Below the pieces are notes generated by a model that saw only the letters and a list, made by a program, of their open reading frames with translations, searched no databases and was not told the DNA's origin. Positions 1 to 64,000 of a stretch of DNA of 64,000 nt are shown here, piece by piece. Positions within the stretch are counted from its first letter, which is position 1. Each line of letters opens with the position of its first letter. The DNA comes from Corallococcus macrosporus (lineage in GTDB: Bacteria > Myxococcota > Myxococcia > Myxococcales > Myxococcaceae). The translations under genes and the position numbers were made by a program. The stretch covers positions 635,001 through 699,000 of the forward strand of contig NZ_JAFIMU010000004.1 of assembly GCF_017302985.1 (NCBI RefSeq). The letters run 5' to 3'.

Positions 1-1826
<1,826 letters not shown>

Positions 1827-2008
1827 CCCTTCTCTTGCATGCCCCCTCGTGGGGAGTAAGGGACTCGGGGCCAAGGCCGAGGCCAGGACGCGTACGTCGC
1901 GTCCGCCCGGAAGACAGCTATTCTCAAACGCGCTTCTTCAACTTCTGAAGAGGCTTCATTCAAGCGGAAGCTTGCAACTTACCCTTCGTATGCACCGTCA
2001 GTCGCTTT

Positions 2009-2125
<117 letters not shown>

Positions 2126-2133
2126 TCTTTTTG

Positions 2134-2167
2134 AAAGCCCCTGGTGCCGCAAGGCGCCAGGGGCTTT
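2134..2167 (+). terminator. rRNA operon terminator
   Basis: A 15-base stem (AAAGCCCCTGGTGCC paired with GGCGCCAGGGGCTTT, one G-T pair) closes on a four-base GCAA loop, nine bases after the 5S gene. The right arm ends in TTT and is followed by GTCTTTG. This is a classical intrinsic terminator ending the rRNA operon. Confidence 0.9.
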
Positions 2168-2318
2168 GTCTTTGCGGGCTTCGGTTCCCTCGCTGTCGCC
2201 TCCGGTTGGAGCGCTGATCCGTGCTCGCCGGGCCAACGTGGGGGGCGGGTGGGTCAGTTTCGGGGCGAGGGGACGCCAAGTTCTCGGATTCCTTGGGGAA
2301 ATGCGTCATCGTGGATGT

Positions 2319-2347
2319 TTGACCGGCGTTCCCACTGGATCTAGAGT
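2319..2347 (+). promoter_or_regulatory. Candidate sigma-70-type promoter of the kinase gene
   Basis: TTGACC (2319-2324) and TAGAGT (2342-2347) are separated by exactly 17 bases, and the ATG of the kinase gene follows about 70 bases later. This is the best promoter match between the rRNA terminator and the kinase. It is a consensus-match inference only. Confidence 0.45.
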
Positions 2348-2416
2348 CTCTGCTCCCCCCGGTCTGCGCACCGCCTGCCGCGGTCCGTACTCGCCGGCGT
2401 CGGGCAGCCCCGCGAG

Positions 2417-5221
2417 ATGAAGAAGCCGACCTTCTTTGGGAAGTACCTGCTCCTCGAGCGCATCAACGTCGGCGGCATGGCCGAGGTCTTCATCGCGAAG
2501 GCCTTTGGCGTCGAAGGCTTCGAGCGCATCCTCGCCATCAAGAAGATCCTTCCGACGATGGCGGAGGATGACGAGTTCATCACGATGTTCATCGACGAGG
2601 CGCGGATCAGCGTTCAGCTGAACCACGCCAACATCGTGCACATCCACGAGCTCGGAAAGCACGAGGACACGTACTTCATCGCCATGGAGTACGTGGCGGG
2701 CCGTGACGTCCGCACGCTCCTGGAGCGCTACCGCCGCCGCAAAGAGATCATGCCCACCGCACAGGCGGTGTTCATCGTCTCCAAGATGTGTGAGGGCCTG
2801 GACTACGCCCACCGCAAGAAGGACGCGCGCGGCCAGGACCTGCACATCATCCACCGCGACGTGTCACCGCAGAACATCCTCGTCTCGTACGAAGGCGAGG
2901 TGAAGATCATCGACTTTGGCATCGCCAAGGCCGCCAACCGCTCGCAGAAGACGCAGGCCGGCATCCTCAAGGGGAAGTTCGGCTACATGAGCCCGGAGCA
3001 GGTCCGGGGCATGCCCATCGACCGGCGCAGCGACATCTTCGCCGTCGGCGTGCTGCTCTACGAGATGCTCACGGGCGAGAAGCTCTTCGTGGGCGAGTCG
3101 GACTTCTCCACGCTGGAGAAGGTGCGCAACGCGGACATCCCGCTGCCTCGCGAGTTCAATCCGAACATCTCCGCGGGTCTGGAGAAGGTCGTCCTCAAGG
3201 CGCTCGCGCGCGAGCCCGAGGACCGCTACCAGTGGGCGTCGGACCTTCAGGAGGACCTGATGCGCTTCCTCCTCGCGGGGGACGCCATCTACTCGTCGAA
3301 GCACCTGTCCGGCTTCATGAAGGAGGCCTTCGCCGAGGACATGCTCCGTGAGGCGGAGAAGATGGAGCGCTATGCCTCCGTCGAGCGCCCGGACCAGATT
3401 GAGCACTCGGGCGTGACGGTTCCTCCCCCGGCCGCGGCGCCCCGCGCGACCGCGCCGAAGAAGTCGCCCCCGCCCGCGGCTTCGGGCTCTCCCGTGGGCC
3501 GCGCCTCCACGGCGCCCGCCCAGCCCGCGCCTGGCTACATCCCTCCGCCTACCGACGAGGAGTTGGCGGAGATGGATGGCGCCGCGGACAAGACGCAGAT
3601 CGTGGACTCCACGCACACGTTCCGTGCTCCGGAGACGCGGATCGCCGACAGCAGCGTCGTCGTGGACGACAGCATCACCGGCCGCTCAGAGAACCCCATC
3701 GACCGGGCCGGGCACCACACCAGCGCTTCTCCCTACGCCCAGGACGAGGGGAGAGGCGGCAAGGGCAAGAGCGGTCCCAAGTCCCAGGTCATCATCGGGG
3801 ACGAGGGCGGGGAGGCCTACGCGGGCGCGACCATGATTGGTCCCGCGCCAACGGCGCCGCCCTCGCGCTCGCGGGGGGGCTCCGCTGCCCCGGTGCTGGA
3901 TCCCGAGGAAGAGGAGACGACTGGCAACATCACCCTCCCGGTAGGCGCGCGCCACAATGGCCTCCGCCCCCAGGCGGCGGAAGCCGAGGACCCGGACGGC
4001 GCCTACGACGACCAGGGCGACGACTTCGAGCGCGACGGCCAGGAGGACTACGGCGACGAGGGACAGGAGGGCGACGAGCCGCCCTACGATGACGAGGCTG
4101 ACGGCCCCGCGACCATCCCGCAGAAGGCTTCCAAGATGGCGAAGCCGGCCCCGCCCGCCAAGGTCGAGGCCAAGGCGAAGGCGCCCGCCGGACCGAAGAA
4201 GCCGCTGCCCAAGCCCGCCATCATCGGCGGGGCCGCGGGCGTGGCGCTGCTGCTCATCGTGGCCGTGATCTTCGTCGTGCGCGGCTCGTCCACGGGCTCC
4301 GTGAACTTCGTCGCGCCCGTGGGGGCCACCGTCCTCGTGGACGGGGAAACCGTCAACGCCAACCAGGTCATCGAGCTCTCCGCGGGCCTGCACAACGTGA
4401 CCGCGTCCGCCCCGGGCTACCAGCCCGTGACGCAGCAGATCGAGGTCACCGCAGGACAGGCGGCGGCCCCCATCCTCCTCAGCCTGAAGGCGGAGGCGCC
4501 TCCCAAGCCCGCGGAGCCCAAGCCCGTGGAGCCCACGGCCCCGCCTCCGACGACGCCCCCGGTGGCCGAGAACACGCCGCCTCCGACGACGCCGGAGGCG
4601 CCTCCGGAGAAGCCCGTCGAGCCCCCCGCGCCGAAGACGTTCACGGCCCTGTTCGAGGGGCAGGAGGGCGCGGAGATTTCCGTCGACGGCAAGGCCCTGG
4701 GCAAGCTGCCCGGCGCGAAGCTCGGCGACCTGGAGATGGGCAAGAAGTACACGTTCACCGCGAAGCGCGCGGGCTACAAGCCGTTCTCCGGCGACTTCAC
4801 GTCCAACGGCGACGCCGAGGTGCGTGTCCCCGTCGACATGGTGGCCGAGGCCCCGCCTCCGGAGCCGAAGCCGAAGACCCCGCCTCCGGAGCCGGAACCG
4901 AAGCCGAAGACTCCGCCCGTGGCCGTGGTGCAGCCCACCCCGAAGCCTCCGCCTACCCCCAAGCCCGCGCCCACCCCGAAACCCTCCGCCGCTGCCGCGA
5001 TGGGCAAGTTCGCCTGCAGCACGTCTCCGGCGGGCGCTCAAATCTGGGTGGACGGAAAGAACACGGGCCGCGTCACCCCGGTGCCGCTGGGCAATCCGCT
5101 GACGCTGCCGGTGGGCAAGCGCAAGGTCGTCTTCAAGCTCAACGGCAAGTCGACCAAGCCCCAGGTCGTCGTCGTCGAGGCGGATGGCGTGGCCAAGCTC
5201 ATCAACATCAAGGTGGAGTGA
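2417..5221 (+). CDS. Membrane-anchored Ser/Thr protein kinase with PEGA repeats
   Basis: A 934-residue Hanks-type kinase of the kind abundant in myxobacteria. The N-terminal catalytic domain (about residues 8-285) has a glycine-rich loop, LAIKK with Lys42, HRDVSPQN with catalytic Asp148, the DFG motif at Asp166, and SPE. A long Pro/Ala and acidic low-complexity linker follows (about 330-595), then one membrane helix (about 599-623). The C-terminal part has three PEGA-like beta domains, each with a VDG-type turn, separated by proline-rich PEPKPKT spacers. This predicts a cytoplasmic kinase with a periplasmic sensor or cell-wall-binding tail. All key catalytic residues are present. It stands alone between the rRNA operon and the aminomutase genes. 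The substrate cannot be inferred. Confidence 0.93.
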   Translation: MKKPTFFGKYLLLERINVGGMAEVFIAKAFGVEGFERILAIKKILPTMAEDDEFITMFIDEARISVQLNHANIVHIHELGKHEDTYFIAMEYVAGRDVRTLLERYRRRKEIMPTAQAVFIVSKMCEGLDYAHRKKDARGQDLHIIHRDVSPQNILVSYEGEVKIIDFGIAKAANRSQKTQAGILKGKFGYMSPEQVRGMPIDRRSDIFAVGVLLYEMLTGEKLFVGESDFSTLEKVRNADIPLPREFNPNISAGLEKVVLKALAREPEDRYQWASDLQEDLMRFLLAGDAIYSSKHLSGFMKEAFAEDMLREAEKMERYASVERPDQIEHSGVTVPPPAAAPRATAPKKSPPPAASGSPVGRASTAPAQPAPGYIPPPTDEELAEMDGAADKTQIVDSTHTFRAPETRIADSSVVVDDSITGRSENPIDRAGHHTSASPYAQDEGRGGKGKSGPKSQVIIGDEGGEAYAGATMIGPAPTAPPSRSRGGSAAPVLDPEEEETTGNITLPVGARHNGLRPQAAEAEDPDGAYDDQGDDFERDGQEDYGDEGQEGDEPPYDDEADGPATIPQKASKMAKPAPPAKVEAKAKAPAGPKKPLPKPAIIGGAAGVALLLIVAVIFVVRGSSTGSVNFVAPVGATVLVDGETVNANQVIELSAGLHNVTASAPGYQPVTQQIEVTAGQAAAPILLSLKAEAPPKPAEPKPVEPTAPPPTTPPVAENTPPPTTPEAPPEKPVEPPAPKTFTALFEGQEGAEISVDGKALGKLPGAKLGDLEMGKKYTFTAKRAGYKPFSGDFTSNGDAEVRVPVDMVAEAPPPEPKPKTPPPEPEPKPKTPPVAVVQPTPKPPPTPKPAPTPKPSAAAAMGKFACSTSPAGAQIWVDGKNTGRVTPVPLGNPLTLPVGKRKVVFKLNGKSTKPQVVVVEADGVAKLINIKVE

Positions 5222-5239
5222 ACGAACGCACTGCGCCAT

Positions 5240-5256
5240 GGGGCATCTTCTGCCCC
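5240..5256 (+). terminator. Weak terminator-like hairpin after the kinase gene
   Basis: A perfect six-base inverted repeat GGGGCA / TGCCCC with a five-base loop lies 18 bases after the kinase stop codon. There is no clear T tract, so termination is only a possibility. Confidence 0.3.
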
Positions 5257-5337
5257 CTTCGATTGTTGAGCAGGGATGTCAGGGGGCAGGCTATGACGCC
5301 TCGCCCACGACGCTCCTTACGTTGAGGTGATGTGTTC

Positions 5338-6708
5338 ATGAGCACGACGTCCACTCGAGGCAAGCCCGACGCTGGCCCCGCGCAGCAGCCGTTCACCTAT
5401 CCGCTTCGCAAGGAGTTCGTGGAGCCCGACTGGCGCCGCATCCCGGGCTACAAGGACGTCACCGCGGCCGAGTGGGAGAGTTCGGTGTGGCAGCGCAAGC
5501 ACACCGTGAAGAACCTGCGCGAGCTGAAGGCGACGCTCGGAGAGCTGCTGCCGGACGACCTGGCCGCGAGCATGGAGCTGGACCAGAAGGAACGGGCGAC
5601 GATGTCCATCCTCGTCCCGCCCCAGATGCTCAACACCATGAACCTGGAGGACCTGTGGAGCGACCCGGTCCGCAGGTACATGCTGCCGGCGCTCGCCGAC
5701 CGCCGCACGGACTGGCCCAACCACCCGCGCGCCAGCCGTGACAGCCTCCACGAGGCGGACATGTGGGTCGTCGAGGGCCTGACACACCGCTATCCGACGA
5801 AGGTGCTGGCGGAGATGCTGCCCACGTGCCCGCAGTACTGCGGCCACTGCACGCGCATGGACCTGGTGGGCAACGACGTCCCGCAGGTGTCCAAGCACAA
5901 GTTCGCGACGGGGCAGAAGGAGCGCTACGAGCAGATGCTGGACTACCTGCGCCGCACGCCCACCGTGCGCGACGTGGTGGTGTCCGGCGGCGACATCGCG
6001 AACCTGCCCATCCAGGCGCTGGAGCCGTTCGTCAGCGCGCTGATGGACATCCCGAACATCCGGGACATCCGCCTGGCGTCCAAGGGGCTCATGGCGCTGC
6101 CGCAGCACTTCCTCCAGGACAACGTGCTGGCGGGGCTGGACCGGCTGGCGAAGAAGGCCGTGGAGCGCGGCGTGGACCTGGCGCTGCACACGCACGTGAA
6201 CCACGCGCAGCAGCTCACGCCGCTCGTGGGCAAGGCGGTGCGCAAGCTGCTGGACATGGGCTTCCGTGACGTGCGCAACCAGGGCGTGCTCTTGCGCGGC
6301 GTGAACGACAGCCCCAAGGCGCTCCTGGACCTGTGCTTCACGCTGCTCGACCACGCGAAGATCCTGCCGTACTACTTCTACATGTGCGACATGATCCCCA
6401 ACAGCGAGCACTGGCGGCTGTCGGTGGCGCAGGCGCAGAAGCTCCAGCACGACATCATGGGCTACATGCCGGGCTTCGCCACGCCGCGCATCGTCTGTGA
6501 CGTGCCGTTCGTGGGGAAGCGGTGGATTCACCAGGTGGCGGAGTACGACCGCGAGCGCGGCATCTCCTACTGGACCAAGAACTACCGCACGAGCGTGGAA
6601 GCCAACGACGCCGGCGCACTTGAGCGGAAGTACGAGTACTTCGACCCCATCGACACGCTGCCGGAGTCCGGCCAGGCGTGGTGGCGGGATCAGCCCAAGG
6701 CGGCGTGA
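5338..6708 (+). CDS. Divergent KamA-family radical SAM protein (lysine 2,3-aminomutase-like)
   Basis: A 456-residue radical SAM protein. CPQYCGHC supplies the iron-sulfur cysteines (Cys164, Cys168, Cys171) in the CxxxCxxC spacing of lysine 2,3-aminomutases. The lysine that would bind PLP is kept (Lys394), but its surroundings read DVPFVGK instead of the family PGGGGK. The C-terminal tail has no cysteines, so the structural zinc site of KamA is absent. Two aspartates at positions that bind the substrate amino group in KamA seem to be kept (YMCDM and CDVP). The ATG at 5338 is chosen over the GTG at 5332 because GAGG sits ten bases upstream. The next gene, a more typical KamA, starts on the last base of this stop codon. 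A divergent amino acid aminomutase is likely; its substrate is unknown. Confidence 0.85.
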   Translation: MSTTSTRGKPDAGPAQQPFTYPLRKEFVEPDWRRIPGYKDVTAAEWESSVWQRKHTVKNLRELKATLGELLPDDLAASMELDQKERATMSILVPPQMLNTMNLEDLWSDPVRRYMLPALADRRTDWPNHPRASRDSLHEADMWVVEGLTHRYPTKVLAEMLPTCPQYCGHCTRMDLVGNDVPQVSKHKFATGQKERYEQMLDYLRRTPTVRDVVVSGGDIANLPIQALEPFVSALMDIPNIRDIRLASKGLMALPQHFLQDNVLAGLDRLAKKAVERGVDLALHTHVNHAQQLTPLVGKAVRKLLDMGFRDVRNQGVLLRGVNDSPKALLDLCFTLLDHAKILPYYFYMCDMIPNSEHWRLSVAQAQKLQHDIMGYMPGFATPRIVCDVPFVGKRWIHQVAEYDRERGISYWTKNYRTSVEANDAGALERKYEYFDPIDTLPESGQAWWRDQPKAA

Positions 6709-7943
6709 TGGACTCCTCCGCGGGCGCGACGGCGCCCATGACGGCCCCCCGTCCCTCGCTCAGTGCCGAGGGGCGGGCCCGGTTGTTCCCGTCCGCCACC
6801 GACGCGGAGTGGACGGACTGGCGCTGGCAGCAGCGTCACTCGGTGCGCAACCTGGAGCAGCTGGAGCGCTACGTGCGCCTGACCCCGGAGGAGCGCGCCG
6901 GGGTGCAGGAGACGTCCTCGCTGTTCCGGATTGGCATCAGCCCGTACTACCTGTCGCTCATCGATCCGGAGCACGCGTCGTGCCCCGTGCGCATGCAGTC
7001 CATTCCGGTGCGCGCGGAGGCCCGGGTGCGGCCCGGGGAGCTGGAGGATCCGCTCGGCGAGGACAAGACGCGCCCGGAGGAGTGCATCGTCCACAAGTAT
7101 CCGGACCGGGTGCTGTTCCTGGCCCTGGATACGTGCTCGGTCTACTGCCGCCACTGCACGCGGCGGCGCATCACCAAGGGCGGCGAGGCGGAGCTCACCA
7201 AGGACCAGATGCGCCGGGGCATCGACTACGTGCGCAGCCACCCGGAGGTGCGCGACGTGCTCATCTCCGGCGGGGATCCGTTCCTGCTGAGCGAGGAGCG
7301 GCTGGAGTCGCTGCTCGCGCCGCTGAGCGAGATTCCCCACGTGGAGATGATCCGCATCGGGACGCGGGTGCCAGTGGTGCTGCCCATGCGCGTCACCGAC
7401 TCGCTGGCGCGGCTGCTGCGCCGCTACGCGCCCGTCTACGTCATCACCCACTTCAACCACCCGAAGGAAGTGACGCCCGAGGCCCGGGAGGCGTGCGAGC
7501 GGCTGGTGGACCATGGCGTGCCGGTGGAGAACCAGGCGGTGCTGATGCGGCAGCTCAACTCGGATGCGCGCATCATCAAGGAACTGTCGCACGCGCTCCT
7601 GCGCAGCCGCGTGCGGCCGTACTACCTGCACCAGATGGACGTGGCGGAAGGCTGCGAGCACCTGCGCACGCCCATCGCCAAGGGGCTGGAGATCCTCCAG
7701 CAGCTTCGCGGCCACACCAGCGGGCTCGCGGTGCCGCACCTCGCGGTGGACCTGCCGGGTGGGGGAGGGAAGGTCACCCTCCAGCCGGACTACGTCATCG
7801 AGCGGGGCGAGCGGGAGACCCTGTTCCGCAACTACAAGGGCCAGATTTACGCCTACCCGGAGCCGGAGGAGACCGACTGCTCCTGCCCGTACGACGAGGT
7901 ATGGCAGGCGCGGTCGCGGGAGCTGGTCTCCCGGAGCCGCTGA
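6708..7943 (+). CDS. kamA: L-lysine 2,3-aminomutase (KamA/AblA family)
   Basis: A 411-residue radical SAM, PLP-dependent enzyme expected to interconvert L-alpha-lysine and L-beta-lysine. Visible features are the cluster motif CSVYCRHC (Cys143, Cys147, Cys150), the PLP motif PGGGGK with Lys355, the substrate-binding aspartates in HQMDVAEG and AVDLPGG, and a C-terminal CSC that matches part of the KamA zinc site. The length fits KamA (about 416) better than the shorter EF-P aminomutase EpmB. The start is the ATG overlapping the preceding TGA by one base, which implies translational coupling. No beta-lysine acetyltransferase (AblB) gene is seen nearby, so a role in osmolyte synthesis versus lysine breakdown is open. 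Confidence 0.88.
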   Translation: MDSSAGATAPMTAPRPSLSAEGRARLFPSATDAEWTDWRWQQRHSVRNLEQLERYVRLTPEERAGVQETSSLFRIGISPYYLSLIDPEHASCPVRMQSIPVRAEARVRPGELEDPLGEDKTRPEECIVHKYPDRVLFLALDTCSVYCRHCTRRRITKGGEAELTKDQMRRGIDYVRSHPEVRDVLISGGDPFLLSEERLESLLAPLSEIPHVEMIRIGTRVPVVLPMRVTDSLARLLRRYAPVYVITHFNHPKEVTPEAREACERLVDHGVPVENQAVLMRQLNSDARIIKELSHALLRSRVRPYYLHQMDVAEGCEHLRTPIAKGLEILQQLRGHTSGLAVPHLAVDLPGGGGKVTLQPDYVIERGERETLFRNYKGQIYAYPEPEETDCSCPYDEVWQARSRELVSRSR

Positions 7944-7960
7944 CGGCCGTCGCGGCGGGG

Positions 7961-8554
7961 CTACCTGCCGCGGCGCGAGCCTGACTTGGACGACTTGCGG
8001 GTGAAGGACTTCTTCACCGTGCCGGCGTTGGAGCCGATGTCCACGACCGGCGCACCGGACGCGGTGCCGTCCAGGCTGCCGTCGACGTCGACGGTGGGCT
8101 CCGCGCCCTCCTCGGACTCCAGCTCCACGGGGTCCGCGTCGCTGAAGCCCTGCTGGATGTGAACCTCGCCGTCACCCTTGCGCTTCTTGGCCTCGGCTTC
8201 CTTCTCCGCCTTGGCCTTGTCGTCGAGCCGCTTGGCCTCGTTGGCGGCGCGCTGGTTGTCGTCGGGCGTCATCCGGGCCGTGAAGTTGGCGAACTCCTTG
8301 GCGGAGACGCCGTGCTTCTCCATGACCTTGGCGGATTCCTTCTGCTGGTCGCGGATGGCCTGGCCGCGCTCGGCGTTGGTCATCTCCGACGGCTTGCGGT
8401 TGCCGTAGTCGGCGTTCACCTTCGCCTGGGCCGCGGCCTCGTCGCGCTGGATGGCCGCCACCTTCTCCGGCGTCAGGCCGTCATCCTCCGCGAGGGCAGG
8501 AGACGCCAGCACGAGCGACGAAGCAGCGAGCATCAACGAGAGACGGGTCATCAT
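7961..8554 (-). CDS. Secreted hypothetical protein with basic tail
   Basis: A 197-residue protein with a clear Sec signal peptide (MMTRLSLMLAASS..., cleavage probably after SPALA). The mature part is charged and alanine-rich, probably helical (about residues 25-130), followed by an acidic stretch and a very basic Ser/Arg/Lys C-terminus ending SGSRRGR. The ATG at 8554 has GAGGAG eight bases upstream and is preferred over a TTG five codons earlier. I recognise no family. It faces the aminomutase genes and is convergent with them. Confidence 0.72.
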   Translation of the reverse strand: MMTRLSLMLAASSLVLASPALAEDDGLTPEKVAAIQRDEAAAQAKVNADYGNRKPSEMTNAERGQAIRDQQKESAKVMEKHGVSAKEFANFTARMTPDDNQRAANEAKRLDDKAKAEKEAEAKKRKGDGEVHIQQGFSDADPVELESEEGAEPTVDVDGSLDGTASGAPVVDIGSNAGTVKKSFTRKSSKSGSRRGR

Positions 8555-8617
8555 GGGGAGGCTCCTCAATCCGGCCCATCATAGGCACGGAGTCCGAGCC
8601 GACGCATGGCCGGTTCT

Positions 8618-8953
8618 TCAGGGTGCCTGACACCGCGTGCAGCCGTCACCCGCGCCCGCGCACTGCTCGCGCGCCCTGGCGCAGCGCGGCGGCAGGTCGT
8701 CGCGGTCCGCCTGCTGCTCCACGAGGCCGCAGAGCTCCTCCGCCGTGGCGCACGTCTTCGCGGAGACGTCGCACTGCTGCGCGCACGTCAGGTCGTCTCC
8801 CTGCTCGCGGGCGCGCAGCTCGTCGAGGCGCGCTTCGATGCCGTCGATGGCCGCGTCGTCGTCCCCGGCCACCCGGGTGTCCACGTGCTTCGCACAGCCC
8901 GTCAGCGTGATTCCCACGATGAGGAGGGCCAGCCATGACCGGGTCGCTCGCAT
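8618..8953 (-). CDS. Small cysteine-rich lipoprotein
   Basis: A 111-residue predicted lipoprotein. A short signal sequence ends in the lipobox LTGC. The mature part has about nine further cysteines in pairs (for example CAQQC and CTRC), suggesting a disulfide-bonded envelope protein. The start at 8953 gives a compact signal peptide with a GGTAGGG-like ribosome site; an ATG at 8965 is an alternative. It lies 38 bases after the sigma-like membrane protein gene, in the same direction, and is probably co-transcribed with it. Function unknown. Confidence 0.65.
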   Translation of the reverse strand: MRATRSWLALLIVGITLTGCAKHVDTRVAGDDDAAIDGIEARLDELRAREQGDDLTCAQQCDVSAKTCATAEELCGLVEQQADRDDLPPRCARAREQCAGAGDGCTRCQAP

Positions 8954-8991
8954 GGCCCTACCCATATGCGTCGGCTCGGGGCCGCGTCCAG

Positions 8992-9540
8992 TCAGCGGCG
9001 CTCGGGGGAGCGCATGCGGCGCTCGGGGCGGGGCTCGGGCTCGGGAGGGCGGCTCCAGTAGAGCCAGGCGGTGAGGGCCAGGAGCGCGGCCACGGCCAGC
9101 CTCCGCAGCCACTCCTCGCGCGCCCGTCCGGGCGAGTCCGCGTCGGCCTCGGCGGCACGGGCCATCGCGGCCTCCACCTCGGGCCCCAGCTCATGCATCC
9201 GCTGACACAGCCGGGCCACGGGGGCGAGCGCCACCGGCACCGGCGCGGTGTCCTTCTCCACGGCCACGGCCAGCATGCGCTCCCAGGCGGTGGCTTCCTC
9301 CTGGCTCTCAGGAGCGCGGGTGGCCAGTTCCAGCTGCCGGGCCAGCGCCTCCGCGGCACGGAGAAGCAGCACGGAGAAGGCGTCGTTGGAGATGCCGTAC
9401 CAGGCCGCGCACTCCGCCAGGGGACGGCGCTCCACCAGCCGGCGGACCAGGACGGCGGCCGTGCGGGGCTCCAGCGCTCGCAGGGCCGCGACGAGGGCCT
9501 CGGGGGACAGGCGGGCGGCATCGGGGACGGAGGCAGTCAC
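8992..9540 (-). CDS. Sigma region 4-like HTH protein with C-terminal membrane helix
   Basis: A 182-residue protein. The first 75 residues resemble the region-4 helix-turn-helix of ECF sigma factors (an ALEPRTAAVLVRR start, then a PLAECAAWYGIS helix-turn-helix). No region 2 is present. The middle is helical and charged, and one hydrophobic segment (about residues 146-160) near the C-terminus is followed by a Pro/Arg tail. The GTG start has GGAG five bases upstream. It may be a membrane-tethered regulator or a degenerate sigma-family protein. It is transcribed toward the small lipoprotein gene and divergently from the SpoIID-like gene. Confidence 0.65.
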   Translation of the reverse strand: MTASVPDAARLSPEALVAALRALEPRTAAVLVRRLVERRPLAECAAWYGISNDAFSVLLLRAAEALARQLELATRAPESQEEATAWERMLAVAVEKDTAPVPVALAPVARLCQRMHELGPEVEAAMARAAEADADSPGRAREEWLRRLAVAALLALTAWLYWSRPPEPEPRPERRMRSPERR

Positions 9541-9654
9541 GGGGCTCCATTCTGCGGCATCCGCCCGGGGTTTTCGCGGGCTGCCGCCGGGGGCGTGCCC
9601 TGGGCACCGGCCGATTTCTTGAGGAGGATCGCCCCGCCCCTAGACTGTTGGACC

Positions 9655-10761
9655 ATGTTGCAACGTGTGGCACTGCTGCTGCTCCTGCTCGCGTCGTCGC
9701 GGGCGTTCGCCGTGGAGACGATGCGCATTGCCATGGACGACCCCGGCGAGGAGGTCCGCGTGAGCGGCCGGGGCCTGGGCTTCGGCCCCGATGCCGAGGA
9801 CGGCACCTTCGTCCCCATCACCGCCGGGCAGGCCACCGTGCGCCGCCGCAACGGCAAGCTGGAGGTCAACGGGGCGCCCGTCATCGGGGACGCCGTCCGC
9901 TTCCGGGGCGGCATGGAGGCCACCGACGCGGGCGGTCCCGGCAACGAGCCACTCAAGGCGGGCAGCGCGCAGGTGCGCGGCGACGTCGTCGTGCGCGTCT
10001 TCAAGAACAGCCTCCAGCTCATCAACGTCATCCCCCTGGAGGACTACCTCGCGGCGGTGCTCGGCAGCGAGATGCCCGTGTCCTTCCCCCTGGAGGCCCT
10101 CAAGGCCCAGGCCGTGGCCGCGCGGACGTACGCGCTGCAGAAGAAGCTCGACTCGTACGGCGCCGCCTTCCACATGGGCAGCAGCGTGCTCCACCAGGTG
10201 TATGGCGGCGTCAACCGCGAGGACGCCAAGACGCGCGCCGCCGTGGAGGCCACGCGGGGCGAGGTGCTCACGTACGACCTGGCCCCCATCGAGGCGTACT
10301 TCCATGCCTCCTGCGGCGGCCGCACCGAGTCCGGTCAGGACGCCCTCCAGCGGAACCTGCCGTACCTGCAGCCCGTCGACTGTCCCTGCGGCAAGCTGCC
10401 CGCCAGCCGCTGGTCCGCGACCCTCCCCGAGGCGGAGCTGCGCAAGGCGCTGAAGTCCTCTCCGGACGGCATGCGCGTCAGCGGCCGCACGCCCACGCAC
10501 CGGGTGACCCGCGTGACGCTGGCGGGTGGCACCGTGGTGGACGGCGTGCAGTTCCGCCGCAAGCTGGGCTACACGCGCCTCAAGAGCCTGGACTTCGACG
10601 TGGAAGCCTCCGGCAAGAACTACGTGTTCACCGGGCGTGGCTTCGGCCACGGGGCGGGGCTGTGCCAGTGGGGCGCCAAGGCCTTCGCCGACCAGGGCAA
10701 GACGTACCGGGAGATCCTCTCCCACTACTACCCGGGCGCCGAGTTCCAGCAGCTCTACTGA
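9655..10761 (+). CDS. SpoIID/LytB domain protein (peptidoglycan-acting)
   Basis: A 368-residue secreted protein with an N-terminal signal peptide (MLQRVALLLLLLASSRAFA). It carries the SpoIID/LytB domain typical of amidase enhancers and peptidoglycan lytic transglycosylases. Signatures include LEDYLAAVLGSEMP, QAVAARTYAL, YFHASCGGRTES and the C-terminal GRGFGHGAGLCQWGA. SpoIID in Bacillus cleaves denuded glycan strands; here a role in cell-wall remodelling is inferred. The start is the first ATG with a complete signal peptide; the frame extends far upstream but without signal-peptide logic. It is the first gene of a rightward run into queA, 53 bases downstream. Confidence 0.85.
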   Translation: MLQRVALLLLLLASSRAFAVETMRIAMDDPGEEVRVSGRGLGFGPDAEDGTFVPITAGQATVRRRNGKLEVNGAPVIGDAVRFRGGMEATDAGGPGNEPLKAGSAQVRGDVVVRVFKNSLQLINVIPLEDYLAAVLGSEMPVSFPLEALKAQAVAARTYALQKKLDSYGAAFHMGSSVLHQVYGGVNREDAKTRAAVEATRGEVLTYDLAPIEAYFHASCGGRTESGQDALQRNLPYLQPVDCPCGKLPASRWSATLPEAELRKALKSSPDGMRVSGRTPTHRVTRVTLAGGTVVDGVQFRRKLGYTRLKSLDFDVEASGKNYVFTGRGFGHGAGLCQWGAKAFADQGKTYREILSHYYPGAEFQQLY

Positions 10762-10814
10762 CCTGCCTCGGCGGTTTCCGTGAGGGCGCGGGGGCTGCTA
10801 CAAGCGCCAACCCC

Positions 10815-13096
<2,282 letters not shown>

Positions 13097-13247
13097 GCGG
13101 GCAACGGGATTGCCGCGCTTCCGGCGTTCACTTGCTCACATGGGGCGCCCTTGCTAAGAGGCCACCCTTTCGGATGTTTTGACCCCACCCGTACGCCGGG
13201 TCGGGGCCGCTATCCCGAGTCCTCCCTTTCAAACGACGAGGCAGTAC

Positions 13248-13598
13248 GTGGCTGACAGTTTCCTGATTCTCGCGCAGGCCGGGGCCGGTTCCCCCCTGGG
13301 GACCTTCGGCTTCCTCGCCGTGCTGGTGGCCATCATGTACTTCGTGATGATCCGCCCCCAGCAGAAGCAGCTCAAGGAGCACCGCAACCTGCTCGCGGGG
13401 CTGAAGAAGGGCGATGACGTCGTGACGTCCGGCGGCATCCTCGGGCGCATCCACCAGGTGGACGACTCCACCGTGACGCTGGAAGTGGCCAGCGGGGTGC
13501 GCGTGCGCGTGCTCAAGACGGCTGTCAGTGCGAAGGGAACCGTTCCGGTGGCCGGCGCCCCGGCGGCGCTCCCCGCTGAGAAGAAGGAGGAGAAGTAA
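13248..13598 (+). CDS. yajC: Preprotein translocase subunit YajC
   Basis: A 116-residue YajC, the small membrane subunit of the SecDF-YajC complex. One transmembrane helix (about residues 15-37) is followed by the family motif MIRPQQKQ and a small beta domain with GDDVVTSGGILG. The GTG start at 13248 is preceded by GAGG and gives the standard N-terminus. Its TAA stop overlaps the ATG of secD by one base. Confidence 0.94.
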   Translation: MADSFLILAQAGAGSPLGTFGFLAVLVAIMYFVMIRPQQKQLKEHRNLLAGLKKGDDVVTSGGILGRIHQVDDSTVTLEVASGVRVRVLKTAVSAKGTVPVAGAPAALPAEKKEEK

Positions 13599-15370
13599 TG
13601 GACCGCGGCTGGTGGTGGAAGTTCGGAATGATTGTCGCGGTGACGCTGGGGACTCTCTGGTTCCTCGTCCCGACGTACTACTCGCTGGTCGTGCTGGACC
13701 GGAACGAGCGCAACAACATCGCCGTGCTGGAGCAGCGGCTGCCCGCGTGGGCGCCCCCCGCGAAGTACCGCCTCAACCTGGGGCTGGACCTGCAGGGCGG
13801 CATCCACATGGTGATGCGGGTGGACACCAAGACGGCCCTGCAGAAGCGCACCGAGCGCCGCGGGCAGCAGATCGCCACCTACGTCAACGACAAGAAGCTG
13901 GGCGAGGTGACGGCGGACACGGATCCGGAGCGGCTGCAGCTGACGCTGACCGCGAAGGACCCGGCCACCATGGACGCCATCCAGAAGGAGGTCCTGGCCA
14001 CCTTCACGGACTTCTCCCTGGAGTCGCGCAACGGCGGCACGCTGGTGCTCAAGCCGGACGAGGGCCAGGTGAACCGCTTCCGTGACGAGGCCGTGGACCA
14101 GGCCATGCTCGTCATCCGCCGCCGCATCGACAAGTGGGGCGTGGCGGAAGTGGACGTGCGCAAGCTGGGCACGGACTCCATCCAGATCTCGCTGCCCGGC
14201 CGCAGCAACCCGGAGCAGGCCAAGGAGCTGGTGGGCACCACCGCGCAGCTGGAGTTCCGGATGGTGGACGACACCAACCCGCAGGTGTTCGCGCAGATGT
14301 ACCAGCAGAACCCGCCCCCGGCGGAGAGCAAGATCACGCTGGTGGAGGACGAGGGCTTCCCGCAGCTGTCCTCGCCCAACCGCGAGGCGCTGCTGGCGTA
14401 CGCGAAGGACAAGACGCCGGAAGGCCGCGACGTCGTCACCGAGTGCGTGGCGAACCCGGTGAAGAAGAACGACTGCATCGCGTACCGCAGCTACCTGCTG
14501 GACAAGAACGTGCCGCTCACGGGCGAGAGCCTGTCCGGCGCGGACGCGTCCGTCAGCCAGATGAACGAGCCGGAGGTGAACATCGCGTTCGACCCGGCCG
14601 GCGCGCGTGAGTTCGAGAAGCTCACCGAGGCCGCCGTGGGCCGCCGCATGGCCATCGTGCTGGACGACAACGTGCACACCGCCCCGCGCATCAACGAGAA
14701 GATTGGCGGCGGCCGCGCGCGCATCACCATGGGCCGCGCCGGTGCGCGCAGCTTCGAGGAGTGGCTGGGCGAGGCGCAGACGCTGGCGCTGGTGCTCAAG
14801 GCCGGCGCGCTGCCCGCGCCGGTGACGGTGGGCGAAATCCGTCAGGTGGGCGCGACGCTGGGCGACGAGCTCATCAAGAAGGGCAGCCTGGCCGCGCTGG
14901 TGGGCCTGGCGCTCGTCGTCGTCTTCATGGCCATCTACTACCGCAAGTCCGGCCTCATCGCGGACGTGGCGCTCTTGCTCAACGGCCTGCTCATCCTGGC
15001 GGGCCTGGCGTTCTTCAACGCCACGCTGACCTTGCCGGGCATCGCGGGCTTCGTGCTCACGCTGGGCATCGCGGTGGACGCGAACGTGCTCATCAACGAG
15101 CGCATCCGCGAGGAGCTGTCCCACGGCAAGTCCGCGCGCGCGGCGGTGGACCAGGGCTACGACCGCGCCTTCTGGACCATCTTCGACGCGCACGTGACGA
15201 CGCTCATCGCGGGCTTCATCCTGTTCTTCACGGGAACGGGTCCGGTCCGCGGCTTCGCCACCACGCTCATCGTGGGCCTGCTGGCGTCGCTGTTCACGTC
15301 CATCGTCGTGACGCGCGTCATCACGACCTACTTCGTCCACGGCCGCAACGCGCAGTCGGTGTCCGTCTAA
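13598..15370 (+). CDS. secD: Protein translocase subunit SecD
   Basis: A 590-residue SecD, an inner-membrane, proton-driven factor that helps pull proteins out of SecYEG. An N-terminal helix precedes the motif GLDLQGGIHMVM, then a large periplasmic P1 region, and five C-terminal helices with the conserved segment GIAVDANVLINERIREE. Length and motifs are typical. It is coupled to yajC by a one-base overlap and followed by secF after 30 bases. Confidence 0.96.
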   Translation: MDRGWWWKFGMIVAVTLGTLWFLVPTYYSLVVLDRNERNNIAVLEQRLPAWAPPAKYRLNLGLDLQGGIHMVMRVDTKTALQKRTERRGQQIATYVNDKKLGEVTADTDPERLQLTLTAKDPATMDAIQKEVLATFTDFSLESRNGGTLVLKPDEGQVNRFRDEAVDQAMLVIRRRIDKWGVAEVDVRKLGTDSIQISLPGRSNPEQAKELVGTTAQLEFRMVDDTNPQVFAQMYQQNPPPAESKITLVEDEGFPQLSSPNREALLAYAKDKTPEGRDVVTECVANPVKKNDCIAYRSYLLDKNVPLTGESLSGADASVSQMNEPEVNIAFDPAGAREFEKLTEAAVGRRMAIVLDDNVHTAPRINEKIGGGRARITMGRAGARSFEEWLGEAQTLALVLKAGALPAPVTVGEIRQVGATLGDELIKKGSLAALVGLALVVVFMAIYYRKSGLIADVALLLNGLLILAGLAFFNATLTLPGIAGFVLTLGIAVDANVLINERIREELSHGKSARAAVDQGYDRAFWTIFDAHVTTLIAGFILFFTGTGPVRGFATTLIVGLLASLFTSIVVTRVITTYFVHGRNAQSVSV

Positions 15371-15400
15371 CCGGCCCCCAGCGCCCTCGGGAAATCCGCC

Positions 15401-16564
15401 ATGCAGATTCTCAAGCACAAGACGAACATCGACTTCATCAGCAAGCGCAAGCCGGCGCTCTTCATCTCCACGCTCATCAACCTGGCCATCATCGTCGGCA
15501 TCGCCGCAGTGGGGTTCAACTTCGGCGTGGACTTCGCCGGCGGCACGGTGGTGGAGCTGAAGTACAACACGCCCACCACCGCGGAGCAGGTCCGTGAGAA
15601 GGCCCAGGCGGGCGGTCTGCACGACGTCAGCGTCCAGGGCGTGGGCGCGGCCGAGGAGAACTCCTTCCTCCTGCGCATGGGCGGCGTCACGCAGCTCACG
15701 GAGGAGAACGCCGAGCGCGCGAAGACGGCCATCCAGGGCCTGGGCGAGACGCGCAACGTCTACGCCGACATGGCGAACGGCATCGTGAACTTCCGCTCCA
15801 CGCAGCCCATGTCCCCGGAGGCGGTGAAGAAGGCCGTCGAGGGCGCGGGCATCGGCGTGCAGGAGGTTCGTGACCTGGGCGCGAACCAGGGGGGCACCGG
15901 CTACGACTACCAGGTCGTCGCGAGCGGCATGGCGGACAAGGTGTTCGCCGCGCTGGGCGCGGGCCTGGACAAGCCCAACTTCGAGCAGCGCCGCGTGGAC
16001 TACGTGGGCCCGCAGGTGGGCAAGCAGCTGCGCAACCGCGGCATCATGGCGCTGCTGTATTCCATGGTCGCCATCCTCATCTACGTGGCGTTCCGCTTCG
16101 ACTTCAAGTTCGGCCCCGGCGCGCTGCTCGCCATGGTGCACGACGTCATCATGGTGGCGGGCTACTACCTGGTGAGCCGGCGCGAGTTCAACCTCACGTC
16201 CATCGCCGCGCTGCTCACCATCGTGGGCTACTCGGTGAACGACACCATCGTCATCTACGACCGCATCCGTGAGGACATGGTGAAGTACAAGGGCAAGGCG
16301 CTGCCGGAGATCATCAACATCGCCGTCAACGACACGCTGGGCCGCACCATCCTCACCTCCGGCGTGACGGCGCTGTCGCTCATCGGTCTGCTCATCTTCG
16401 GCGTGGGCGAGATCTTCGACTTCGCCATGGCGATGCTGGTGGGCATCCTCGTGGGCACGTACTCGTCCGTGTACATCGCCAGCCCGCTGGTCATCTGGCT
16501 GGACGAGCGCGCGCACGCCCGCGAGGGGCACTCCGGCGCCAAGCAGGAGCCGAAGACGGCCTGA
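15401..16564 (+). CDS. secF: Protein translocase subunit SecF
   Basis: A 387-residue SecF, the partner of SecD. It has an N-terminal helix, the motif DFAGGTVVELKY, and a C-terminal set of helices with GYSVNDTIVIYDRIRED. The C-terminus is short and charged. A strong hairpin follows within 26 bases, marking the end of the queA-tgt-yajC-secDF run. Confidence 0.96.
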   Translation: MQILKHKTNIDFISKRKPALFISTLINLAIIVGIAAVGFNFGVDFAGGTVVELKYNTPTTAEQVREKAQAGGLHDVSVQGVGAAEENSFLLRMGGVTQLTEENAERAKTAIQGLGETRNVYADMANGIVNFRSTQPMSPEAVKKAVEGAGIGVQEVRDLGANQGGTGYDYQVVASGMADKVFAALGAGLDKPNFEQRRVDYVGPQVGKQLRNRGIMALLYSMVAILIYVAFRFDFKFGPGALLAMVHDVIMVAGYYLVSRREFNLTSIAALLTIVGYSVNDTIVIYDRIREDMVKYKGKALPEIINIAVNDTLGRTILTSGVTALSLIGLLIFGVGEIFDFAMAMLVGILVGTYSSVYIASPLVIWLDERAHAREGHSGAKQEPKTA

Positions 16565-16589
16565 GCTGTTTGAGGCCTTGAAGCAACGA

Positions 16590-16621
16590 GGGCCCTCCTC
16601 CCCGCGCGGGAGCGAGGGCCC
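16590..16621. terminator. Bidirectional terminator between secF and the barrel gene
   Basis: GGGCCCTC (16590-16597) pairs with GAGGGCCC (16614-16621), and an inner TCCC/GGGA extends the stem. The hairpin sits between the secF stop and the stop of the convergent gene, so it can serve both strands. The right side runs into TTCGCTTTCT. Confidence 0.75.
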
Positions 16622-16629
16622 TTCGCTTT

Positions 16630-17214
16630 CTAGAAGCGCGCGCCCAGCGTGAGCGACGCGTCCATGAGGCCGCCGCCCGCGTCGTCCGTGCTGGTGGCGT
16701 CCGCGAAGTCCTGATCGATGAGGACGCGGTACGTGCCGCGCACGCCCGCCGTGAGGCCGCCGGTGTTGAACTCCAGGCCCACCGCGAGTGGCACCTCCTC
16801 CATCAGGTCGGAGTCGTAGAGCCCCGCGCCCGCGCCGCGCACGTCCACGTAGGACAGGCCCAGGCCCACGCCCGCGAAGGGGCGCACAGCGGTGAGGAAG
16901 GGCGGCGACACCTTCACCAGCGCGCTGCCGCCGTTGCGCACCAGCGAGGGCGCGTCGAAGAGGCGCGTGTCGGCGACCTTGTTCTGCGAGCCCTCGTAGC
17001 CGACCTCGAAGCCGAGGAAGGTGGTGGGCTGGAGGTTGAGCGTGAGGCCCCACAGCGGGCCGGTGCTCGACAGGTCGCCCAGGTCGCCCGTGTAGTCGCC
17101 AATGCCGCCGCGCAGGAACACGTTCACGTCCCCCTGCTTCTTCTGCGCGAGCGCGGGTCCCGCGCCCAACACGACGGCCATCAGGACGCCGCCCTGGAGA
17201 AACCTGCGAAACAT
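16630..17214 (-). CDS. Outer-membrane beta-barrel protein
   Basis: A 194-residue protein with a signal peptide (MFRRFLQGGVLMAV..., cleavage after ALA). The mature part alternates polar and hydrophobic residues, with repeated Gly/aromatic turns and a C-terminal strand ending in Phe (LTLGARF), as expected of an OmpA-type or OmpW-like eight-stranded barrel. ATG at 17214 is preceded by GGGAGG at five bases and is clearly better than a GTG six codons upstream. No specific function is visible. Confidence 0.8.
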   Translation of the reverse strand: MFRRFLQGGVLMAVVLGAGPALAQKKQGDVNVFLRGGIGDYTGDLGDLSSTGPLWGLTLNLQPTTFLGFEVGYEGSQNKVADTRLFDAPSLVRNGGSALVKVSPPFLTAVRPFAGVGLGLSYVDVRGAGAGLYDSDLMEEVPLAVGLEFNTGGLTAGVRGTYRVLIDQDFADATSTDDAGGGLMDASLTLGARF

Positions 17215-17384
17215 GCGGACCTCCCTGTCCACGGGTGTGCATTCAAGCTGGGCACCGCGTACCCGCCGTGCAGGTCCACAGCAGGAAGGCAGGCGAGCGC
17301 ACGGCTGAACACGTGTGCAGGAGGGAGGTGTGAGTGGACGGGTTGGACTGCCTTGGTCGGACGTCTGAGGTACTGTCCTCCTCC

Positions 17385-19100
17385 ATGCGGTGGTTGCTTC
17401 CAGATGTCGTCGAGCAGGAGGTCGGTTCGCTTGCGGGTGAGCTGTCGCTGCACCCGTTGGCGGCGAGGGTGTTGCTGCACCGGGGCTACCGCACGCCAGA
17501 GGCGGCGTCGGCCTTCCTGTCGGACCGGCTGGCGGACCTGCCGGACCCGTTCCGGATGAAGGGCATGGGCCCCGCGGTGGAGCGCGTGCTGCGCGCGGTG
17601 CGGCTCAAGGAGAAGGTCACGCTCTACGGGGACTACGACGTGGACGGCGTGTCCTCCACGTCGCTCATGTACCTGTTCCTCAAGGAGCTGGGCGCCACCC
17701 CCGCCACGTACATCCCGCACCGGCTGGACGAGGGCTACGGCCTCAACCTGGGCGCGGTGGAGCGCATCGCGCAGGACGGCACGCGCCTGCTGGTGACGCT
17801 GGACTGCGGCATCACCTCCGTGGCGGAGATTGCCCGCGCGAAGGAGATGGGCCTGGACGTCGTGGTGGTGGACCACCACACGGTGCCGCCCACGCTGCCG
17901 CCCGCCACCGCGGTGCTCAACCCGCACCAGCCCGGCTGCGAGTACCCCACGAAGGTGCTGTGCGCCGCGGGCGTGGCCTTCAACCTGTGCATGGGCCTGC
18001 GCAAGCGGCTTCGCGACGACGGCTTCTTCGCCACGCGCAAGGAACCCAACCTCAAGGCGCTGATGGACCTGGTGGCGCTGGCCACCGTGGCGGATGTGGT
18101 GCCGCTCACCGGCGCCAACCGCATCCTGGTGGCGCACGGCCTCCAGGAGCTGTCCCAGGGCCGCCGCCCCGGCATCCGCGCGCTGAAGGAGGTGGCCGGC
18201 ATGGAGCCGGACGCGTCCGTCACCGCGGGGCAGGTGGGCTTCCGCCTGGGGCCTCGCATCAACGCCGCGGGCCGCCTGCATGACGCGTCGCTGGGCCTCC
18301 AGCTCCTGTGCGCGGATTCCGTGGAGACGGCGCGCTCGCTGGCGCAGGTGCTGGACCGCGCGAACGCGGAGCGGCAGGGCATCGAGAGCAGCATCCTCAC
18401 GCAGGCGCTGGCGCAGGCGGAGGAGCACAAGGATTCGCGCGGGCTGGTGCTCTTCGACGAGGGCTGGCACCCGGGCGTCATCGGCATCGTGGCGTCGCGC
18501 GTGGTGGAGCGCTACCACCGGCCCACGGTGATGGTGGGCGTGAAGGACGGGGTGGGGAAGGGCTCGGCGCGCAGCATCGAGGCGTTCCACCTGTACGACG
18601 CGCTCACCGGCTGCTCGGACCTGCTCATGCGCTACGGCGGGCACAAGCACGCCGCGGGCCTCACCATCGACGCGAAGCAGCTGCCCGCCTTCCGCGAGGC
18701 CTTCGCGAAGATTGCCCTCCAGCGCCTGACGCCCGAGGACATGATTCCGCGCTGCCGCGTGGACGCGGTGGTGAACCCGCGCGACCTGGACGCGACGGCG
18801 GTGGAGTCCCTGCAGAAGCTGGGGCCCTTCGGTCAGGGCAACCCGGAGCCGGTGCTGGTGCTGCGCGGCCAGCAGGCCCGGCCGCGCGTGCTGCCCGCGA
18901 AGTCCGGGGCGCCTGGCGCGGGGCACCTGAAGCTGGCGCTCGTGGACGCGCCGGAGCTGGACGCCATCGGCTTTGGCATGGCGGACCGCGTGTCGCTGGT
19001 GGAGGGGCCGGTGGACCTGGCCTTCCAGGCCGGCTTCGACACCTTCCGCGGCCAGCGCAAGCTGTCCCTGCGCCTCAAGGACGTGCGTCAGGCCGCCTGA
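17385..19100 (+). CDS. recJ: Single-stranded-DNA-specific exonuclease RecJ
   Basis: A 571-residue RecJ, a 5'-3' single-strand exonuclease of recombination and mismatch repair. DHH-family motifs are present: YGDYDVDGVSS (motif I), LDCGITS, VVDHHTV (the DHH motif), and the DHHA1 signature RYGGHKHAAGLTI. The C-terminal OB-type domain ends in the region around LGPFGQGNPEP. The ATG at 17385 begins the homologous protein. Length is typical. Confidence 0.95.
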   Translation: MRWLLPDVVEQEVGSLAGELSLHPLAARVLLHRGYRTPEAASAFLSDRLADLPDPFRMKGMGPAVERVLRAVRLKEKVTLYGDYDVDGVSSTSLMYLFLKELGATPATYIPHRLDEGYGLNLGAVERIAQDGTRLLVTLDCGITSVAEIARAKEMGLDVVVVDHHTVPPTLPPATAVLNPHQPGCEYPTKVLCAAGVAFNLCMGLRKRLRDDGFFATRKEPNLKALMDLVALATVADVVPLTGANRILVAHGLQELSQGRRPGIRALKEVAGMEPDASVTAGQVGFRLGPRINAAGRLHDASLGLQLLCADSVETARSLAQVLDRANAERQGIESSILTQALAQAEEHKDSRGLVLFDEGWHPGVIGIVASRVVERYHRPTVMVGVKDGVGKGSARSIEAFHLYDALTGCSDLLMRYGGHKHAAGLTIDAKQLPAFREAFAKIALQRLTPEDMIPRCRVDAVVNPRDLDATAVESLQKLGPFGQGNPEPVLVLRGQQARPRVLPAKSGAPGAGHLKLALVDAPELDAIGFGMADRVSLVEGPVDLAFQAGFDTFRGQRKLSLRLKDVRQAA

Positions 19101-19116
19101 CGCGCGCCGTGCTTCG

Positions 19117-19356
19117 CTACGCGAGCCCCCAGCGCACCCGGCCCGGCGACATCAGCGCGCCGGCCCGCGCCAGCTCGTTGAGGCGGAAGCGCTCCGCCTG
19201 ACGCTCGAAGGCGGTGCGGCAGCCCTCCGAGCAGAAGAAGTACCGGCGCTTCTTGTACTCCGACGAGGGATGGCCCTCCGGGGCCTCCAGGTGCCTGCCG
19301 CACACCGGATCCCAGTGCCGCGTGTTGCCCTGCCCGTGTTCCTGTTCACCGTTCAT
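19117..19356 (-). CDS. YHS-domain small protein
   Basis: A 79-residue protein with a YHS metal-binding domain: DPVCG near the start, then Tyr/Phe residues and YFFCSEGC before a helical segment. YHS domains occur in copper and other metal-handling proteins and are expected to bind metal through the paired Cys residues. The ATG at 19356 has GGAGG upstream. It is convergent with recJ. Confidence 0.8.
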   Translation of the reverse strand: MNGEQEHGQGNTRHWDPVCGRHLEAPEGHPSSEYKKRRYFFCSEGCRTAFERQAERFRLNELARAGALMSPGRVRWGLA

Positions 19357-19554
19357 CTTCAGCCTCCAGCCCGACGCCCGGACTCCCCCACCCGCTGAGA
19401 ATGTAAGCAGGGGGCATGCCAGCGGTCCATCTCCTTGGAAGGCCAAGCAGCTCGGCCCTGCGGGGAGGGCGAAAGGGGGAAAAAGTTCAGCCCCCGCCGC
19501 CGCTTCCCGGGTGGGAAGGGCGCGGGGGCCGAAGGGACGTCCGGAGCCTGGGCG

Positions 19555-20346
19555 CTAGAAGCCGACGCCCGCGCTGCCACCGATGAAGATGTCGTTGGCG
19601 TAGCCGCGCCGCAGGCCCATGGCCTCCAGGCGGAAGGTGAGGTGCAGCGTGCGCGACAGGGCGGGCCGTCCGCGGATGCCCAGGCCGTACTGCACCACGG
19701 GCTTGAGGCCGTTCACCTTCGTCTCGTCGTCGCCCACGGTGATGCCGGTGTTCTGGTAGGCGAGTCCGCCACCGGCCTGGAGGAACAGACCGAAGGGCGA
19801 GTCGCCGAAGCGGAACAGCCAGGCGGGCGCGAGCGTGAAGTAGTGAAGCCGCGTGTCCCCCTTGATGAATTCCGTGCCGTCACTGAGGCTGCCGTAGAGC
19901 CAGCGCAGGTCCGCGAAGAGGGCCTCGCGCAGGGTGTCGTTCTCCGTGAAGAAGTTGCGGCCGAACTCCCAGGTGGCGCGCACGCCCAGGCCGGGCTTGT
20001 TGTCGGAGAAGTCACCGCGGGCGCTGTCCACCATCAGCACGCCGCCGACGAGCTCCACCGCGACACCCAGGGTGGGGTCGTCCAGGCGGGACATGGCGCG
20101 GAAGCCGTCGTCGGTCTCGCGCTCGGCGGCCTCGCGGAACTCGTCCGTTTCGTCCACCAGCTTGCGGCGGCGCTCATAGGCGTCGTCGTCCTCCTTCTGG
20201 GCCTTCTCCTGGGCGCGCTCGGCCTCCTGGTCCGGGTAGGCGTAGGGGTCGTCGTCATCCGCGCTCTGGGCGAACGCGGCGGGGGTGAAGAGCAGGCTGC
20301 CGGCGAGGCAGGCCTTGAGCCAGGTGTTCAAGGGAGCGGGCCTCAC
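19555..20346 (-). CDS. Outer-membrane beta-barrel protein with acidic N-terminal coil
   Basis: A 263-residue secreted protein. A signal peptide (to about AFA) is followed by a highly charged Asp/Glu/Lys/Arg helix (about residues 28-85) and then a barrel-like domain with regular aromatic beta strands, ending in VGF. The GTG start overlaps the upstream gene's TGA (GTGA, four bases), so it is translationally coupled to the metallopeptidase-like lipoprotein. The pair may act together at the outer membrane. No family name can be assigned. Confidence 0.75.
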   Translation of the reverse strand: MRPAPLNTWLKACLAGSLLFTPAAFAQSADDDDPYAYPDQEAERAQEKAQKEDDDAYERRRKLVDETDEFREAAERETDDGFRAMSRLDDPTLGVAVELVGGVLMVDSARGDFSDNKPGLGVRATWEFGRNFFTENDTLREALFADLRWLYGSLSDGTEFIKGDTRLHYFTLAPAWLFRFGDSPFGLFLQAGGGLAYQNTGITVGDDETKVNGLKPVVQYGLGIRGRPALSRTLHLTFRLEAMGLRRGYANDIFIGGSAGVGF

Positions 20347-21638
20347 TGGAAGATGCTCGGGCAGGTGGTGCCGCCGGCCGCGCTGGCCGGGCAGAGGTTG
20401 TCGCCGATGAGGTCCGCGCGGGGAATCTGCAGGTGGTCCATGAACTCGTTGCAGACGGCCTTGCGCAGCTCCAGGTCGGTGATGTGCGAGATGATGGCCC
20501 GGGCGGGGACGGCGAGCGTGAACAGCGATTGGTCACCCAGCACCTGCTGCGTGTACTGGTAGATGCCCGGGGTGGAGGGGTTCGTGTCGTAGTACGCGGA
20601 GACGATGTCGCGCTGCAGCTGGGCCTCCTGGCCCGTGGAGCGGCCCGCCTGGTAGAGCGCGGACGCGAGCAGCGTGCCCACCTGGTACTCGGCGCCGTCG
20701 GAGGAGAAGGTGCCCAGGTCCTGCTGATACACGCGGGTGTAGAGCAGCGCGCTCATGCAGCGGTTGCCGTTGGACAGGTCGCGCGCGTCGGTGACGCCGG
20801 TGAAGGGGCCGCCGTCGAAGGAGGGCGCGAGGAAGCGCGGATCACACCCGCTGGGGCTGCGGCAGCTGGCGCCGTAGGCGTGGTAGTCCGCCAGGCCCTC
20901 GTCGAAGGCCTTGAGCACGTTGGCGCCCGGGCTGGGAGACTCCGCGGCCCAGAGGGACAGCGCCACGGGCAGGTTCTGCGTGGCGTACGCCAGCCGGTTG
21001 AACACGAGGTGCGAGTACTCGTGCGCCATCACCGCCGAGTTGAGGGGCAGCGGCGCGCGCTGGATCTGATCGAACGGCAGCACCAGGAACGCCTGGAGCA
21101 CCGGGTAGAAGATGGCGTTGTCCTCCGCCGGCTCCTTGCTCACCTGCGTCTGGATGAACTCCGGGAAGTAGTAGAGCGTCGGCGTGGGGTCGAAGGACGC
21201 GACCTTCACGTTGGCCACGGTGCGGAAGTACTCGTTGGCGCGCTCGAGGTTGTAATACGAGGTCACCATGTTCCAGGAGTGGAAGTCCGCGGGCCAGAGG
21301 ACGTCCTCGCCCGTCTTCTCATCCTTCTGGGTGATGTAGCTGGCCTTCACGTCGTGGCCGGACTTCTTGAGCAGCACGTCCGCGACCGTGTCCTCCGTGG
21401 CGTTCTGGAGCGCGGGGTCGTTCGGGTCGATGACGATGCGCGCACCGCCCTGGAGGTCGCCGACGGTGCCCTTGAGGCCGACGATGTCCTCGATGGTGGT
21501 GAGTTCGACCTGCGTGGGGACGTACTGGCCATTGCTGGAGCGGGACAGGACGGAGACCTTCACGGGGGCCTCGCTGTCCGGCGCGCAGCCCGTGGCCAGG
21601 GTCAGCCCGACGGCGGCGGTGATGACTGTTCGGAGCAT
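20343..21638 (-). CDS. Lipoprotein with HExxH metallopeptidase-like motif
   Basis: A 431-residue lipoprotein. The signal sequence MLRTVITAAVGLTLATGC ends in a lipobox. A zinc-protease signature is visible in the middle: MAHEYSHLVF (HExxH), followed about 45 residues later by FDEGLADYHAYG, which supplies the third ligand Glu in gluzincin (thermolysin-like) peptidases. Cysteine pairs follow. The protein may be an outer-membrane-facing peptidase. The ATG at 21638 is chosen because it gives the lipoprotein signal. It is coupled to the downstream barrel gene and divergent from aspS. Confidence 0.75.
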   Translation of the reverse strand: MLRTVITAAVGLTLATGCAPDSEAPVKVSVLSRSSNGQYVPTQVELTTIEDIVGLKGTVGDLQGGARIVIDPNDPALQNATEDTVADVLLKKSGHDVKASYITQKDEKTGEDVLWPADFHSWNMVTSYYNLERANEYFRTVANVKVASFDPTPTLYYFPEFIQTQVSKEPAEDNAIFYPVLQAFLVLPFDQIQRAPLPLNSAVMAHEYSHLVFNRLAYATQNLPVALSLWAAESPSPGANVLKAFDEGLADYHAYGASCRSPSGCDPRFLAPSFDGGPFTGVTDARDLSNGNRCMSALLYTRVYQQDLGTFSSDGAEYQVGTLLASALYQAGRSTGQEAQLQRDIVSAYYDTNPSTPGIYQYTQQVLGDQSLFTLAVPARAIISHITDLELRKAVCNEFMDHLQIPRADLIGDNLCPASAAGGTTCPSIFQ

Positions 21639-21807
21639 GACGCCCGTTTTACTCCGGACCGCCGGGAACGTGTATTCCCCTCTGAACGGGGCCGGGCTGG
21701 CGAGCAAACGCGGGGGCGTGCGGGCGGCTTGGATTCCTTGACGCGCCGTTTCCACGATCCGCTATGGTGCCCGGCCTTCCTTCCCGAACCAAACGCAGGC
21801 GGTCTCC

Positions 21808-23625
21808 ATGGCGGTCCCGTTCATTTCCGAGGTCAAGCGTACCCACACCTGCGGTCAGCTCACGGCCGCGAACGTTGGCGAAGAAGTGGTCCTCTTCGGC
21901 TGGGTGCACAACCGCCGCGACCACGGCGGCGCGGTGTTCATCGACCTGCGGGACCGTGAAGGACTCACCCAGGTGGTGTTCGAGCCGGACAGCAAGGAAG
22001 CGCACGAGACGGCCGGCCACCTGCGCCTGGAGTACTGCATCGGCATCAAGGGCAAGGTGCTGTCGCGCGGCAAGAACGTGAACCCGAAGATGAAGACGGG
22101 GGAGATCGAGGTGAAGGCCTCGGACCTGACCATCTTCAACCGCTCGGAGCCCACGCCGTTCCTCATCGAGGACAACGTGGAGACGTCCGAGGAGAAGCGC
22201 CTGGCGCACCGCTACCTGGACCTGCGCCGCGGGCCGCTCCAGAAGACGCTGATGACGCGCTCGAAGATGAACACGCTGGCGCGCTCCTACATGGCGGGCA
22301 ACGGCTTCCTGGAGCTGGAGACGCCCTTCATGGGCAAGTACACGCCGGGCGGCGCGCGCAACTTCCTGGTCCCCAGCCGCCTGAACCCGGGCAAGTTCTA
22401 CGCGCTGGCGGAGAGCCCGCAGCTCTACAAGCAGCTCTTCATGGTCGCGGGCTTCGACCGGTACTTCCAGATCGTGAAGTGCTTCCGTGACGAGGACCTG
22501 CGCCTGGACCGGCAGCCGGAGTTCACGCAGATCGACGTGGAGATGAGCTTCGTCACCCAGGACGACATCTTCACCATCATCGAAGGCCTGCTGAAGAAGC
22601 TGTGGGGCGAGGTGCTGGGCATCGACATCCCGACGCCCTTCATGCGCATGGACTTCTACGAGTCCATGGCGAAGTACGGCAACGACAAGCCGGACCTGCG
22701 CTTCGGGCTGGAGCACGTGGTGCTCACCGACGTCATCCGCGAGCACGGCGCCCAGGGCGGCGTGCCCATGATGTGGGACGCGGTGCAGGAGAAGGGCATC
22801 GTCAAGGCGATGGTCGTCCCGGCGGAGAAGGCGCTGTCGCGCGCGGAGAGCGACAAGCTGGAGGACTTCGCGAAGCAGGCGGGCGCCAAGGGCCTGGCGC
22901 GCGCGAAGGTGGGCGAGGGCGGTGAGTGGACCCAGTCCCCGCTGTCCAAGACCATCACGCCGGCGCTGCGGCAGGCCATCAACCAGGCCGTGGGTGCGAA
23001 GACGGGCGACCTCATCCTGTTCCAGTTCGGGAAGGAGTCGCTGGTGCACACGGTGATGGCGAACCTGCGCGTGCACGTGGCGAAGAAGCTGGGGCTGATT
23101 CCGGAGTACGGCAGCGGCGGCCAGTGGAAGTTCCTCTGGGTGGTGAACCCGCCCCTCTTCGAGTTCGACGAGGAGACGAACACCTGGGCCGCGGCGCACC
23201 ACGCCTTCACCCGTCCGCACGACGAGGACGTGCAGTACCTGGGCACGGACCCGGGCCGCGTGAAGTGCCACCGCTACGACGTGGTGCTCAACGGCTTCGA
23301 GATTGGCGGTGGCTCCATCCGCCTGCACGACCCGAAGGTGCAGAGCGAAGTGTTCAAGGCGCTGGGCATCCAGGAGGAGGAGGCGCGCGTGAAGTTCGGC
23401 TTCCTGCTGGACGCGCTCAAGTTCGGCGCGCCCCCGCACGGCGGCATCGCGCTGGGCATGGACCGCCTGGTGATGCTGCTGACGGGCGCGGAGTCCCTGC
23501 GTGACGTGATTCCGTTCCCCAAGACGAAGACGGGCACGGACACGATGACGGGCGCCCCCGGCGACGTGGACGAGAAGCAGCTGCGCGACCTGCACGTGCG
23601 CACGGTGCCGCTGCCGCAGAAGTAG
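21808..23625 (+). CDS. aspS: Aspartate-tRNA ligase, probably non-discriminating
   Basis: A 605-residue bacterial-type AspRS with an N-terminal anticodon-binding OB domain (GWVHNRRDHGGAVFIDLRDR), class II catalytic motifs 2 (FRDEDLRLDRQPEFTQID) and 3 (GIALGMDRLVMLL), and the bacterial GAD insertion between them. In the anticodon-binding loop the residue after RRD is His39. Discriminating enzymes such as that of E. coli have Leu there, and His is linked to non-discriminating AspRS that also charges tRNA(Asn). This suggests asparaginyl-tRNA is made by the GatCAB route, an inference from known mutagenesis in Pseudomonas. Confidence 0.95.
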   Translation: MAVPFISEVKRTHTCGQLTAANVGEEVVLFGWVHNRRDHGGAVFIDLRDREGLTQVVFEPDSKEAHETAGHLRLEYCIGIKGKVLSRGKNVNPKMKTGEIEVKASDLTIFNRSEPTPFLIEDNVETSEEKRLAHRYLDLRRGPLQKTLMTRSKMNTLARSYMAGNGFLELETPFMGKYTPGGARNFLVPSRLNPGKFYALAESPQLYKQLFMVAGFDRYFQIVKCFRDEDLRLDRQPEFTQIDVEMSFVTQDDIFTIIEGLLKKLWGEVLGIDIPTPFMRMDFYESMAKYGNDKPDLRFGLEHVVLTDVIREHGAQGGVPMMWDAVQEKGIVKAMVVPAEKALSRAESDKLEDFAKQAGAKGLARAKVGEGGEWTQSPLSKTITPALRQAINQAVGAKTGDLILFQFGKESLVHTVMANLRVHVAKKLGLIPEYGSGGQWKFLWVVNPPLFEFDEETNTWAAAHHAFTRPHDEDVQYLGTDPGRVKCHRYDVVLNGFEIGGGSIRLHDPKVQSEVFKALGIQEEEARVKFGFLLDALKFGAPPHGGIALGMDRLVMLLTGAESLRDVIPFPKTKTGTDTMTGAPGDVDEKQLRDLHVRTVPLPQK

Positions 23626-23656
23626 CCCGGCGCGCGGGCGTTCGTTCCTCGCCGGA

Positions 23657-23682
23657 CCCCGGGCCTGTCGTGAGGCCCGGGG
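23657..23682 (+). terminator. Hairpin after aspS
   Basis: A perfect 10-base inverted repeat CCCCGGGCCT / AGGCCCGGGG with a six-base loop lies 31 bases after the aspS stop codon. No T tract follows, but the stem is very stable. Confidence 0.55.
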
Positions 23683-23777
23683 AGTGGCTGGAAGCGGACG
23701 AACGGCCCCCTGGCACGGCTGGACATCCCGGTGGCCGTGGCCATTGAGGACCCGTGACGTGCGAGGAAGAGGGCGCG

Positions 23778-25031
23778 ATGCGGGGACGGGCTTTCGGGGC
23801 GTGGGTGCTGGCCTGGGTCCTGCTGTGCGCGGGGCCGGCCTTCGCCGCCGAGACGAAGATGCCTCCGGGCCTCACGGGTGAGTGGGGCGGGGCGCGCGGG
23901 CTGCTCTACGAGCTGGGCGTCGCGCTCCAGGTCCGCTACGTGACGGAGCTCGCCTACAACGCGCGCGGCGGCAAGGGACACGCGCTGCGGCAGGCGGGCC
24001 AGCTCAACGTGGGGCTGGGCCTGGACCTGGAGAAGCTGGCGGGCGTGAAGGGCGGCACCTTCCAGTTCACGTTCACGCACCGCAACGGCAACAACCTGAA
24101 CGCGGACATGGCGCTGGGCAACCTCCAGCTGGTGCAGGAGGTGTACGGGCGCGGCAACGTGGGGCGCCTCACGCAGCTCTGGTACGACCAGCTCTTCTGG
24201 GACGGGCGGGTGCACCTGAAGCTGGGCCGCGTCACCATGGGCGAGGACACGGCGGACTTCCCCTGTGACTTCCAGAACCTGACCTTCTGCGGCGCGCAGC
24301 CCGGCAACATCGTGGGCAACTACTGGTTCAACTGGCCGGTGAGCCAGTGGGGCACGCGGCTGCGCGTGGACATGGCGAAGGTGGCCTACGTGCAGCTGGC
24401 CGCGTACGAGGTGAACCCGCGCAACCTGGAGGAGGCCTTCTTCCTGGGGCGCTTCAACGGGGCGACGGGCGTGATGCTGCCCCTGGAGCTGGGGTGGAAC
24501 CCGAAGTTCGGGGGCGGGCGGCTGGAGGGGCTCTACAAGCTGGGCGCCTGGTACGACACGTCCAACGCGCCCGACATCCTGCTGGACGGCGTGGAGCGGG
24601 ACGGGCGCTATGGCGCGTACCTCGTCGCGCGGCAGCAGCTCACGCACGTCCTGGGCGCGGAGAACCCCGCGCAGGGGCTCAACGTCTTCCTGCGCCTGAC
24701 GCACGCGGACCGGCGGACCTCCGCGCAGGACAGCCAGTACGCGCTGGGGCTGGGGTACACCGGCGTCTTCGGCCGGGCGGATGACGACGTGGGCTTCGCG
24801 CTGGGCACCACGCACTCCAACGGCCGCTACGTCTCCGCCCAGCGGGCGAAGCAGGCCCAGGACTCCGCCACCGTGGTGCCGCGCACGGAGTACCTGGGCG
24901 AGCTGTACTACAGCCTCCACGCGACGCAGTGGCTCGTGCTGCGGCCCAACCTCCAGTTCATCCGTCCCGGCGGTGACGAGGACGCGCGCGACATCGTCGT
25001 GCTGGGCCTCAAGGGCGCACTGACCCTGTAG
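23778..25031 (+). CDS. OprB-family carbohydrate porin
   Basis: A 417-residue outer-membrane porin of the carbohydrate-selective OprB family. It has a signal peptide (to about AFA), the N-terminal family segment LTGEWGGARGLLYELGV, many amphipathic beta strands, and a motif region YDQLFWDGRVHLKLGRV. These proteins let sugars cross the outer membrane. The ATG at 23778 has GAGGAAGAGG upstream. No sugar transporter genes are adjacent, so the substrate is not indicated. Confidence 0.85.
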   Translation: MRGRAFGAWVLAWVLLCAGPAFAAETKMPPGLTGEWGGARGLLYELGVALQVRYVTELAYNARGGKGHALRQAGQLNVGLGLDLEKLAGVKGGTFQFTFTHRNGNNLNADMALGNLQLVQEVYGRGNVGRLTQLWYDQLFWDGRVHLKLGRVTMGEDTADFPCDFQNLTFCGAQPGNIVGNYWFNWPVSQWGTRLRVDMAKVAYVQLAAYEVNPRNLEEAFFLGRFNGATGVMLPLELGWNPKFGGGRLEGLYKLGAWYDTSNAPDILLDGVERDGRYGAYLVARQQLTHVLGAENPAQGLNVFLRLTHADRRTSAQDSQYALGLGYTGVFGRADDDVGFALGTTHSNGRYVSAQRAKQAQDSATVVPRTEYLGELYYSLHATQWLVLRPNLQFIRPGGDEDARDIVVLGLKGALTL

Positions 25032-25090
25032 GGCATGTGGGGAGAGGGCCCCCTTTCCGTGCCACTTCGACGGTGGCCTAGAGTGGGGCC

Positions 25091-26080
25091 ATGGCCCTGT
25101 CACCCTCGTGGGATGCGTGGCTGTCGGAGAACCTGCTGCGGGGCGTGCCGGAGGCGGCGCTGGCCCGGGCGCTGGTCGCCGGAGGGGTGGCCCCGGAGGA
25201 GGCGCGGGCGGAGGTGGCTCGCGCCCGGCGGCACCCGGCGGTGGAGGCCGGGGCGGTGCACGGCGCGCGGGCGGCGGAGGTGGTGGCGCTCCTGGAGGCT
25301 CGCGCGGCGCTGCATGGGCAGTCGCGCCGGGGCGTGGAGCGGCGGCGGGGCGTGTCCGCGGAGGAGTTCCAGGCGCGCTACTACCGGGCGCACCGTCCCG
25401 TCGTCCTGGTGGACTTCCTGGAGGGCTGGCCGCTCCTGGAGCGCTGGCGGCCGGAGGCGCTGGCGCGGGACTACGGCGACGTGGAGGTGGAGGTCATGGC
25501 GGGCCGCGAAGCCCGCGCGGACCATGACGTGTCCCCGGACGCGTGCCGCACGGTGATGCGGCTGGGGGACTTCCTGCGCCGGCTGGAGCAGGGCGGGCCC
25601 ACCAACGACCTGTACCTCACCGCTCGCAACTTCGCGCTGGAGCGGCCGGAGCTGCGGGGGCTCCTGGATGACCTGCGGCCGGCCCCGGGCTTCGTGTACC
25701 CGAAGCGGCAGCACGGCGGCATCAAGCTATGGGTGGGCCCGGCCGGGACGCGCACGGCGCTGCACCATGACGTGGACTCGGTGCTGTTCTGCCAGGTCCA
25801 TGGGCGCAAGCGCTTCTGGCTGGTCCCGTCCTTCGAGACGCCCCGCCTGTACAACCACACGCACGTGTGGAGCGCCGTGGACGCCGCGGCGCCGGACCTG
25901 GAGCGCTTCCCGGACTTCGCCCGCGCGCACGTGCACGAGGTGGTGGTGGGCCCCGGGGAGATGCTCTTCATCCCCGTGGGCTGGTGGCACCAGGTGCACG
26001 CCCTGGACGTGAGCGTGTCCCTGACGTTCCAGTCGCTGGACGTGCCGGGCGGAAACACGCGGTGGCACACCTTCGGCTGA
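25091..26080 (+). CDS. JmjC/cupin_8 Fe(II) 2-oxoglutarate oxygenase-like protein, copy 1
   Basis: A 329-residue protein with a short helical N-terminal module (about residues 1-60, starting SPSWDAWLSENLLRG) and a JmjC/cupin_8 domain. The iron-binding triad is present: HHD with His225 and Asp227, and the distal His300 in VGWWHQVHALD. Family members hydroxylate protein or peptide side chains, or demethylate them, with 2-oxoglutarate and O2. This is the first of three tandem homologues, 261 bases before the second. The substrate is unknown. Confidence 0.87.
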   Translation: MALSPSWDAWLSENLLRGVPEAALARALVAGGVAPEEARAEVARARRHPAVEAGAVHGARAAEVVALLEARAALHGQSRRGVERRRGVSAEEFQARYYRAHRPVVLVDFLEGWPLLERWRPEALARDYGDVEVEVMAGREARADHDVSPDACRTVMRLGDFLRRLEQGGPTNDLYLTARNFALERPELRGLLDDLRPAPGFVYPKRQHGGIKLWVGPAGTRTALHHDVDSVLFCQVHGRKRFWLVPSFETPRLYNHTHVWSAVDAAAPDLERFPDFARAHVHEVVVGPGEMLFIPVGWWHQVHALDVSVSLTFQSLDVPGGNTRWHTFG

Positions 26081-26107
26081 GGTGTGCCGCCGCTTCAATC
26101 GCTTGCG

Positions 26108-26278
26108 TCAGCCGTTGAGCTTTTCGCCCTTCGGCGTTTGAGGAAGGGGCGGCGTGGAAGGCGGCGGCGTGGGCGCGGGTGGCTCGGGAGCCCGCTTCCG
26201 GCGGAGGTCCTCCTGCTCGGGGTCACAAGGGGGATTGGGATTCGGGACGATTTGGTATGAGTTTTCGGGAGGTATCAT
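26108..26278 (-). CDS. Small Pro/Asn-rich hypothetical protein
   Basis: A 56-residue open frame between JmjC copies 1 and 2, on the opposite strand. The protein starts MIPPENSYQIVPNPNPPC, then has a charged DPEQEDLRRKRA segment and a proline-rich tail. Most of its codons end in G or C, as in real genes of this genome. No good ribosome site precedes the ATG. It may be a true small gene, perhaps connected to the oxygenases around it, but this is not established. Confidence 0.4.
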   Translation of the reverse strand: MIPPENSYQIVPNPNPPCDPEQEDLRRKRAPEPPAPTPPPSTPPLPQTPKGEKLNG

Positions 26279-26341
26279 GGAGTCCGCTCGTGGTGGATGT
26301 GGACGACCCAAATGGTTCAGCCCGACTCAAGGGGGCCGGCG

Positions 26342-27376
26342 ATGACGTCTTCCTTCCCCCCTGAATGGAGAACGTGGCTCGCGAATAACCTTGCGCGGGG
26401 GGTGTCCTCCGCGAGCCTCGGAGCCCGGTTGGAAGCCGCGGGGGTGGCCTCGGAGGTTGTCTGGGAGACGATTCGGGCCGCGGAAGCTGACGTTGTGGTG
26501 ACGCGTGCCCGGGAGTTCACGGGACGTCTGGGATTGCTTGAGTCATTGCTTGAGACACGGTCGGTGTTGAGACGGCAGGCATTGCCGGGGCCTCGCGTGG
26601 AGCGGCGGTCACGGCTGGCTCCAGCGGAATTCTTCCATGAGTATTACCGGCGCAACCGGCCGGTTGTGATTGAGGGGCTGATGGAGGACTGGCCGGCGCG
26701 GACGCGCTGGACGCCCGCGTGGATGGCCGAGCATTTCGGCGATGAGACGGTGGAGGTGATGGCGGGGCGCGATGCCCAGGAGCTGCCGGACCTCCACGCG
26801 GACCGCCTGCGCCGGGACGTGCCGCTGCGGGAGCTGCTGGCGCGGTTCGACGGGGCGCCGGCGAACGACATGTATCTGGTGGCTCGAAACAGCCTGTTGT
26901 TGCGCGAGGCGTTCCGGCCGCTGCTGGAGGACCTGCGCGCGCCGGAGGGCTACATCCACCCGGACCTGCGCGAGCCCGACCGCGTGCACCTGTGGCTGGG
27001 GCCGGCGGGGACGCTGTCCAACCTGCACCATGATCACCTCAACGTCCTGTTCTGCCAGGTGTGGGGACGCAAGCAGGTGTGGCTGGCGCCGTCGTGGGAG
27101 ACGCCGTGGATGTCCAACGTGCGCGGCTTCTACAGCGCGGTGGATGTGCTGGCGCCGGACCTGGAGCGCTTCCCGGACTTCGCCCGGGTGGCGTTGCACA
27201 CGGTGGAGGTGGGGCCGGGAGACACGCTCTTCATCCCGGTGGGGTGGTGGCATGCGCTGCGGGCGCTGGACCCGAGCCTGTCGGTGACGTTCGTGAGCTT
27301 CGAGCAGACACCCGGCCTCAACACCTTCTGGCGGGAGGGCTGGCTGGGCGCCACGCCTCCGGAGGAGCACCGATGA
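26342..27376 (+). CDS. JmjC/cupin_8 Fe(II) 2-oxoglutarate oxygenase-like protein, copy 2
   Basis: A 344-residue paralogue of copy 1, collinear over its full length, including the N-terminal helical module (SFPPEWRTWLANNLARG). The iron ligands are intact: HHD with His229 and Asp231, and His304 in VGWWHALRALD. Its stop codon overlaps the start of copy 3 by four bases (ATGA), so copies 2 and 3 are translationally coupled. The upstream gap to copy 1 has visibly lower GC than the genes. Confidence 0.87.
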   Translation: MTSSFPPEWRTWLANNLARGVSSASLGARLEAAGVASEVVWETIRAAEADVVVTRAREFTGRLGLLESLLETRSVLRRQALPGPRVERRSRLAPAEFFHEYYRRNRPVVIEGLMEDWPARTRWTPAWMAEHFGDETVEVMAGRDAQELPDLHADRLRRDVPLRELLARFDGAPANDMYLVARNSLLLREAFRPLLEDLRAPEGYIHPDLREPDRVHLWLGPAGTLSNLHHDHLNVLFCQVWGRKQVWLAPSWETPWMSNVRGFYSAVDVLAPDLERFPDFARVALHTVEVGPGDTLFIPVGWWHALRALDPSLSVTFVSFEQTPGLNTFWREGWLGATPPEEHR

Positions 27377-28257
27377 GAGCTTCGCATGCGCTGGAGCAGG
27401 GGACGTCGCCGCTGACACCCGAGTGGCGCCGGTGGCTGGTGGAGAACCTGGTGCGCGGCGCGTCGCCGAAGGAGCTGGTGGCGTCGCTGGAGAAGGCGGG
27501 CGTGCCCGCGGAGCAGGCGCAGCGGGCGGTGGAGCTGGAGCGCGAGGAGCCCTTCGTCGCGGGAGCCCTGCGCGCGGTGGGCATGCAGCGCAAGCTGGAG
27601 GGGCTGCTGGATGTGTACTCGGAGCTGTTCCAGCAGACGGAAGGGCCTCCGCGCGTGGACCGGCATGAAGCGCTGACGCCCGCCGCGTTCTTCGAGCGCT
27701 ACTACTTCGACAACCTGCCGGTGGTGATGCGTCAGGGCACATCGCTGGAGCCGCGCCCCTGGAGCCCCGGGAACGTGGCCGCGCTCCTGGGCGAGCGCGA
27801 GGCGAGACACGCGTGCTGCGTGCCGCTGTTCGAGGATCCGCGACTCGAGACCCTGACACGGGGCCTGACGACGCTCCGGGGCTTCACGGCGGAGGACGCG
27901 CGTGCGTGCGAGCCGCGCCTGTGGTGGGAGCCGCCCGGGGCGGAAGCTCCCCTGCGCGCGGCGCGGCGCAACGTGCTGCTGGCGCAGGTGCACGGGGAGC
28001 GGCGGCTCCAGCTCGTCCCGGCGTTCGAGCTGCGGCGCGTGACCACGGCGTCGGACGGTGACGACGCACCGTTGCGCCTGGAGGTGACGCTGTCGCCCGG
28101 CGATTGGGTGTTGCTGCCGGTGGGGTGGTGGTACGGCTTCAGCGCGCCAGACGGCGGCGTCGCCGTGTCGTTCGAGGCCTTCGCGCTGCCGGAGCCCAAC
28201 GTGACGTGGGACGTCGACGCGGAGCCCCAGCCTTCGCCCCTGCCTCCGAGGGACTGA
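27373..28257 (+). CDS. Degenerate JmjC/cupin_8-like protein, copy 3, iron ligands lost
   Basis: A 294-residue third paralogue. The N-terminal helical module is kept (LTPEWRRWLVENLVRG) and the fold can be followed (QVHGERRLQLVP aligns with QVHGRKRFWLVP of copy 1). However, all three metal ligands are changed: the LHHDVDSV of copy 1 reads LRAARRNV here, and the distal WWH reads WWYG. It should not bind iron in the usual way. Being coupled to copy 2 suggests a non-catalytic partner, for example a substrate-binding or regulatory subunit. It is a full-length intact frame, not an obvious pseudogene. Confidence 0.8.
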   Translation: MRASHALEQGTSPLTPEWRRWLVENLVRGASPKELVASLEKAGVPAEQAQRAVELEREEPFVAGALRAVGMQRKLEGLLDVYSELFQQTEGPPRVDRHEALTPAAFFERYYFDNLPVVMRQGTSLEPRPWSPGNVAALLGEREARHACCVPLFEDPRLETLTRGLTTLRGFTAEDARACEPRLWWEPPGAEAPLRAARRNVLLAQVHGERRLQLVPAFELRRVTTASDGDDAPLRLEVTLSPGDWVLLPVGWWYGFSAPDGGVAVSFEAFALPEPNVTWDVDAEPQPSPLPPRD

Positions 28258-28265
28258 GCCCGGCG

Positions 28266-31046
28266 CTACTGGTACAGCAGGACCTTGTTCACCCAGCGCA
28301 TCCCGGGCTGTTTGCTGCTCCAGTCGAGGCGCTCGGCGCGCAGGGCCTGGGAGGGCTCCTCGCCGGACTGGATGCGCTCCCGCACCGCGCGGAAGAAGGC
28401 GCCCGCGTCGTTCGGAATCTCCGCCGTGGCGGCGAAGACGGCCCGGGCCCCGGACGCGACGAACGCCTGCGGCAGCGAGGACGTCTCATGCAGGATGGGC
28501 GCGAGGCGTGCCGCGCTGCACGCGCCCAGCACCACCAGCGGCGCGCCCCGCAGGTGACGGCGGCGCAGCTCCTCCGCGGTGAGCGCGTAGCGGCCGTCCT
28601 GCTGCGGCGACAGCGCGATGATCGTGGCGTCCGACAGCGCGCGGTCCACCACGCCGTGCGCGTGGATGTCGATGTCCGTGGCCTGCTCCATCGCCTCCAG
28701 CACGCGCTCGGGCGTGGCCTGCGCGCCCTTGAGCCGCAAGAGCCGCTGCGCGCCCGCGAGGTCCACGTCCATGGCGGAGGGCAGCCGCGCCAGCCGCAGC
28801 GTCATGGGCGGCTCCACGTCCGACACGACGACGTGCAGCGGAGGCTTCGCGGAGGACGCCGTCTGCATGCCCGTGCTGACCCGGTAGCTCCAGGCCAGGT
28901 CCGACGGCAGGATGCCCGCGCGGCTGTCCAGGGGCGGCGCGGCCAGCACCGCCACGCGGGGACAGTCGCGCAGCAGGGCCACCAGGTCATCGGGCACCAG
29001 CCCCGTCAGGTCGTCGCGCAGGGGCGTCGTGCGGGAAGCGTCGTAGCGCCCCTGCACCTGGCCCTTCGTCCCGCGCACCACCGTCACCGTGCGCTCGGCC
29101 TCCACCGCCGCGGCCAGCACGCAGCCCTCCGGGACGGGCACCTGGAGGCTCTCGGCCACCACGTTCATCGCCTCGCGGAAGGCGCCGGCGTGGCCCGCGC
29201 TCACCGCCAGCGTCTGGAAGGCCACCGCCCTCGCGTCGCGCGCGTCCGCGTTCACGCGCAGCAGCGGCTCCGCCTCCGCGATGGCCTGCCGGAGGACCTG
29301 CTGGCCCTGTTGCCAGTCGCGGTCCACCTCGAACCGTCCCCGGATGAGCGTGGCCAGCACGCGCCGTCCCGCGTTCTCCCGCAGTGGCGTCGCCCGGTCC
29401 AACGCCGCCTTCAGGCGCGCCTCGTCCGACGGCCGGGGCGCCAGCCGCGCCAGGTCCGCGAGGATCCACGCACTCTGGAGCCCGGGGGACTGGCCGCACG
29501 CCAGCGACTCCTCCAGCTCCTGCCGCGCCTCCTGGGGCCGGAAGCGCATCAGCGCCAGCGAGGCCAGGTTGAGGTGCGCCTGCGTGCGAGCCCTGCAGTC
29601 ATCGGGCTGCCGGGCCAGGGACTCGACGAGGTAGGCGCGCGAGAGCGCCACCCGCACCTGGAAGCGCGTCGCGTTGGCCAGCATCACCAGCGCGAAGCCC
29701 TCCCGGTCCCACTCCCCCAGCGCGGCGGCCTCCTGCCACGCAGCCTGCGCGGACTCCTCCGCTTCCAGCAGCCGGTTCGACGCGGTCGCGCGGCTGCTCA
29801 AGCGCAGGAGCACGTCCACGCAGCGCAGGGGCAGCTTGTTCGCGCGGCATTCGTTCAGCATCTCCCGCAGCCGGTCCCCGGCCTGGGGGCCCTGGCCCGC
29901 CAGGTCTTCCAGCCGCGCCACCTCCTGCGCCACGCGCGAGAGGACCCACGGATCCGGCTCTCCCACCGTCAGGGCGCGCAGCTCCTCCTGCGTGCGCGCC
30001 ACGCCCGGCGTGCGCAGCAGCGCGCCCAGCAGCACGTCCTTCGCCGTGGTCTCCTGGCGCAGCCGCTCGATGAGGCTCGCCGGATTGGGATGCGCGTCCT
30101 GCACCAGCTTCGCGTACTCCCGCGCCAACGGTGCCCGGCGCGCGAAGTCCAGCGCCGCCACCCGCTTCACGGTGTCCTCCAGCAGGGTGCCACCGGCCGC
30201 ATGGTCCAGCACCCGCGCCAGCGGCAGCAGCTCCTGGACCTGCGCGGCGTCCTCCGCGGTCGCCAGCAGCTCGTAGAAGGACTCGCGCGCCATGCCCGGG
30301 AAGCGGGCCGCGCCCTCCAGCGGCAGCGGCGCCTGGGGCGAGCGCAGCCGGGCGAGGAACGCCTCGTGCGTGGCCTTCCATGCATCCGCTCGCGACTGGA
30401 AGCGGGCGCGCAACGTCCGCGCCTGCTCGCGCGCCTCGTCGCTCCAGCCGGGCTCGCCCTTCGCGGCCACCGCCTCGAACGCCGTGGCCGCCAGCAGCGT
30501 CAGCCCCAGCTCGCGCGCCATCACGGCCTGGTTCCAGCGCGCCTGCGGGTGCTCGGGCATGGCCTCCAGCGTGGCGTCCAGCAACGTCAGGGCCTCGTCG
30601 GAGCGGCCGCGCAGGATGGCGACGGCGGCCAGGTCGCTGTCCCGGTCCAGCGACGGCGACGTGCGCGTCAGGTACGCGAGCGCCTGCTCCGTGTCGCCAT
30701 GCAGCAGGTAGCTGATGCCCACGCCGTGCGCATCCCCGCGCTCCTCCAGGCGGGACAGCGCGCCCAGCGGCACCGGTGGGGCCAGCGTGTCCCCGCCCCG
30801 GGGCGGCGCATACGGGCGGTAGCCATCCGCGGCGGGGTGGCTCAGGCGCACCTCCAGGGGACGGTGGGGCGCGTCCGAGAGCCACAGCGCCGGGGTCTCC
30901 GGCCCGGAGCCGTGCTGCCTCCAGGCGCGCACGGCGACGAAGCCCAGGGCCATGCAGAGCACCAGGGCCAAAAGGCCGCCGATGCGCGTCACGCCATTGC
31001 GCCCCGGAAGGCGCGTGCCTCGGGGCGTCTGCCACATGCCAGCCAT
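28266..31046 (-). CDS. Membrane-anchored TPR protein with CHAT protease domain
   Basis: A 926-residue protein. An N-terminal membrane helix (about residues 21-40) is followed by a long alpha-helical, TPR-like region (about 90-640), and a C-terminal CHAT caspase-like domain (about 700-926). The catalytic pair is visible: His797 in IHAHG and Cys843 in VLGACSAARL. CHAT proteases cleave partner proteins, and some act in bacterial defence or cell death. ATG at 31046 has GGGAGG six bases upstream. It is convergent with the JmjC genes and is separated from the upstream peptidase gene by a terminator. The partner is unknown. Confidence 0.85.
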   Translation of the reverse strand: MAGMWQTPRGTRLPGRNGVTRIGGLLALVLCMALGFVAVRAWRQHGSGPETPALWLSDAPHRPLEVRLSHPAADGYRPYAPPRGGDTLAPPVPLGALSRLEERGDAHGVGISYLLHGDTEQALAYLTRTSPSLDRDSDLAAVAILRGRSDEALTLLDATLEAMPEHPQARWNQAVMARELGLTLLAATAFEAVAAKGEPGWSDEAREQARTLRARFQSRADAWKATHEAFLARLRSPQAPLPLEGAARFPGMARESFYELLATAEDAAQVQELLPLARVLDHAAGGTLLEDTVKRVAALDFARRAPLAREYAKLVQDAHPNPASLIERLRQETTAKDVLLGALLRTPGVARTQEELRALTVGEPDPWVLSRVAQEVARLEDLAGQGPQAGDRLREMLNECRANKLPLRCVDVLLRLSSRATASNRLLEAEESAQAAWQEAAALGEWDREGFALVMLANATRFQVRVALSRAYLVESLARQPDDCRARTQAHLNLASLALMRFRPQEARQELEESLACGQSPGLQSAWILADLARLAPRPSDEARLKAALDRATPLRENAGRRVLATLIRGRFEVDRDWQQGQQVLRQAIAEAEPLLRVNADARDARAVAFQTLAVSAGHAGAFREAMNVVAESLQVPVPEGCVLAAAVEAERTVTVVRGTKGQVQGRYDASRTTPLRDDLTGLVPDDLVALLRDCPRVAVLAAPPLDSRAGILPSDLAWSYRVSTGMQTASSAKPPLHVVVSDVEPPMTLRLARLPSAMDVDLAGAQRLLRLKGAQATPERVLEAMEQATDIDIHAHGVVDRALSDATIIALSPQQDGRYALTAEELRRRHLRGAPLVVLGACSAARLAPILHETSSLPQAFVASGARAVFAATAEIPNDAGAFFRAVRERIQSGEEPSQALRAERLDWSSKQPGMRWVNKVLLYQ

Positions 31047-31110
31047 CCGGGGCCTCCCGCGTGCCCCCGCAGCATCTCCGCGGGTCCTGCGGGCACCAGT
31101 CTAGGGCCAA

Positions 31111-31139
31111 TGCCCCCGGGCATGACAAACCCGGGGGCA
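31111..31139 (-). terminator. Terminator after the M14 peptidase gene
   Basis: A perfect 10-base inverted repeat TGCCCCCGGG / CCCGGGGGCA with a nine-base loop lies 24 bases beyond the stop codon of the minus-strand M14 peptidase gene, before the CHAT gene. Confidence 0.65.
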
Positions 31140-31163
31140 TGGCGGCGTCCGGTGGCGAACCGC

Positions 31164-32828
31164 CTACTCCACCTTCTGGGGGGCCCGCGTGGACTCCACC
31201 ACCCGGTGGATGGGGTACAGCTCGCCCACCTTCAGGCTGTCATCCAGGAACTGCCAGCGGCAGAAGCCGTCGTCCGAGTGCGGCTCCAGCAGGTAGGTGA
31301 TGAGCGTGCCCGTGCGCTGGTCGGTGCCCACCAGCAGGGTGCCGGCGGGGAACTCCTGCTCGGAGCGCTCGGGGGCCACGGTGAGGATGGTCTCGAAGCG
31401 CACCGGCTTGGGCTTCTGGCTGAGCGGCACCTCGTCCTGTCCCGGGGGCGGCACGTTGGCGGCGACGTCCGGGCTGAAGGTCTCCTCCTTGCGCGCGATG
31501 CGGTAGCTGTCCACCTGGAAGCGCTGCGCCTTGGCCAGCTTCTCGTAGCGGATGCCGTGGCCGTCCAGGCGCGAGGCCAGCGACGCGGGCACCAGGTACC
31601 CGGCCGGCGTGCTCACGACCTGCGTGGGCACGAAGGTGCGGTGGTGCGGCGTCTTGTAGACCTTCTTGCGCTTGCCCGGGTAGCGCCGGGCTTCGATGCT
31701 CGCCTCGTCGAAGGAGTTGATGACGGCGGTGTCACCGTCCTTCACGTAGGCCGGGTAGTCGAACACCAGCGCGCCGTCCGACGCGCGCTGCGCGACGCCG
31801 TAGTTGATGCCCACCCACTCGCGCACGCTGGGGTTCTGGCCGCGCGCGATGATGGCCGCCTCCTCGAACTCGGTGACGCGGCGGTACTCCTTCGCGTAGC
31901 GGGCCGCGTCGCGGATGAGCTCCAGCACCCACGCGCGGATGACGGCGCAGCGGCGGGGGAAGTCGATGTAGCTGTACGTCTCCAAGAGCACGTCCAGCCG
32001 GCCCAGCAGGCCGCGGTAGTGGCTGCCGAAGCGGGGCAGGGCGGGGTAGGTGTGCCAGCCGGAGCGCGGGTCGCCCTCCTTGCGGAAGTTGCCGTACCAG
32101 AAGCTGTCGAAGCCGTGCTTCGTCTTCACCGCGGCGGACACGCGCTCGGCCAGCTCGCGGTTGTAGTCGCGCGAGGTGTGCAGGAGCTCCGCGTTGCCGT
32201 GCGGGATGTCGAAGGTGAGGTCGAACCCGTGGATGCTGCCGTCGGTGGTGTGGCAGTCCACGAAGAGGTGCGGCCACCATGCCTGGTACAGCTTCGCCAG
32301 GGCGCGCGTCTCCGGGGCCTCCTGCTTCATGTTGTCGCGGTTGAGGTTCCAGCCCTCGCCCGTGTAGCGCATGCCCACGCCGCCGGGCGGGTTGACCTGG
32401 CCCTCCAGGTTCTTCAGGTCCAGCGCGCGGTTGCCCTTGCTGATGCGGTCGTTGCCGTCCGGGTTGAAGTTGGGGACGAAGACGATGCACAGCCGGTCCA
32501 GGAGCTTCTTGCCCATGGACGTGAGCGTGAGGTCGCGCGCGAGCGCCTGGAGGGTCTCCTTGCCCTCCACCTCACCGGCGTGGATGTTGGCCTCCACCAT
32601 CACGATGAGCTTCTTCTGCTTCTTCGCCAGCTCCGGCGTGAAGCAGTTGCGGTCGCTGAGGATGAGCGACATGAGCGGCTGGCCTTCACCGCTCTGGCCG
32701 AAGTCCACGCGCTTCGCGAGCTTCGTCTGGGCACACAGGGCGTCGACGAAGGCGACCACGTCGGCGCTGCGGGACGTTTCCTGGTAGTCGGTGGCTTCCG
32801 CGCGGGTGAGCAGCTTGGGAGTGGGCAT
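31164..32828 (-). CDS. M14-family zinc carboxypeptidase
   Basis: A 554-residue predicted metallocarboxypeptidase without a signal peptide. Zinc-site signatures are NIHAGEVEGKE (HxxE) and VDCHTTDG (second His), with the substrate-binding NLNRD between them. The N-terminal half (about residues 35-330) holds the catalytic domain, and the C-terminal part is an extra domain of unknown role, making it longer than a bare M14 domain. M14 enzymes remove C-terminal residues from peptides or cut murein peptides. It is divergent from the lipoprotein trio. Confidence 0.87.
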   Translation of the reverse strand: MPTPKLLTRAEATDYQETSRSADVVAFVDALCAQTKLAKRVDFGQSGEGQPLMSLILSDRNCFTPELAKKQKKLIVMVEANIHAGEVEGKETLQALARDLTLTSMGKKLLDRLCIVFVPNFNPDGNDRISKGNRALDLKNLEGQVNPPGGVGMRYTGEGWNLNRDNMKQEAPETRALAKLYQAWWPHLFVDCHTTDGSIHGFDLTFDIPHGNAELLHTSRDYNRELAERVSAAVKTKHGFDSFWYGNFRKEGDPRSGWHTYPALPRFGSHYRGLLGRLDVLLETYSYIDFPRRCAVIRAWVLELIRDAARYAKEYRRVTEFEEAAIIARGQNPSVREWVGINYGVAQRASDGALVFDYPAYVKDGDTAVINSFDEASIEARRYPGKRKKVYKTPHHRTFVPTQVVSTPAGYLVPASLASRLDGHGIRYEKLAKAQRFQVDSYRIARKEETFSPDVAANVPPPGQDEVPLSQKPKPVRFETILTVAPERSEQEFPAGTLLVGTDQRTGTLITYLLEPHSDDGFCRWQFLDDSLKVGELYPIHRVVESTRAPQKVE

Positions 32829-32953
32829 AGGTGCCGCGCATCCGAGCGCTCCGGACCTGCCGCGTCAAGCACGCGCGAGGTGGGGCTTCTTGCCGCACCG
32901 TGGCGGTGTCCCATATGAAACCCGACAGAAAGACGTGCAGTGGAGGGGGCTTC

Positions 32954-34009
32954 ATGATGCGGAGTGATCAGCGGCGCGGGAACGCGCTGGGTGTGCTGCT
33001 GCTGGGATGCGCGGTGGTGTGGGGCGCCGGATGCAAGAAGGAGCAGCCCCAGGCGAGCGCGCCCGTGGATGCGGGCGTCGTGGCCGTGGCCGCCGTGGAC
33101 GCGGGCGTTCCGGACGCGGGAGCAGTGACGACGGCGAAGGTGGCGAAGCCGCTGCGGTTCTCCGACGTGACGCTCCGGCCCCAGAACAGCATCACCGTGA
33201 TGGTGACCTACACGCTGACCAACCCGGGGACGGCGCAGGGGCGCGGGGATGCGTGCCTGTCCCTTCACGACGACCAGGGCGCGGTCATCGAAGTGAAGCG
33301 CATGGGCGGCATCACCGTGAAGGGCGGGACGACGGACACGTTCGAGGACAGGGTGTCCCTGGGCTCGACGTCCTGGACGCAGACCCGGACCGTGATGCTC
33401 TACACGGCGGGCGAGTACCACTGCTCGAATGGAGTGCCCGCGGCGACCAGTGAGCTCCTGCGCCTGCTGCCCACGGGCCAGCCTGCTCCGGCGGACGCAC
33501 CCGCGCCCCGGGAACTCCAGGCCTCGCAGGTGGCCGACTTCGAGGTGTCCAACGTCGAGGTGACCCAGGCCGGCCTGTCCGACGACTACAACGTCACGTA
33601 CACGGTGAAGAACGTGAGCGACCACCGGGCGTCAGGCTCGGGGTGCCTGCGGGCCTACCTGGGGAAGGAGGACGCGCCCCACCTGGAGGAGTCCCCGGTG
33701 GGAGACTTCAGCCTGGCCCCGGGGGCTTCGGAGACGGTCAAGGACTCCATCGTCTTCGACAACGACCGGAACTGGGACCGGGTGACGGTGCTGCGCCTCT
33801 TCACCAGCCCCTACGGCTGCGCGGACGACGCGGACACGGACAACACGGGCTTCAAGTTCACGAAGCCCGAGTCCATCCACGCGCCGGAGGAAGGAGTGGA
33901 GGCCGAGCCCGTCAGTTATCCCGAGGACGAAACGGGGATGGACTCGAGCGACGCCTACGAGCCGGAAGAGGAGGCCAACCACGAGCAGCAGACGACCCAT
34001 GGGGAGTGA
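32954..34009 (+). CDS. Tandem lipoprotein 1 with two related beta domains
   Basis: A 351-residue lipoprotein. A signal sequence with lipobox GAGC is followed by KKEQPQASAPVDAG, a stretch shared by all three tandem genes. The body has two copies of one domain: FSDVTLRP...YTLTNPG in the first half and FEVSNVEV...YTVKNVS in the second. These resemble CARDB-like adhesion/immunoglobulin folds. The tail is acidic with the motif TGMDSSDAYEPEEE. GGAGGGGG precedes the ATG at 32954. Start of a three-gene operon; the next gene overlaps by 11 bases. Function unknown. Confidence 0.78.
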   Translation: MMRSDQRRGNALGVLLLGCAVVWGAGCKKEQPQASAPVDAGVVAVAAVDAGVPDAGAVTTAKVAKPLRFSDVTLRPQNSITVMVTYTLTNPGTAQGRGDACLSLHDDQGAVIEVKRMGGITVKGGTTDTFEDRVSLGSTSWTQTRTVMLYTAGEYHCSNGVPAATSELLRLLPTGQPAPADAPAPRELQASQVADFEVSNVEVTQAGLSDDYNVTYTVKNVSDHRASGSGCLRAYLGKEDAPHLEESPVGDFSLAPGASETVKDSIVFDNDRNWDRVTVLRLFTSPYGCADDADTDNTGFKFTKPESIHAPEEGVEAEPVSYPEDETGMDSSDAYEPEEEANHEQQTTHGE

Positions 34010-34904
34010 TCCGCGGAAGGTGCTGGTGTTGTTGGGCCTCGCGGCGGTGTGTGGGGTCGGGTGCAAGAAGGAGCAGCCTCAGGCGAGCGCGCCCGTGGAC
34101 GCGGGCGTTCCTGACGCGGGCCCCCTGGCGAAGATTTCGAAGCCCCTGCGCTTCTCGAACGTGGGGCTGAAGCGCGTGGAGGACGGCGGCGTGACCGTGA
34201 CCTACACGCTCACCAACCCGGGCACGGTGCAGGGGCGCGGGAAGACGTGCCTGATGCTGCTGGATGATCACGACCTGGCCATCGAGGTCCGGTGGCTCGG
34301 GAGCATCACCGTGAAGGGCGGGTTGGAGGACACGTTCGAGGACGGGACGAACGTGGACGACCTGCAGTGGAACCAGGCCCGCTCCGTCCTGCTCTACACG
34401 ACGGCGGACAAGGACCACTGCGATGCCCACCCCCTCCAGCCGACCAGTGAGCCCTTCCGGATGCTCCCGACGGGAGCCCCCGCGCCCGCGAACCTGTTGC
34501 TGCCCGCTCCGCCGCCGGAGCCGGCGCCGGAGGACTTCGAGGTGTCCGGCCTCCAGCTCCAGCAGGCCGGGACCCCAACGGAGCCCTCCCTCACGTTCAC
34601 GGTGAAGAACGTGAGCGGCCACCGGGCCTCCGGGTCGGGGTGCCTGCGAGCCTATGCGCGGGAAGGCGCCTACGCCCTGGAGGAGGTCGACGTCGGGGCA
34701 TTCGACCTGGCCCCGAAGGCTTCGTCGACCCAGACGGTCCCCGTGGCCTTCCACAAGGCCAGACATTGGGAGGAGGCGACGGTGCTGCGCTTCTTCGTGG
34801 ACCGCTATGGCTGCGTCATGTCCGGGAGCGCCGGCAACCCGGGCCAGCCGGTCAACCTCCCGGCGAAGGCCGGCAGTGAAGAGGCTCGGCATGATGCGGA
34901 GTGA
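33999..34904 (+). CDS. Tandem lipoprotein 2 with two related beta domains
   Basis: A 301-residue paralogue of the preceding lipoprotein. The lipobox is VGC, followed by the same KKEQPQASAPVDAG leader. Both beta domains are present (FSNVGLKR...YTLTNPG and FEVSGLQL...FTVKNVS), each with a conserved cysteine pair. The acidic C-terminal tail seen in copies 1 and 3 is missing, and the protein ends soon after the second domain. The gene overlaps both neighbours, so all three are probably translated together. Confidence 0.78.
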   Translation: MGSDPRKVLVLLGLAAVCGVGCKKEQPQASAPVDAGVPDAGPLAKISKPLRFSNVGLKRVEDGGVTVTYTLTNPGTVQGRGKTCLMLLDDHDLAIEVRWLGSITVKGGLEDTFEDGTNVDDLQWNQARSVLLYTTADKDHCDAHPLQPTSEPFRMLPTGAPAPANLLLPAPPPEPAPEDFEVSGLQLQQAGTPTEPSLTFTVKNVSGHRASGSGCLRAYAREGAYALEEVDVGAFDLAPKASSTQTVPVAFHKARHWEEATVLRFFVDRYGCVMSGSAGNPGQPVNLPAKAGSEEARHDAE

Positions 34905-35997
34905 CGGGTGGGCGCGGCTTCTGTGCGCGTGGCTCGTGGGGAGCGCGGTGCTGTGGGGAGCGGGCTGCAAGAAGGAGCAGCCCCAGGCGAGCGCCGTGCC
35001 TGACGCGGGCGGCGGGGCCCGGGTGCAGGCGGGTGTTCCGGACGCGAAGCCGGCTGCGAAGGAGGTGAAGCCGCTGAAGTTCTCCGGCGTGACCCTCAAG
35101 CGCACCACTCCGTATACCGTGGACGTCACGTACACGCTCACCAACGTGGGGACGGCGCAGGCGCGTGGAAGCTCATGCCTGGCGCTGTTGGACGAGAAGG
35201 GCTTCGTCATCCATGAAGGGCCACTGGGAAGCATCACCGTGAAGGGCGGCACGGATGACGTCTTCGTCGACCGCGCCTACGTGGTGGAGGCCTCCTGGAA
35301 GGAGGCCCTGACGGTGCTTCTGTACACGGCCCGGGAGAATCACTGCCTGGACGACGCATTCCAGGCGGCCAGCGAGCCGTTGCGGCTGCGTCCCACGGGA
35401 AGCCCTTCCTCCGGGGACGCGCCGGCGCCCCGACGGCCGGGGAAGCCACAGCCGGGAGAACTCGTGCTGTCCGACGTCGACCTGCGGAAGTCGGGCGAAG
35501 ACAACGCGTACCGCCTCCAGTACACCGTGAAGAACGTGAGCGCCCGGCGCATCAACGCCGATGCCTGCTTCCAGGGCTATGGCCCGGACGAGGACGTGAG
35601 CGAGGACAGGGCCTCCGTGTTGGCGAACCCGCTGCGCATCCTCAGCCTGGCGGCCGGTGCCACGGAGACCTTCACCAGCACCGTCGACCTCGTGGATGCA
35701 CAGCGCTGGGACGAGGTGGTCGCGCTGGACGTGTTCCTCGATGCGCGGGGATGCAAGACGAAGCCGGTGGCGGCGCCAGCCCGAGTGCGGTTCGACATGC
35801 CCAAGGTCGTTCCTGTTCTCGGAGAGGAAACGACCGGGGAGGACGAAGGCGACTCCGATGAGGACGCGGCGGAGCTGGACGCGCCCGCCGCCCCTGACGA
35901 GGAGGCGACGGGGATGGACTCGAGCGACGTGTATGATCCGGAAGAGGAGTTCCCTCCGGAGCCGACGCCTCCGGATGATGAAGAGACGCCGGACTGA
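34891..35997 (+). CDS. Tandem lipoprotein 3 with two related beta domains
   Basis: A 368-residue third paralogue. Lipobox GAGC, the KKEQPQASA leader, two beta domains (FSGVTLKR...YTLTNVG and LSDVDLRK...YTVKNVS), and a long acidic tail that repeats the TGMDSSDVYDPEEE motif of copy 1. The start ATG (34891) lies 14 bases inside the end of copy 2. The three genes have clearly arisen by tandem duplication of a unit that was itself internally duplicated. Confidence 0.78.
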   Translation: MMRSDGWARLLCAWLVGSAVLWGAGCKKEQPQASAVPDAGGGARVQAGVPDAKPAAKEVKPLKFSGVTLKRTTPYTVDVTYTLTNVGTAQARGSSCLALLDEKGFVIHEGPLGSITVKGGTDDVFVDRAYVVEASWKEALTVLLYTARENHCLDDAFQAASEPLRLRPTGSPSSGDAPAPRRPGKPQPGELVLSDVDLRKSGEDNAYRLQYTVKNVSARRINADACFQGYGPDEDVSEDRASVLANPLRILSLAAGATETFTSTVDLVDAQRWDEVVALDVFLDARGCKTKPVAAPARVRFDMPKVVPVLGEETTGEDEGDSDEDAAELDAPAAPDEEATGMDSSDVYDPEEEFPPEPTPPDDEETPD

Positions 35998-36019
35998 GGG
36001 AGCAGCGACATGGACCGGC

Positions 36020-36832
36020 CTATGGCGCGTCGCGCACGGGCATCCCGAGGATGTACGTGACGACGCCCTTGCCCTTCTCACGCACCTGGCCCACCTCCCA
36101 GGTGTAGCCCGGGCGCTGGAGGCTCTGGGTCAGGGCCTTCAGTTCCTCCGGCCGATGGGCTCGCAGCGTGGACACCAGCCCGTCCCATGCGAGCGCCAGC
36201 GGCGCCACCGGCACCACGTAGGTGAGCAGCAGGCGCAGCGGCGTCAGCGGCCGGATGAGCGGCGTGAAGAGCAGCACCAGCAACGGCACCAGCAACGTTC
36301 CCAGGACGCCGCCCGGCGTGCGGTGCACGACCTCGAAGGCCGCGAAGGCTTCGCCCCTGCGCTGGGCGTCCTCCAGCACCTCGCGGACCTCCTCCGGGCG
36401 GAAGTGGTGCAAGGCGTTGAAGAGCGTTCGCATGCCGCGCAGGTCTTCGGGCACCTTTCGCGCGTCCACGGGTCTGGGTAGGTACGTTGCGCCTTCGGCC
36501 CGTGCTCGCTCGGCGGCCTCCGCGTTGGGGTACAGGTCCGTGAGCACGGCCTGTGTCTTCAAGCCGTGCCGCGCTTCCAGCAGCCGCTGCATTCGAGGCA
36601 CGGGCCCCCGGCCACCGGAGCCCAGGTCCACCAGCGTCTCCGTGCCTGAGGCCCGCAGCCCCTTCGCGAGCACGTCCGCCGCCACGTCGAACAACCCCAT
36701 CCGCGAGGACACCGTGTGCAGGTAGTCCGTGGACAGGTTCCTCGCCGCGCGTGGATACCAGGGCTGATCAATCAGTTCGAAGAGGTGCAGGCGGGGCAGC
36801 AGGGCGGGGGGCTCGGTGGCGGTGGAGTCCAT
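36020..36832 (-). CDS. SAM-dependent methyltransferase-like protein with hydrophobic insert
   Basis: A 270-residue protein. The glycine-rich SAM motif VDLGSGGRGPV lies near residue 70, followed by acidic motif II-like residues (LTDLYPN), consistent with a class I methyltransferase. A strongly hydrophobic stretch of about 40 residues near position 180-220 may make two membrane helices, which is unusual for the family. An in-frame GTG lies 12 codons upstream. It is convergent with the lipoprotein trio and divergent from an AraC-type regulator that may control it. Confidence 0.65.
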   Translation of the reverse strand: MDSTATEPPALLPRLHLFELIDQPWYPRAARNLSTDYLHTVSSRMGLFDVAADVLAKGLRASGTETLVDLGSGGRGPVPRMQRLLEARHGLKTQAVLTDLYPNAEAAERARAEGATYLPRPVDARKVPEDLRGMRTLFNALHHFRPEEVREVLEDAQRRGEAFAAFEVVHRTPGGVLGTLLVPLLVLLFTPLIRPLTPLRLLLTYVVPVAPLALAWDGLVSTLRAHRPEELKALTQSLQRPGYTWEVGQVREKGKGVVTYILGMPVRDAP

Positions 36833-36928
36833 GCGGGACACGGTGCCGTCCACTCGCGGCCGGTGCACTGACCGGTCGCGCCAGAACGGCTTGCCGCTCG
36901 CGCCAAGCGGTCGCTAGCGTCCCTGCCC

Positions 36929-37951
36929 GTGACGTCCTCCGCTCCTCCTTCGCTCTCCGCCCGGCTTGCACGTCAGGGCCTGCTCGCGGCGGCGAAGCAG
37001 GGCGTGCCCGTGGAACGGCTCTGCGAGGAACTGGGCCTGCGATGGTCGGAGCTGGAGGACCCGGAGGCGCGCATCCCCTACGCCGCCCTGGACGAAATCC
37101 TGGAGCGCGCGGTGGCGCTCACCGGGGATGACAATCTGGGCCTCCACATGACCGGGCTGGACGTGATGGACGCGGATGACCCCGCGTCGCTCGTCATCCT
37201 CACCAGCGCCCACCTGCGCGAGGCCATGGCGCGCGGCTGCCGCTACCAGCGCGTCTGGGGCGACGGTGAGCGCTTCGTGGTGGAGGACACGCCGCGCGGG
37301 GTGCGCATGCGATTCACGCCGGTGGGCCCGTCCTGGCGGCCCGCGCACCGGCACCTCACCGAGCTGGCGCTGGTGCAACTGGCCATGGGCGTGCGCGTCT
37401 TCACCGGCGCGGACGTGCGGCCCCTGCGCGCGCGCTTCGTCCACGCGGCGCCCGCGGACACGCGCGAGCACGAAGCCCTCTTCGGCTGTCCGCTGGAGTT
37501 CAGCGCCCTGGCCAGTGACCTGGAGTTCTCCCACGCGGACGCGGACCGGCCCTTCGTCCACGCGGACGCGCTGCTCAACGCCGTCTTCGAACACCAGGCC
37601 CGCCGCGCGCTGGAGCGGCTGCCCGTCACCGACACCCTGTCGGACCGCGTGCGCGAACAGGTGCGGCGGACGCTGGCGGGCGGCGACTTCTCCTTCACCG
37701 CCGTGGCGCGGGCCCTGCGCGTTCCCCCGCGGACGTTGCAGCGCCAGGTGGCTGCGGAGGGCCGCACCTACGAAGGCATCCTGGAGGCGCTGCGGCGCGA
37801 GCTGTCCCAGGGCTACCTCCAGCGGCGCATGTCCATCGCGGAGGTGTCCTTCCTGCTGGGGTACGCGGATCCGGTGGCCTTCCACCGCGCCTTCAAGCGC
37901 TGGTGGAACACGTCCCCGGAGGCCTTCCGCCGGTCCCGCGCAGGGGGCTGA
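36929..37951 (+). CDS. AraC-family transcriptional regulator
   Basis: A 340-residue regulator. The N-terminal part (about residues 10-200) matches the arabinose-binding-type sensor region of OruR/ArgR-like AraC proteins, and the C-terminal 100 residues form the double helix-turn-helix domain (SFTAVARALRVPPRTLQRQ and MSIAEVSFLLGYADPVAFHRAFKRW). GTG start. It is divergent from the methyltransferase-like gene with 96 bases between them, the usual place for its operator. Confidence 0.87.
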   Translation: MTSSAPPSLSARLARQGLLAAAKQGVPVERLCEELGLRWSELEDPEARIPYAALDEILERAVALTGDDNLGLHMTGLDVMDADDPASLVILTSAHLREAMARGCRYQRVWGDGERFVVEDTPRGVRMRFTPVGPSWRPAHRHLTELALVQLAMGVRVFTGADVRPLRARFVHAAPADTREHEALFGCPLEFSALASDLEFSHADADRPFVHADALLNAVFEHQARRALERLPVTDTLSDRVREQVRRTLAGGDFSFTAVARALRVPPRTLQRQVAAEGRTYEGILEALRRELSQGYLQRRMSIAEVSFLLGYADPVAFHRAFKRWWNTSPEAFRRSRAGG

Positions 37952-37964
37952 CAGGCAAGCGGGC

Positions 37965-37981
37965 CCCGGGAGCCTCCCGGG
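37965..37981 (+). terminator. Hairpin after the AraC-family gene
   Basis: A perfect seven-base inverted repeat CCCGGGA / TCCCGGG with a three-base loop, 14 bases after the stop codon. It is followed by AAGAAAG rather than a T tract, so termination is only likely. Confidence 0.4.
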
Positions 37982-38063
37982 AAGAAAGCCGGGAGTTTGC
38001 CGGGGAGCAGGCGTGCCTACGTTTCACCCCAGAGGGCCGGGACCCTCGGGGGAGAAGACGACC

Positions 38064-38414
38064 ATGTGGACACGCCACTTCAACGGGCTCGTCGTGCTGG
38101 GTGTGATTGGAACCGTGAGCTTCACGACGGGCTGCAATGAGCGGCAGCAGCAGTCCGTCAACGAGAACGCCCGGCAGGTCGGGCAGGAGGTGGGCGAGGC
38201 CGCCAAGGACGTCCAGCACGGCGCCGGCAAGGCCGCCGAGAGCCTCCGCGAGTCCAGCCGCGAAGCCGCCGACGGCTTCCGGGAAGGCGTGGGCGGCTCC
38301 GGCGACACCGCGTCCGAGGAACAGAAGGCCGACGAGCGCAGCGGGGACGGGCCGGACATCGGCCGCAACCCGGGCGTCATCCACGACGGGGAAGGGCCGC
38401 TGGAAGAACGCTGA
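38064..38414 (+). CDS. Small lipoprotein with Lys/Glu helix
   Basis: A 116-residue lipoprotein. The signal sequence ends in lipobox TTGC, followed by NERQQQSVNENARQ. The middle is a heptad-like helix rich in Ala, Glu, Lys and Arg, and the tail is Gly/Asp rich and acidic. GGGGAGAAG lies upstream of the ATG. It resembles small stress- or envelope-associated lipoproteins, but no family is recognised. Confidence 0.75.
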   Translation: MWTRHFNGLVVLGVIGTVSFTTGCNERQQQSVNENARQVGQEVGEAAKDVQHGAGKAAESLRESSREAADGFREGVGGSGDTASEEQKADERSGDGPDIGRNPGVIHDGEGPLEER

Positions 38415-38460
38415 ACGACGCACCGGGCCGAACGCGCCGCCGCCCGAGCGGTGTGTTTGA

Positions 38461-39315
38461 ATGTGGACCATGGTTGCGGCCCCAGCCCTCCGTGGTCTTC
38501 CGGTGTCCCTCGTCCGTTGGCTGTGCCTGTGGCCGTGCCTGCTGACGGTGGCGTGCGTGACGACGCAGGAGGCGACGCGCGCCCCCACGCTGGAGGAGAA
38601 GTGCAACGGCGGGAGCGCCTGGGCCTGTGAGACGTGGGGACAGCAGCTCCAGGCGGATGGCCGGAGGGAGGAGGCGGACCGGGCCTTCGGGCTCGCGTGC
38701 GCGATGGGCTCCACGTCCGCCTGTCTGACGCAGGGCAAGGACCGCCTGGCGCGCGGCGACCTGGACGGCGCGGAGCCGCCGCTGCGCAAGGTGTACGAAG
38801 AGGACTCGGAAGAGGCCGCGCTGGCGCTCGCGGACATCCAGGACGCGCGCGGGGACGCGGTGGGCGCGGCACAGTTCCGCTACGAGGCGCTGTCCATCGA
38901 CAAGTCGACGACGGAGTTCGCGATCGGCTGGCGCGTTCCGTTCGATGGCGGGTTGGGCTGGGCGCTGGACGTGAACGTGCAGCCCATGGGGCTCAAGGCG
39001 CGCCGGCTGACGCTGGGCGCCAACATGGGCCTGGACTCGAGGCGGCTGTCGCTGAACGCCACCGTGGGCTACCAGCACTTCGTGACGAACTGGTTCGCGC
39101 CCTATGGCCGGGCGCTGGTGGGCCCGTACCTGGACAACTCGCCCTCGCGGCGCACCCCCATCAACCTGGGGGCCGAGCTGGGCGTGAAGTTCTTCGCCGG
39201 GCCCCTGGGCCATCTGGGCACCGGCTTCGGCACGTCGCTGGACGGCTCCACGTACTACTTCCTCGAAGCCGGACTGGACTGGGTGCTGACGCTGGCGGTG
39301 CTCGCGCACCTGTGA
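38461..39315 (+). CDS. Lipoprotein with cysteine-rich Sel1-like repeats and a barrel-like domain
   Basis: A 284-residue protein. A signal sequence ends near VAC (lipobox-like). The next 60 residues contain two short repeats of the cysteine-rich Sel1/HCP type (CNGGSAWAC and CAMGSTSAC). The C-terminal 150 residues show alternating beta strands like an outer-membrane barrel, ending in LTLAVLAHL. This two-part structure is common in myxobacterial envelope proteins. A second ATG three codons later could be the start. Function unknown. Confidence 0.7.
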   Translation: MWTMVAAPALRGLPVSLVRWLCLWPCLLTVACVTTQEATRAPTLEEKCNGGSAWACETWGQQLQADGRREEADRAFGLACAMGSTSACLTQGKDRLARGDLDGAEPPLRKVYEEDSEEAALALADIQDARGDAVGAAQFRYEALSIDKSTTEFAIGWRVPFDGGLGWALDVNVQPMGLKARRLTLGANMGLDSRRLSLNATVGYQHFVTNWFAPYGRALVGPYLDNSPSRRTPINLGAELGVKFFAGPLGHLGTGFGTSLDGSTYYFLEAGLDWVLTLAVLAHL

Positions 39316-39319
39316 CGGC

Positions 39320-39955
<636 letters not shown>

Positions 39956-39965
39956 GGGCGGGTCC

Positions 39966-41132
39966 TCACATCGACCGTTCGACGAGCGTCGTCAACTCCG
40001 CGTCGGTGAGCGGGAGCGGATTGCCCTTCATGCTGCTGGCGGCGCGGGCCTTGACGACGAGGCCGGGCACCGCCGCGTCGGTAAGGCCCATGTCGCGCAG
40101 GCCCCGGATGCGCACGGCGTGGACCAGGTCCTTTACCCAGGCGATGCCGTCCTCGGCGCGGGCGTGGGTCTGGCCGGTGAGCAGCACCGCCAGCTCGCGG
40201 AAGCGGGGCAGGGCGGGATGGTCTGGAGCGCGGGAGCGCAGCGCCTCCAGGTTCACCTCCAGGGTGGCTCCGAGCAGCGCCGCGCACAACGCCCCATGGG
40301 CCGCGCCGAGCATCCCGCCCAGCGGCGCCGCGAAGCCATGCACCGCGCCCAGGCCCGAGTTGGCGAGGCACAGGCCGCCGAAGAGGCTGGCGAGGGCCAG
40401 GTCCTCGCGCTCCGAGAGCCCTGGGCCGTGCAACACCGCCCTGCGCAGCGAGCGGGCCGAGCGCTGCATGCCTTCCTTCGCGAGCGCATCCGTGAGCGGC
40501 TGGGCGCGGATGGACAGGAACGGTTCGATGAGCTGCGACAGCGCGTCCAGGCCGCCCGCAGCGAGCACGGCCGCGGGTGCGTGCTCCAGCAGGTCCGGAT
40601 CCACCAGCGCGACGCGGGGGAGCATCATCGGGCTGCGCAGGCTGGCCTTCACGCCGGCCTCCTTCGAGCCCAGCACCGCGTTGCGCGTCACCTCGGAGCC
40701 GGTGCCCGCCGTGGTCGGCACGGCCACGAACGGCAGCGACGGCTTCGTCAGGGCCTGGCCCCGTCCGATGACCTCCAGGTAGTCCAGCGGGTCGCCCCCA
40801 TTCGCGGCGAGCGCGGCGATGGCCTTGCCCGCGTCGAGCGCGCTGCCTCCGCCGATGGCGACGACGGCGTCACAGCCCGCGTCCACGGCGGCGGCGGTGC
40901 CCTCGCGTGCGAGGTCGACGGTGGGCTCGCCCGCGACGCGGAAGGAGGCGGAAGGGATGCCCAGCCGTTCGAGCCCCGCGCGGACGGGCTCGGCGCGGGC
41001 GGGGTTGGTCCCGGTGACGAGCAGGACCTTCCGGCCGCCGAGGCCGCGCACGAGGTCGGGGACTTCCTGGACGCGGCCCGGGCCGAAGAGGACGCGGGTG
41101 GCGGTGGCGAACTCGAAGGGGGCGGACGTCAT
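39966..41132 (-). CDS. Iron-containing alcohol dehydrogenase
   Basis: A 388-residue group III (iron) alcohol dehydrogenase. The NAD-binding segment VAIGGGSALDAGKAIA and PTTAGTGSEVT are typical. Of the four metal ligands, the Asp (GGLDALSQ) and two histidines (VHGFAAP and AAHGALC, 14 residues apart) are present, but the usual first His (DALTH in FucO) is Gln. A Q at this place marks a known subfamily, so activity is still expected. It sits one base from the ABM gene. The substrate is not predictable. Confidence 0.88.
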   Translation of the reverse strand: MTSAPFEFATATRVLFGPGRVQEVPDLVRGLGGRKVLLVTGTNPARAEPVRAGLERLGIPSASFRVAGEPTVDLAREGTAAAVDAGCDAVVAIGGGSALDAGKAIAALAANGGDPLDYLEVIGRGQALTKPSLPFVAVPTTAGTGSEVTRNAVLGSKEAGVKASLRSPMMLPRVALVDPDLLEHAPAAVLAAGGLDALSQLIEPFLSIRAQPLTDALAKEGMQRSARSLRRAVLHGPGLSEREDLALASLFGGLCLANSGLGAVHGFAAPLGGMLGAAHGALCAALLGATLEVNLEALRSRAPDHPALPRFRELAVLLTGQTHARAEDGIAWVKDLVHAVRIRGLRDMGLTDAAVPGLVVKARAASSMKGNPLPLTDAELTTLVERSM

Positions 41133-41133
41133 G

Positions 41134-41451
41134 TCACCAGGCCGCGTCGTCGGGGAAGCGGTTGGTGTAGCGGCGGGCGGAGCGGGGCTCGGCCATCATG
41201 GGGGCGACGGTGTCACGCCACGTGAGGTAGTGGGCGGTCTCCTTGTGCGCGGCGGGAGCGTCGGCGGTGCGGTAGGCCTCCACGAGGACGAAGCGGGTGG
41301 GGTCCTCGTTGTCCTGGCAGACGTCGAAGCGGGCGATGCCGGGCTCCTTCACGCTCTCGCGGGCGTTGGCGAGGGTGGCCTGGAGGAAGGCGTCGACGTG
41401 CTGGGGCAGCACGTGCACGTGGACATGGACGACGAGCAGGCTCGTGGGCAT
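41134..41451 (-). CDS. ABM-domain quinol monooxygenase-like protein
   Basis: A 105-residue antibiotic-biosynthesis-monooxygenase (ABM) domain protein of the YgiN/LsrG type. It shows the conserved pattern [30 protein letters not shown] and KETAHY. Such proteins are small ferredoxin-fold enzymes acting on quinols or AI-2. A GTG three codons upstream is an alternative start. First gene of the three-gene operon with the alcohol dehydrogenase and nth. Confidence 0.8.
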
Positions 41452-41539
41452 GGCGCGCACGGTAGCGCGGGCGTCCCCGAGCGGAAACCGCTAGGGTTCC
41501 GGGCCGTTCACTCTCCCCATCTTCGGAGCAAGACAGCGC

Positions 41540-42433
41540 ATGGTCTCGGACCTCTTTGACGCGTCCCGCTGGCAGCCGGTGGAAGGCCACAAGTTCAAGG
41601 ACATCACGTTCCACCGCGCGGTGGATCAGGGCACGGTGCGCATCGCGTTCAACCGGCCGGAGGTGCGCAACGCGTTCCGTCCGAAGACGGTGGACGAGCT
41701 GGCCCGCGCGCTGGAGGCCACGCGCTTCATGACGGACGTGGGCGTGGTGCTGCTCACGGGCAACGGGCCGTCGCCGAAGGACGGCGGGTGGGCGTTCTGC
41801 TCGGGTGGCGACCAGCGCATCCGCGGCAAGGACGGCTACAAGTACGAGCCCGGCGAGGACGCGGCGGATCCGGCGCGGCTGGGGCGGCTGCACATCCTGG
41901 AGGTGCAGCGGCAGATCCGCTTCCTGCCGAAGGTGGTCATCGCGGTGGTGCCGGGCTGGACGGCGGGTGGCGGGCACAGCCTGCACGTCGTCTGCGACAT
42001 GACCATCGCGAGCAAGGAACACGGAATGTTCAAGCAGACGGACGCGGACGTGGCCAGCTACGACGCGGGCTACGGCAGCGCGCTGCTGGCGCGGCAGGTG
42101 GGACAGAAGCGAGCGCGCGAAATCTTCTTCCTGGGCCAGGCCTACACGGCGGACGAGGCGTTCCAGATGAACGCCATCAACAAGGCCGTGCCGCACAAGG
42201 ACCTGGAGAAGGTGGCGCTGGAGTGGGCGGCGGAGATCAACACCAAGAGCCCCACGGCCATCAAGATGCTGAAGTATGCCTTCAACCTCCCGGACGACGG
42301 CCTCGTGGGCCAGCAGCTCTTCGCGGGAGAGGCCACGCGTCTGGGTTACGGCACGGAAGAGGCACAGGAAGGCCGCGACGCCTTCGTCCAGAAGCGCAAG
42401 CGCGACTTCAAGCGCTTCCCCTGGACGTACTGA
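41540..42433 (+). CDS. menB: 1,4-dihydroxy-2-naphthoyl-CoA synthase
   Basis: A 297-residue MenB, the crotonase-fold enzyme that closes the naphthoquinone ring in menaquinone synthesis. Motifs are AFCSGGDQ, VPGWTAGGGHSLHVVCDMT and DVASYDAGYGS. The Asp in TDADVAS marks the bicarbonate-independent class (type II), in which an active-site Asp replaces bound bicarbonate. Length and start are typical. It is a stand-alone menaquinone gene here, divergent from the ABM gene. Confidence 0.93.
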   Translation: MVSDLFDASRWQPVEGHKFKDITFHRAVDQGTVRIAFNRPEVRNAFRPKTVDELARALEATRFMTDVGVVLLTGNGPSPKDGGWAFCSGGDQRIRGKDGYKYEPGEDAADPARLGRLHILEVQRQIRFLPKVVIAVVPGWTAGGGHSLHVVCDMTIASKEHGMFKQTDADVASYDAGYGSALLARQVGQKRAREIFFLGQAYTADEAFQMNAINKAVPHKDLEKVALEWAAEINTKSPTAIKMLKYAFNLPDDGLVGQQLFAGEATRLGYGTEEAQEGRDAFVQKRKRDFKRFPWTY

Positions 42434-42439
42434 AGTCGC

Positions 42440-44494
42440 TCAGATGTTGATGCGGGAGCTGACCGTCCGCACGTCCAGGCCCAGGGCCGCGAAGTCCGCG
42501 GCATGGGCCCGGAGCAGCTCCAGCAGGCGGGGATGCAGGTCTTCTTCTTCGTTGGACAGGATGAAGCCGTAGTTCGTCTTGGACAGCATCCAGGAGATCC
42601 ACAGCATCTCCGTCGCTTCATCCGGCGTGGGCGCGACGTCCAGGTCCGCCTCCGTCGACAGCGCGCCTCCCTTGCCCCAGCGCAATCCCAGACAGGAGTA
42701 CAGGACCTCTCCCGCGTCCTCCCACTGGAGGTTGTTCGCCCAGGCGTGCCGGAACGTCGCGAAGAAGATGACGTAGCGGCAGAGACTCTTCAGCGCCTCC
42801 AGCTCACCCGGCTGCGGCGCATCCGTCCGCGTCACCGCGCTCACGGCCTTGGCGGCCGGCTCCGCGACCTTCGCTCCCAAATCCATGCGCTCCGAGCGCA
42901 CGAACCACGGCGCTTCCTTCCCCGGTACCCGCGCCCGCAGGTAACGACAGACGAACGCTGGCGCTGAATGCGCCACCAGGTCGTCCGAGAACCGGTGCAC
43001 CTCCTGCCACTGCGCTTCAATCTCCGCGCCGTGCTCCGCGAAGAACGCGTCGATGTGCTCCCCGAGCAGCTTCCAGAACAGCTGTCCCGCCTGCGCGTAG
43101 CGGTGTCCTTCACAGACCGGCGTCGCGGGCGCGAAGCCCTTCCAGTCGTAGCTGCCCAGCAGGTGTTCCAGCCGCTGGTTGATGCTTCGCTCCGTCAACG
43201 CACTGGCCCGGGAGATGTAGCCCGTGGGGCCCACCAGGAACCCATTGGCGGCGTGGTTGATCAACACCACCTCCCGCAGGTGCGGCATCAGCAGCCAGCG
43301 CAAGGGATTGCGCCTCAGGTTCCGGTGCGCGGCGATGGCGTACTGCTCCACGTTGAAGTGGCATTGCCCCAGGTGGTTGCCCAGCTCCACGTCCAGCGTC
43401 GCGCTCACCCGCGCCATCCGCTTCGCCGCCTCCCAGTCCGCGCCATCCGCGGGCGTGAACGTCCGGCGCGTCACCGGTGAGCCGGGTGCCGTCGCTCCGG
43501 GCTCCCGCATCCCCAGGATGATCCGCTGGGGCATCAGCTTGCCGTCCACCAATCGCAGACGGAGGTCCACGTCCGGCAGGCAGTGCACTCCGTCCTGCTC
43601 ATACGCATTCCAGGGCAGGTACAGCCGGAACGCCTGCGCATCCTCCGGATCCCGGTCCAGGATGCTGGAGAACATCCCGTTGAGCAGCCGCTCCCCGAAC
43701 CAGGCGTCGCTGCGCGAGGAGCCCGGCGACTCGCGCTCCATCCGGACCGTCGTCGTCTCCGGGTAGTCCGCCTGGATCTTCGCGAGGCTCGGTGCCTGCC
43801 CCAGGCGGATCTGCAACTGGTGCTGCCGCTTCACCAGCTCGATGGGCGCGACGGCCTTGAGCATCGCCAGCGCGCGTCCCGGCGCGTAGGCCGTGGGCGG
43901 CGTGCCTTCCTCCACCACCAGCAGCCGGGCCAGCGGCGTCGACGGGTCGTATTCCCAGTACGGCAGCCGGAGCGTCCCGAAGTCGTACTCGTGGCCGCCG
44001 TGGTCGTCCGGCCCCCGCTCCGAACCGATGCGCTTCCATGTCTCCACCACGCGGCCGTCCTGGCGGAACGTGTGCTGCGGTTCGAAGAAGCGCAGCTCCA
44101 GGTCCGGCAGGTCTCCTTCCCCCGCGTCCTCTGGGTCGTAGCGGATCTCGAACGCGCCATCCGGGCCCGTGAAGGATTCGCCCAGGAAGTCGTCCGGCGT
44201 GCCGAGGTCCCGGTCCCACAGCTCGACCTTGAGGTGGTGCAGGGGAATGGGCCCCTGCGGTCCGTCCTGCTCGAACACGAGCCGGCCCCGGGCCCGTGCG
44301 GGCAGGGTGGAGGCATCCCTCAGCGCTCGCGGCGCTCGCACCTGCTTGACCAGGTTGCGGCTCACCGCCAGCCGCTCCTTCAATCCCAGCCCCCCGTACC
44401 ACCGGGCCAGCTCTTCCGCCTCCAGCAGCGGCGGCTCCTGGGCCTTGGAGGAGAACCCCAGCGAGGTCAGCAGGCGGCGCCACGCGGTAGGCAT
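42440..44494 (-). CDS. Lipoxygenase, type with N-terminal transthyretin-like beta domain
   Basis: A 684-residue lipoxygenase that should insert O2 into polyunsaturated fatty acids to make hydroperoxides. All five iron ligands can be placed: His374 and His379 (HLGQCH), His583 and Asn587 (HAWAN), and the C-terminal Ile684. The N-terminal part (about residues 65-175) is not a PLAT domain but a beta-sandwich with a VELWDRD and DDFLGESFTG pattern that resembles transthyretin/carboxypeptidase-regulatory folds. It is convergent with menB and divergent from a second lipoxygenase, 255 bases away. It has no signal peptide, so it is cytoplasmic. Confidence 0.9.
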   Translation of the reverse strand: MPTAWRRLLTSLGFSSKAQEPPLLEAEELARWYGGLGLKERLAVSRNLVKQVRAPRALRDASTLPARARGRLVFEQDGPQGPIPLHHLKVELWDRDLGTPDDFLGESFTGPDGAFEIRYDPEDAGEGDLPDLELRFFEPQHTFRQDGRVVETWKRIGSERGPDDHGGHEYDFGTLRLPYWEYDPSTPLARLLVVEEGTPPTAYAPGRALAMLKAVAPIELVKRQHQLQIRLGQAPSLAKIQADYPETTTVRMERESPGSSRSDAWFGERLLNGMFSSILDRDPEDAQAFRLYLPWNAYEQDGVHCLPDVDLRLRLVDGKLMPQRIILGMREPGATAPGSPVTRRTFTPADGADWEAAKRMARVSATLDVELGNHLGQCHFNVEQYAIAAHRNLRRNPLRWLLMPHLREVVLINHAANGFLVGPTGYISRASALTERSINQRLEHLLGSYDWKGFAPATPVCEGHRYAQAGQLFWKLLGEHIDAFFAEHGAEIEAQWQEVHRFSDDLVAHSAPAFVCRYLRARVPGKEAPWFVRSERMDLGAKVAEPAAKAVSAVTRTDAPQPGELEALKSLCRYVIFFATFRHAWANNLQWEDAGEVLYSCLGLRWGKGGALSTEADLDVAPTPDEATEMLWISWMLSKTNYGFILSNEEEDLHPRLLELLRAHAADFAALGLDVRTVSSRINI

Positions 44495-44749
44495 CAGCGC
44501 CGCGCCTCAATCCCAGCCGTGGTCAGCGACGACCCCCGACAGGTACCGCGGGAACCACCTACAGCAGGGGCGCGACGGGAAGCGGGCTTCATCGCGCGGG
44601 ACGGTACCATGCCTGCGGCAATCCCATACTCGCGCCCTCGTCCCCGAGGGCAGGCGCCTATCGGATCCACGGCAGCCCGCTTCGGTCACCTTCTCCGCGT
44701 GTGCCGTGGCGTCTCCGCACGCCGTGCGCCCCGTGCTAGTGGAGACTTC

Positions 44750-46780
44750 ATGAGTACCGATTACACGCTGACGATTCGCACGAGCTCGAAGCTCGGCGCG
44801 GGGACCAACTCTGCCATCTCCGTGGTCCTGGTGGGCACGAAGGGTGAGAGCCAGCCGTACCGCCTGGACAAGCGCTTCCACAACGACTTCGAGGCCGGCG
44901 CGGTGGACGCCTACACCGTCAAGGCCGAGGACCTGGGCGACCTGCTCCTGCTCCGGTTCTCCAACGCCGGGGGGGGCGTCGGGGGTGACTGGCTCCTCGA
45001 CTCGGTGACCGTCACCACGACGGGGCGGCACTGGTTCTTCCCGTACTACCGCTGGGTCCTGGGCAAGTCCTCCGCCGAAGTGCTCGAGGGCACCGCGCGG
45101 CTGCCCCAGCAGGTCCGCCACGAGCGCGAGCAGGTGGCCCGGACCGACCTGCTCCTGGCCCGCCAGCGCATGTATCCCTGGCGCCCCGCGGAGGCGACCG
45201 CCGGGCTGCCTGGCGCGCTCGACATCACGGAGCAGCGGCCGCTGCCCAAGGACGAGCTCTACCGGGGGCTCGCGGACGGCAGCTACGAGGTCGTCATCGC
45301 CAAGACGCTCGCGGCCATCAAGCTGCACATGCCCGTGCTGAGCAAGGCGTGGAACGGCCTCGTGGACATCTTCGACTTCTTCAAGGGCATCGAGCTGCCC
45401 ACGCTCGCCCAGCGCTGGCAGGACGACGCGGAGTTCGCCCGTCAGGCCGTGCAGGGCATCAGCCCCGTCCACATCCAGTCCATCACCGCACTGCCAGAGG
45501 GAATGCCTCTCACGGACGGTGAGCTGCGCGGCCTGCTCTCTCCGGGCACGACGCTCGAGCAGGCGCTGGCGGGCAAGCGCGTCTTCCTGCTCGACTTCGA
45601 GATCCTGGGCGACGTGCCCATGTTCAAGAAGACCGACAAGGACGGCGTGGAGGAGCGCCGCTGGGCGCCCGCGTCCCGCTGCCTGCTGTACCTGGACGAC
45701 ACGCGGCTGCTGCGGCCCATCGCCATCCAGCTCGGCCGTGACCCGGAGCTGGATCCGGTGTTCACGCCCAATGACAGTCCGCACGACTGGCTGGCCGCGA
45801 AGATCTACGTGCGGTGCAGCGAGGGCAACACGCACCAGATGGTGGGCCACGCGCTGAGGACCCACTTCATCGCCGAGCCGTTCGTCATGGCGACGATGCG
45901 AAACCTCCCGGACCCGCACCCCGTCTACAAGCTGCTGCGCCGGCACTTCCGCTACACGCTCGCCATCAACGACGGCGCCCGGAAGGGCCTGCTCGCCGCG
46001 GGCGGCGTGTTCGACGACCTCATCGCCACCGGCGGCCCGGACCAGGGGCACGTGTTCCTGGGCAAGAAGGGCTACAAGGCCTGGACGCTCGCGGACAACA
46101 AGCCGCGCCCGGACATCGAGCGCCGTGGCGTGCTCGACCCGGCGGTGCTCCCGCACTACCCGTACCGCGACGACTCGCTGCTGCTGTGGGACGCCATCGA
46201 GGAGTACGTCGGCGGGGTGCTGGGGCACTTCTACACGTCGGACGAGGACCTGGTGCGTGACGGCGACATGCAGCGCTGGTGGAAGGACCTCACCGAGCAC
46301 GGCATGCCCGTGGAGAAGCTGCCGTGCGCGGAGCTGAAGCGCGTCTCCGACCTCACGGACATCCTCACCACGGTGCTCTTCACGGTCAGCGTCCAGCACG
46401 CGGCGGTGAACTACCTCCAGTACGAGCACTACGCCTTCGTGCCCAACGCGCCGCTGTGCATGCGCCAGGCGCCGCCGCGCAAGAAGGGCGTCCTGGCGGA
46501 GAAGGACATCCACGAGATGATCCCCTCCAAGACGCAGATGCTCTGGCAGGTGGCGGTGGGCCGCGCGCTGTCCAGCTTCGGAGAGGACGAGGAGTACCTG
46601 CTCCACGACGGCGGCTGGCGCGAGGACTACTTCCAGGAGCCGGAGCTGCTCGCCATCCGCGACCGCTTCCACTCGCGTCTGCGCGCGCAGACCGAGGCGG
46701 TGAAGGCGCGCAACGCGAAGAGCGCGGTGCCCTACACCGTCCTGCAGGCCGACCGCATTCCCTGCGGCATCACCGTCTAG
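44750..46780 (+). CDS. PLAT-domain lipoxygenase (animal-type architecture)
   Basis: A 676-residue lipoxygenase. The N-terminal PLAT/LH2 domain (about residues 3-110) reads like those of animal lipoxygenases (SVVLVGTKGES, FEAGAVDAYTV, WFFPYYRWV). Iron ligands are His362 and His367 (HQMVGH), His550 and Asn554 (HAAVN). The C-terminal residue, which also binds iron, is Val676 rather than the nearly universal Ile; Val occurs at this end in manganese lipoxygenases. GGAG precedes the ATG at 44750. A P450 gene follows after 21 bases, so the hydroperoxide made here is a likely P450 substrate. Confidence 0.92.
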   Translation: MSTDYTLTIRTSSKLGAGTNSAISVVLVGTKGESQPYRLDKRFHNDFEAGAVDAYTVKAEDLGDLLLLRFSNAGGGVGGDWLLDSVTVTTTGRHWFFPYYRWVLGKSSAEVLEGTARLPQQVRHEREQVARTDLLLARQRMYPWRPAEATAGLPGALDITEQRPLPKDELYRGLADGSYEVVIAKTLAAIKLHMPVLSKAWNGLVDIFDFFKGIELPTLAQRWQDDAEFARQAVQGISPVHIQSITALPEGMPLTDGELRGLLSPGTTLEQALAGKRVFLLDFEILGDVPMFKKTDKDGVEERRWAPASRCLLYLDDTRLLRPIAIQLGRDPELDPVFTPNDSPHDWLAAKIYVRCSEGNTHQMVGHALRTHFIAEPFVMATMRNLPDPHPVYKLLRRHFRYTLAINDGARKGLLAAGGVFDDLIATGGPDQGHVFLGKKGYKAWTLADNKPRPDIERRGVLDPAVLPHYPYRDDSLLLWDAIEEYVGGVLGHFYTSDEDLVRDGDMQRWWKDLTEHGMPVEKLPCAELKRVSDLTDILTTVLFTVSVQHAAVNYLQYEHYAFVPNAPLCMRQAPPRKKGVLAEKDIHEMIPSKTQMLWQVAVGRALSSFGEDEEYLLHDGGWREDYFQEPELLAIRDRFHSRLRAQTEAVKARNAKSAVPYTVLQADRIPCGITV

Positions 46781-46801
46781 CGCCGTCAGGAGACACAGCC
46801 C

Positions 46802-48217
46802 GTGCCCAACGCTCTTTCTCGCGGCATCTTCAACCTGTTCTTCGGCGCGAAGCGTAAGCCGTTCGCGTCGCTGCCCGGTCCCCAGCCGGGGATCCTCGGC
46901 ACCGCCGGGGACTTCCTGGGGGCGTCCCCCTGGGACGTCTGCGCCCGCTATGGCCGTGAATACGGCGGCGTCACGCTCATCTGGATGGGGCCCAACCCCG
47001 GGCTGGTGCTCAACGACCCGGAGCTCATCGCGGAGGTCTACGAGTCCCCCCGCCGGATGGAGTTCGAGAAGGGGAACATCAGCGAGCAGATCCGCCCCTC
47101 CACGACGGACGACACGGCGTTCACGGCGGAGCTGCGCGGGGACTGGGTGCAGAAGCGCGCCCTGGAGCCCTCGGCGCAGTCGTGGGCTCCGGGGGCGCTG
47201 GCGGACCAGGTGGGCCCCATGCAGGCGGCCATCTCCGAGTCCCTGGATGCGCTGCTGAAGCAGGAGCGCATCGACGACCTCGCGTCCGTGCTGCGCCGGC
47301 TGACCTTCGACGCGTTGTCGGTGGCTCAGTTGGGGGAGAAGCCGCCGGATCAGGTGTACGAGGACTTCATGCTGCTCGCGAAGGCGGCGGACGCGCGCAT
47401 CCAGTCGAAGCTGCCGCTGAAGTTCGTGAAGCCGCCCAAGGACTTCGAGGCGGTGAAGGCGCGCTTCTACGGGTACTTCGTGGACCGAATCCGCGAGGCG
47501 CGTAAGCGCCAGGACCCGCGTGCCGTGGACATGATGTCGCGCTACCTGCGGGAGACGCCGGGCATCGATGATCAGGTGCTGGCGCACATGCTCGGGGGCA
47601 CGTACTTCGGCGGAGCGTTCTCCTCCAGCGTCACGCTGGTGGGAGCGTTCCACCAGCTCAACAAGTACCCCGAGGCCGACGCGCGCCTCGCCGCCGAGGC
47701 GACGGCGCTGGTGGCGGACAGCCTGCTGACGTCCGGGAAGCTGGAGGGCGCGAAGTGGGCGGAGGCGGTGGCCTACGAAGCGCTGCGCATCCTGCCTGCG
47801 GTCCGGGTGATGACGCGTACGCCATCGAAGGACGCGCAGCTGGCCGGAGTCACGTTGCCGGCGGGTTCGATGATCATGATCTCGAACCAGCACCTGCACC
47901 GGGACCCGAAGCACTGGGAGGACCCGGACACGTTCAAGCCGGAGCGCTGGCTGAACGGAGGCGCGGCGAGAGACCCGCTGGGGAGCGGCTACTTCTTCCC
48001 GTTCGGAAGGGGACCGCGAGCATGCGTGGGCGCGGACTTCGCGATGGTGTTCCTGAAGACAGCGCTGACAACGATTGCGTCACGCGTGAAGGTCCAGCTG
48101 GATTCGACGGAGCCGTTTGAAGAGGGCTTCTTCTTCGGCGTGGTGCTGCCCAAGGGCGTCACCGGGAAGCTTGTCGCCCGGACGGCGCAGGCGTCACTCA
48201 AGGCAAAGGTTGGATGA
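46802..48217 (+). CDS. Cytochrome P450 lacking the acid-alcohol pair
   Basis: A 471-residue soluble P450. The heme-binding loop FPFGRGPRACVG, the ExxR helix (YEALRI) and the meander are intact. The I-helix, which normally has a conserved acid-Thr pair for O2 activation, reads GGTYFGGAFSSS, with Phe273 and Ser274 at those positions. P450s that rearrange hydroperoxides (CYP74, prostacyclin and thromboxane synthases) also lack a working pair. Its gene follows a lipoxygenase by 21 bases with the same orientation, so a role as a fatty-acid hydroperoxide isomerase, lyase or synthase is inferred. GTG start. Confidence 0.88.
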   Translation: MPNALSRGIFNLFFGAKRKPFASLPGPQPGILGTAGDFLGASPWDVCARYGREYGGVTLIWMGPNPGLVLNDPELIAEVYESPRRMEFEKGNISEQIRPSTTDDTAFTAELRGDWVQKRALEPSAQSWAPGALADQVGPMQAAISESLDALLKQERIDDLASVLRRLTFDALSVAQLGEKPPDQVYEDFMLLAKAADARIQSKLPLKFVKPPKDFEAVKARFYGYFVDRIREARKRQDPRAVDMMSRYLRETPGIDDQVLAHMLGGTYFGGAFSSSVTLVGAFHQLNKYPEADARLAAEATALVADSLLTSGKLEGAKWAEAVAYEALRILPAVRVMTRTPSKDAQLAGVTLPAGSMIMISNQHLHRDPKHWEDPDTFKPERWLNGGAARDPLGSGYFFPFGRGPRACVGADFAMVFLKTALTTIASRVKVQLDSTEPFEEGFFFGVVLPKGVTGKLVARTAQASLKAKVG

Positions 48218-48247
48218 ACGGTACCTGCCCTGGTAGGTTGGTACTTC

Positions 48248-49180
48248 ATGCGCGTCCTCCCGCTTCTCAGGTATGGCCTCCTGCTTGTCCTGATCGCCTC
48301 GCCATCCCTGGCGAGGGACGTGTCAGACAAACTCACCATCCGGACGCTCAAGGTCCCAGCCCATCCAGCCCAGGAGGCGTCGTCCATCTATGTCTCCTGG
48401 CAGGTGGTGACAGCGCTTCGGTTCGAGGCGGAAGTTGATCCCGCCAGGACGAAGTTCCTGGGGTGGGAAGGACGTTTCGAAGCGCCGCTGATCGGCGGCA
48501 AGAAGGTCATCCTCGAACCGCTGCGTGAGCTTGATAGCGGCGAAGCGTTACCCCTGCTGGTGACACTCGTTGATGGAACAGAGTTCACGTTCCTCGTGAA
48601 GGCCAAGATCCGGGAGGATTGGGGCTGGATCGACTACCAGGTCAACGTGTTCAAGGACCCGGACAGTTACGATGCGATCCTCTCGTCGCTCTACGACTCG
48701 CTCAGCCGGGAGCGCAAACTGAGTGAGGAGAACGAGCGCTTCAAGAAGGAAGAGAACTCGGTCGACCACGCTTACGCGACGCTTCTTGCGAATGGGCAGG
48801 TCAAGAAGACGCCGTTTCGGCGCGCGAAGTTCTGGCGCTCGAAGAACGAAGACATGGACGTCGTCGTTGAAGTCTTCTCGGGTCCGGAAAAGGCAGCGGC
48901 CGTCATTCACCTGACGAACACCTACCATGGTCAGTCCTGGAGGTTCGACGGGGCCTCTCTCACTCGCGACTCCTCCAGTGACACCGCTCGCCCGTTCGCG
49001 CTTCGCATGAATCGCACAGTCCTCACTTCAGGACAGTCGGGGAGGATCGCCGTCGTTGTCGACAAGAGCGCCTTCGAGGACAAGGACGGGCAACTGGCCG
49101 ATCTGGCCCTCCAGATCTTCCGGGACGATGGACTCCTCCAGGTGTTCGTCGCGATGGATCACACCCTGCTTCGGCAGTAG
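48248..49180 (+). CDS. DUF2381-type secreted protein
   Basis: A 310-residue protein of the myxobacterial paralogous family DUF2381. It has a signal peptide (MRVLPLLRYGLLLVLIASPSLA), a beta-rich N-terminal half, a charged coiled segment (about residues 160-175) and a second beta region. Members are often encoded near Ser/Thr kinases; none is present next to this one. It begins a run of three small genes in DNA of somewhat lower GC than the upstream P450. Function unknown. Confidence 0.75.
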   Translation: MRVLPLLRYGLLLVLIASPSLARDVSDKLTIRTLKVPAHPAQEASSIYVSWQVVTALRFEAEVDPARTKFLGWEGRFEAPLIGGKKVILEPLRELDSGEALPLLVTLVDGTEFTFLVKAKIREDWGWIDYQVNVFKDPDSYDAILSSLYDSLSRERKLSEENERFKKEENSVDHAYATLLANGQVKKTPFRRAKFWRSKNEDMDVVVEVFSGPEKAAAVIHLTNTYHGQSWRFDGASLTRDSSSDTARPFALRMNRTVLTSGQSGRIAVVVDKSAFEDKDGQLADLALQIFRDDGLLQVFVAMDHTLLRQ

Positions 49181-49191
49181 AAGTGGCGCTC

Positions 49192-49683
49192 ATGCGCATG
49201 CCCAAGGCCCTGTTGCTCGGCTCCGTGTTCCTGCTTGGCGCTCCTTCCGGATGCACGACGGCGGGCGGTGTGGCTCTTCGTCCCGACGGCACCCCAGGAC
49301 CGCAGGAGTGCCCGGCGAAGGCGCTCGAAGTCATGCGATACTTGAGGCTGCGCGTTGGGGATGCAGCGCTGGCGGATCTCGATGCCAACCAGATCGACGC
49401 CCGGCGCATCTCGCTCTACGACGGACCCATTGAGAGCATCCTCAAGGACGACATCGGCACCCTTGAGGCGACGACACGCCTGTATGGGCGGGTCTGGACG
49501 AGCGGGCCCCAGGTCGTCATTCGCTGGTACGAGGCCCATCCGCCAGATGGCGACAAGGTTCCCATCTGTGCCGTGGCCCGGCTCAGCAGGGACCAGATGC
49601 GGAAGCTGCCTGACTCAAAGCCTGGAATGGCGATCCTCGACGGCTCCGTTGCGGCTGCCTACATCGTCGATTCTTTTCGCTGA
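49192..49683 (+). CDS. Small lipoprotein
   Basis: A 163-residue predicted lipoprotein. The signal sequence ends at the lipobox PSGC, followed by TTAGG. The mature part has an Asp/Arg-rich alpha-beta pattern ending in IVDSFR. Three starts are possible (GTG 49183, ATG 49192, ATG 49198); 49192 gives a compact signal peptide. The gene follows the DUF2381 gene immediately and was probably acquired with it. Unrecognised. Confidence 0.6.
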   Translation: MRMPKALLLGSVFLLGAPSGCTTAGGVALRPDGTPGPQECPAKALEVMRYLRLRVGDAALADLDANQIDARRISLYDGPIESILKDDIGTLEATTRLYGRVWTSGPQVVIRWYEAHPPDGDKVPICAVARLSRDQMRKLPDSKPGMAILDGSVAAAYIVDSFR

Positions 49684-49723
49684 GCGTTAACGGAAGAGTC
49701 GGCCTCCATCTGTAGGAAGCCCC

Positions 49724-50101
49724 ATGGCCTATAACGCCAATTTCGACGTCGATGCTGTGATGGGCGTCCTTGGGACGATCGGAGAGCGGTTCCCGGACGG
49801 CACTTCCGAGGACGAAGCCCTGAGAATCGCCGCAGTAGCGCTGCTCTACGTTCGCGAGAAAGGGAAGTTGGAGGACTACCGGGACTACTTCCGGAAGTTC
49901 TTTGTCCCCGCCACGGAGTCGATTGCCGTGCTCCAGTCGTTCTCCACGACGGAAGAAGCTGACGCCTGGCTCGCGCAGGGAATGGGGCACGAGGGCGACC
50001 TGATTCGTGTCGCGGGAAAGGGCTTCCGGGTCATTTCCCGCAGGAAGGGCGACGGGCTGATGTTTCTCCGCACGCCACTTCCCGAGGAAATGGAGCCCTG
50101 A
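49724..50101 (+). CDS. Cytoplasmic hypothetical protein
   Basis: A 125-residue protein with no signal peptide or membrane helix. An N-terminal helical region (MAYNANFDVDAVMGVL...) is followed by a short alpha-beta region with VLQSFSTTEEADAWL, and a C-terminal beta hairpin. It follows the small lipoprotein by 40 bases and is likely in the same unit. No family recognised. Confidence 0.65.
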   Translation: MAYNANFDVDAVMGVLGTIGERFPDGTSEDEALRIAAVALLYVREKGKLEDYRDYFRKFFVPATESIAVLQSFSTTEEADAWLAQGMGHEGDLIRVAGKGFRVISRRKGDGLMFLRTPLPEEMEP

Positions 50102-50143
50102 ACGTTTCAGTCGCAGGGCCCGGGCTGGCTCACTTCATCCTCG

Positions 50144-51280
50144 CTACTGGATCGCGAGCTGGTACGGCCTGAGAGACACCACCGCGTTGCCGCGTGCTCC
50201 GCTGTGGTTGGTGTAAATCTGATTCTTCTCCAGGGTGTAGAACGAATCGACATAGTCGTCGTCGTTGGTGAACCATTCACCCGGCATGCGATCCACCAGC
50301 CCGCTGCCCAGGGCCACGAGGGCGCCGATTTCCGGCTGGCCGATGGCCGTCAGGATCTGGCTTGCGACATTGAACAGGTAGCTCACCAGCTCCTGGTAGC
50401 TGGTGTTGTCGTCGTGCTCCATGAGGATGACGTTCGCCGCGGCCCAGCGGTAACGCTCCCAGAAGATCAGGACCTGGTTCGGGGCGTAGATCCTGCCGTC
50501 CGTGTCCAGATAGGGCATGTCGACGATGTCCAACTGCGGCGCGTCACGGCTGGGGTCGACACCATTGACGATGGCATAGACCTCCGCGCTACCGGAGATC
50601 CACGGCTCCTCGTCGTTGTTCAGGGAGATGCGGTCGAGGATCGTCACCGGCGTGCTGGTCGCCGCGGCGGCCGTGTCCAGGACGGGCAGGGGACGTTGCC
50701 CGAGGGTCACGAGCTGCTCGCGCATCAGCTTGATGCCGACGGCCAGGTCCCTGCGCGCGTCGATGTCCACCACCAACACCGGCTGTTCAGGCATGCGGTG
50801 CACATCGAGCCGGTGCACACGGCCAAGCCCATCGAAGGCCTCGATGAATCGCCACTGGGAGTCATCGCCATCCGGTTCGTACGCGTAGAGGGGTTCAACG
50901 CCTTGCTGCAATGCCGTCAGCATGGACGCGCTGGCCAGACGCAGCTGCAGCAGGCTGTCGAGCTCACGCTCGATGCCCTTGAGCCGACGGATGCTCAGGT
51001 CCGCTCGCTCCGCCACGCCCGTGACGGAAGCCGGGGCCGGCACGGTGCTCAGCCACTGCTTCAGGTCCACCGCGAGCTGCTCGCCGCTCAAGCGGGAAGC
51101 GAGGGCCTTTCGCAGCACCGGGTCCTGCTTCGCCAGGGTCAGCGCCACCTCGCGCTTGTCGGCGGCCAGCGACACGCTGATGCGTTCGCGCAGCGCCGCT
51201 GGCTTCATGTCGGCGGCTCGAGCTTGGGGGGCTGCGTTCACACAAACGAACAGCGCGATGACCATCCCTATCCGCTTCAT
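50144..51280 (-). CDS. Secreted DUF3103-like protein
   Basis: A 378-residue protein with a signal peptide (MKRIGMVIALFVCVNAAPQARA). The C-terminal half resembles the DUF3103 family: SLNNDEEPWISGSAEVYAIV, DMPYLDTDGRIYAPNQVLIFW, and MEHDDNT. The N-terminal half is helical. ATG at 51280 has GGAGAAG upstream. Its 3' flank shares sequence with the flank of the gene remnant at 51521, which suggests past duplication. The family assignment is from memory and should be treated as likely. Confidence 0.65.
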   Translation of the reverse strand: MKRIGMVIALFVCVNAAPQARAADMKPAALRERISVSLAADKREVALTLAKQDPVLRKALASRLSGEQLAVDLKQWLSTVPAPASVTGVAERADLSIRRLKGIERELDSLLQLRLASASMLTALQQGVEPLYAYEPDGDDSQWRFIEAFDGLGRVHRLDVHRMPEQPVLVVDIDARRDLAVGIKLMREQLVTLGQRPLPVLDTAAAATSTPVTILDRISLNNDEEPWISGSAEVYAIVNGVDPSRDAPQLDIVDMPYLDTDGRIYAPNQVLIFWERYRWAAANVILMEHDDNTSYQELVSYLFNVASQILTAIGQPEIGALVALGSGLVDRMPGEWFTNDDDYVDSFYTLEKNQIYTNHSGARGNAVVSLRPYQLAIQ

Positions 51281-51483
51281 TGGCTTCTCCGGTGGGTGAG
51301 AGAGGGTGCTGGGCCAGCAGCCGCAGGTGCACGGCAATGCTGACCTGCCATTATTCATTATGGCCCGCGTTCATGGATATGCGAGAAAACCCGGATTGCG
51401 TGAGCCGCTCTCAGCGAGGCCGTCTCTCACGCGCATACTGGCGCTGCCGAGGCCTCGTGGGGGCTCTCAGGGTTTCAGCCGCA

Positions 51484-51511
51484 GGGACCCGGGCCGGATG
51501 AGCCCGGTCCC
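51484..51511 (-). terminator. Terminator-like hairpin of the gene remnant
   Basis: GGGACCCGGGC (51484-51494) pairs with AGCCCGGTCCC (51501-51511) with one bulge. It lies about ten bases beyond the stop codon of the minus-strand remnant, where an intrinsic terminator of the original gene would be. Confidence 0.45.
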
Positions 51512-51520
51512 GCAGCAGGC

Positions 51521-51679
51521 TCACTTCATCAGCGCGATAGTGAACCGTAACCGTCCACGAATCCAGTCGTCGGGCGTACTGCTCGAAGTGCTCACGGGGC
51601 CTGGGTCGGGCAGGTCGGAATCCAGCGTGCTGGCCGTATCCTGGACCGTCAAGGGACGTACTCGACGCACGCTGCGGCC
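51521..51679 (-). pseudogene. Possible C-terminal gene remnant
   Basis: An open minus-strand frame of 52 codons with no start codon, bounded upstream by TAA (51680-51682), ends at a TGA at 51521. The peptide has a Ser/Thr/Pro-rich stretch and ends DDWIRGRLRFTIALMK, which reads like a genuine C-terminal strand. A hairpin follows the stop. It is best read as the 3' end of a gene whose remainder was lost at the border of the low-GC insertion. Evidence is modest. Confidence 0.35.
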
Positions 51680-51892
51680 TTAATTACCCGCAGTCCGTGA
51701 TCCGCTACTCCACGTTCCATCACGTGGCGACGCAGTTCTAGCTAGGCATTAGTCTGCGGACCATGGGGGCGGGCAAGTAGCCATAAAGGCCACTTGGTCG
51801 GGGAAAAGCTACTGAGTAGTCTATGTATGGCTTTTTGGTGCGGCCCAATTGTCAAGAGTGATCTTTGGCTGGATGCTCGTCGTCAGCAGTCC

Positions 51893-54610
51893 TTAGCTTT
51901 TACCAGAACGTTTGCCCTGTAAATTCTGGGCGTGCCTTAGAATGGCCTCGTATGCAGGTATTGACTCTGCCGGAAATATGTCTGGAGATGAAACCTTTAA
52001 GGTGATTTCGAACAGGCGATTCATGTTGAACAAACGATTTGCTCGCTCGCTATTTAATGTATAGGTCGCAACCTCGCGAAAGACCCCTTCATCCCATCTG
52101 ATTTGGTCTGCTCTGTCGACAATAAACTGGTTGATTTGGGGTAAGACTGCTTCGGGCGCCAGCTCGGCAGCTTCAATGAGCGCGTCAGAAAATGGTCTCC
52201 AATGCGCAAAAGGAAGCCCCTCAAATTTCTTTTGTCTGACTCTGCCGAGGCCCCAGCAGTTGATAAGCAGAGTGGCCGGTTCTGCACCGCGAAGCGCATC
52301 CGCCAAGTGTTTGGGGTCTTTTGATATAAACGAGTCGCAGAGTATTTCGATAAATGAAGCCTTGATTTCCTCAGCTTGGGCTTGCGGAACAAGTTCGGGG
52401 CCAGACCCATCTTTCGTCAAAAAGAAATAGAGGAGAGTGCTGGTCAATTGGAGATTGACCGATGTGGTCAGTTTAATGAGTTCTTTGAGGGTGGATGGAA
52501 GGAGTTCGTTCTCTTTGTCCAGCAGCAGATGCCAGATGGCTATGACGCTTGGCGGATAGCGGTTTCCCCATTCGACGGGTGAGCGCCGCAGTTCAGCGCG
52601 AACAGTGGCGTCCAGGAGTTTGGTCAGTTCATGAGTGCCAAGTAGTAAACCAGCAAAAGCTCTGACTGTATCGAGTTGGGATGCCTTGAGTAGACGGGAC
52701 ACTAGTTCGTTTGAAAAGTGAGATTTCCAAAGAACAATGTCTTTGAGGATGGGTTGGTCCTTTTCTTCGGTGGACAGCGAGTCTTGCGATAGGTAGCGCT
52801 TCCAGTAGTCTCGATGCGATCTTACGGAGAGTCCCTGAGGCTTTATCTTTGCGACTTGCTGTGTCCCCGGCTCTCTCCAGTTCGGAAAGATGAAGTCGAG
52901 AATTTCCTCTATTGCGGCTCGTTTTGGACTTGCTGCCGATCCCCAAAGAGCGTTGAACTGTATTTCAAAGTTTGATTTTGCTTCGGTGTTGGATCTTGAC
53001 TCTCGAGGCCTGCTTTCACTTCTGATTTCGTCGATGTTGTCCACTATTAGAGCGAATACATCTGGCTCTGATGCTCGGAGCAGTGACACTGAGAATAGAT
53101 CATCAAAATCTATTTCGCCTCTTAGTTTGTCCCAGACATCAAGGCATTGGCGGAGGCCATATTTTATTTTGCGTGGATTGTTGCAGATGGTTGCCAGCGC
53201 GACCGGCAAGGTGAACATGTCCTGGGGGACGTAAGGAGCCCAATCGAACCAGTCGGCCGTGGAGTTGCCGCGAAGGTGCTCGCGCGTGGATAGCGATACT
53301 GGATCGATATAGCTCTCTGTTGCCAGACACCCTTTCATGAATGCGGAAAGTGTTTTCCAGATAAATTTTGGTTCGATTGTGGGGAGAGGTTCGACAATTC
53401 TCGCTATTTTCTCGATGTCGAACCTGGCACTCAGTAGGGTCGATGCGAACACGACTTGTATGGAGGTCGCTTCAGATATCGAGTGAAGAAGCGACCGAAG
53501 AGGGGCAAGTCGTTCGACCTCAGGGGGGTGCGTCGTCGATGTAGACCCTGCAAAACGCTCCAAGTCCTCGATCCAGAGAACGAAATGCATATCTAGCGCC
53601 GCAGTTACTTCGTCAAAATCAGAAAGAATTGCGGCGGGCGGACGATTGCGTCGAAACAGTTTGGCCCAGCCAACGCCTGCGTTCTCGATGGTGGAAATAT
53701 ACTCGTCGGGGAGCCCGGCAATGGGAGTTGTGTTGACGTGCCGGCCTAGTTCTTCTGTTAGTGAACTCAATATGCCGTGGATCGCTGCGTCTACTGTGTC
53801 GAATGGCCACAGACTGATGCGCACGACGGCAACGGATTGCCCCAATAAACCCGCATCATTTAATTCGTGGAGTACGAGATTGTAGATAGACGTCTTTCCG
53901 GAGCCGAGTTCGCCGATTAGTGCGATCGTTAGCGCCTTTTCGGTGCGTGCCTTAATTTTGTTTGAGATTCTTTTTGCGATTGGGTTCCGACTGAAGGTGT
54001 CTAGGTCTGGGTGGTTGATTGGAGTGTCATTCTGGACCCAGATTCGTAGTTTCGAAAAGTCGATTGTAGGTGGTGTTGGGGCCGCAGGCTGCGTGGTCGA
54101 TGATGCAGGTGGGCTCAAGCCAAGTAGCGCAGCAACTCGTGATTGCTCGTCGCTTGTCCCAATTGTCGAGGCGAGTAGTGCCGCGACAATGAGTAGCATT
54201 GTAATGAAGCCAATCAAAACAAGTATGTTCATCCATGAGGTGGACAGAAAGCTTCTGATTTCATCCGAACTGAGCCCAGGGCATTGTAGTGCCTGCGTGG
54301 CCGAGGGACTTACGGCAAGGAAGAAGATGAGCCAGATGAAGCCCAAGAGCGCTGCGAACCAGGATGGAGGATATCTCCAGAAATGGCGAAGGCCACTCCA
54401 GGCAGGTGCGCGCTTGCGACCCCATAGAAGTCCGAATCCGATGAGAAGCGTAAGTGCAGGTACCACGGCCCATTCTGCGAAGTCCGTGAAGTCTTTGCAG
54501 TTTGGTGCTAAGTGCAGGGCAAATAATGCGGTTGCACCTGCGGGTAGAGAGAATGCGACGATTTCGAACCAACGCTTAATGATGGCGTTGCGATGTCTTG
54601 CGGTGTTCAA
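51893..54610 (-). CDS. Membrane-anchored KAP-type P-loop NTPase, foreign DNA
   Basis: A 905-residue KAP-like NTPase. Three or four membrane helices lie in the N-terminal 170 residues. The Walker A motif is IGELGSGKTS and the Walker B is FVLWIEDLER, the acidic DLER form typical of KAP ATPases. The rest is a long helical domain. KAP proteins are sporadic, often on mobile elements, and include the phage-exclusion factor PifA. The base composition is very unlike the rest: 53941-54000 has 27 G+C in 60, against 48 in 60 for 14761-14820 in secD. The TTG start is weak. Recently acquired, and a defence role is inferred only from the family and composition. Confidence 0.82.
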   Translation of the reverse strand: MNTARHRNAIIKRWFEIVAFSLPAGATALFALHLAPNCKDFTDFAEWAVVPALTLLIGFGLLWGRKRAPAWSGLRHFWRYPPSWFAALLGFIWLIFFLAVSPSATQALQCPGLSSDEIRSFLSTSWMNILVLIGFITMLLIVAALLASTIGTSDEQSRVAALLGLSPPASSTTQPAAPTPPTIDFSKLRIWVQNDTPINHPDLDTFSRNPIAKRISNKIKARTEKALTIALIGELGSGKTSIYNLVLHELNDAGLLGQSVAVVRISLWPFDTVDAAIHGILSSLTEELGRHVNTTPIAGLPDEYISTIENAGVGWAKLFRRNRPPAAILSDFDEVTAALDMHFVLWIEDLERFAGSTSTTHPPEVERLAPLRSLLHSISEATSIQVVFASTLLSARFDIEKIARIVEPLPTIEPKFIWKTLSAFMKGCLATESYIDPVSLSTREHLRGNSTADWFDWAPYVPQDMFTLPVALATICNNPRKIKYGLRQCLDVWDKLRGEIDFDDLFSVSLLRASEPDVFALIVDNIDEIRSESRPRESRSNTEAKSNFEIQFNALWGSAASPKRAAIEEILDFIFPNWREPGTQQVAKIKPQGLSVRSHRDYWKRYLSQDSLSTEEKDQPILKDIVLWKSHFSNELVSRLLKASQLDTVRAFAGLLLGTHELTKLLDATVRAELRRSPVEWGNRYPPSVIAIWHLLLDKENELLPSTLKELIKLTTSVNLQLTSTLLYFFLTKDGSGPELVPQAQAEEIKASFIEILCDSFISKDPKHLADALRGAEPATLLINCWGLGRVRQKKFEGLPFAHWRPFSDALIEAAELAPEAVLPQINQFIVDRADQIRWDEGVFREVATYTLNSERANRLFNMNRLFEITLKVSSPDIFPAESIPAYEAILRHAQNLQGKRSGKS

Positions 54611-54936
54611 AGGTTTTCCATGGAGTAGGGTGCGCTTGGCTTCAAGCGGTTAGGAGCCTTCGGGATGTAGGGCGTTAATTAGATCGATGCTGACGAGGCA
54701 GCGTCCTTGCCATGCGCTGGCTGATGGACAGTGGGTAGGGGCAGTACTAGGCGGAAACAATTCCTCGGAATGTCGGAGTCCGCATGATTCTGCGACGCCA
54801 GCGAGGCCTGATCCAGCGCCTTCGGCAGCGACCCGCTTCAGTCTTCGAACCTATTTCGGTAGGGAAGAAGGTTGTTCTCCTGGCGGGTTGAAGATGCAGG
54901 AGGACGAGCCCATAGGATAGTGAAGAAGGACGACAG
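54611..54936. other. 326-base low-information region upstream of the KAP gene
   Basis: Mixed composition. A 77-codon plus-strand frame (54687-54920) and a 53-codon minus-strand frame that ends near 54680 are present, but neither has a ribosome site or a recognisable product. It probably holds the KAP promoter and the other junction of the acquired DNA. Confidence 0.4.
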
Positions 54937-55239
54937 TTAGCGGGTGCTGGACGAACTGTGGCGACGCATCGAACCGCCCGTGAACGCCCCGGTCGTTGAA
55001 TCCCGCATGTAGGCTACCACCGACGTGGCGGACTGGTCGTAGGTCTTCGTTTCATTGCCTGTCACGGCGACGAAGGTGACCGCGCTGGTTCCGGTGACCT
55101 GGGTGATCAGTCCCTGGGTGACCTGGGAGGTCGCGTCCGTCGACGCTGAGGGATCCACCGCCTCGGCCTCATCGAGACCCGTGCAACCGCCCCCTGTCAT
55201 GCCGATCAGAATCCCGAGGGAAATCAATGGCATCTTCAT
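54937..55239 (-). CDS. Small lipoprotein
   Basis: A 100-residue predicted lipoprotein. Signal sequence MKMPLISLGILIGMTGGGC, with the lipobox at its end. The mature part is Thr/Ser/Val-rich and probably beta structured (TQVTGTSAVTFVAV), ending in a Ser/Arg tail. AAAGGGG precedes the ATG at 55239, and an earlier in-frame start at 55269 seems poorer. No family recognised. Confidence 0.6.
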   Translation of the reverse strand: MKMPLISLGILIGMTGGGCTGLDEAEAVDPSASTDATSQVTQGLITQVTGTSAVTFVAVTGNETKTYDQSATSVVAYMRDSTTGAFTGGSMRRHSSSSTR

Positions 55240-55367
55240 TGTGAAGGCGCCCCTTTCGGCAACGCTCAAAATGGCGTCGCGCAGGGGTATTCATACCGGT
55301 CGGTCTGACATTTCCGGGAGTGCATCGACGCCCGTTTTCCCTCGGAGCGTGGCGGCAAACGGGCTGA

Positions 55368-56048
55368 TCACGCGGCGTCGTGGAAGATGATTCCTGCCAT
55401 GTGCCTCAGGCCTGAGCGCACGCGGCTGACACCGTGACGGAGGTTGACGCGGTAGGTGCCTCGCGTGCCCTGGACAGGGCGATGATGCACCGCGAAGACG
55501 ACCGCGTCTCCCTGACGCAGGGAGACGACCTCCGCGCGTGACTGCATCCGGGGGCGCTGCTCTGTCAGCACGAACTCGCCGCCCGTGAAGTCCCTTCCAG
55601 GTTCCGAGAGGAGGAGGGCCACCTGGAGCGGGAAGACGTGCTCGCCATACAGGTCCTGGTGCAGGCAGTTGTAGTCGTCCACGCCGTAGCGAAGGAGCAG
55701 GGGAGTGGGCCGCACCTGTCCCGCTTCATGGCAGCGCTTGAGGAAGTCCTCGTGAGCGTCCGGATAGCGCACGTCGATGCCCATGGCCGTGTTCCAGCGG
55801 TTCGCGATGGGCGCGAGACACGGGTACAGGGCCGTGCGCAGCTTCGTCACGATCTCCGGCAACGGATGGTCGAAGTATTTGTATTCACCCCGGCCGAAGC
55901 CGTGTCTCGCCATCACCACGCGGCTTCGGAAGGCGTCGTCCAGGTCGTAGAGCAGCGCCAATGCCTCACATTCGTCGGGCGTGAGCAGGTGCTCCAGCAC
56001 CGCGCACCCACGGGCGTCCAGCTCCCGGCCCGTTTCTTCCCAGTTCAT
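55368..56048 (-). CDS. 2-oxoglutarate/Fe(II) oxygenase, ada-linked
   Basis: A 226-residue 2OG-Fe(II) oxygenase of the prolyl-hydroxylase type. The HxD motif is LHQDLYG (His130, Asp132), with a downstream basic stretch (RVNLRHGVSRV) supplying the distal His and the 2-oxoglutarate Arg. The ATG overlaps the ada stop codon by ATGA, so it is translated with Ada. The pairing suggests a role in alkylation-damage repair or response, similar to AlkB in other Ada operons, though it is not an AlkB sequence. Confidence 0.85.
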   Translation of the reverse strand: MNWEETGRELDARGCAVLEHLLTPDECEALALLYDLDDAFRSRVVMARHGFGRGEYKYFDHPLPEIVTKLRTALYPCLAPIANRWNTAMGIDVRYPDAHEDFLKRCHEAGQVRPTPLLLRYGVDDYNCLHQDLYGEHVFPLQVALLLSEPGRDFTGGEFVLTEQRPRMQSRAEVVSLRQGDAVVFAVHHRPVQGTRGTYRVNLRHGVSRVRSGLRHMAGIIFHDAA

Positions 56049-57118
56049 CGCCGCGCCTCGCGCTCCAGCAGCGTGCGCTTGCGCTCCACACCCCAGCGAT
56101 AGCCAGACAACGCACCGTCATTGCGCACCACCCGGTGACACGGAATCACCACCGCCAGGGCGTTCGCGCCGCATGCCTGCGCCACCGCTCGCACCGACTT
56201 CGGTGCGCCGATCCGCTCCGCGATGTCTGTGTAGCTCGCCGTCTTCCCCGCCGGAATCTCCCGCAGCGCCTGCCACACGCGCTGCTGGAACGCCGTGCCC
56301 CGGATGTCCAGCGGCAGGTCCAGTCCCACGCCCGGCGCCTCCACGAAGCCCACGACCTTCGCCACCAGTTGCTCGAACTGCGCATCCCCTCCCACCAGCG
56401 TTGCCTGCGGGAAGCGGTCCTGGAGGTCCTTCGCCAGCGCGTCCGGATCATCCCCCATCAGGATGGCGCACACGCCGCGGTCGCTCGTGGCCACGAGGAT
56501 GGGGCCCAGCGAGCACTCCGCGATGGCGAAGCGGATCTCCGTGTTCGCGCCCCCGGCTCGGAAGTTCGTTGGCGTCATGCCCAGGACCTGGCTGGAGGTC
56601 GCGTAGAAGCGGCCGCTGGAGTTGAACCCCGCGTCGTAGATGGCCTCGGTCACGGAGCCTCGCTTCGTCAGGCCTTCGCGGATCCGCTCCGCCCGCTGCG
56701 CCGCCGCGTAGCCCTTGGGCGTCAGCCCCGTCACGGCCTTGAACACGCGGTGCAGGTGATAGGGAGACAGCCCCGCGCGCTCCGCCAGTTGCTCCAGGCT
56801 CGGCATCTCCTCGGACGCCTGGATGAAGCGGCACAGCTCGGCCACCCGGTCCGCGTGCTTCACGGCGAGCGAGGGCTCCCCCGGCTTGCAGCGCCTGCAC
56901 GCGCGAAACCCCGCCTGCTCCGCCGCCGCCACTGACGCGTGGAACCCCACGTTCTCCGGCCGCGGCGTCCTCGCGCCACACGACGGACGGCAGTACACGC
57001 CCGTCGTCCTGACGGAATAGAAGAAGCGCCCATCCGCCGCCGCATCCCGCGCGACGACCGCCGCCCAGCGTGGGTCGCCCACCGTCGCCGCCGCGAGGGC
57101 CTCCGTCTTCGTCGCCAT
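56045..57118 (-). CDS. ada: Ada bifunctional methyltransferase and transcriptional activator
   Basis: A 357-residue full-length Ada. The N-terminal zinc domain has CRPSC (Cys43, Cys47) and CRRC (Cys74, Cys77), with the spacing of E. coli Ada, where Cys38 takes the phosphotriester methyl group. An AraC helix-turn-helix follows (PSLEQLAERAGLSPYHLHRVF), then the O6-methylguanine methyltransferase domain with active site PCHRVV. The ATG at 57118 has GGGAGG and GGAG upstream. It is expected to activate its own operon, which includes the 2OG oxygenase. Confidence 0.95.
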   Translation of the reverse strand: MATKTEALAAATVGDPRWAAVVARDAAADGRFFYSVRTTGVYCRPSCGARTPRPENVGFHASVAAAEQAGFRACRRCKPGEPSLAVKHADRVAELCRFIQASEEMPSLEQLAERAGLSPYHLHRVFKAVTGLTPKGYAAAQRAERIREGLTKRGSVTEAIYDAGFNSSGRFYATSSQVLGMTPTNFRAGGANTEIRFAIAECSLGPILVATSDRGVCAILMGDDPDALAKDLQDRFPQATLVGGDAQFEQLVAKVVGFVEAPGVGLDLPLDIRGTAFQQRVWQALREIPAGKTASYTDIAERIGAPKSVRAVAQACGANALAVVIPCHRVVRNDGALSGYRWGVERKRTLLEREARR

Positions 57119-57250
57119 GCTCCGCCTCCCTTCGATGACCACGAGGGGAAACCTAACCCCCAGCGTCCAGGCCAGCACTCCGCGCCTTGCGGTCGAATTC
57201 GGGCCCCGCGCCCCGGACAGACCTCCCGGAGCGCGGGAAGGGCACCGCCG

Positions 57251-58282
57251 CTACCCGCAGGCGTCCACGAGCCGGCGCTCCGGCCGCCGCTCCCAGCCGC
57301 GCCCGTGGAAGGCCGCGCCCACCACCAGCGGCATCGTCACCGTGGCCTCTCCGTACACCATCTGCTCGTGCACGGTGGACACCTTGCCCCAGCTGCTGGC
57401 CTCGCGCAGCGTGGAGCCGGAAAGCGCGCCGTCACGCTCGTCCGCCACCGTGAGCTGCACCGCGTACTTGTGCATGGCCACCGGCTGCTCCACGAAGTCC
57501 GCCGCCACCACGATGTCCTGGGCGAAGTTCTTCGGCACGCCGCCGCCCACCATGAACAACCCCGAGTCCTCCATCCGCAGCCGGCACTTCGTCAGCTCCA
57601 GGAAGTCCCTCGCGCTGTCGATGGACACCTGCGGCCTGCCCGCGCGGTGCCACTGGTGGTGCACCAGCCCGAAGCCCGCCGAGCAGTCGCTGAACGCCGG
57701 GACGAAGATGGGCACGCCCACCTCATGCGCCGCCAGCACCACGCTGTCGCGCGTCCTGCCGTGCTTCACCAGGTAGCGGCCCATCTCCCCGATGAACTCG
57801 CGCGACGAGTACGGGCGCGGCTCCAGCTCCGCCGCGATGCGCGCGATGGTGGCGTCGCACTCGCGCAGCTCGTCCTCGTCGATGTACGTGTCGTAGATGC
57901 GGTCGATGTGCAGCTCGCGCAGCGCATTGTCGTCCGCGTCCGCGCGGCCCTTGTAGTGGCGGAAGCCCAGGGCCTCGAAGAAGTCCTGGTCCACGATGAG
58001 CGCCCCGGTGGAGACGATGGCGTCCACCATCCGGTGACGCACCATGTCCACCACCACCTGCTTCAGGCCGGCGGAGAACAGGCTGCCGGCGAGGCAGAGG
58101 ATGACCCCGCACTTCTCGTCACGGAGCATGGCGTCATAGAGCCCCGCGGCGCGGCTCAGGTTGCGCGCCTGGAACGCCATGTGCCCCATGGCCTCCACGA
58201 GGGGCCGTACGTCCAACGCCTTGATGTCGATGTGCTGGATGGGAGCGCGAAGCAGCCCGGTCTTGCTGAGTGTGTCTGTCAC
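57251..58282 (-). CDS. Deoxyhypusine synthase-like protein
   Basis: A 343-residue homologue of deoxyhypusine synthase. The active-site Lys region SWGKV (Lys300) and the NAD-binding GGGVPKNF stretch are present. Eukaryotic DHS modifies eIF5A. Bacteria lack eIF5A, so this family is thought to act on polyamines or another target, such as homospermidine formation; this is not settled. GTG at 58282 is preferred over a TTG 19 codons upstream because the homologous N-terminus begins there. It is divergent from the large hydrolase gene. Confidence 0.83.
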   Translation of the reverse strand: MTDTLSKTGLLRAPIQHIDIKALDVRPLVEAMGHMAFQARNLSRAAGLYDAMLRDEKCGVILCLAGSLFSAGLKQVVVDMVRHRMVDAIVSTGALIVDQDFFEALGFRHYKGRADADDNALRELHIDRIYDTYIDEDELRECDATIARIAAELEPRPYSSREFIGEMGRYLVKHGRTRDSVVLAAHEVGVPIFVPAFSDCSAGFGLVHHQWHRAGRPQVSIDSARDFLELTKCRLRMEDSGLFMVGGGVPKNFAQDIVVAADFVEQPVAMHKYAVQLTVADERDGALSGSTLREASSWGKVSTVHEQMVYGEATVTMPLVVGAAFHGRGWERRPERRLVDACG

Positions 58283-58523
58283 GGCGGGTGTACCCCGACG
58301 GCCGTTGATGGAGGTCGGGAGGCCCTGGGCCGACAACAAGCGCCACCCGAGACGTCCTACGGTCCGGCCTCGGGAGAGGGGGGACCGCCATCGGAGACGT
58401 CAGGTGGCGTGCGACCCGTGCTCCCTAACACGCCAGCCGGGCGGGTGCGAGCAATGTCTGGCAGCACGCCTGCGTATGACGTGACAGGATGCCGCACCCA
58501 TTCCTCCATCCCATGAGCAAGCC

Positions 58524-61500
58524 ATGTCCCACCTGCGTCTGATGTGGAAGCGCTCCCGTCTGCTCTGGCCCACGCTGGCCGCCTGCGCCGCGGCGCCCGC
58601 CTGGGCCGCTCCCGCGCCCATCGCCGTCCCCAACGCCGGCTTCGAAACCGCCGCCGCCACCGGCCTGCCCCAGGGCTGGACCGCCTCCGGCCAGGGCAAG
58701 GTGTCCGCCCGCGGCGACGCGAAGGCGGAGGGCAGCCGAAGCCTTGTCATTGAAAACCCCCAGGGCGGCGCGGAGACCACCGTCGTCTCCGAGCCCGTGA
58801 AGCTCCAGGTGGGCCGCCTCTACCGGCTCTCCGCCTGGGTGCGCACGAAGGGCGTGCAGGCGGATGCGCAGGCCCGCTACCCCACGGCGCTGGGCGCGTG
58901 TCTGTCCATGCAGAGCTTCCCCTTCACCAACTGCTCGCCGCCGCAGGGCGCGGACCAGAGCGGCCGGGTGCAGGTGCTGTTCTTCGCCACCACGTCCAAT
59001 GATCGCGTGCGCGCGCACCTGGGCCACAACGGCAAGGCCACCGGCACCGCGTGGTTCGACGACGTGAAGCTGGAAGAGGTGGACGACGTCACCGCGTACG
59101 TCCCCATGGAGAGCGTGCGCTGGGCCGGCAAGGGCTTCCGCTACGACGACGGCGGCTGGGTGTACGTGCACATCGAGGGCGAGCCCTACGAGCGCGGCCG
59201 GCAGTACGGCGAGCTCGTGTCGCAGGAGATCGTCCGCTACATCGAGAAGCTGGGCATCCAGAAGGACAAGACGGACGCCGCGAAGGGCTGGGCGCAGGTG
59301 CGCCTGCTCGCGGATTCGCTGTTCCTGCGCCGCTTCGAGCCCGAGTACCTGGAGGAGATGAAGGGCATCGCCGACGGCGCCAACGTGGGCGGCGCGAAGT
59401 TCAAGGGCCCGGACGGCAAGGAGCGCGACCTGGACGTGCTGGACGTCGTCGCCATCAACTCCGCCGTGGACCTGGGCCAACTGGAGGACGCCAACCGCGT
59501 CACCGCGTCACCGCTCTCCGGCCGCACCTTCCTCAAGGGCGAGGACGAGAACGGCCGGGCGGGGGAGGGCGACCACTGCTCGTCGTTCGTGGCCACGAAG
59601 TCCGCGACGAAGGACGGCCGCGTCGTCATGGGGCAGATCTTCATGTGGAACGGCTACACCGGCGTCCACTGGGACGTGGTGCTGGACGTGCAGCCCACCA
59701 AGGGCCACCGCTTCGTGATGCAGACCTTCCCGGGCGGCATCCACAGCGGCTCCGACTGGATGCTCAACGACGCGGGCATCGTCATCGGTGAGACGACGGT
59801 GGGCCAGACGCCCTTCAACATCGACGGCACGCCGCAGAGCAACCGCATCCGCAAGGCCGTGCAGTACGCGAACTCCATCGACGACGTGGAGCGCATCCTC
59901 AAGGACCGCAACAACGGCCTCTACACCAACGACTGGACGCTCGCGGACACCAAGACGGACGAGGGCGCGTGCCTCCTCCTGGGCACCGCGAAGACGCGCC
60001 TGTGGCGCACCGGCAGCAAGGGCAAGGCCTCCGACACGCCCGGAAACCTCAAGGACTTCATCTGGGCCAACAACAACAACCGCGACCCGGAGGTCCGCAA
60101 GGAGTCCGTGCCCAACGCGAGCAACGCCCCGGTGGACCTGGCCTTCAACACCTGGAACCGCGACATCGCCTTCCAGGAGTACTACGCGAAGTACGGCAAG
60201 GGCGGCTTCGACGTGGACAGCGCCACGCGGATGATGGCCTCCAGCCCCATCAACCGCCCGCACGCGTGTGACGGCAAGGTCACCACGTCGGAGATGGCGG
60301 AGAAGCTGATGTTCCTCGCCCACTACGGCAAGACGACGCTGCGCGAGAAGATGGTGGGCAGCCGGTGGATCCCGGACCTGCCCGGCGCCACGCCGCACCT
60401 GTCCCTGGGCTACACCGCGTTCAGCCCCGTCTACGTGGCGGATCAGCTCAAGGCCGCCAAGGCGAAGCAGAAGCCGGAGCCCAAGGCGGACGCGAAGCCC
60501 AAGCGCGACTTCGCCCGCGTGAAGGACGCGCTGTCCTTCGACGAAAAGAAGCTCTGGTCCAACACGGTGTTCCCCGCGACGGACGCGGACAACTGGTTCG
60601 GCAGCGGCTCCGCCGCGTACTGGACCCAGCTCAAGGACCTGCCGGAAGGCGATGACCTGTCCAAGGCCTTCGACACCCAGCGCGACGCGCTCGCGGAGCT
60701 CAACGCCCGCTACCTGTACGTCACGGCCCGCGAGGGCGACGTGGTGCCCAACGCGGCGCGCACGGACTACGGCCGCTACGGCCAGTACGCGGTGCCGCGC
60801 ATCAAGGGCACGTACCTCCTGCACCAACTGCGGCTGACCCTGGGCAACGCGAAGTTCGCCAAGGTGATGGGCGCGGTGCACGGCAAGTTCGCCAACAAGA
60901 AGCTCAGCACGCAGGACTTCATCCGCACCGCCTCCGAGGCCGCGGGCCAGGACGTGGGGCCGCTCGTGAAGCAGTGGGTGGAGCGCGGAGGGCTGCCCGC
61001 GCCGCGCCTCACCACGCGCGCCCAGAAGGCGAAGGAGGGCTACGAAGTCACGCTGAAGGTGGACCAGTCCGGGACGCCCTGGCGCTTCGCCACGCTGGTG
61101 GAGGTGCAGACGGAGAAGGGCAGCGTGCTGGAGCGCGTGGAGGTGAAGGGCGGCAGTGACACCTTCACCGTGAAGGTCGCGGACCGGCCGGTGCGCGTGG
61201 TGTTCAACGTGGGCAACGACATCCCCGTGGCCCGCGAGCGCTACCAGACCCTGGCCAACACGCTGGATGACTGGGAGAAGCTCCTCTTCGTCTACGGCTC
61301 CGCGCACCAGGTGGAGTCCATGCGCACGCTTGCGACGAACTACCGCGAGCAGCTGGCGGACGCGTCCCCGGAGAAGCTGGCCCCGCTCAAGCCGGACGCG
61401 GAGGTGACGGACGCGGAGCTGGCGGACCGCGACCTCGTCGTCTTCGGCGGCCTGGAGGACAACGGGCTTCTGGCGCGCCTGGCGGCGGAGAAGAAGCTGC

Positions 61501-61799
61501 CGGTGGAGCTGGGCCGGCGCTACTTCCGGTGGCAGGGCAAGACGTACGGCCGCGCGGATGACGGCCTGGCCATGGCGCTGCCCAACCCCTGGAACCCGAA
61601 GCGGACGCTGTACCTCTTCGTCGCCAACAGCGGCCTGGAGCTGTGGCACATGACGCGCTCGTTCCAGCGCGGCCTCCAGAGCTGGGCCCTGTTCCGCGCG
61701 GGCGAGGTCAGCGGCAAGGGCTTCCACGCGGCGGACGGCTTCACGCAGGAGCTGTCCGTGGACCTGCCCGCTCCCAAGCTGGGCATGCTCACGCCCTGA
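58524..61799 (+). CDS. Secreted Ntn-hydrolase (C45 / phospholipase B-like) chimera
   Basis: A 1091-residue secreted protein. After a signal peptide (to about APAWA) comes a carbohydrate-binding-like beta domain (about residues 33-188). The next part (about 215-640) is a C45/phospholipase B-like Ntn-hydrolase, with a likely autoproteolytic nucleophile Cys352 in GDHCSSFVATKS. A linker rich in Lys/Pro leads to a C-terminal segment (about 740-870) that resembles the terminal part of M1 peptidases but has no HExxH motif. The chimera may bind glycans and cleave an amide or acyl bond outside the cell. The substrate is unknown. Confidence 0.75.
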   Translation: MSHLRLMWKRSRLLWPTLAACAAAPAWAAPAPIAVPNAGFETAAATGLPQGWTASGQGKVSARGDAKAEGSRSLVIENPQGGAETTVVSEPVKLQVGRLYRLSAWVRTKGVQADAQARYPTALGACLSMQSFPFTNCSPPQGADQSGRVQVLFFATTSNDRVRAHLGHNGKATGTAWFDDVKLEEVDDVTAYVPMESVRWAGKGFRYDDGGWVYVHIEGEPYERGRQYGELVSQEIVRYIEKLGIQKDKTDAAKGWAQVRLLADSLFLRRFEPEYLEEMKGIADGANVGGAKFKGPDGKERDLDVLDVVAINSAVDLGQLEDANRVTASPLSGRTFLKGEDENGRAGEGDHCSSFVATKSATKDGRVVMGQIFMWNGYTGVHWDVVLDVQPTKGHRFVMQTFPGGIHSGSDWMLNDAGIVIGETTVGQTPFNIDGTPQSNRIRKAVQYANSIDDVERILKDRNNGLYTNDWTLADTKTDEGACLLLGTAKTRLWRTGSKGKASDTPGNLKDFIWANNNNRDPEVRKESVPNASNAPVDLAFNTWNRDIAFQEYYAKYGKGGFDVDSATRMMASSPINRPHACDGKVTTSEMAEKLMFLAHYGKTTLREKMVGSRWIPDLPGATPHLSLGYTAFSPVYVADQLKAAKAKQKPEPKADAKPKRDFARVKDALSFDEKKLWSNTVFPATDADNWFGSGSAAYWTQLKDLPEGDDLSKAFDTQRDALAELNARYLYVTAREGDVVPNAARTDYGRYGQYAVPRIKGTYLLHQLRLTLGNAKFAKVMGAVHGKFANKKLSTQDFIRTASEAAGQDVGPLVKQWVERGGLPAPRLTTRAQKAKEGYEVTLKVDQSGTPWRFATLVEVQTEKGSVLERVEVKGGSDTFTVKVADRPVRVVFNVGNDIPVARERYQTLANTLDDWEKLLFVYGSAHQVESMRTLATNYREQLADASPEKLAPLKPDAEVTDAELADRDLVVFGGLEDNGLLARLAAEKKLPVELGRRYFRWQGKTYGRADDGLAMALPNPWNPKRTLYLFVANSGLELWHMTRSFQRGLQSWALFRAGEVSGKGFHAADGFTQELSVDLPAPKLGMLTP

Positions 61800-61812
61800 A
61801 CGACCGCACCGG

Positions 61813-61847
61813 CACCGCGCGGAAAGCAGCAGTCCTTCCGCGCGGTG
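61813..61847. terminator. Strong terminator between convergent genes
   Basis: A perfect 12-base inverted repeat CACCGCGCGGAA / TTCCGCGCGGTG with an 11-base loop lies between the stop of the large hydrolase gene and the stop of the GMC oxidoreductase gene. It can act on both strands. Confidence 0.75.
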
Positions 61848-61862
61848 GAGGTGGCCGCGGCG

Positions 61863-63620
61863 TCAGGGCATTTGTGCGGGGCCGTGGTGCTTCGGGACCA
61901 GCCGGGCCGCGAGGTCCATGGCCAGGGCCACCATGGTCATGGTCGGGTTCCACGAGCCGCCCTGGGGCCAGAGGGCGCCTCCCGTGACGTAGACGTTCTT
62001 CGTGCCCCGCAGCAGGTAGTCCAGGTTGACCGGCGCGCTGTCGTCCTCGCCGATGTGGAGCGTGGAGCTCTCGTGCACGAGGGCGTCCACCCGCCGCTCC
62101 TTCACGTCCGGGCGCTGGGAGGTCCAGGTCCCCACGTCGGGAGAACCGTGCCAGTACTGCACCCGGTCCGGTCCCTTCGGGCTGAGCACCCTCTCCAGGA
62201 CCTCGAAGGTGCTCTGGTCCATGGCGTTCCAGGTGTGCTGGTCGGACTCGTTCACCGTCACCCGGAGCAGTGAGTTCGTCGTGGGGTTCGCGTCCGCGCC
62301 GTTCGCCCGGAACCACGTGTTCGGGTTGCGGTAGTCCAGCTCGCCGAGCACCGCGCAGACGAAGACCACGTACTCGTTGGAGGACTGGAGCTGGGCCATG
62401 GAGGCGGTGGCCACCACGTCCGGCATGTACCTCAGCGCGGTGCCTGCGTTGTGCTCGGGGGCGCGGTCCGACAGCGCGGACAGCTGGATGTGGAACTGCT
62501 GCGACCAGTCCTGCGCCTTGCCGGCGACGTAGCACGCCCCCAGCTCCAGGCTCCCGAACTCGCCCTTGGGGTCCAGGTCCGCGCGGGGCACTCGCGCGAC
62601 CAGGGAGGTGATGAAGTGGGCGGAGAAGCGTTCCCCCACCCTCCTGAGCTGGGGAAAGGAATTGCGCACGAGCGTCGTCGGAGGAAGCGTGCCCATGGCC
62701 AGGATGAGCTTCGCGTCATTGAGCGGCAGCACTCCCCGCGAGGTCATCAGCGCGGTGGCCGTGCCCTCCTGTTGCACGATGCTCTCGACGATGCACTCCG
62801 TGGCGACGTCCAGCGGCGCGCCCTTGTTCTCCAGCGCCAGCTGCCGCTGGTTCATCACCAGCTCGAGGAGCGCGCCGGGCGTCGAGTACTTCTGGAAGTC
62901 GATGCCGTTGGTGTCTGGGTCCCCGGAGGCGAGCGGCGCCGGTTCGGTCCGGTAGATGGTGGGCACCTGTCCGTACCCCTGCGCCAGCAGGTTCTGGACG
63001 GTGAGCTGCAGCGCGCCGTACACGGGCCGCTGCTGCTGGATGATGCGCAACTCCTCAGGGCTCCGGTGGGCATCCACCTTGTCCGCGGGGTGCACCTGGA
63101 GCAGCGCCTCCGCGCGGGCGAAGTTCTCCTCGGCCGCCGCGATGGTGCGCCCCGGCCACCCCTGCAGCTCCTGGCCCTTGGGGCGGGGGCACCACGCGCT
63201 CCACAGCGTGGAGCGGCCTCCGAAGAAGGGCACCATGCCGTGCTGCCAGGTGACGGTGCCATCCGCGCCGCTCGCGGTGGACGCAGCCAGCGTCCACGGG
63301 AACGTCTCCGACATGCCGCCCAGCGTTCCCACGAAGGGCAGGGGCAGGTTCTGGAAGTGCTCCGGCAGGAAGAAGGGGCCTCGCTCCAGCATCAGGATGC
63401 GGCAGTGCGGGTTCTGCTCCAGCGCGCGGTGCGCCACGGCGAGCCCGCAGAAGCCCGTTCCGACAATCACCAGGTCGTACTTCTTTTCCTCCCGGGCCTC
63501 CTTCCAGCCTTCGTTGGACAGGAAGAAGACGTGGTCCATCACCCGCTGCCCCGTGGGGGACTGGGGACCGGGGGTTGGAAAGCCATGCTGGAAATTGGGC
63601 GTCGACGAAGCAGCGGACAT
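61863..63620 (-). CDS. GMC-family FAD oxidoreductase
   Basis: A 585-residue glucose-methanol-choline oxidoreductase. The FAD-binding motif is YDLVIVGTGFCGLAVAHRA, and the C-terminal GGALWPQGGSWNPTMT with the STLHIG histidine is typical of the family. Family members oxidise alcohols or sterols with FAD. AAGGAG lies five bases before the ATG at 63620. No transmembrane or signal segment is seen. It is divergent from a TetR gene and probably controlled by it. Confidence 0.88.
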   Translation of the reverse strand: MSAASSTPNFQHGFPTPGPQSPTGQRVMDHVFFLSNEGWKEAREEKKYDLVIVGTGFCGLAVAHRALEQNPHCRILMLERGPFFLPEHFQNLPLPFVGTLGGMSETFPWTLAASTASGADGTVTWQHGMVPFFGGRSTLWSAWCPRPKGQELQGWPGRTIAAAEENFARAEALLQVHPADKVDAHRSPEELRIIQQQRPVYGALQLTVQNLLAQGYGQVPTIYRTEPAPLASGDPDTNGIDFQKYSTPGALLELVMNQRQLALENKGAPLDVATECIVESIVQQEGTATALMTSRGVLPLNDAKLILAMGTLPPTTLVRNSFPQLRRVGERFSAHFITSLVARVPRADLDPKGEFGSLELGACYVAGKAQDWSQQFHIQLSALSDRAPEHNAGTALRYMPDVVATASMAQLQSSNEYVVFVCAVLGELDYRNPNTWFRANGADANPTTNSLLRVTVNESDQHTWNAMDQSTFEVLERVLSPKGPDRVQYWHGSPDVGTWTSQRPDVKERRVDALVHESSTLHIGEDDSAPVNLDYLLRGTKNVYVTGGALWPQGGSWNPTMTMVALAMDLAARLVPKHHGPAQMP

Positions 63621-63655
63621 GAGCGCTCCTTGTGGACACTCCCGTGGGGTCGGGA

Positions 63656-63666
63656 TTGTCAGACAA
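63656..63666. promoter_or_regulatory. Candidate TetR operator dyad 1
   Basis: Perfect palindrome TTGTC-A-GACAA, 36 bases upstream of the GMC oxidoreductase start. It lies where a repressor would block transcription. Inferred only from symmetry and place. Confidence 0.35.
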
Positions 63667-63691
63667 AATACTCCCATCTTGGATGGCGCGT

Positions 63692-63707
63692 CTGTCAATG
63701 AAGACAG
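63692..63707. promoter_or_regulatory. Candidate TetR operator dyad 2
   Basis: CTGTC and GACAG flank a six-base centre (AATGAA). The arms match those of dyad 1 (TGTC / GACA). A TTGACA-like hexamer on the minus strand overlaps it and could be the -35 of the GMC gene. Inferred only. Confidence 0.35.
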
Positions 63708-63810
63708 GGATTGAAATGACTCGCACCGCGGTCGCGGGTCTGCGTGGACCTGTCATTGCGGTCAGGCCACCTCCTGTCTGCCTGCCCACACCCTGAAAGC
63801 CCCGGCTGAT

Positions 63811-63838
63811 TTGACTCCGGGACGGAGAGGGTTAAATC
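63811..63838 (+). promoter_or_regulatory. Candidate promoter of the TetR gene
   Basis: TTGACT (63811-63816) and TAAATC (63833-63838) are 16 bases apart and lie 12 bases before the ATG of the TetR gene. The leader would be very short. Confidence 0.35.
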
Positions 63839-63850
63839 TCCCTTCAGGAA

Positions 63851-64000
63851 ATGAATCGAGATTCAAAATCTGAGGCGCCCGTCAAACGGCTGCGCTCGCG
63901 CATGAAGGAAGCCACCGCCGACGCCATCCTGTCGGCGGCCGCGGGGGTGTTCGCCCGTGACGGCCTGCACGCGGCGAAGATGGAGTCCATCGCCGAGCAG
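63851..64000 (+). CDS. TetR-family regulator, truncated by window end
   Basis: The first 50 codons of a TetR-family regulator. The helix-turn-helix region starts with RMKEATADAILSAAAGVFARD and continues to KMESIAEQ, where the window stops. The gene diverges from the GMC oxidoreductase gene, with 230 bases between them that hold two dyad sites. It is likely to repress that gene; the ligand is unknown. AGGA precedes the ATG closely. Confidence 0.8.
   Translation, partial: MNRDSKSEAPVKRLRSRMKEATADAILSAAAGVFARDGLHAAKMESIAEQ

What the first reader, a model, noticed from the sequence alone, without database searches (positions are those of the whole stretch)
42440..48217. Divergent lipoxygenase pair with a linked P450: a candidate bacterial oxylipin pathway
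Two lipoxygenases of different architecture (one with a transthyretin-like N-terminal domain, one with an animal-like PLAT domain) are divergent across 255 bases, and a P450 follows the second after 21 bases. Lipoxygenase products are fatty-acid hydroperoxides, and linked P450s in plants and some other organisms convert them to signalling oxylipins. The three genes together suggest a complete route from polyunsaturated fatty acid to a modified oxylipin in a myxobacterium. The linkage and residues are seen; the joint pathway is inferred.
Basis: partly seen in the sequence, partly recalled or inferred. Interest (0 to 1): 0.82.

Follow-up and report, generated by a model that had tools for sequence, protein, structure and literature searches.

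The report
Conserved lipoxygenase–P450 cassette in myxobacteria
Two fat-oxidising enzymes and a neighbouring heme enzyme are kept together as a set across a family of predatory soil bacteria, which suggests a small pathway that turns polyunsaturated fats into signal-like oxidised lipids; the two fat-oxidising enzymes match ones already studied, while no description of the third was found.

Summary
In detail: LOX1 (42440-44494, minus) and LOX2 (44750-46780, plus) diverge across 255 bases, and a P450 (46802-48217, plus) follows LOX2 after 21. The window genus is Corallococcus (by its relatives). In 145 genomes of the order, this LOX2 type occurs in 46, the P450 lies directly behind it in 45, and LOX1 is adjacent in 40 (39 divergent; in one the order is LOX2-P450-LOX1 on one strand). 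None of 15 other window ORFs tested is shared at 29 loci outside the genus, so the linkage looks selected, not background synteny. The two LOXs correspond to characterised Myxococcus enzymes (12-LOX, and 11-LOX/12S-LOX). The P450 belongs to a subfamily I found only in this bacterial family; I found no report of its function. It is not CYP74-like, but its I-helix has lost the acid of the O2-activating acid-alcohol pair (Phe in 47 of 49 family rows, Thr in 2; 69 of 75 other myxobacterial P450s keep it), and its "GGVF-S" layout resembles fungal hydroperoxide-rearranging P450 domains. Best reading: a self-sufficient P450 that rearranges LOX hydroperoxides. Linkage strong; chemistry inferred. No PfaA-type PUFA synthase passed its cut-off in cassette genomes, so substrate may come from outside.

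The parts
42440..44494 (-). LOX1: lipoxygenase of the 5ek8 (Cyanothece) type, 684 aa; ortholog of the M. xanthus 12-LOX (MX-LOX2, inferred)
44138..44245 (-). LOX1 residues 84-119, weak transthyretin-like (TTR-52) match inside an N-terminal domain shared with 5ek8
   Evidence: (sub-threshold)
43358..43375 (-). LOX1 H374 and H379, iron-ligand positions
   Evidence: 44 of 44 conserved
42734..42748 (-). LOX1 H583 and N587, iron-ligand positions (HAWAN)
   Evidence: 44 of 44 conserved
44495..44749 (.). 255-base divergent intergenic region between LOX1 and LOX2
   Evidence: about 77-310 bases in the 38 divergent relatives (alignment ends)
44750..46780 (+). LOX2: animal-like PLAT + lipoxygenase, 676 aa; ortholog of M. 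fulvus MF-LOX1 / M. xanthus MX-LOX1
45833..45850 (+). LOX2 H362 and H367, iron-ligand positions
   Evidence: 46 of 46
46397..46411 (+). LOX2 H550 and N554 (HAAVN), iron-ligand positions
   Evidence: 46 of 46
46802..48217 (+). P450 of a subfamily found here only in one bacterial family, 471 aa, GTG start
47609..47629 (+). P450 I-helix GGAFSSS (residues 270-276): acid position is F273, alcohol position S274
48002..48031 (+). P450 heme loop FGRGPRACVG (residues 401-410) with heme-ligand Cys408

Best explanation
LOX2 and the P450 form an operon-like unit, usually with divergent LOX1, that makes an oxylipin. Step 1: LOX1 and/or LOX2 oxygenate a polyunsaturated fatty acid, probably taken from prey or surroundings, to a hydroperoxide (shown in the literature for the Myxococcus orthologs; here by orthology). 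Step 2: the P450 binds that hydroperoxide, cleaves the O-O bond on its heme iron without O2 or a redox partner, and rearranges it, for example to an epoxy alcohol (hepoxilin type), allene oxide or aldehyde (inferred from linkage and from the lost I-helix acid). It would work like thromboxane synthase or the P450 halves of fungal dioxygenase-P450 fusions, without belonging to CYP74.
For: Linkage: this LOX2 type is in 46 of 145 genomes of the order, the P450 next to it on the same strand in 45 of 46; gap 11-22 bases in 41 and 45-54 in 3 of the 44 relatives, 21 in the window. At the 29 non-Corallococcus loci (fetched because they hold the P450) LOX2 is present in 29 and LOX1 in 24, while none of 15 other window ORFs is found above 50% identity in the 14-19 kb taken. 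In G072 the layout is rearranged to LOX2-P450-LOX1 on one strand, yet the three stay together. All three are under purifying selection (dN/dS 0.09-0.24) with correlated protein distances (r 0.90-0.92, not corrected for shared ancestry). Chemistry: the acid position of the P450 I-helix is Phe in 47 of 49 family rows and Thr in the two 33-34% relatives, against D/E in 69 of 75 non-cassette P450s from six genomes, among them 6 of 6 others of the window's own genome. Fungal 9R-AOS I-helix IGGVGT(957) and 9S-AOS FGGxxV(958) have the same GG-x-nonacid layout (PMC13049297 Table 3; which residue lies at the acid position of 9S-AOS is not given there). Orthologous LOX activities: MXAN_1745 12-LOX, MXAN_1744 11-LOX (PMC5760719 section 7). 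LOX2 is the MF-LOX1 type: in L111, L127 and L135 all five determinant residues G359, A410, F424, I425, I603 stand at the published numbers.
Against: I found no assay of the P450. Acid loss is not diagnostic: 6 of 75 control P450s also lack it (L, T or V), and thromboxane synthase keeps its acid and loses the alcohol instead (PMC13049297), whereas this P450 keeps a Ser there. The best PDB matches are ordinary monooxygenases (CYP3A5; ferruginol synthase). The LOXs are reported to make hepoxilins alone, without a P450 (PMC5760719 section 8). G075 keeps LOX2 with neither P450 nor LOX1 found, and the rows of one family are not independent events. Neither AlphaFold model was good enough to look at the active site (mean pLDDT 55.8 and 46.6).
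Confidence: 0.52

Rival explanations
1. The P450 is an ordinary O2- and electron-dependent monooxygenase that hydroxylates or epoxidises the LOX product (or its alcohol), using a general ferredoxin and reductase of the cell.
For: Canonical heme loop and ExxR; Ser kept at the alcohol position; best PDB relatives are monooxygenases; bacterial P450s often lack a linked redox partner (general knowledge).
Against: The acid used for O2 activation is Phe in all 47 close family rows, while 69 of 75 other P450s in the same bacteria keep it.
Confidence: 0.25
2. The P450 is a peroxygenase: it uses the LOX hydroperoxide (or H2O2) as oxidant to oxygenate a second lipid, so LOX2 supplies the oxidant and the hydroperoxide is reduced to an alcohol.
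For: Tight LOX2-P450 coupling; acid loss fits O2-independent chemistry.
Against: No Arg-Pro pair in the I-helix as recalled for CYP152 peroxygenases; only a weak NCBIfam CypC match (E 6.4e-4, 18.4 bits against cut-off 600).
Confidence: 0.13
3. The cassette is catabolic or protective: it breaks down PUFAs released from prey or blocks lipid peroxidation, and its products are not signals. (This concerns the role and can be true together with any of the chemical readings.)
For: No PfaA-type PUFA synthase above the curated cut-off in any cassette genome (10 of 145 genomes above it, none with the cassette), so PUFAs are probably external; the family is predatory (general knowledge).
Against: Two LOXs with different reported regiospecificity are a poor design for simple disposal (inference); says nothing against P450 action on LOX products.
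Confidence: 0.3
4. The genes sit together by shared ancestry only and are not one pathway.
For: All cassette genomes found are of one family.
Against: None of 15 other window ORFs tested is kept at the 29 non-Corallococcus loci, whereas LOX2 stands by the P450 in 29 of 29 and LOX1 in 24; G072 rearranged but kept the trio.
Confidence: 0.05

Closest known systems
Myxococcus xanthus MXAN_1744 (11-LOX) and MXAN_1745 (12-LOX), hepoxilin/trioxilin route (PMC5760719)
   Same: Two LOXs, by elimination of the same two kinds; the consecutive tags suggest neighbours. M. xanthus AM003 carries the same three-gene layout (L121 = L168).
   Different: The paper tested LOX, epoxide hydrolase, COX, PGD synthase and two putative thromboxane synthases (MXAN_0683, MXAN_2304: no activity). 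'P450' occurs once, in the introduction; 'operon', 'gene cluster' and 'adjacent' do not occur in its main text. I could not see its supplements.
Myxococcus fulvus MF-LOX1, 12S-LOX (PMC6612559)
   Same: LOX2 family: HAAVN cluster and, in three of 22 orthologs read, all five determinant residues at the published positions.
   Different: Window LOX2 has L424 and V603 at two of those positions; 'P450' and 'neighbor' do not occur in the paper's main text.
Lipoxygenase 5ek8 (Cyanothece, recalled)
   Same: Homology with LOX1 from residue 66 to the end, including most of the N-terminal domain.
   Different: I did not examine its gene neighbours or product specificity.
CYP74 clan (plant AOS/HPL/EAS; Methylobacterium nodulans HPL named in PMC10813956)
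   Same: Would act on LOX hydroperoxides.
   Different: No Asn in the I-helix stretch; canonical heme loop instead of the CYP74 type (latter recalled).
P450 domains of fungal dioxygenase-P450 fusions (9R/9S-AOS; PMC13049297)
   Same: I-helix layout GG-x-nonacid-axial residue; coupled to a fatty-acid dioxygenase.
   Different: Those are fused to a COX-like heme dioxygenase, not next to a lipoxygenase; no sequence family link was tested here.
Cyanobacterial and coral catalase-related allene oxide synthase-LOX fusions
   Same: A LOX paired with a heme enzyme that uses its product (recalled; the coral fusion 3dy5 is a LOX2 hit).
   Different: Heme partner is catalase-like, not a P450 (recalled).

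Membership tests
Lipoxygenase (PF00305) | Domain match above curated cut-off | tested here: met
   LOX2 256.9 bits, LOX1 32.2 bits, cut-off 23.6
Lipoxygenase (PF00305) | Iron ligands H, H, H, N | tested here: met
   LOX1 44 of 44, LOX2 46 of 46 on all four
Lipoxygenase (PF00305) | C-terminal Ile as last iron ligand | tested here: inconclusive
   LOX1: Ile in 44 of 44. LOX2: Val in 44 and Ile in 2 of 46; other LOXs with a terminal Val exist (recalled), and a LOX2-type ortholog is an active LOX (PMC6612559), so this is not taken as exclusion
Lipoxygenase (PF00305) | Regiospecific PUFA oxygenation by these proteins | not testable with these tools
   Known only for Myxococcus orthologs (PMC5760719, PMC6612559)
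M. fulvus MF-LOX1 ortholog group | HAAVN cluster and residues G359, A410, F424, I425, I603 | tested here: met
   All five in L111, L127 and L135 of 22 LOX2 proteins read; window LOX2 has G, A, L, I, V; the 18 orthologs of 675 aa are out of register at these numbers and were not realigned; HAAVN in 21 of 22, HTAVN in L115
Cytochrome P450 (PF00067) | Domain, ExxR, FxxGxxxC heme loop | tested here: met
   161.7 bits; motifs in all 49 rows
O2-activating P450 monooxygenase | Acid-alcohol pair in the I-helix | tested here: not met
   Acid position F273; alcohol position Ser kept
CYP74 clan | Axial Asn in the I-helix (plant AOS FN321TwGGMKI) | tested here: not met
   Residues 264-284 LGGTYFGGAFSSSVTLVGAFH hold no Asn; reference motif from PMC13049297
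CYP74 clan | Sequence closer to CYP74 than to other P450s | tested here: inconclusive
   No chain named as a CYP74 enzyme among the 60 best shown of 363 or of 291; the rest was not listed
CYP74 clan | Hydroperoxide conversion without O2 or reductase | not testable with these tools
   Needs an assay
CYP152 peroxygenase | CypC model above curated cut-off | tested here: not met
   18.4 bits against cut-off 600

The most novel reading that the evidence does not exclude
Myxococcaceae have evolved, independently of plant CYP74, animal CYP5/CYP8 and the fungal dioxygenase-P450 fusions, a self-sufficient hydroperoxide-rearranging P450 that is genetically wired to lipoxygenases, and use its oxylipin as a signal in predation or multicellular development.
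Probability: 0.25. Interest if true: 0.8.

Novelty: new variant of a known kind. Interest (0 to 1): 0.55.

Why it matters
Why a few bacteria carry animal-like lipoxygenases is unexplained. A P450 locked to the LOX genes across a family gives a concrete missing partner: the earlier M. xanthus study tried two thromboxane-synthase candidates from elsewhere in the genome and found them inactive (PMC5760719 section 7). It makes the end product, and its role in myxobacterial predation or development, directly testable in genetically tractable M. xanthus, and could add a new origin of LOX-P450 oxylipin synthesis.

Tried and rejected
Selenocysteine or frameshift in the P450: six matches are flagged '1 TGA'. 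Four were seen (L113, L125, L129, L137): each is a stop near the C-terminus (residue 458-460), overrun by the alignment. Rejected for those; the other two (G072 = L126, and the G048 paralog L136) showed no internal stop.

DUF2381 gene (48248-49180, 30 bases behind the P450) as a fourth member: at the locus in 2 of 15 Corallococcus and 0 of 29 others. Rejected. MenB and the Fe-alcohol dehydrogenase upstream: genus-level neighbours only (11 and 10 of 15; 0 of 29). Rejected.

PUFA synthase: 104 of 145 genomes match the PfaA model at E 1e-100, but only 10 exceed the curated cut-off and none of these has the cassette; the window genome's two matches cover only profile positions 184-919 of 2582, as an ordinary polyketide synthase would.

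P450s beside other myxobacterial LOXs: among the 24 non-cassette LOX loci fetched (L138, L139, L146-L152, L179-L193) three have a P450 in the stretch. L189 is a classical AGHETT P450. L138 and L139 (G074, G073; one genus) carry 33-34% relatives with Thr at the acid position, about 5 kb from a LOX with other ORFs between; suggestive, not counted as linkage.

AlphaFold: P450 pLDDT 55.8, LOX1 46.6; too poor, so no fold search was run. Plasmids: no relative of the P450 at E 1e-30 or of LOX1 at E 1e-5; LOX2 in 8 records, 59-71% covered, at most 32.3% identical. Promoter and terminator scan of 44300-49300: nothing above chance.

My first MAFFT alignment of own-genome P450s slipped the I-helix by two columns and left two rows empty; searches replaced it. 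The control set was 76 loci; L208 proved to be the M. xanthus cassette P450 and was dropped, leaving 75. The 40 extra controls were chosen by hand from the list, from G044, G048 and G074; orthologs of one another are among them, so they are not 75 independent cases. LOX2-P450 gaps were measured from alignment ends and redone from stop and start codons.

I dropped a separate figure of 0.75 for 'P450 acts on a LOX product', which did not fit the sum of the listed readings; no listed odds were changed.
Full report
What is there. LOX1 runs 42440-44494 on the minus strand, LOX2 44750-46780 on the plus strand, 255 bases apart, and the P450 46802-48217 starts with GTG 21 bases after the LOX2 stop. 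LOX2 has a PLAT domain and a lipoxygenase domain and is closest in the PDB to the LOX of an allene oxide synthase-lipoxygenase protein (2fnq) and human 5-LOX. LOX1 matches lipoxygenase 5ek8 (Cyanothece, recalled) from residue 66 to the end (E 3.7e-141); its N-terminal domain gives only a sub-threshold transthyretin-like hit. The four His/Asn iron-ligand positions are conserved in every sequence read (44 LOX1, 46 LOX2).

Where it is. In the same way G119 is M. xanthus AM003, G044 Archangium lansinium, G055 Citreicoccus inhibens and G094 Pyxidicoccus caerfyrddinensis. I did not identify the window's species.

Conservation. I searched 145 genomes of the order with each protein. LOX2 finds a match at E 1e-40 in 52 genomes; in 46 it is the full-length cassette type (67% identity or more), in the other six only a LOX of 31-36%. 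The P450 (58% or more) is in 45 of the 46 (47 of 145 with the two 33-34% relatives), LOX1 in 44 of the 46. LOX2 and P450 are adjacent on one strand in 45 of 46; the exception, G075, has neither P450 nor LOX1 at these thresholds. LOX1 is divergent from LOX2 in 39 of 46 (38 relatives plus the window), downstream of the P450 on the same strand in G072, elsewhere in the genome in G045, G048, G055 and G056, and not found in G046 and G075. I then tested 18 window ORFs against 44 loci, all fetched because they hold the P450: 15 of Corallococcus, 29 of other genera, mostly 19 kb and at least 14 kb outside the genus. Fifteen ORFs other than the cassette are found at 0 of 29 non-Corallococcus loci (over 50% identity), against LOX2 29 and LOX1 24 (the P450's own 29 is by choice of loci). 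Several of those 15 ORFs overlap each other and some may not be genes. This speaks against plain synteny as the reason for the linkage. dN/dS against eight relatives of the genus is 0.09-0.14 (LOX1), 0.11-0.24 (LOX2) and 0.11-0.23 (P450). One relative, G057, has an in-frame TAG in LOX1.

Link to known enzymes. PMC6612559 (passages) reports that M. fulvus MF-LOX1 has an HAAVN iron cluster and specificity residues G359, A410, F424, I425 and I603. Of 22 LOX2 proteins read, 21 have HAAVN (HTAVN in L115), and L111, L127 and L135 show all five residues at those numbers; LOX1 has HAWAN. So LOX2 is the MF-LOX1/MX-LOX1 type and LOX1 the MX-LOX2 type. PMC5760719 (sections 7-9 and passages) assigns 12-LOX activity to MXAN_1745 and 11-LOX to MXAN_1744; PMC6612559 calls MX-LOX2 the 12S-LOX. 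By elimination LOX1 = MXAN_1745 type and LOX2 = MXAN_1744 type; I did not compare the MXAN sequences themselves. The papers disagree on the LOX2 type: 11-LOX with high activity for M. xanthus (PMC5760719), 12S-LOX with 5.6% iron load and low turnover for M. fulvus (PMC6612559).

The P450. It matches PF00067 and has the heme loop FGRGPRACVG and the ExxR motif. In 195 genomes of the phylum it has relatives at E 1e-45 in 47, all of the window's own family; two of these, G073 and G074, are 33-34% relatives. Its closest PDB chains are monooxygenases. In the I-helix, where monooxygenases read A-G-x-E/D-T, it reads G-G-A/V-F-S with small variation: 47 of 49 rows have Phe-Ser and the two 33-34% relatives Thr-Ser. 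In 75 other P450s from the window genome and five relatives, 64 have Glu, 5 Asp, 3 Leu, 2 Thr and 1 Val at that position; none has Phe. PMC13049297 (passages and Table 3) describes self-sufficient P450s that isomerise hydroperoxides or endoperoxides: fungal 9R-AOS reads TxIGGVGT957, 9S-AOS LTAFGGxxV958, thromboxane synthase AGYEI345, plant AOS FN321TwGGMKI. The cassette P450 is most like the fungal 9-AOS layout, a match of a short motif by eye, not of family.

Reading. Shown: gene structure, conservation and linkage, purifying selection, loss of the I-helix acid. From the literature by orthology: LOX activity and S-form products. Inferred: that the P450 takes those hydroperoxides, and that it does so without O2. 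I give 0.52 to the self-sufficient rearrangement; with the monooxygenase and peroxygenase rivals, P450 action on a LOX product in some form is by far the likeliest class. M. xanthus fed arachidonate gives hepoxilins and trioxilins, but the purified LOXs were reported to make hepoxilins themselves (PMC5760719 section 8), so a hepoxilin synthase role for the P450 is one option among several.

Substrate. No genome with the cassette has a PfaA-type PUFA synthase above the curated cut-off. This does not exclude desaturase-made PUFAs, which I did not search for. Prey lipids are a natural source, so the pathway could serve predation; that is inference.

Not in print? My searches listed no paper on a LOX-linked P450 in myxobacteria; only PMC5760719 names any of MXAN_1743-1746 (1744 and 1745). 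Several lists were capped (20 of 55, 20 of 99, 15 of 34), I opened six papers and none in full, and the library lacks most subscription papers, so this is weak evidence of absence.

Verdict. A real three-gene unit, very likely kept by selection; both LOX types already known; the P450 and its coupling appear undescribed. New variant of a known kind (LOX plus heme-enzyme oxylipin pathways), interest 0.55.

Noticed in passing
46775-46777 (LOX2 residue 676): Cassette LOX2 ends in Val in 44 of 46 sequences instead of the usual C-terminal Ile; the nine non-cassette LOXs read in the same batch end in Ile. The M. fulvus ortholog's unexplained 5.6% iron load (PMC6612559) may or may not be related.
   Followed up: partly
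L138 11394-12980 and L139 10088-11578: In G074 and G073 a 33-34% relative of the P450, with Thr at the I-helix acid position, lies about 5 kb from a different LOX (30-31% to LOX2), with ORFs that I did not identify between.
   Followed up: partly
L145 (G066:C776) 6317-8520: A second, partial copy: a LOX2 match of only residues 418-676 followed by a P450 match (residues 40-470) 84% identical to the window's, in a genome that also has the whole cassette.
   Followed up: no
L136 (G048) 7742-9130: A lone P450 paralog (58% identity, same Phe-Ser I-helix) with no LOX match in the 16 kb fetched.
   Followed up: partly
L094 3132-5183: LOX1 of G057 has an in-frame TAG at about residue 241 while no stop was flagged in its LOX2 or P450: LOX1 may be decaying there, or it is a sequencing error.
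   Followed up: no
51893-54610: KAP-family P-loop NTPase, not found at any of the 44 related loci; perhaps a recent insertion.
   Followed up: no
L260, L245, L249, L218, L250, L257: Six control myxobacterial P450s have L, T or V in place of the canonical I-helix acid but keep the Thr, another group without that acid.
   Followed up: no
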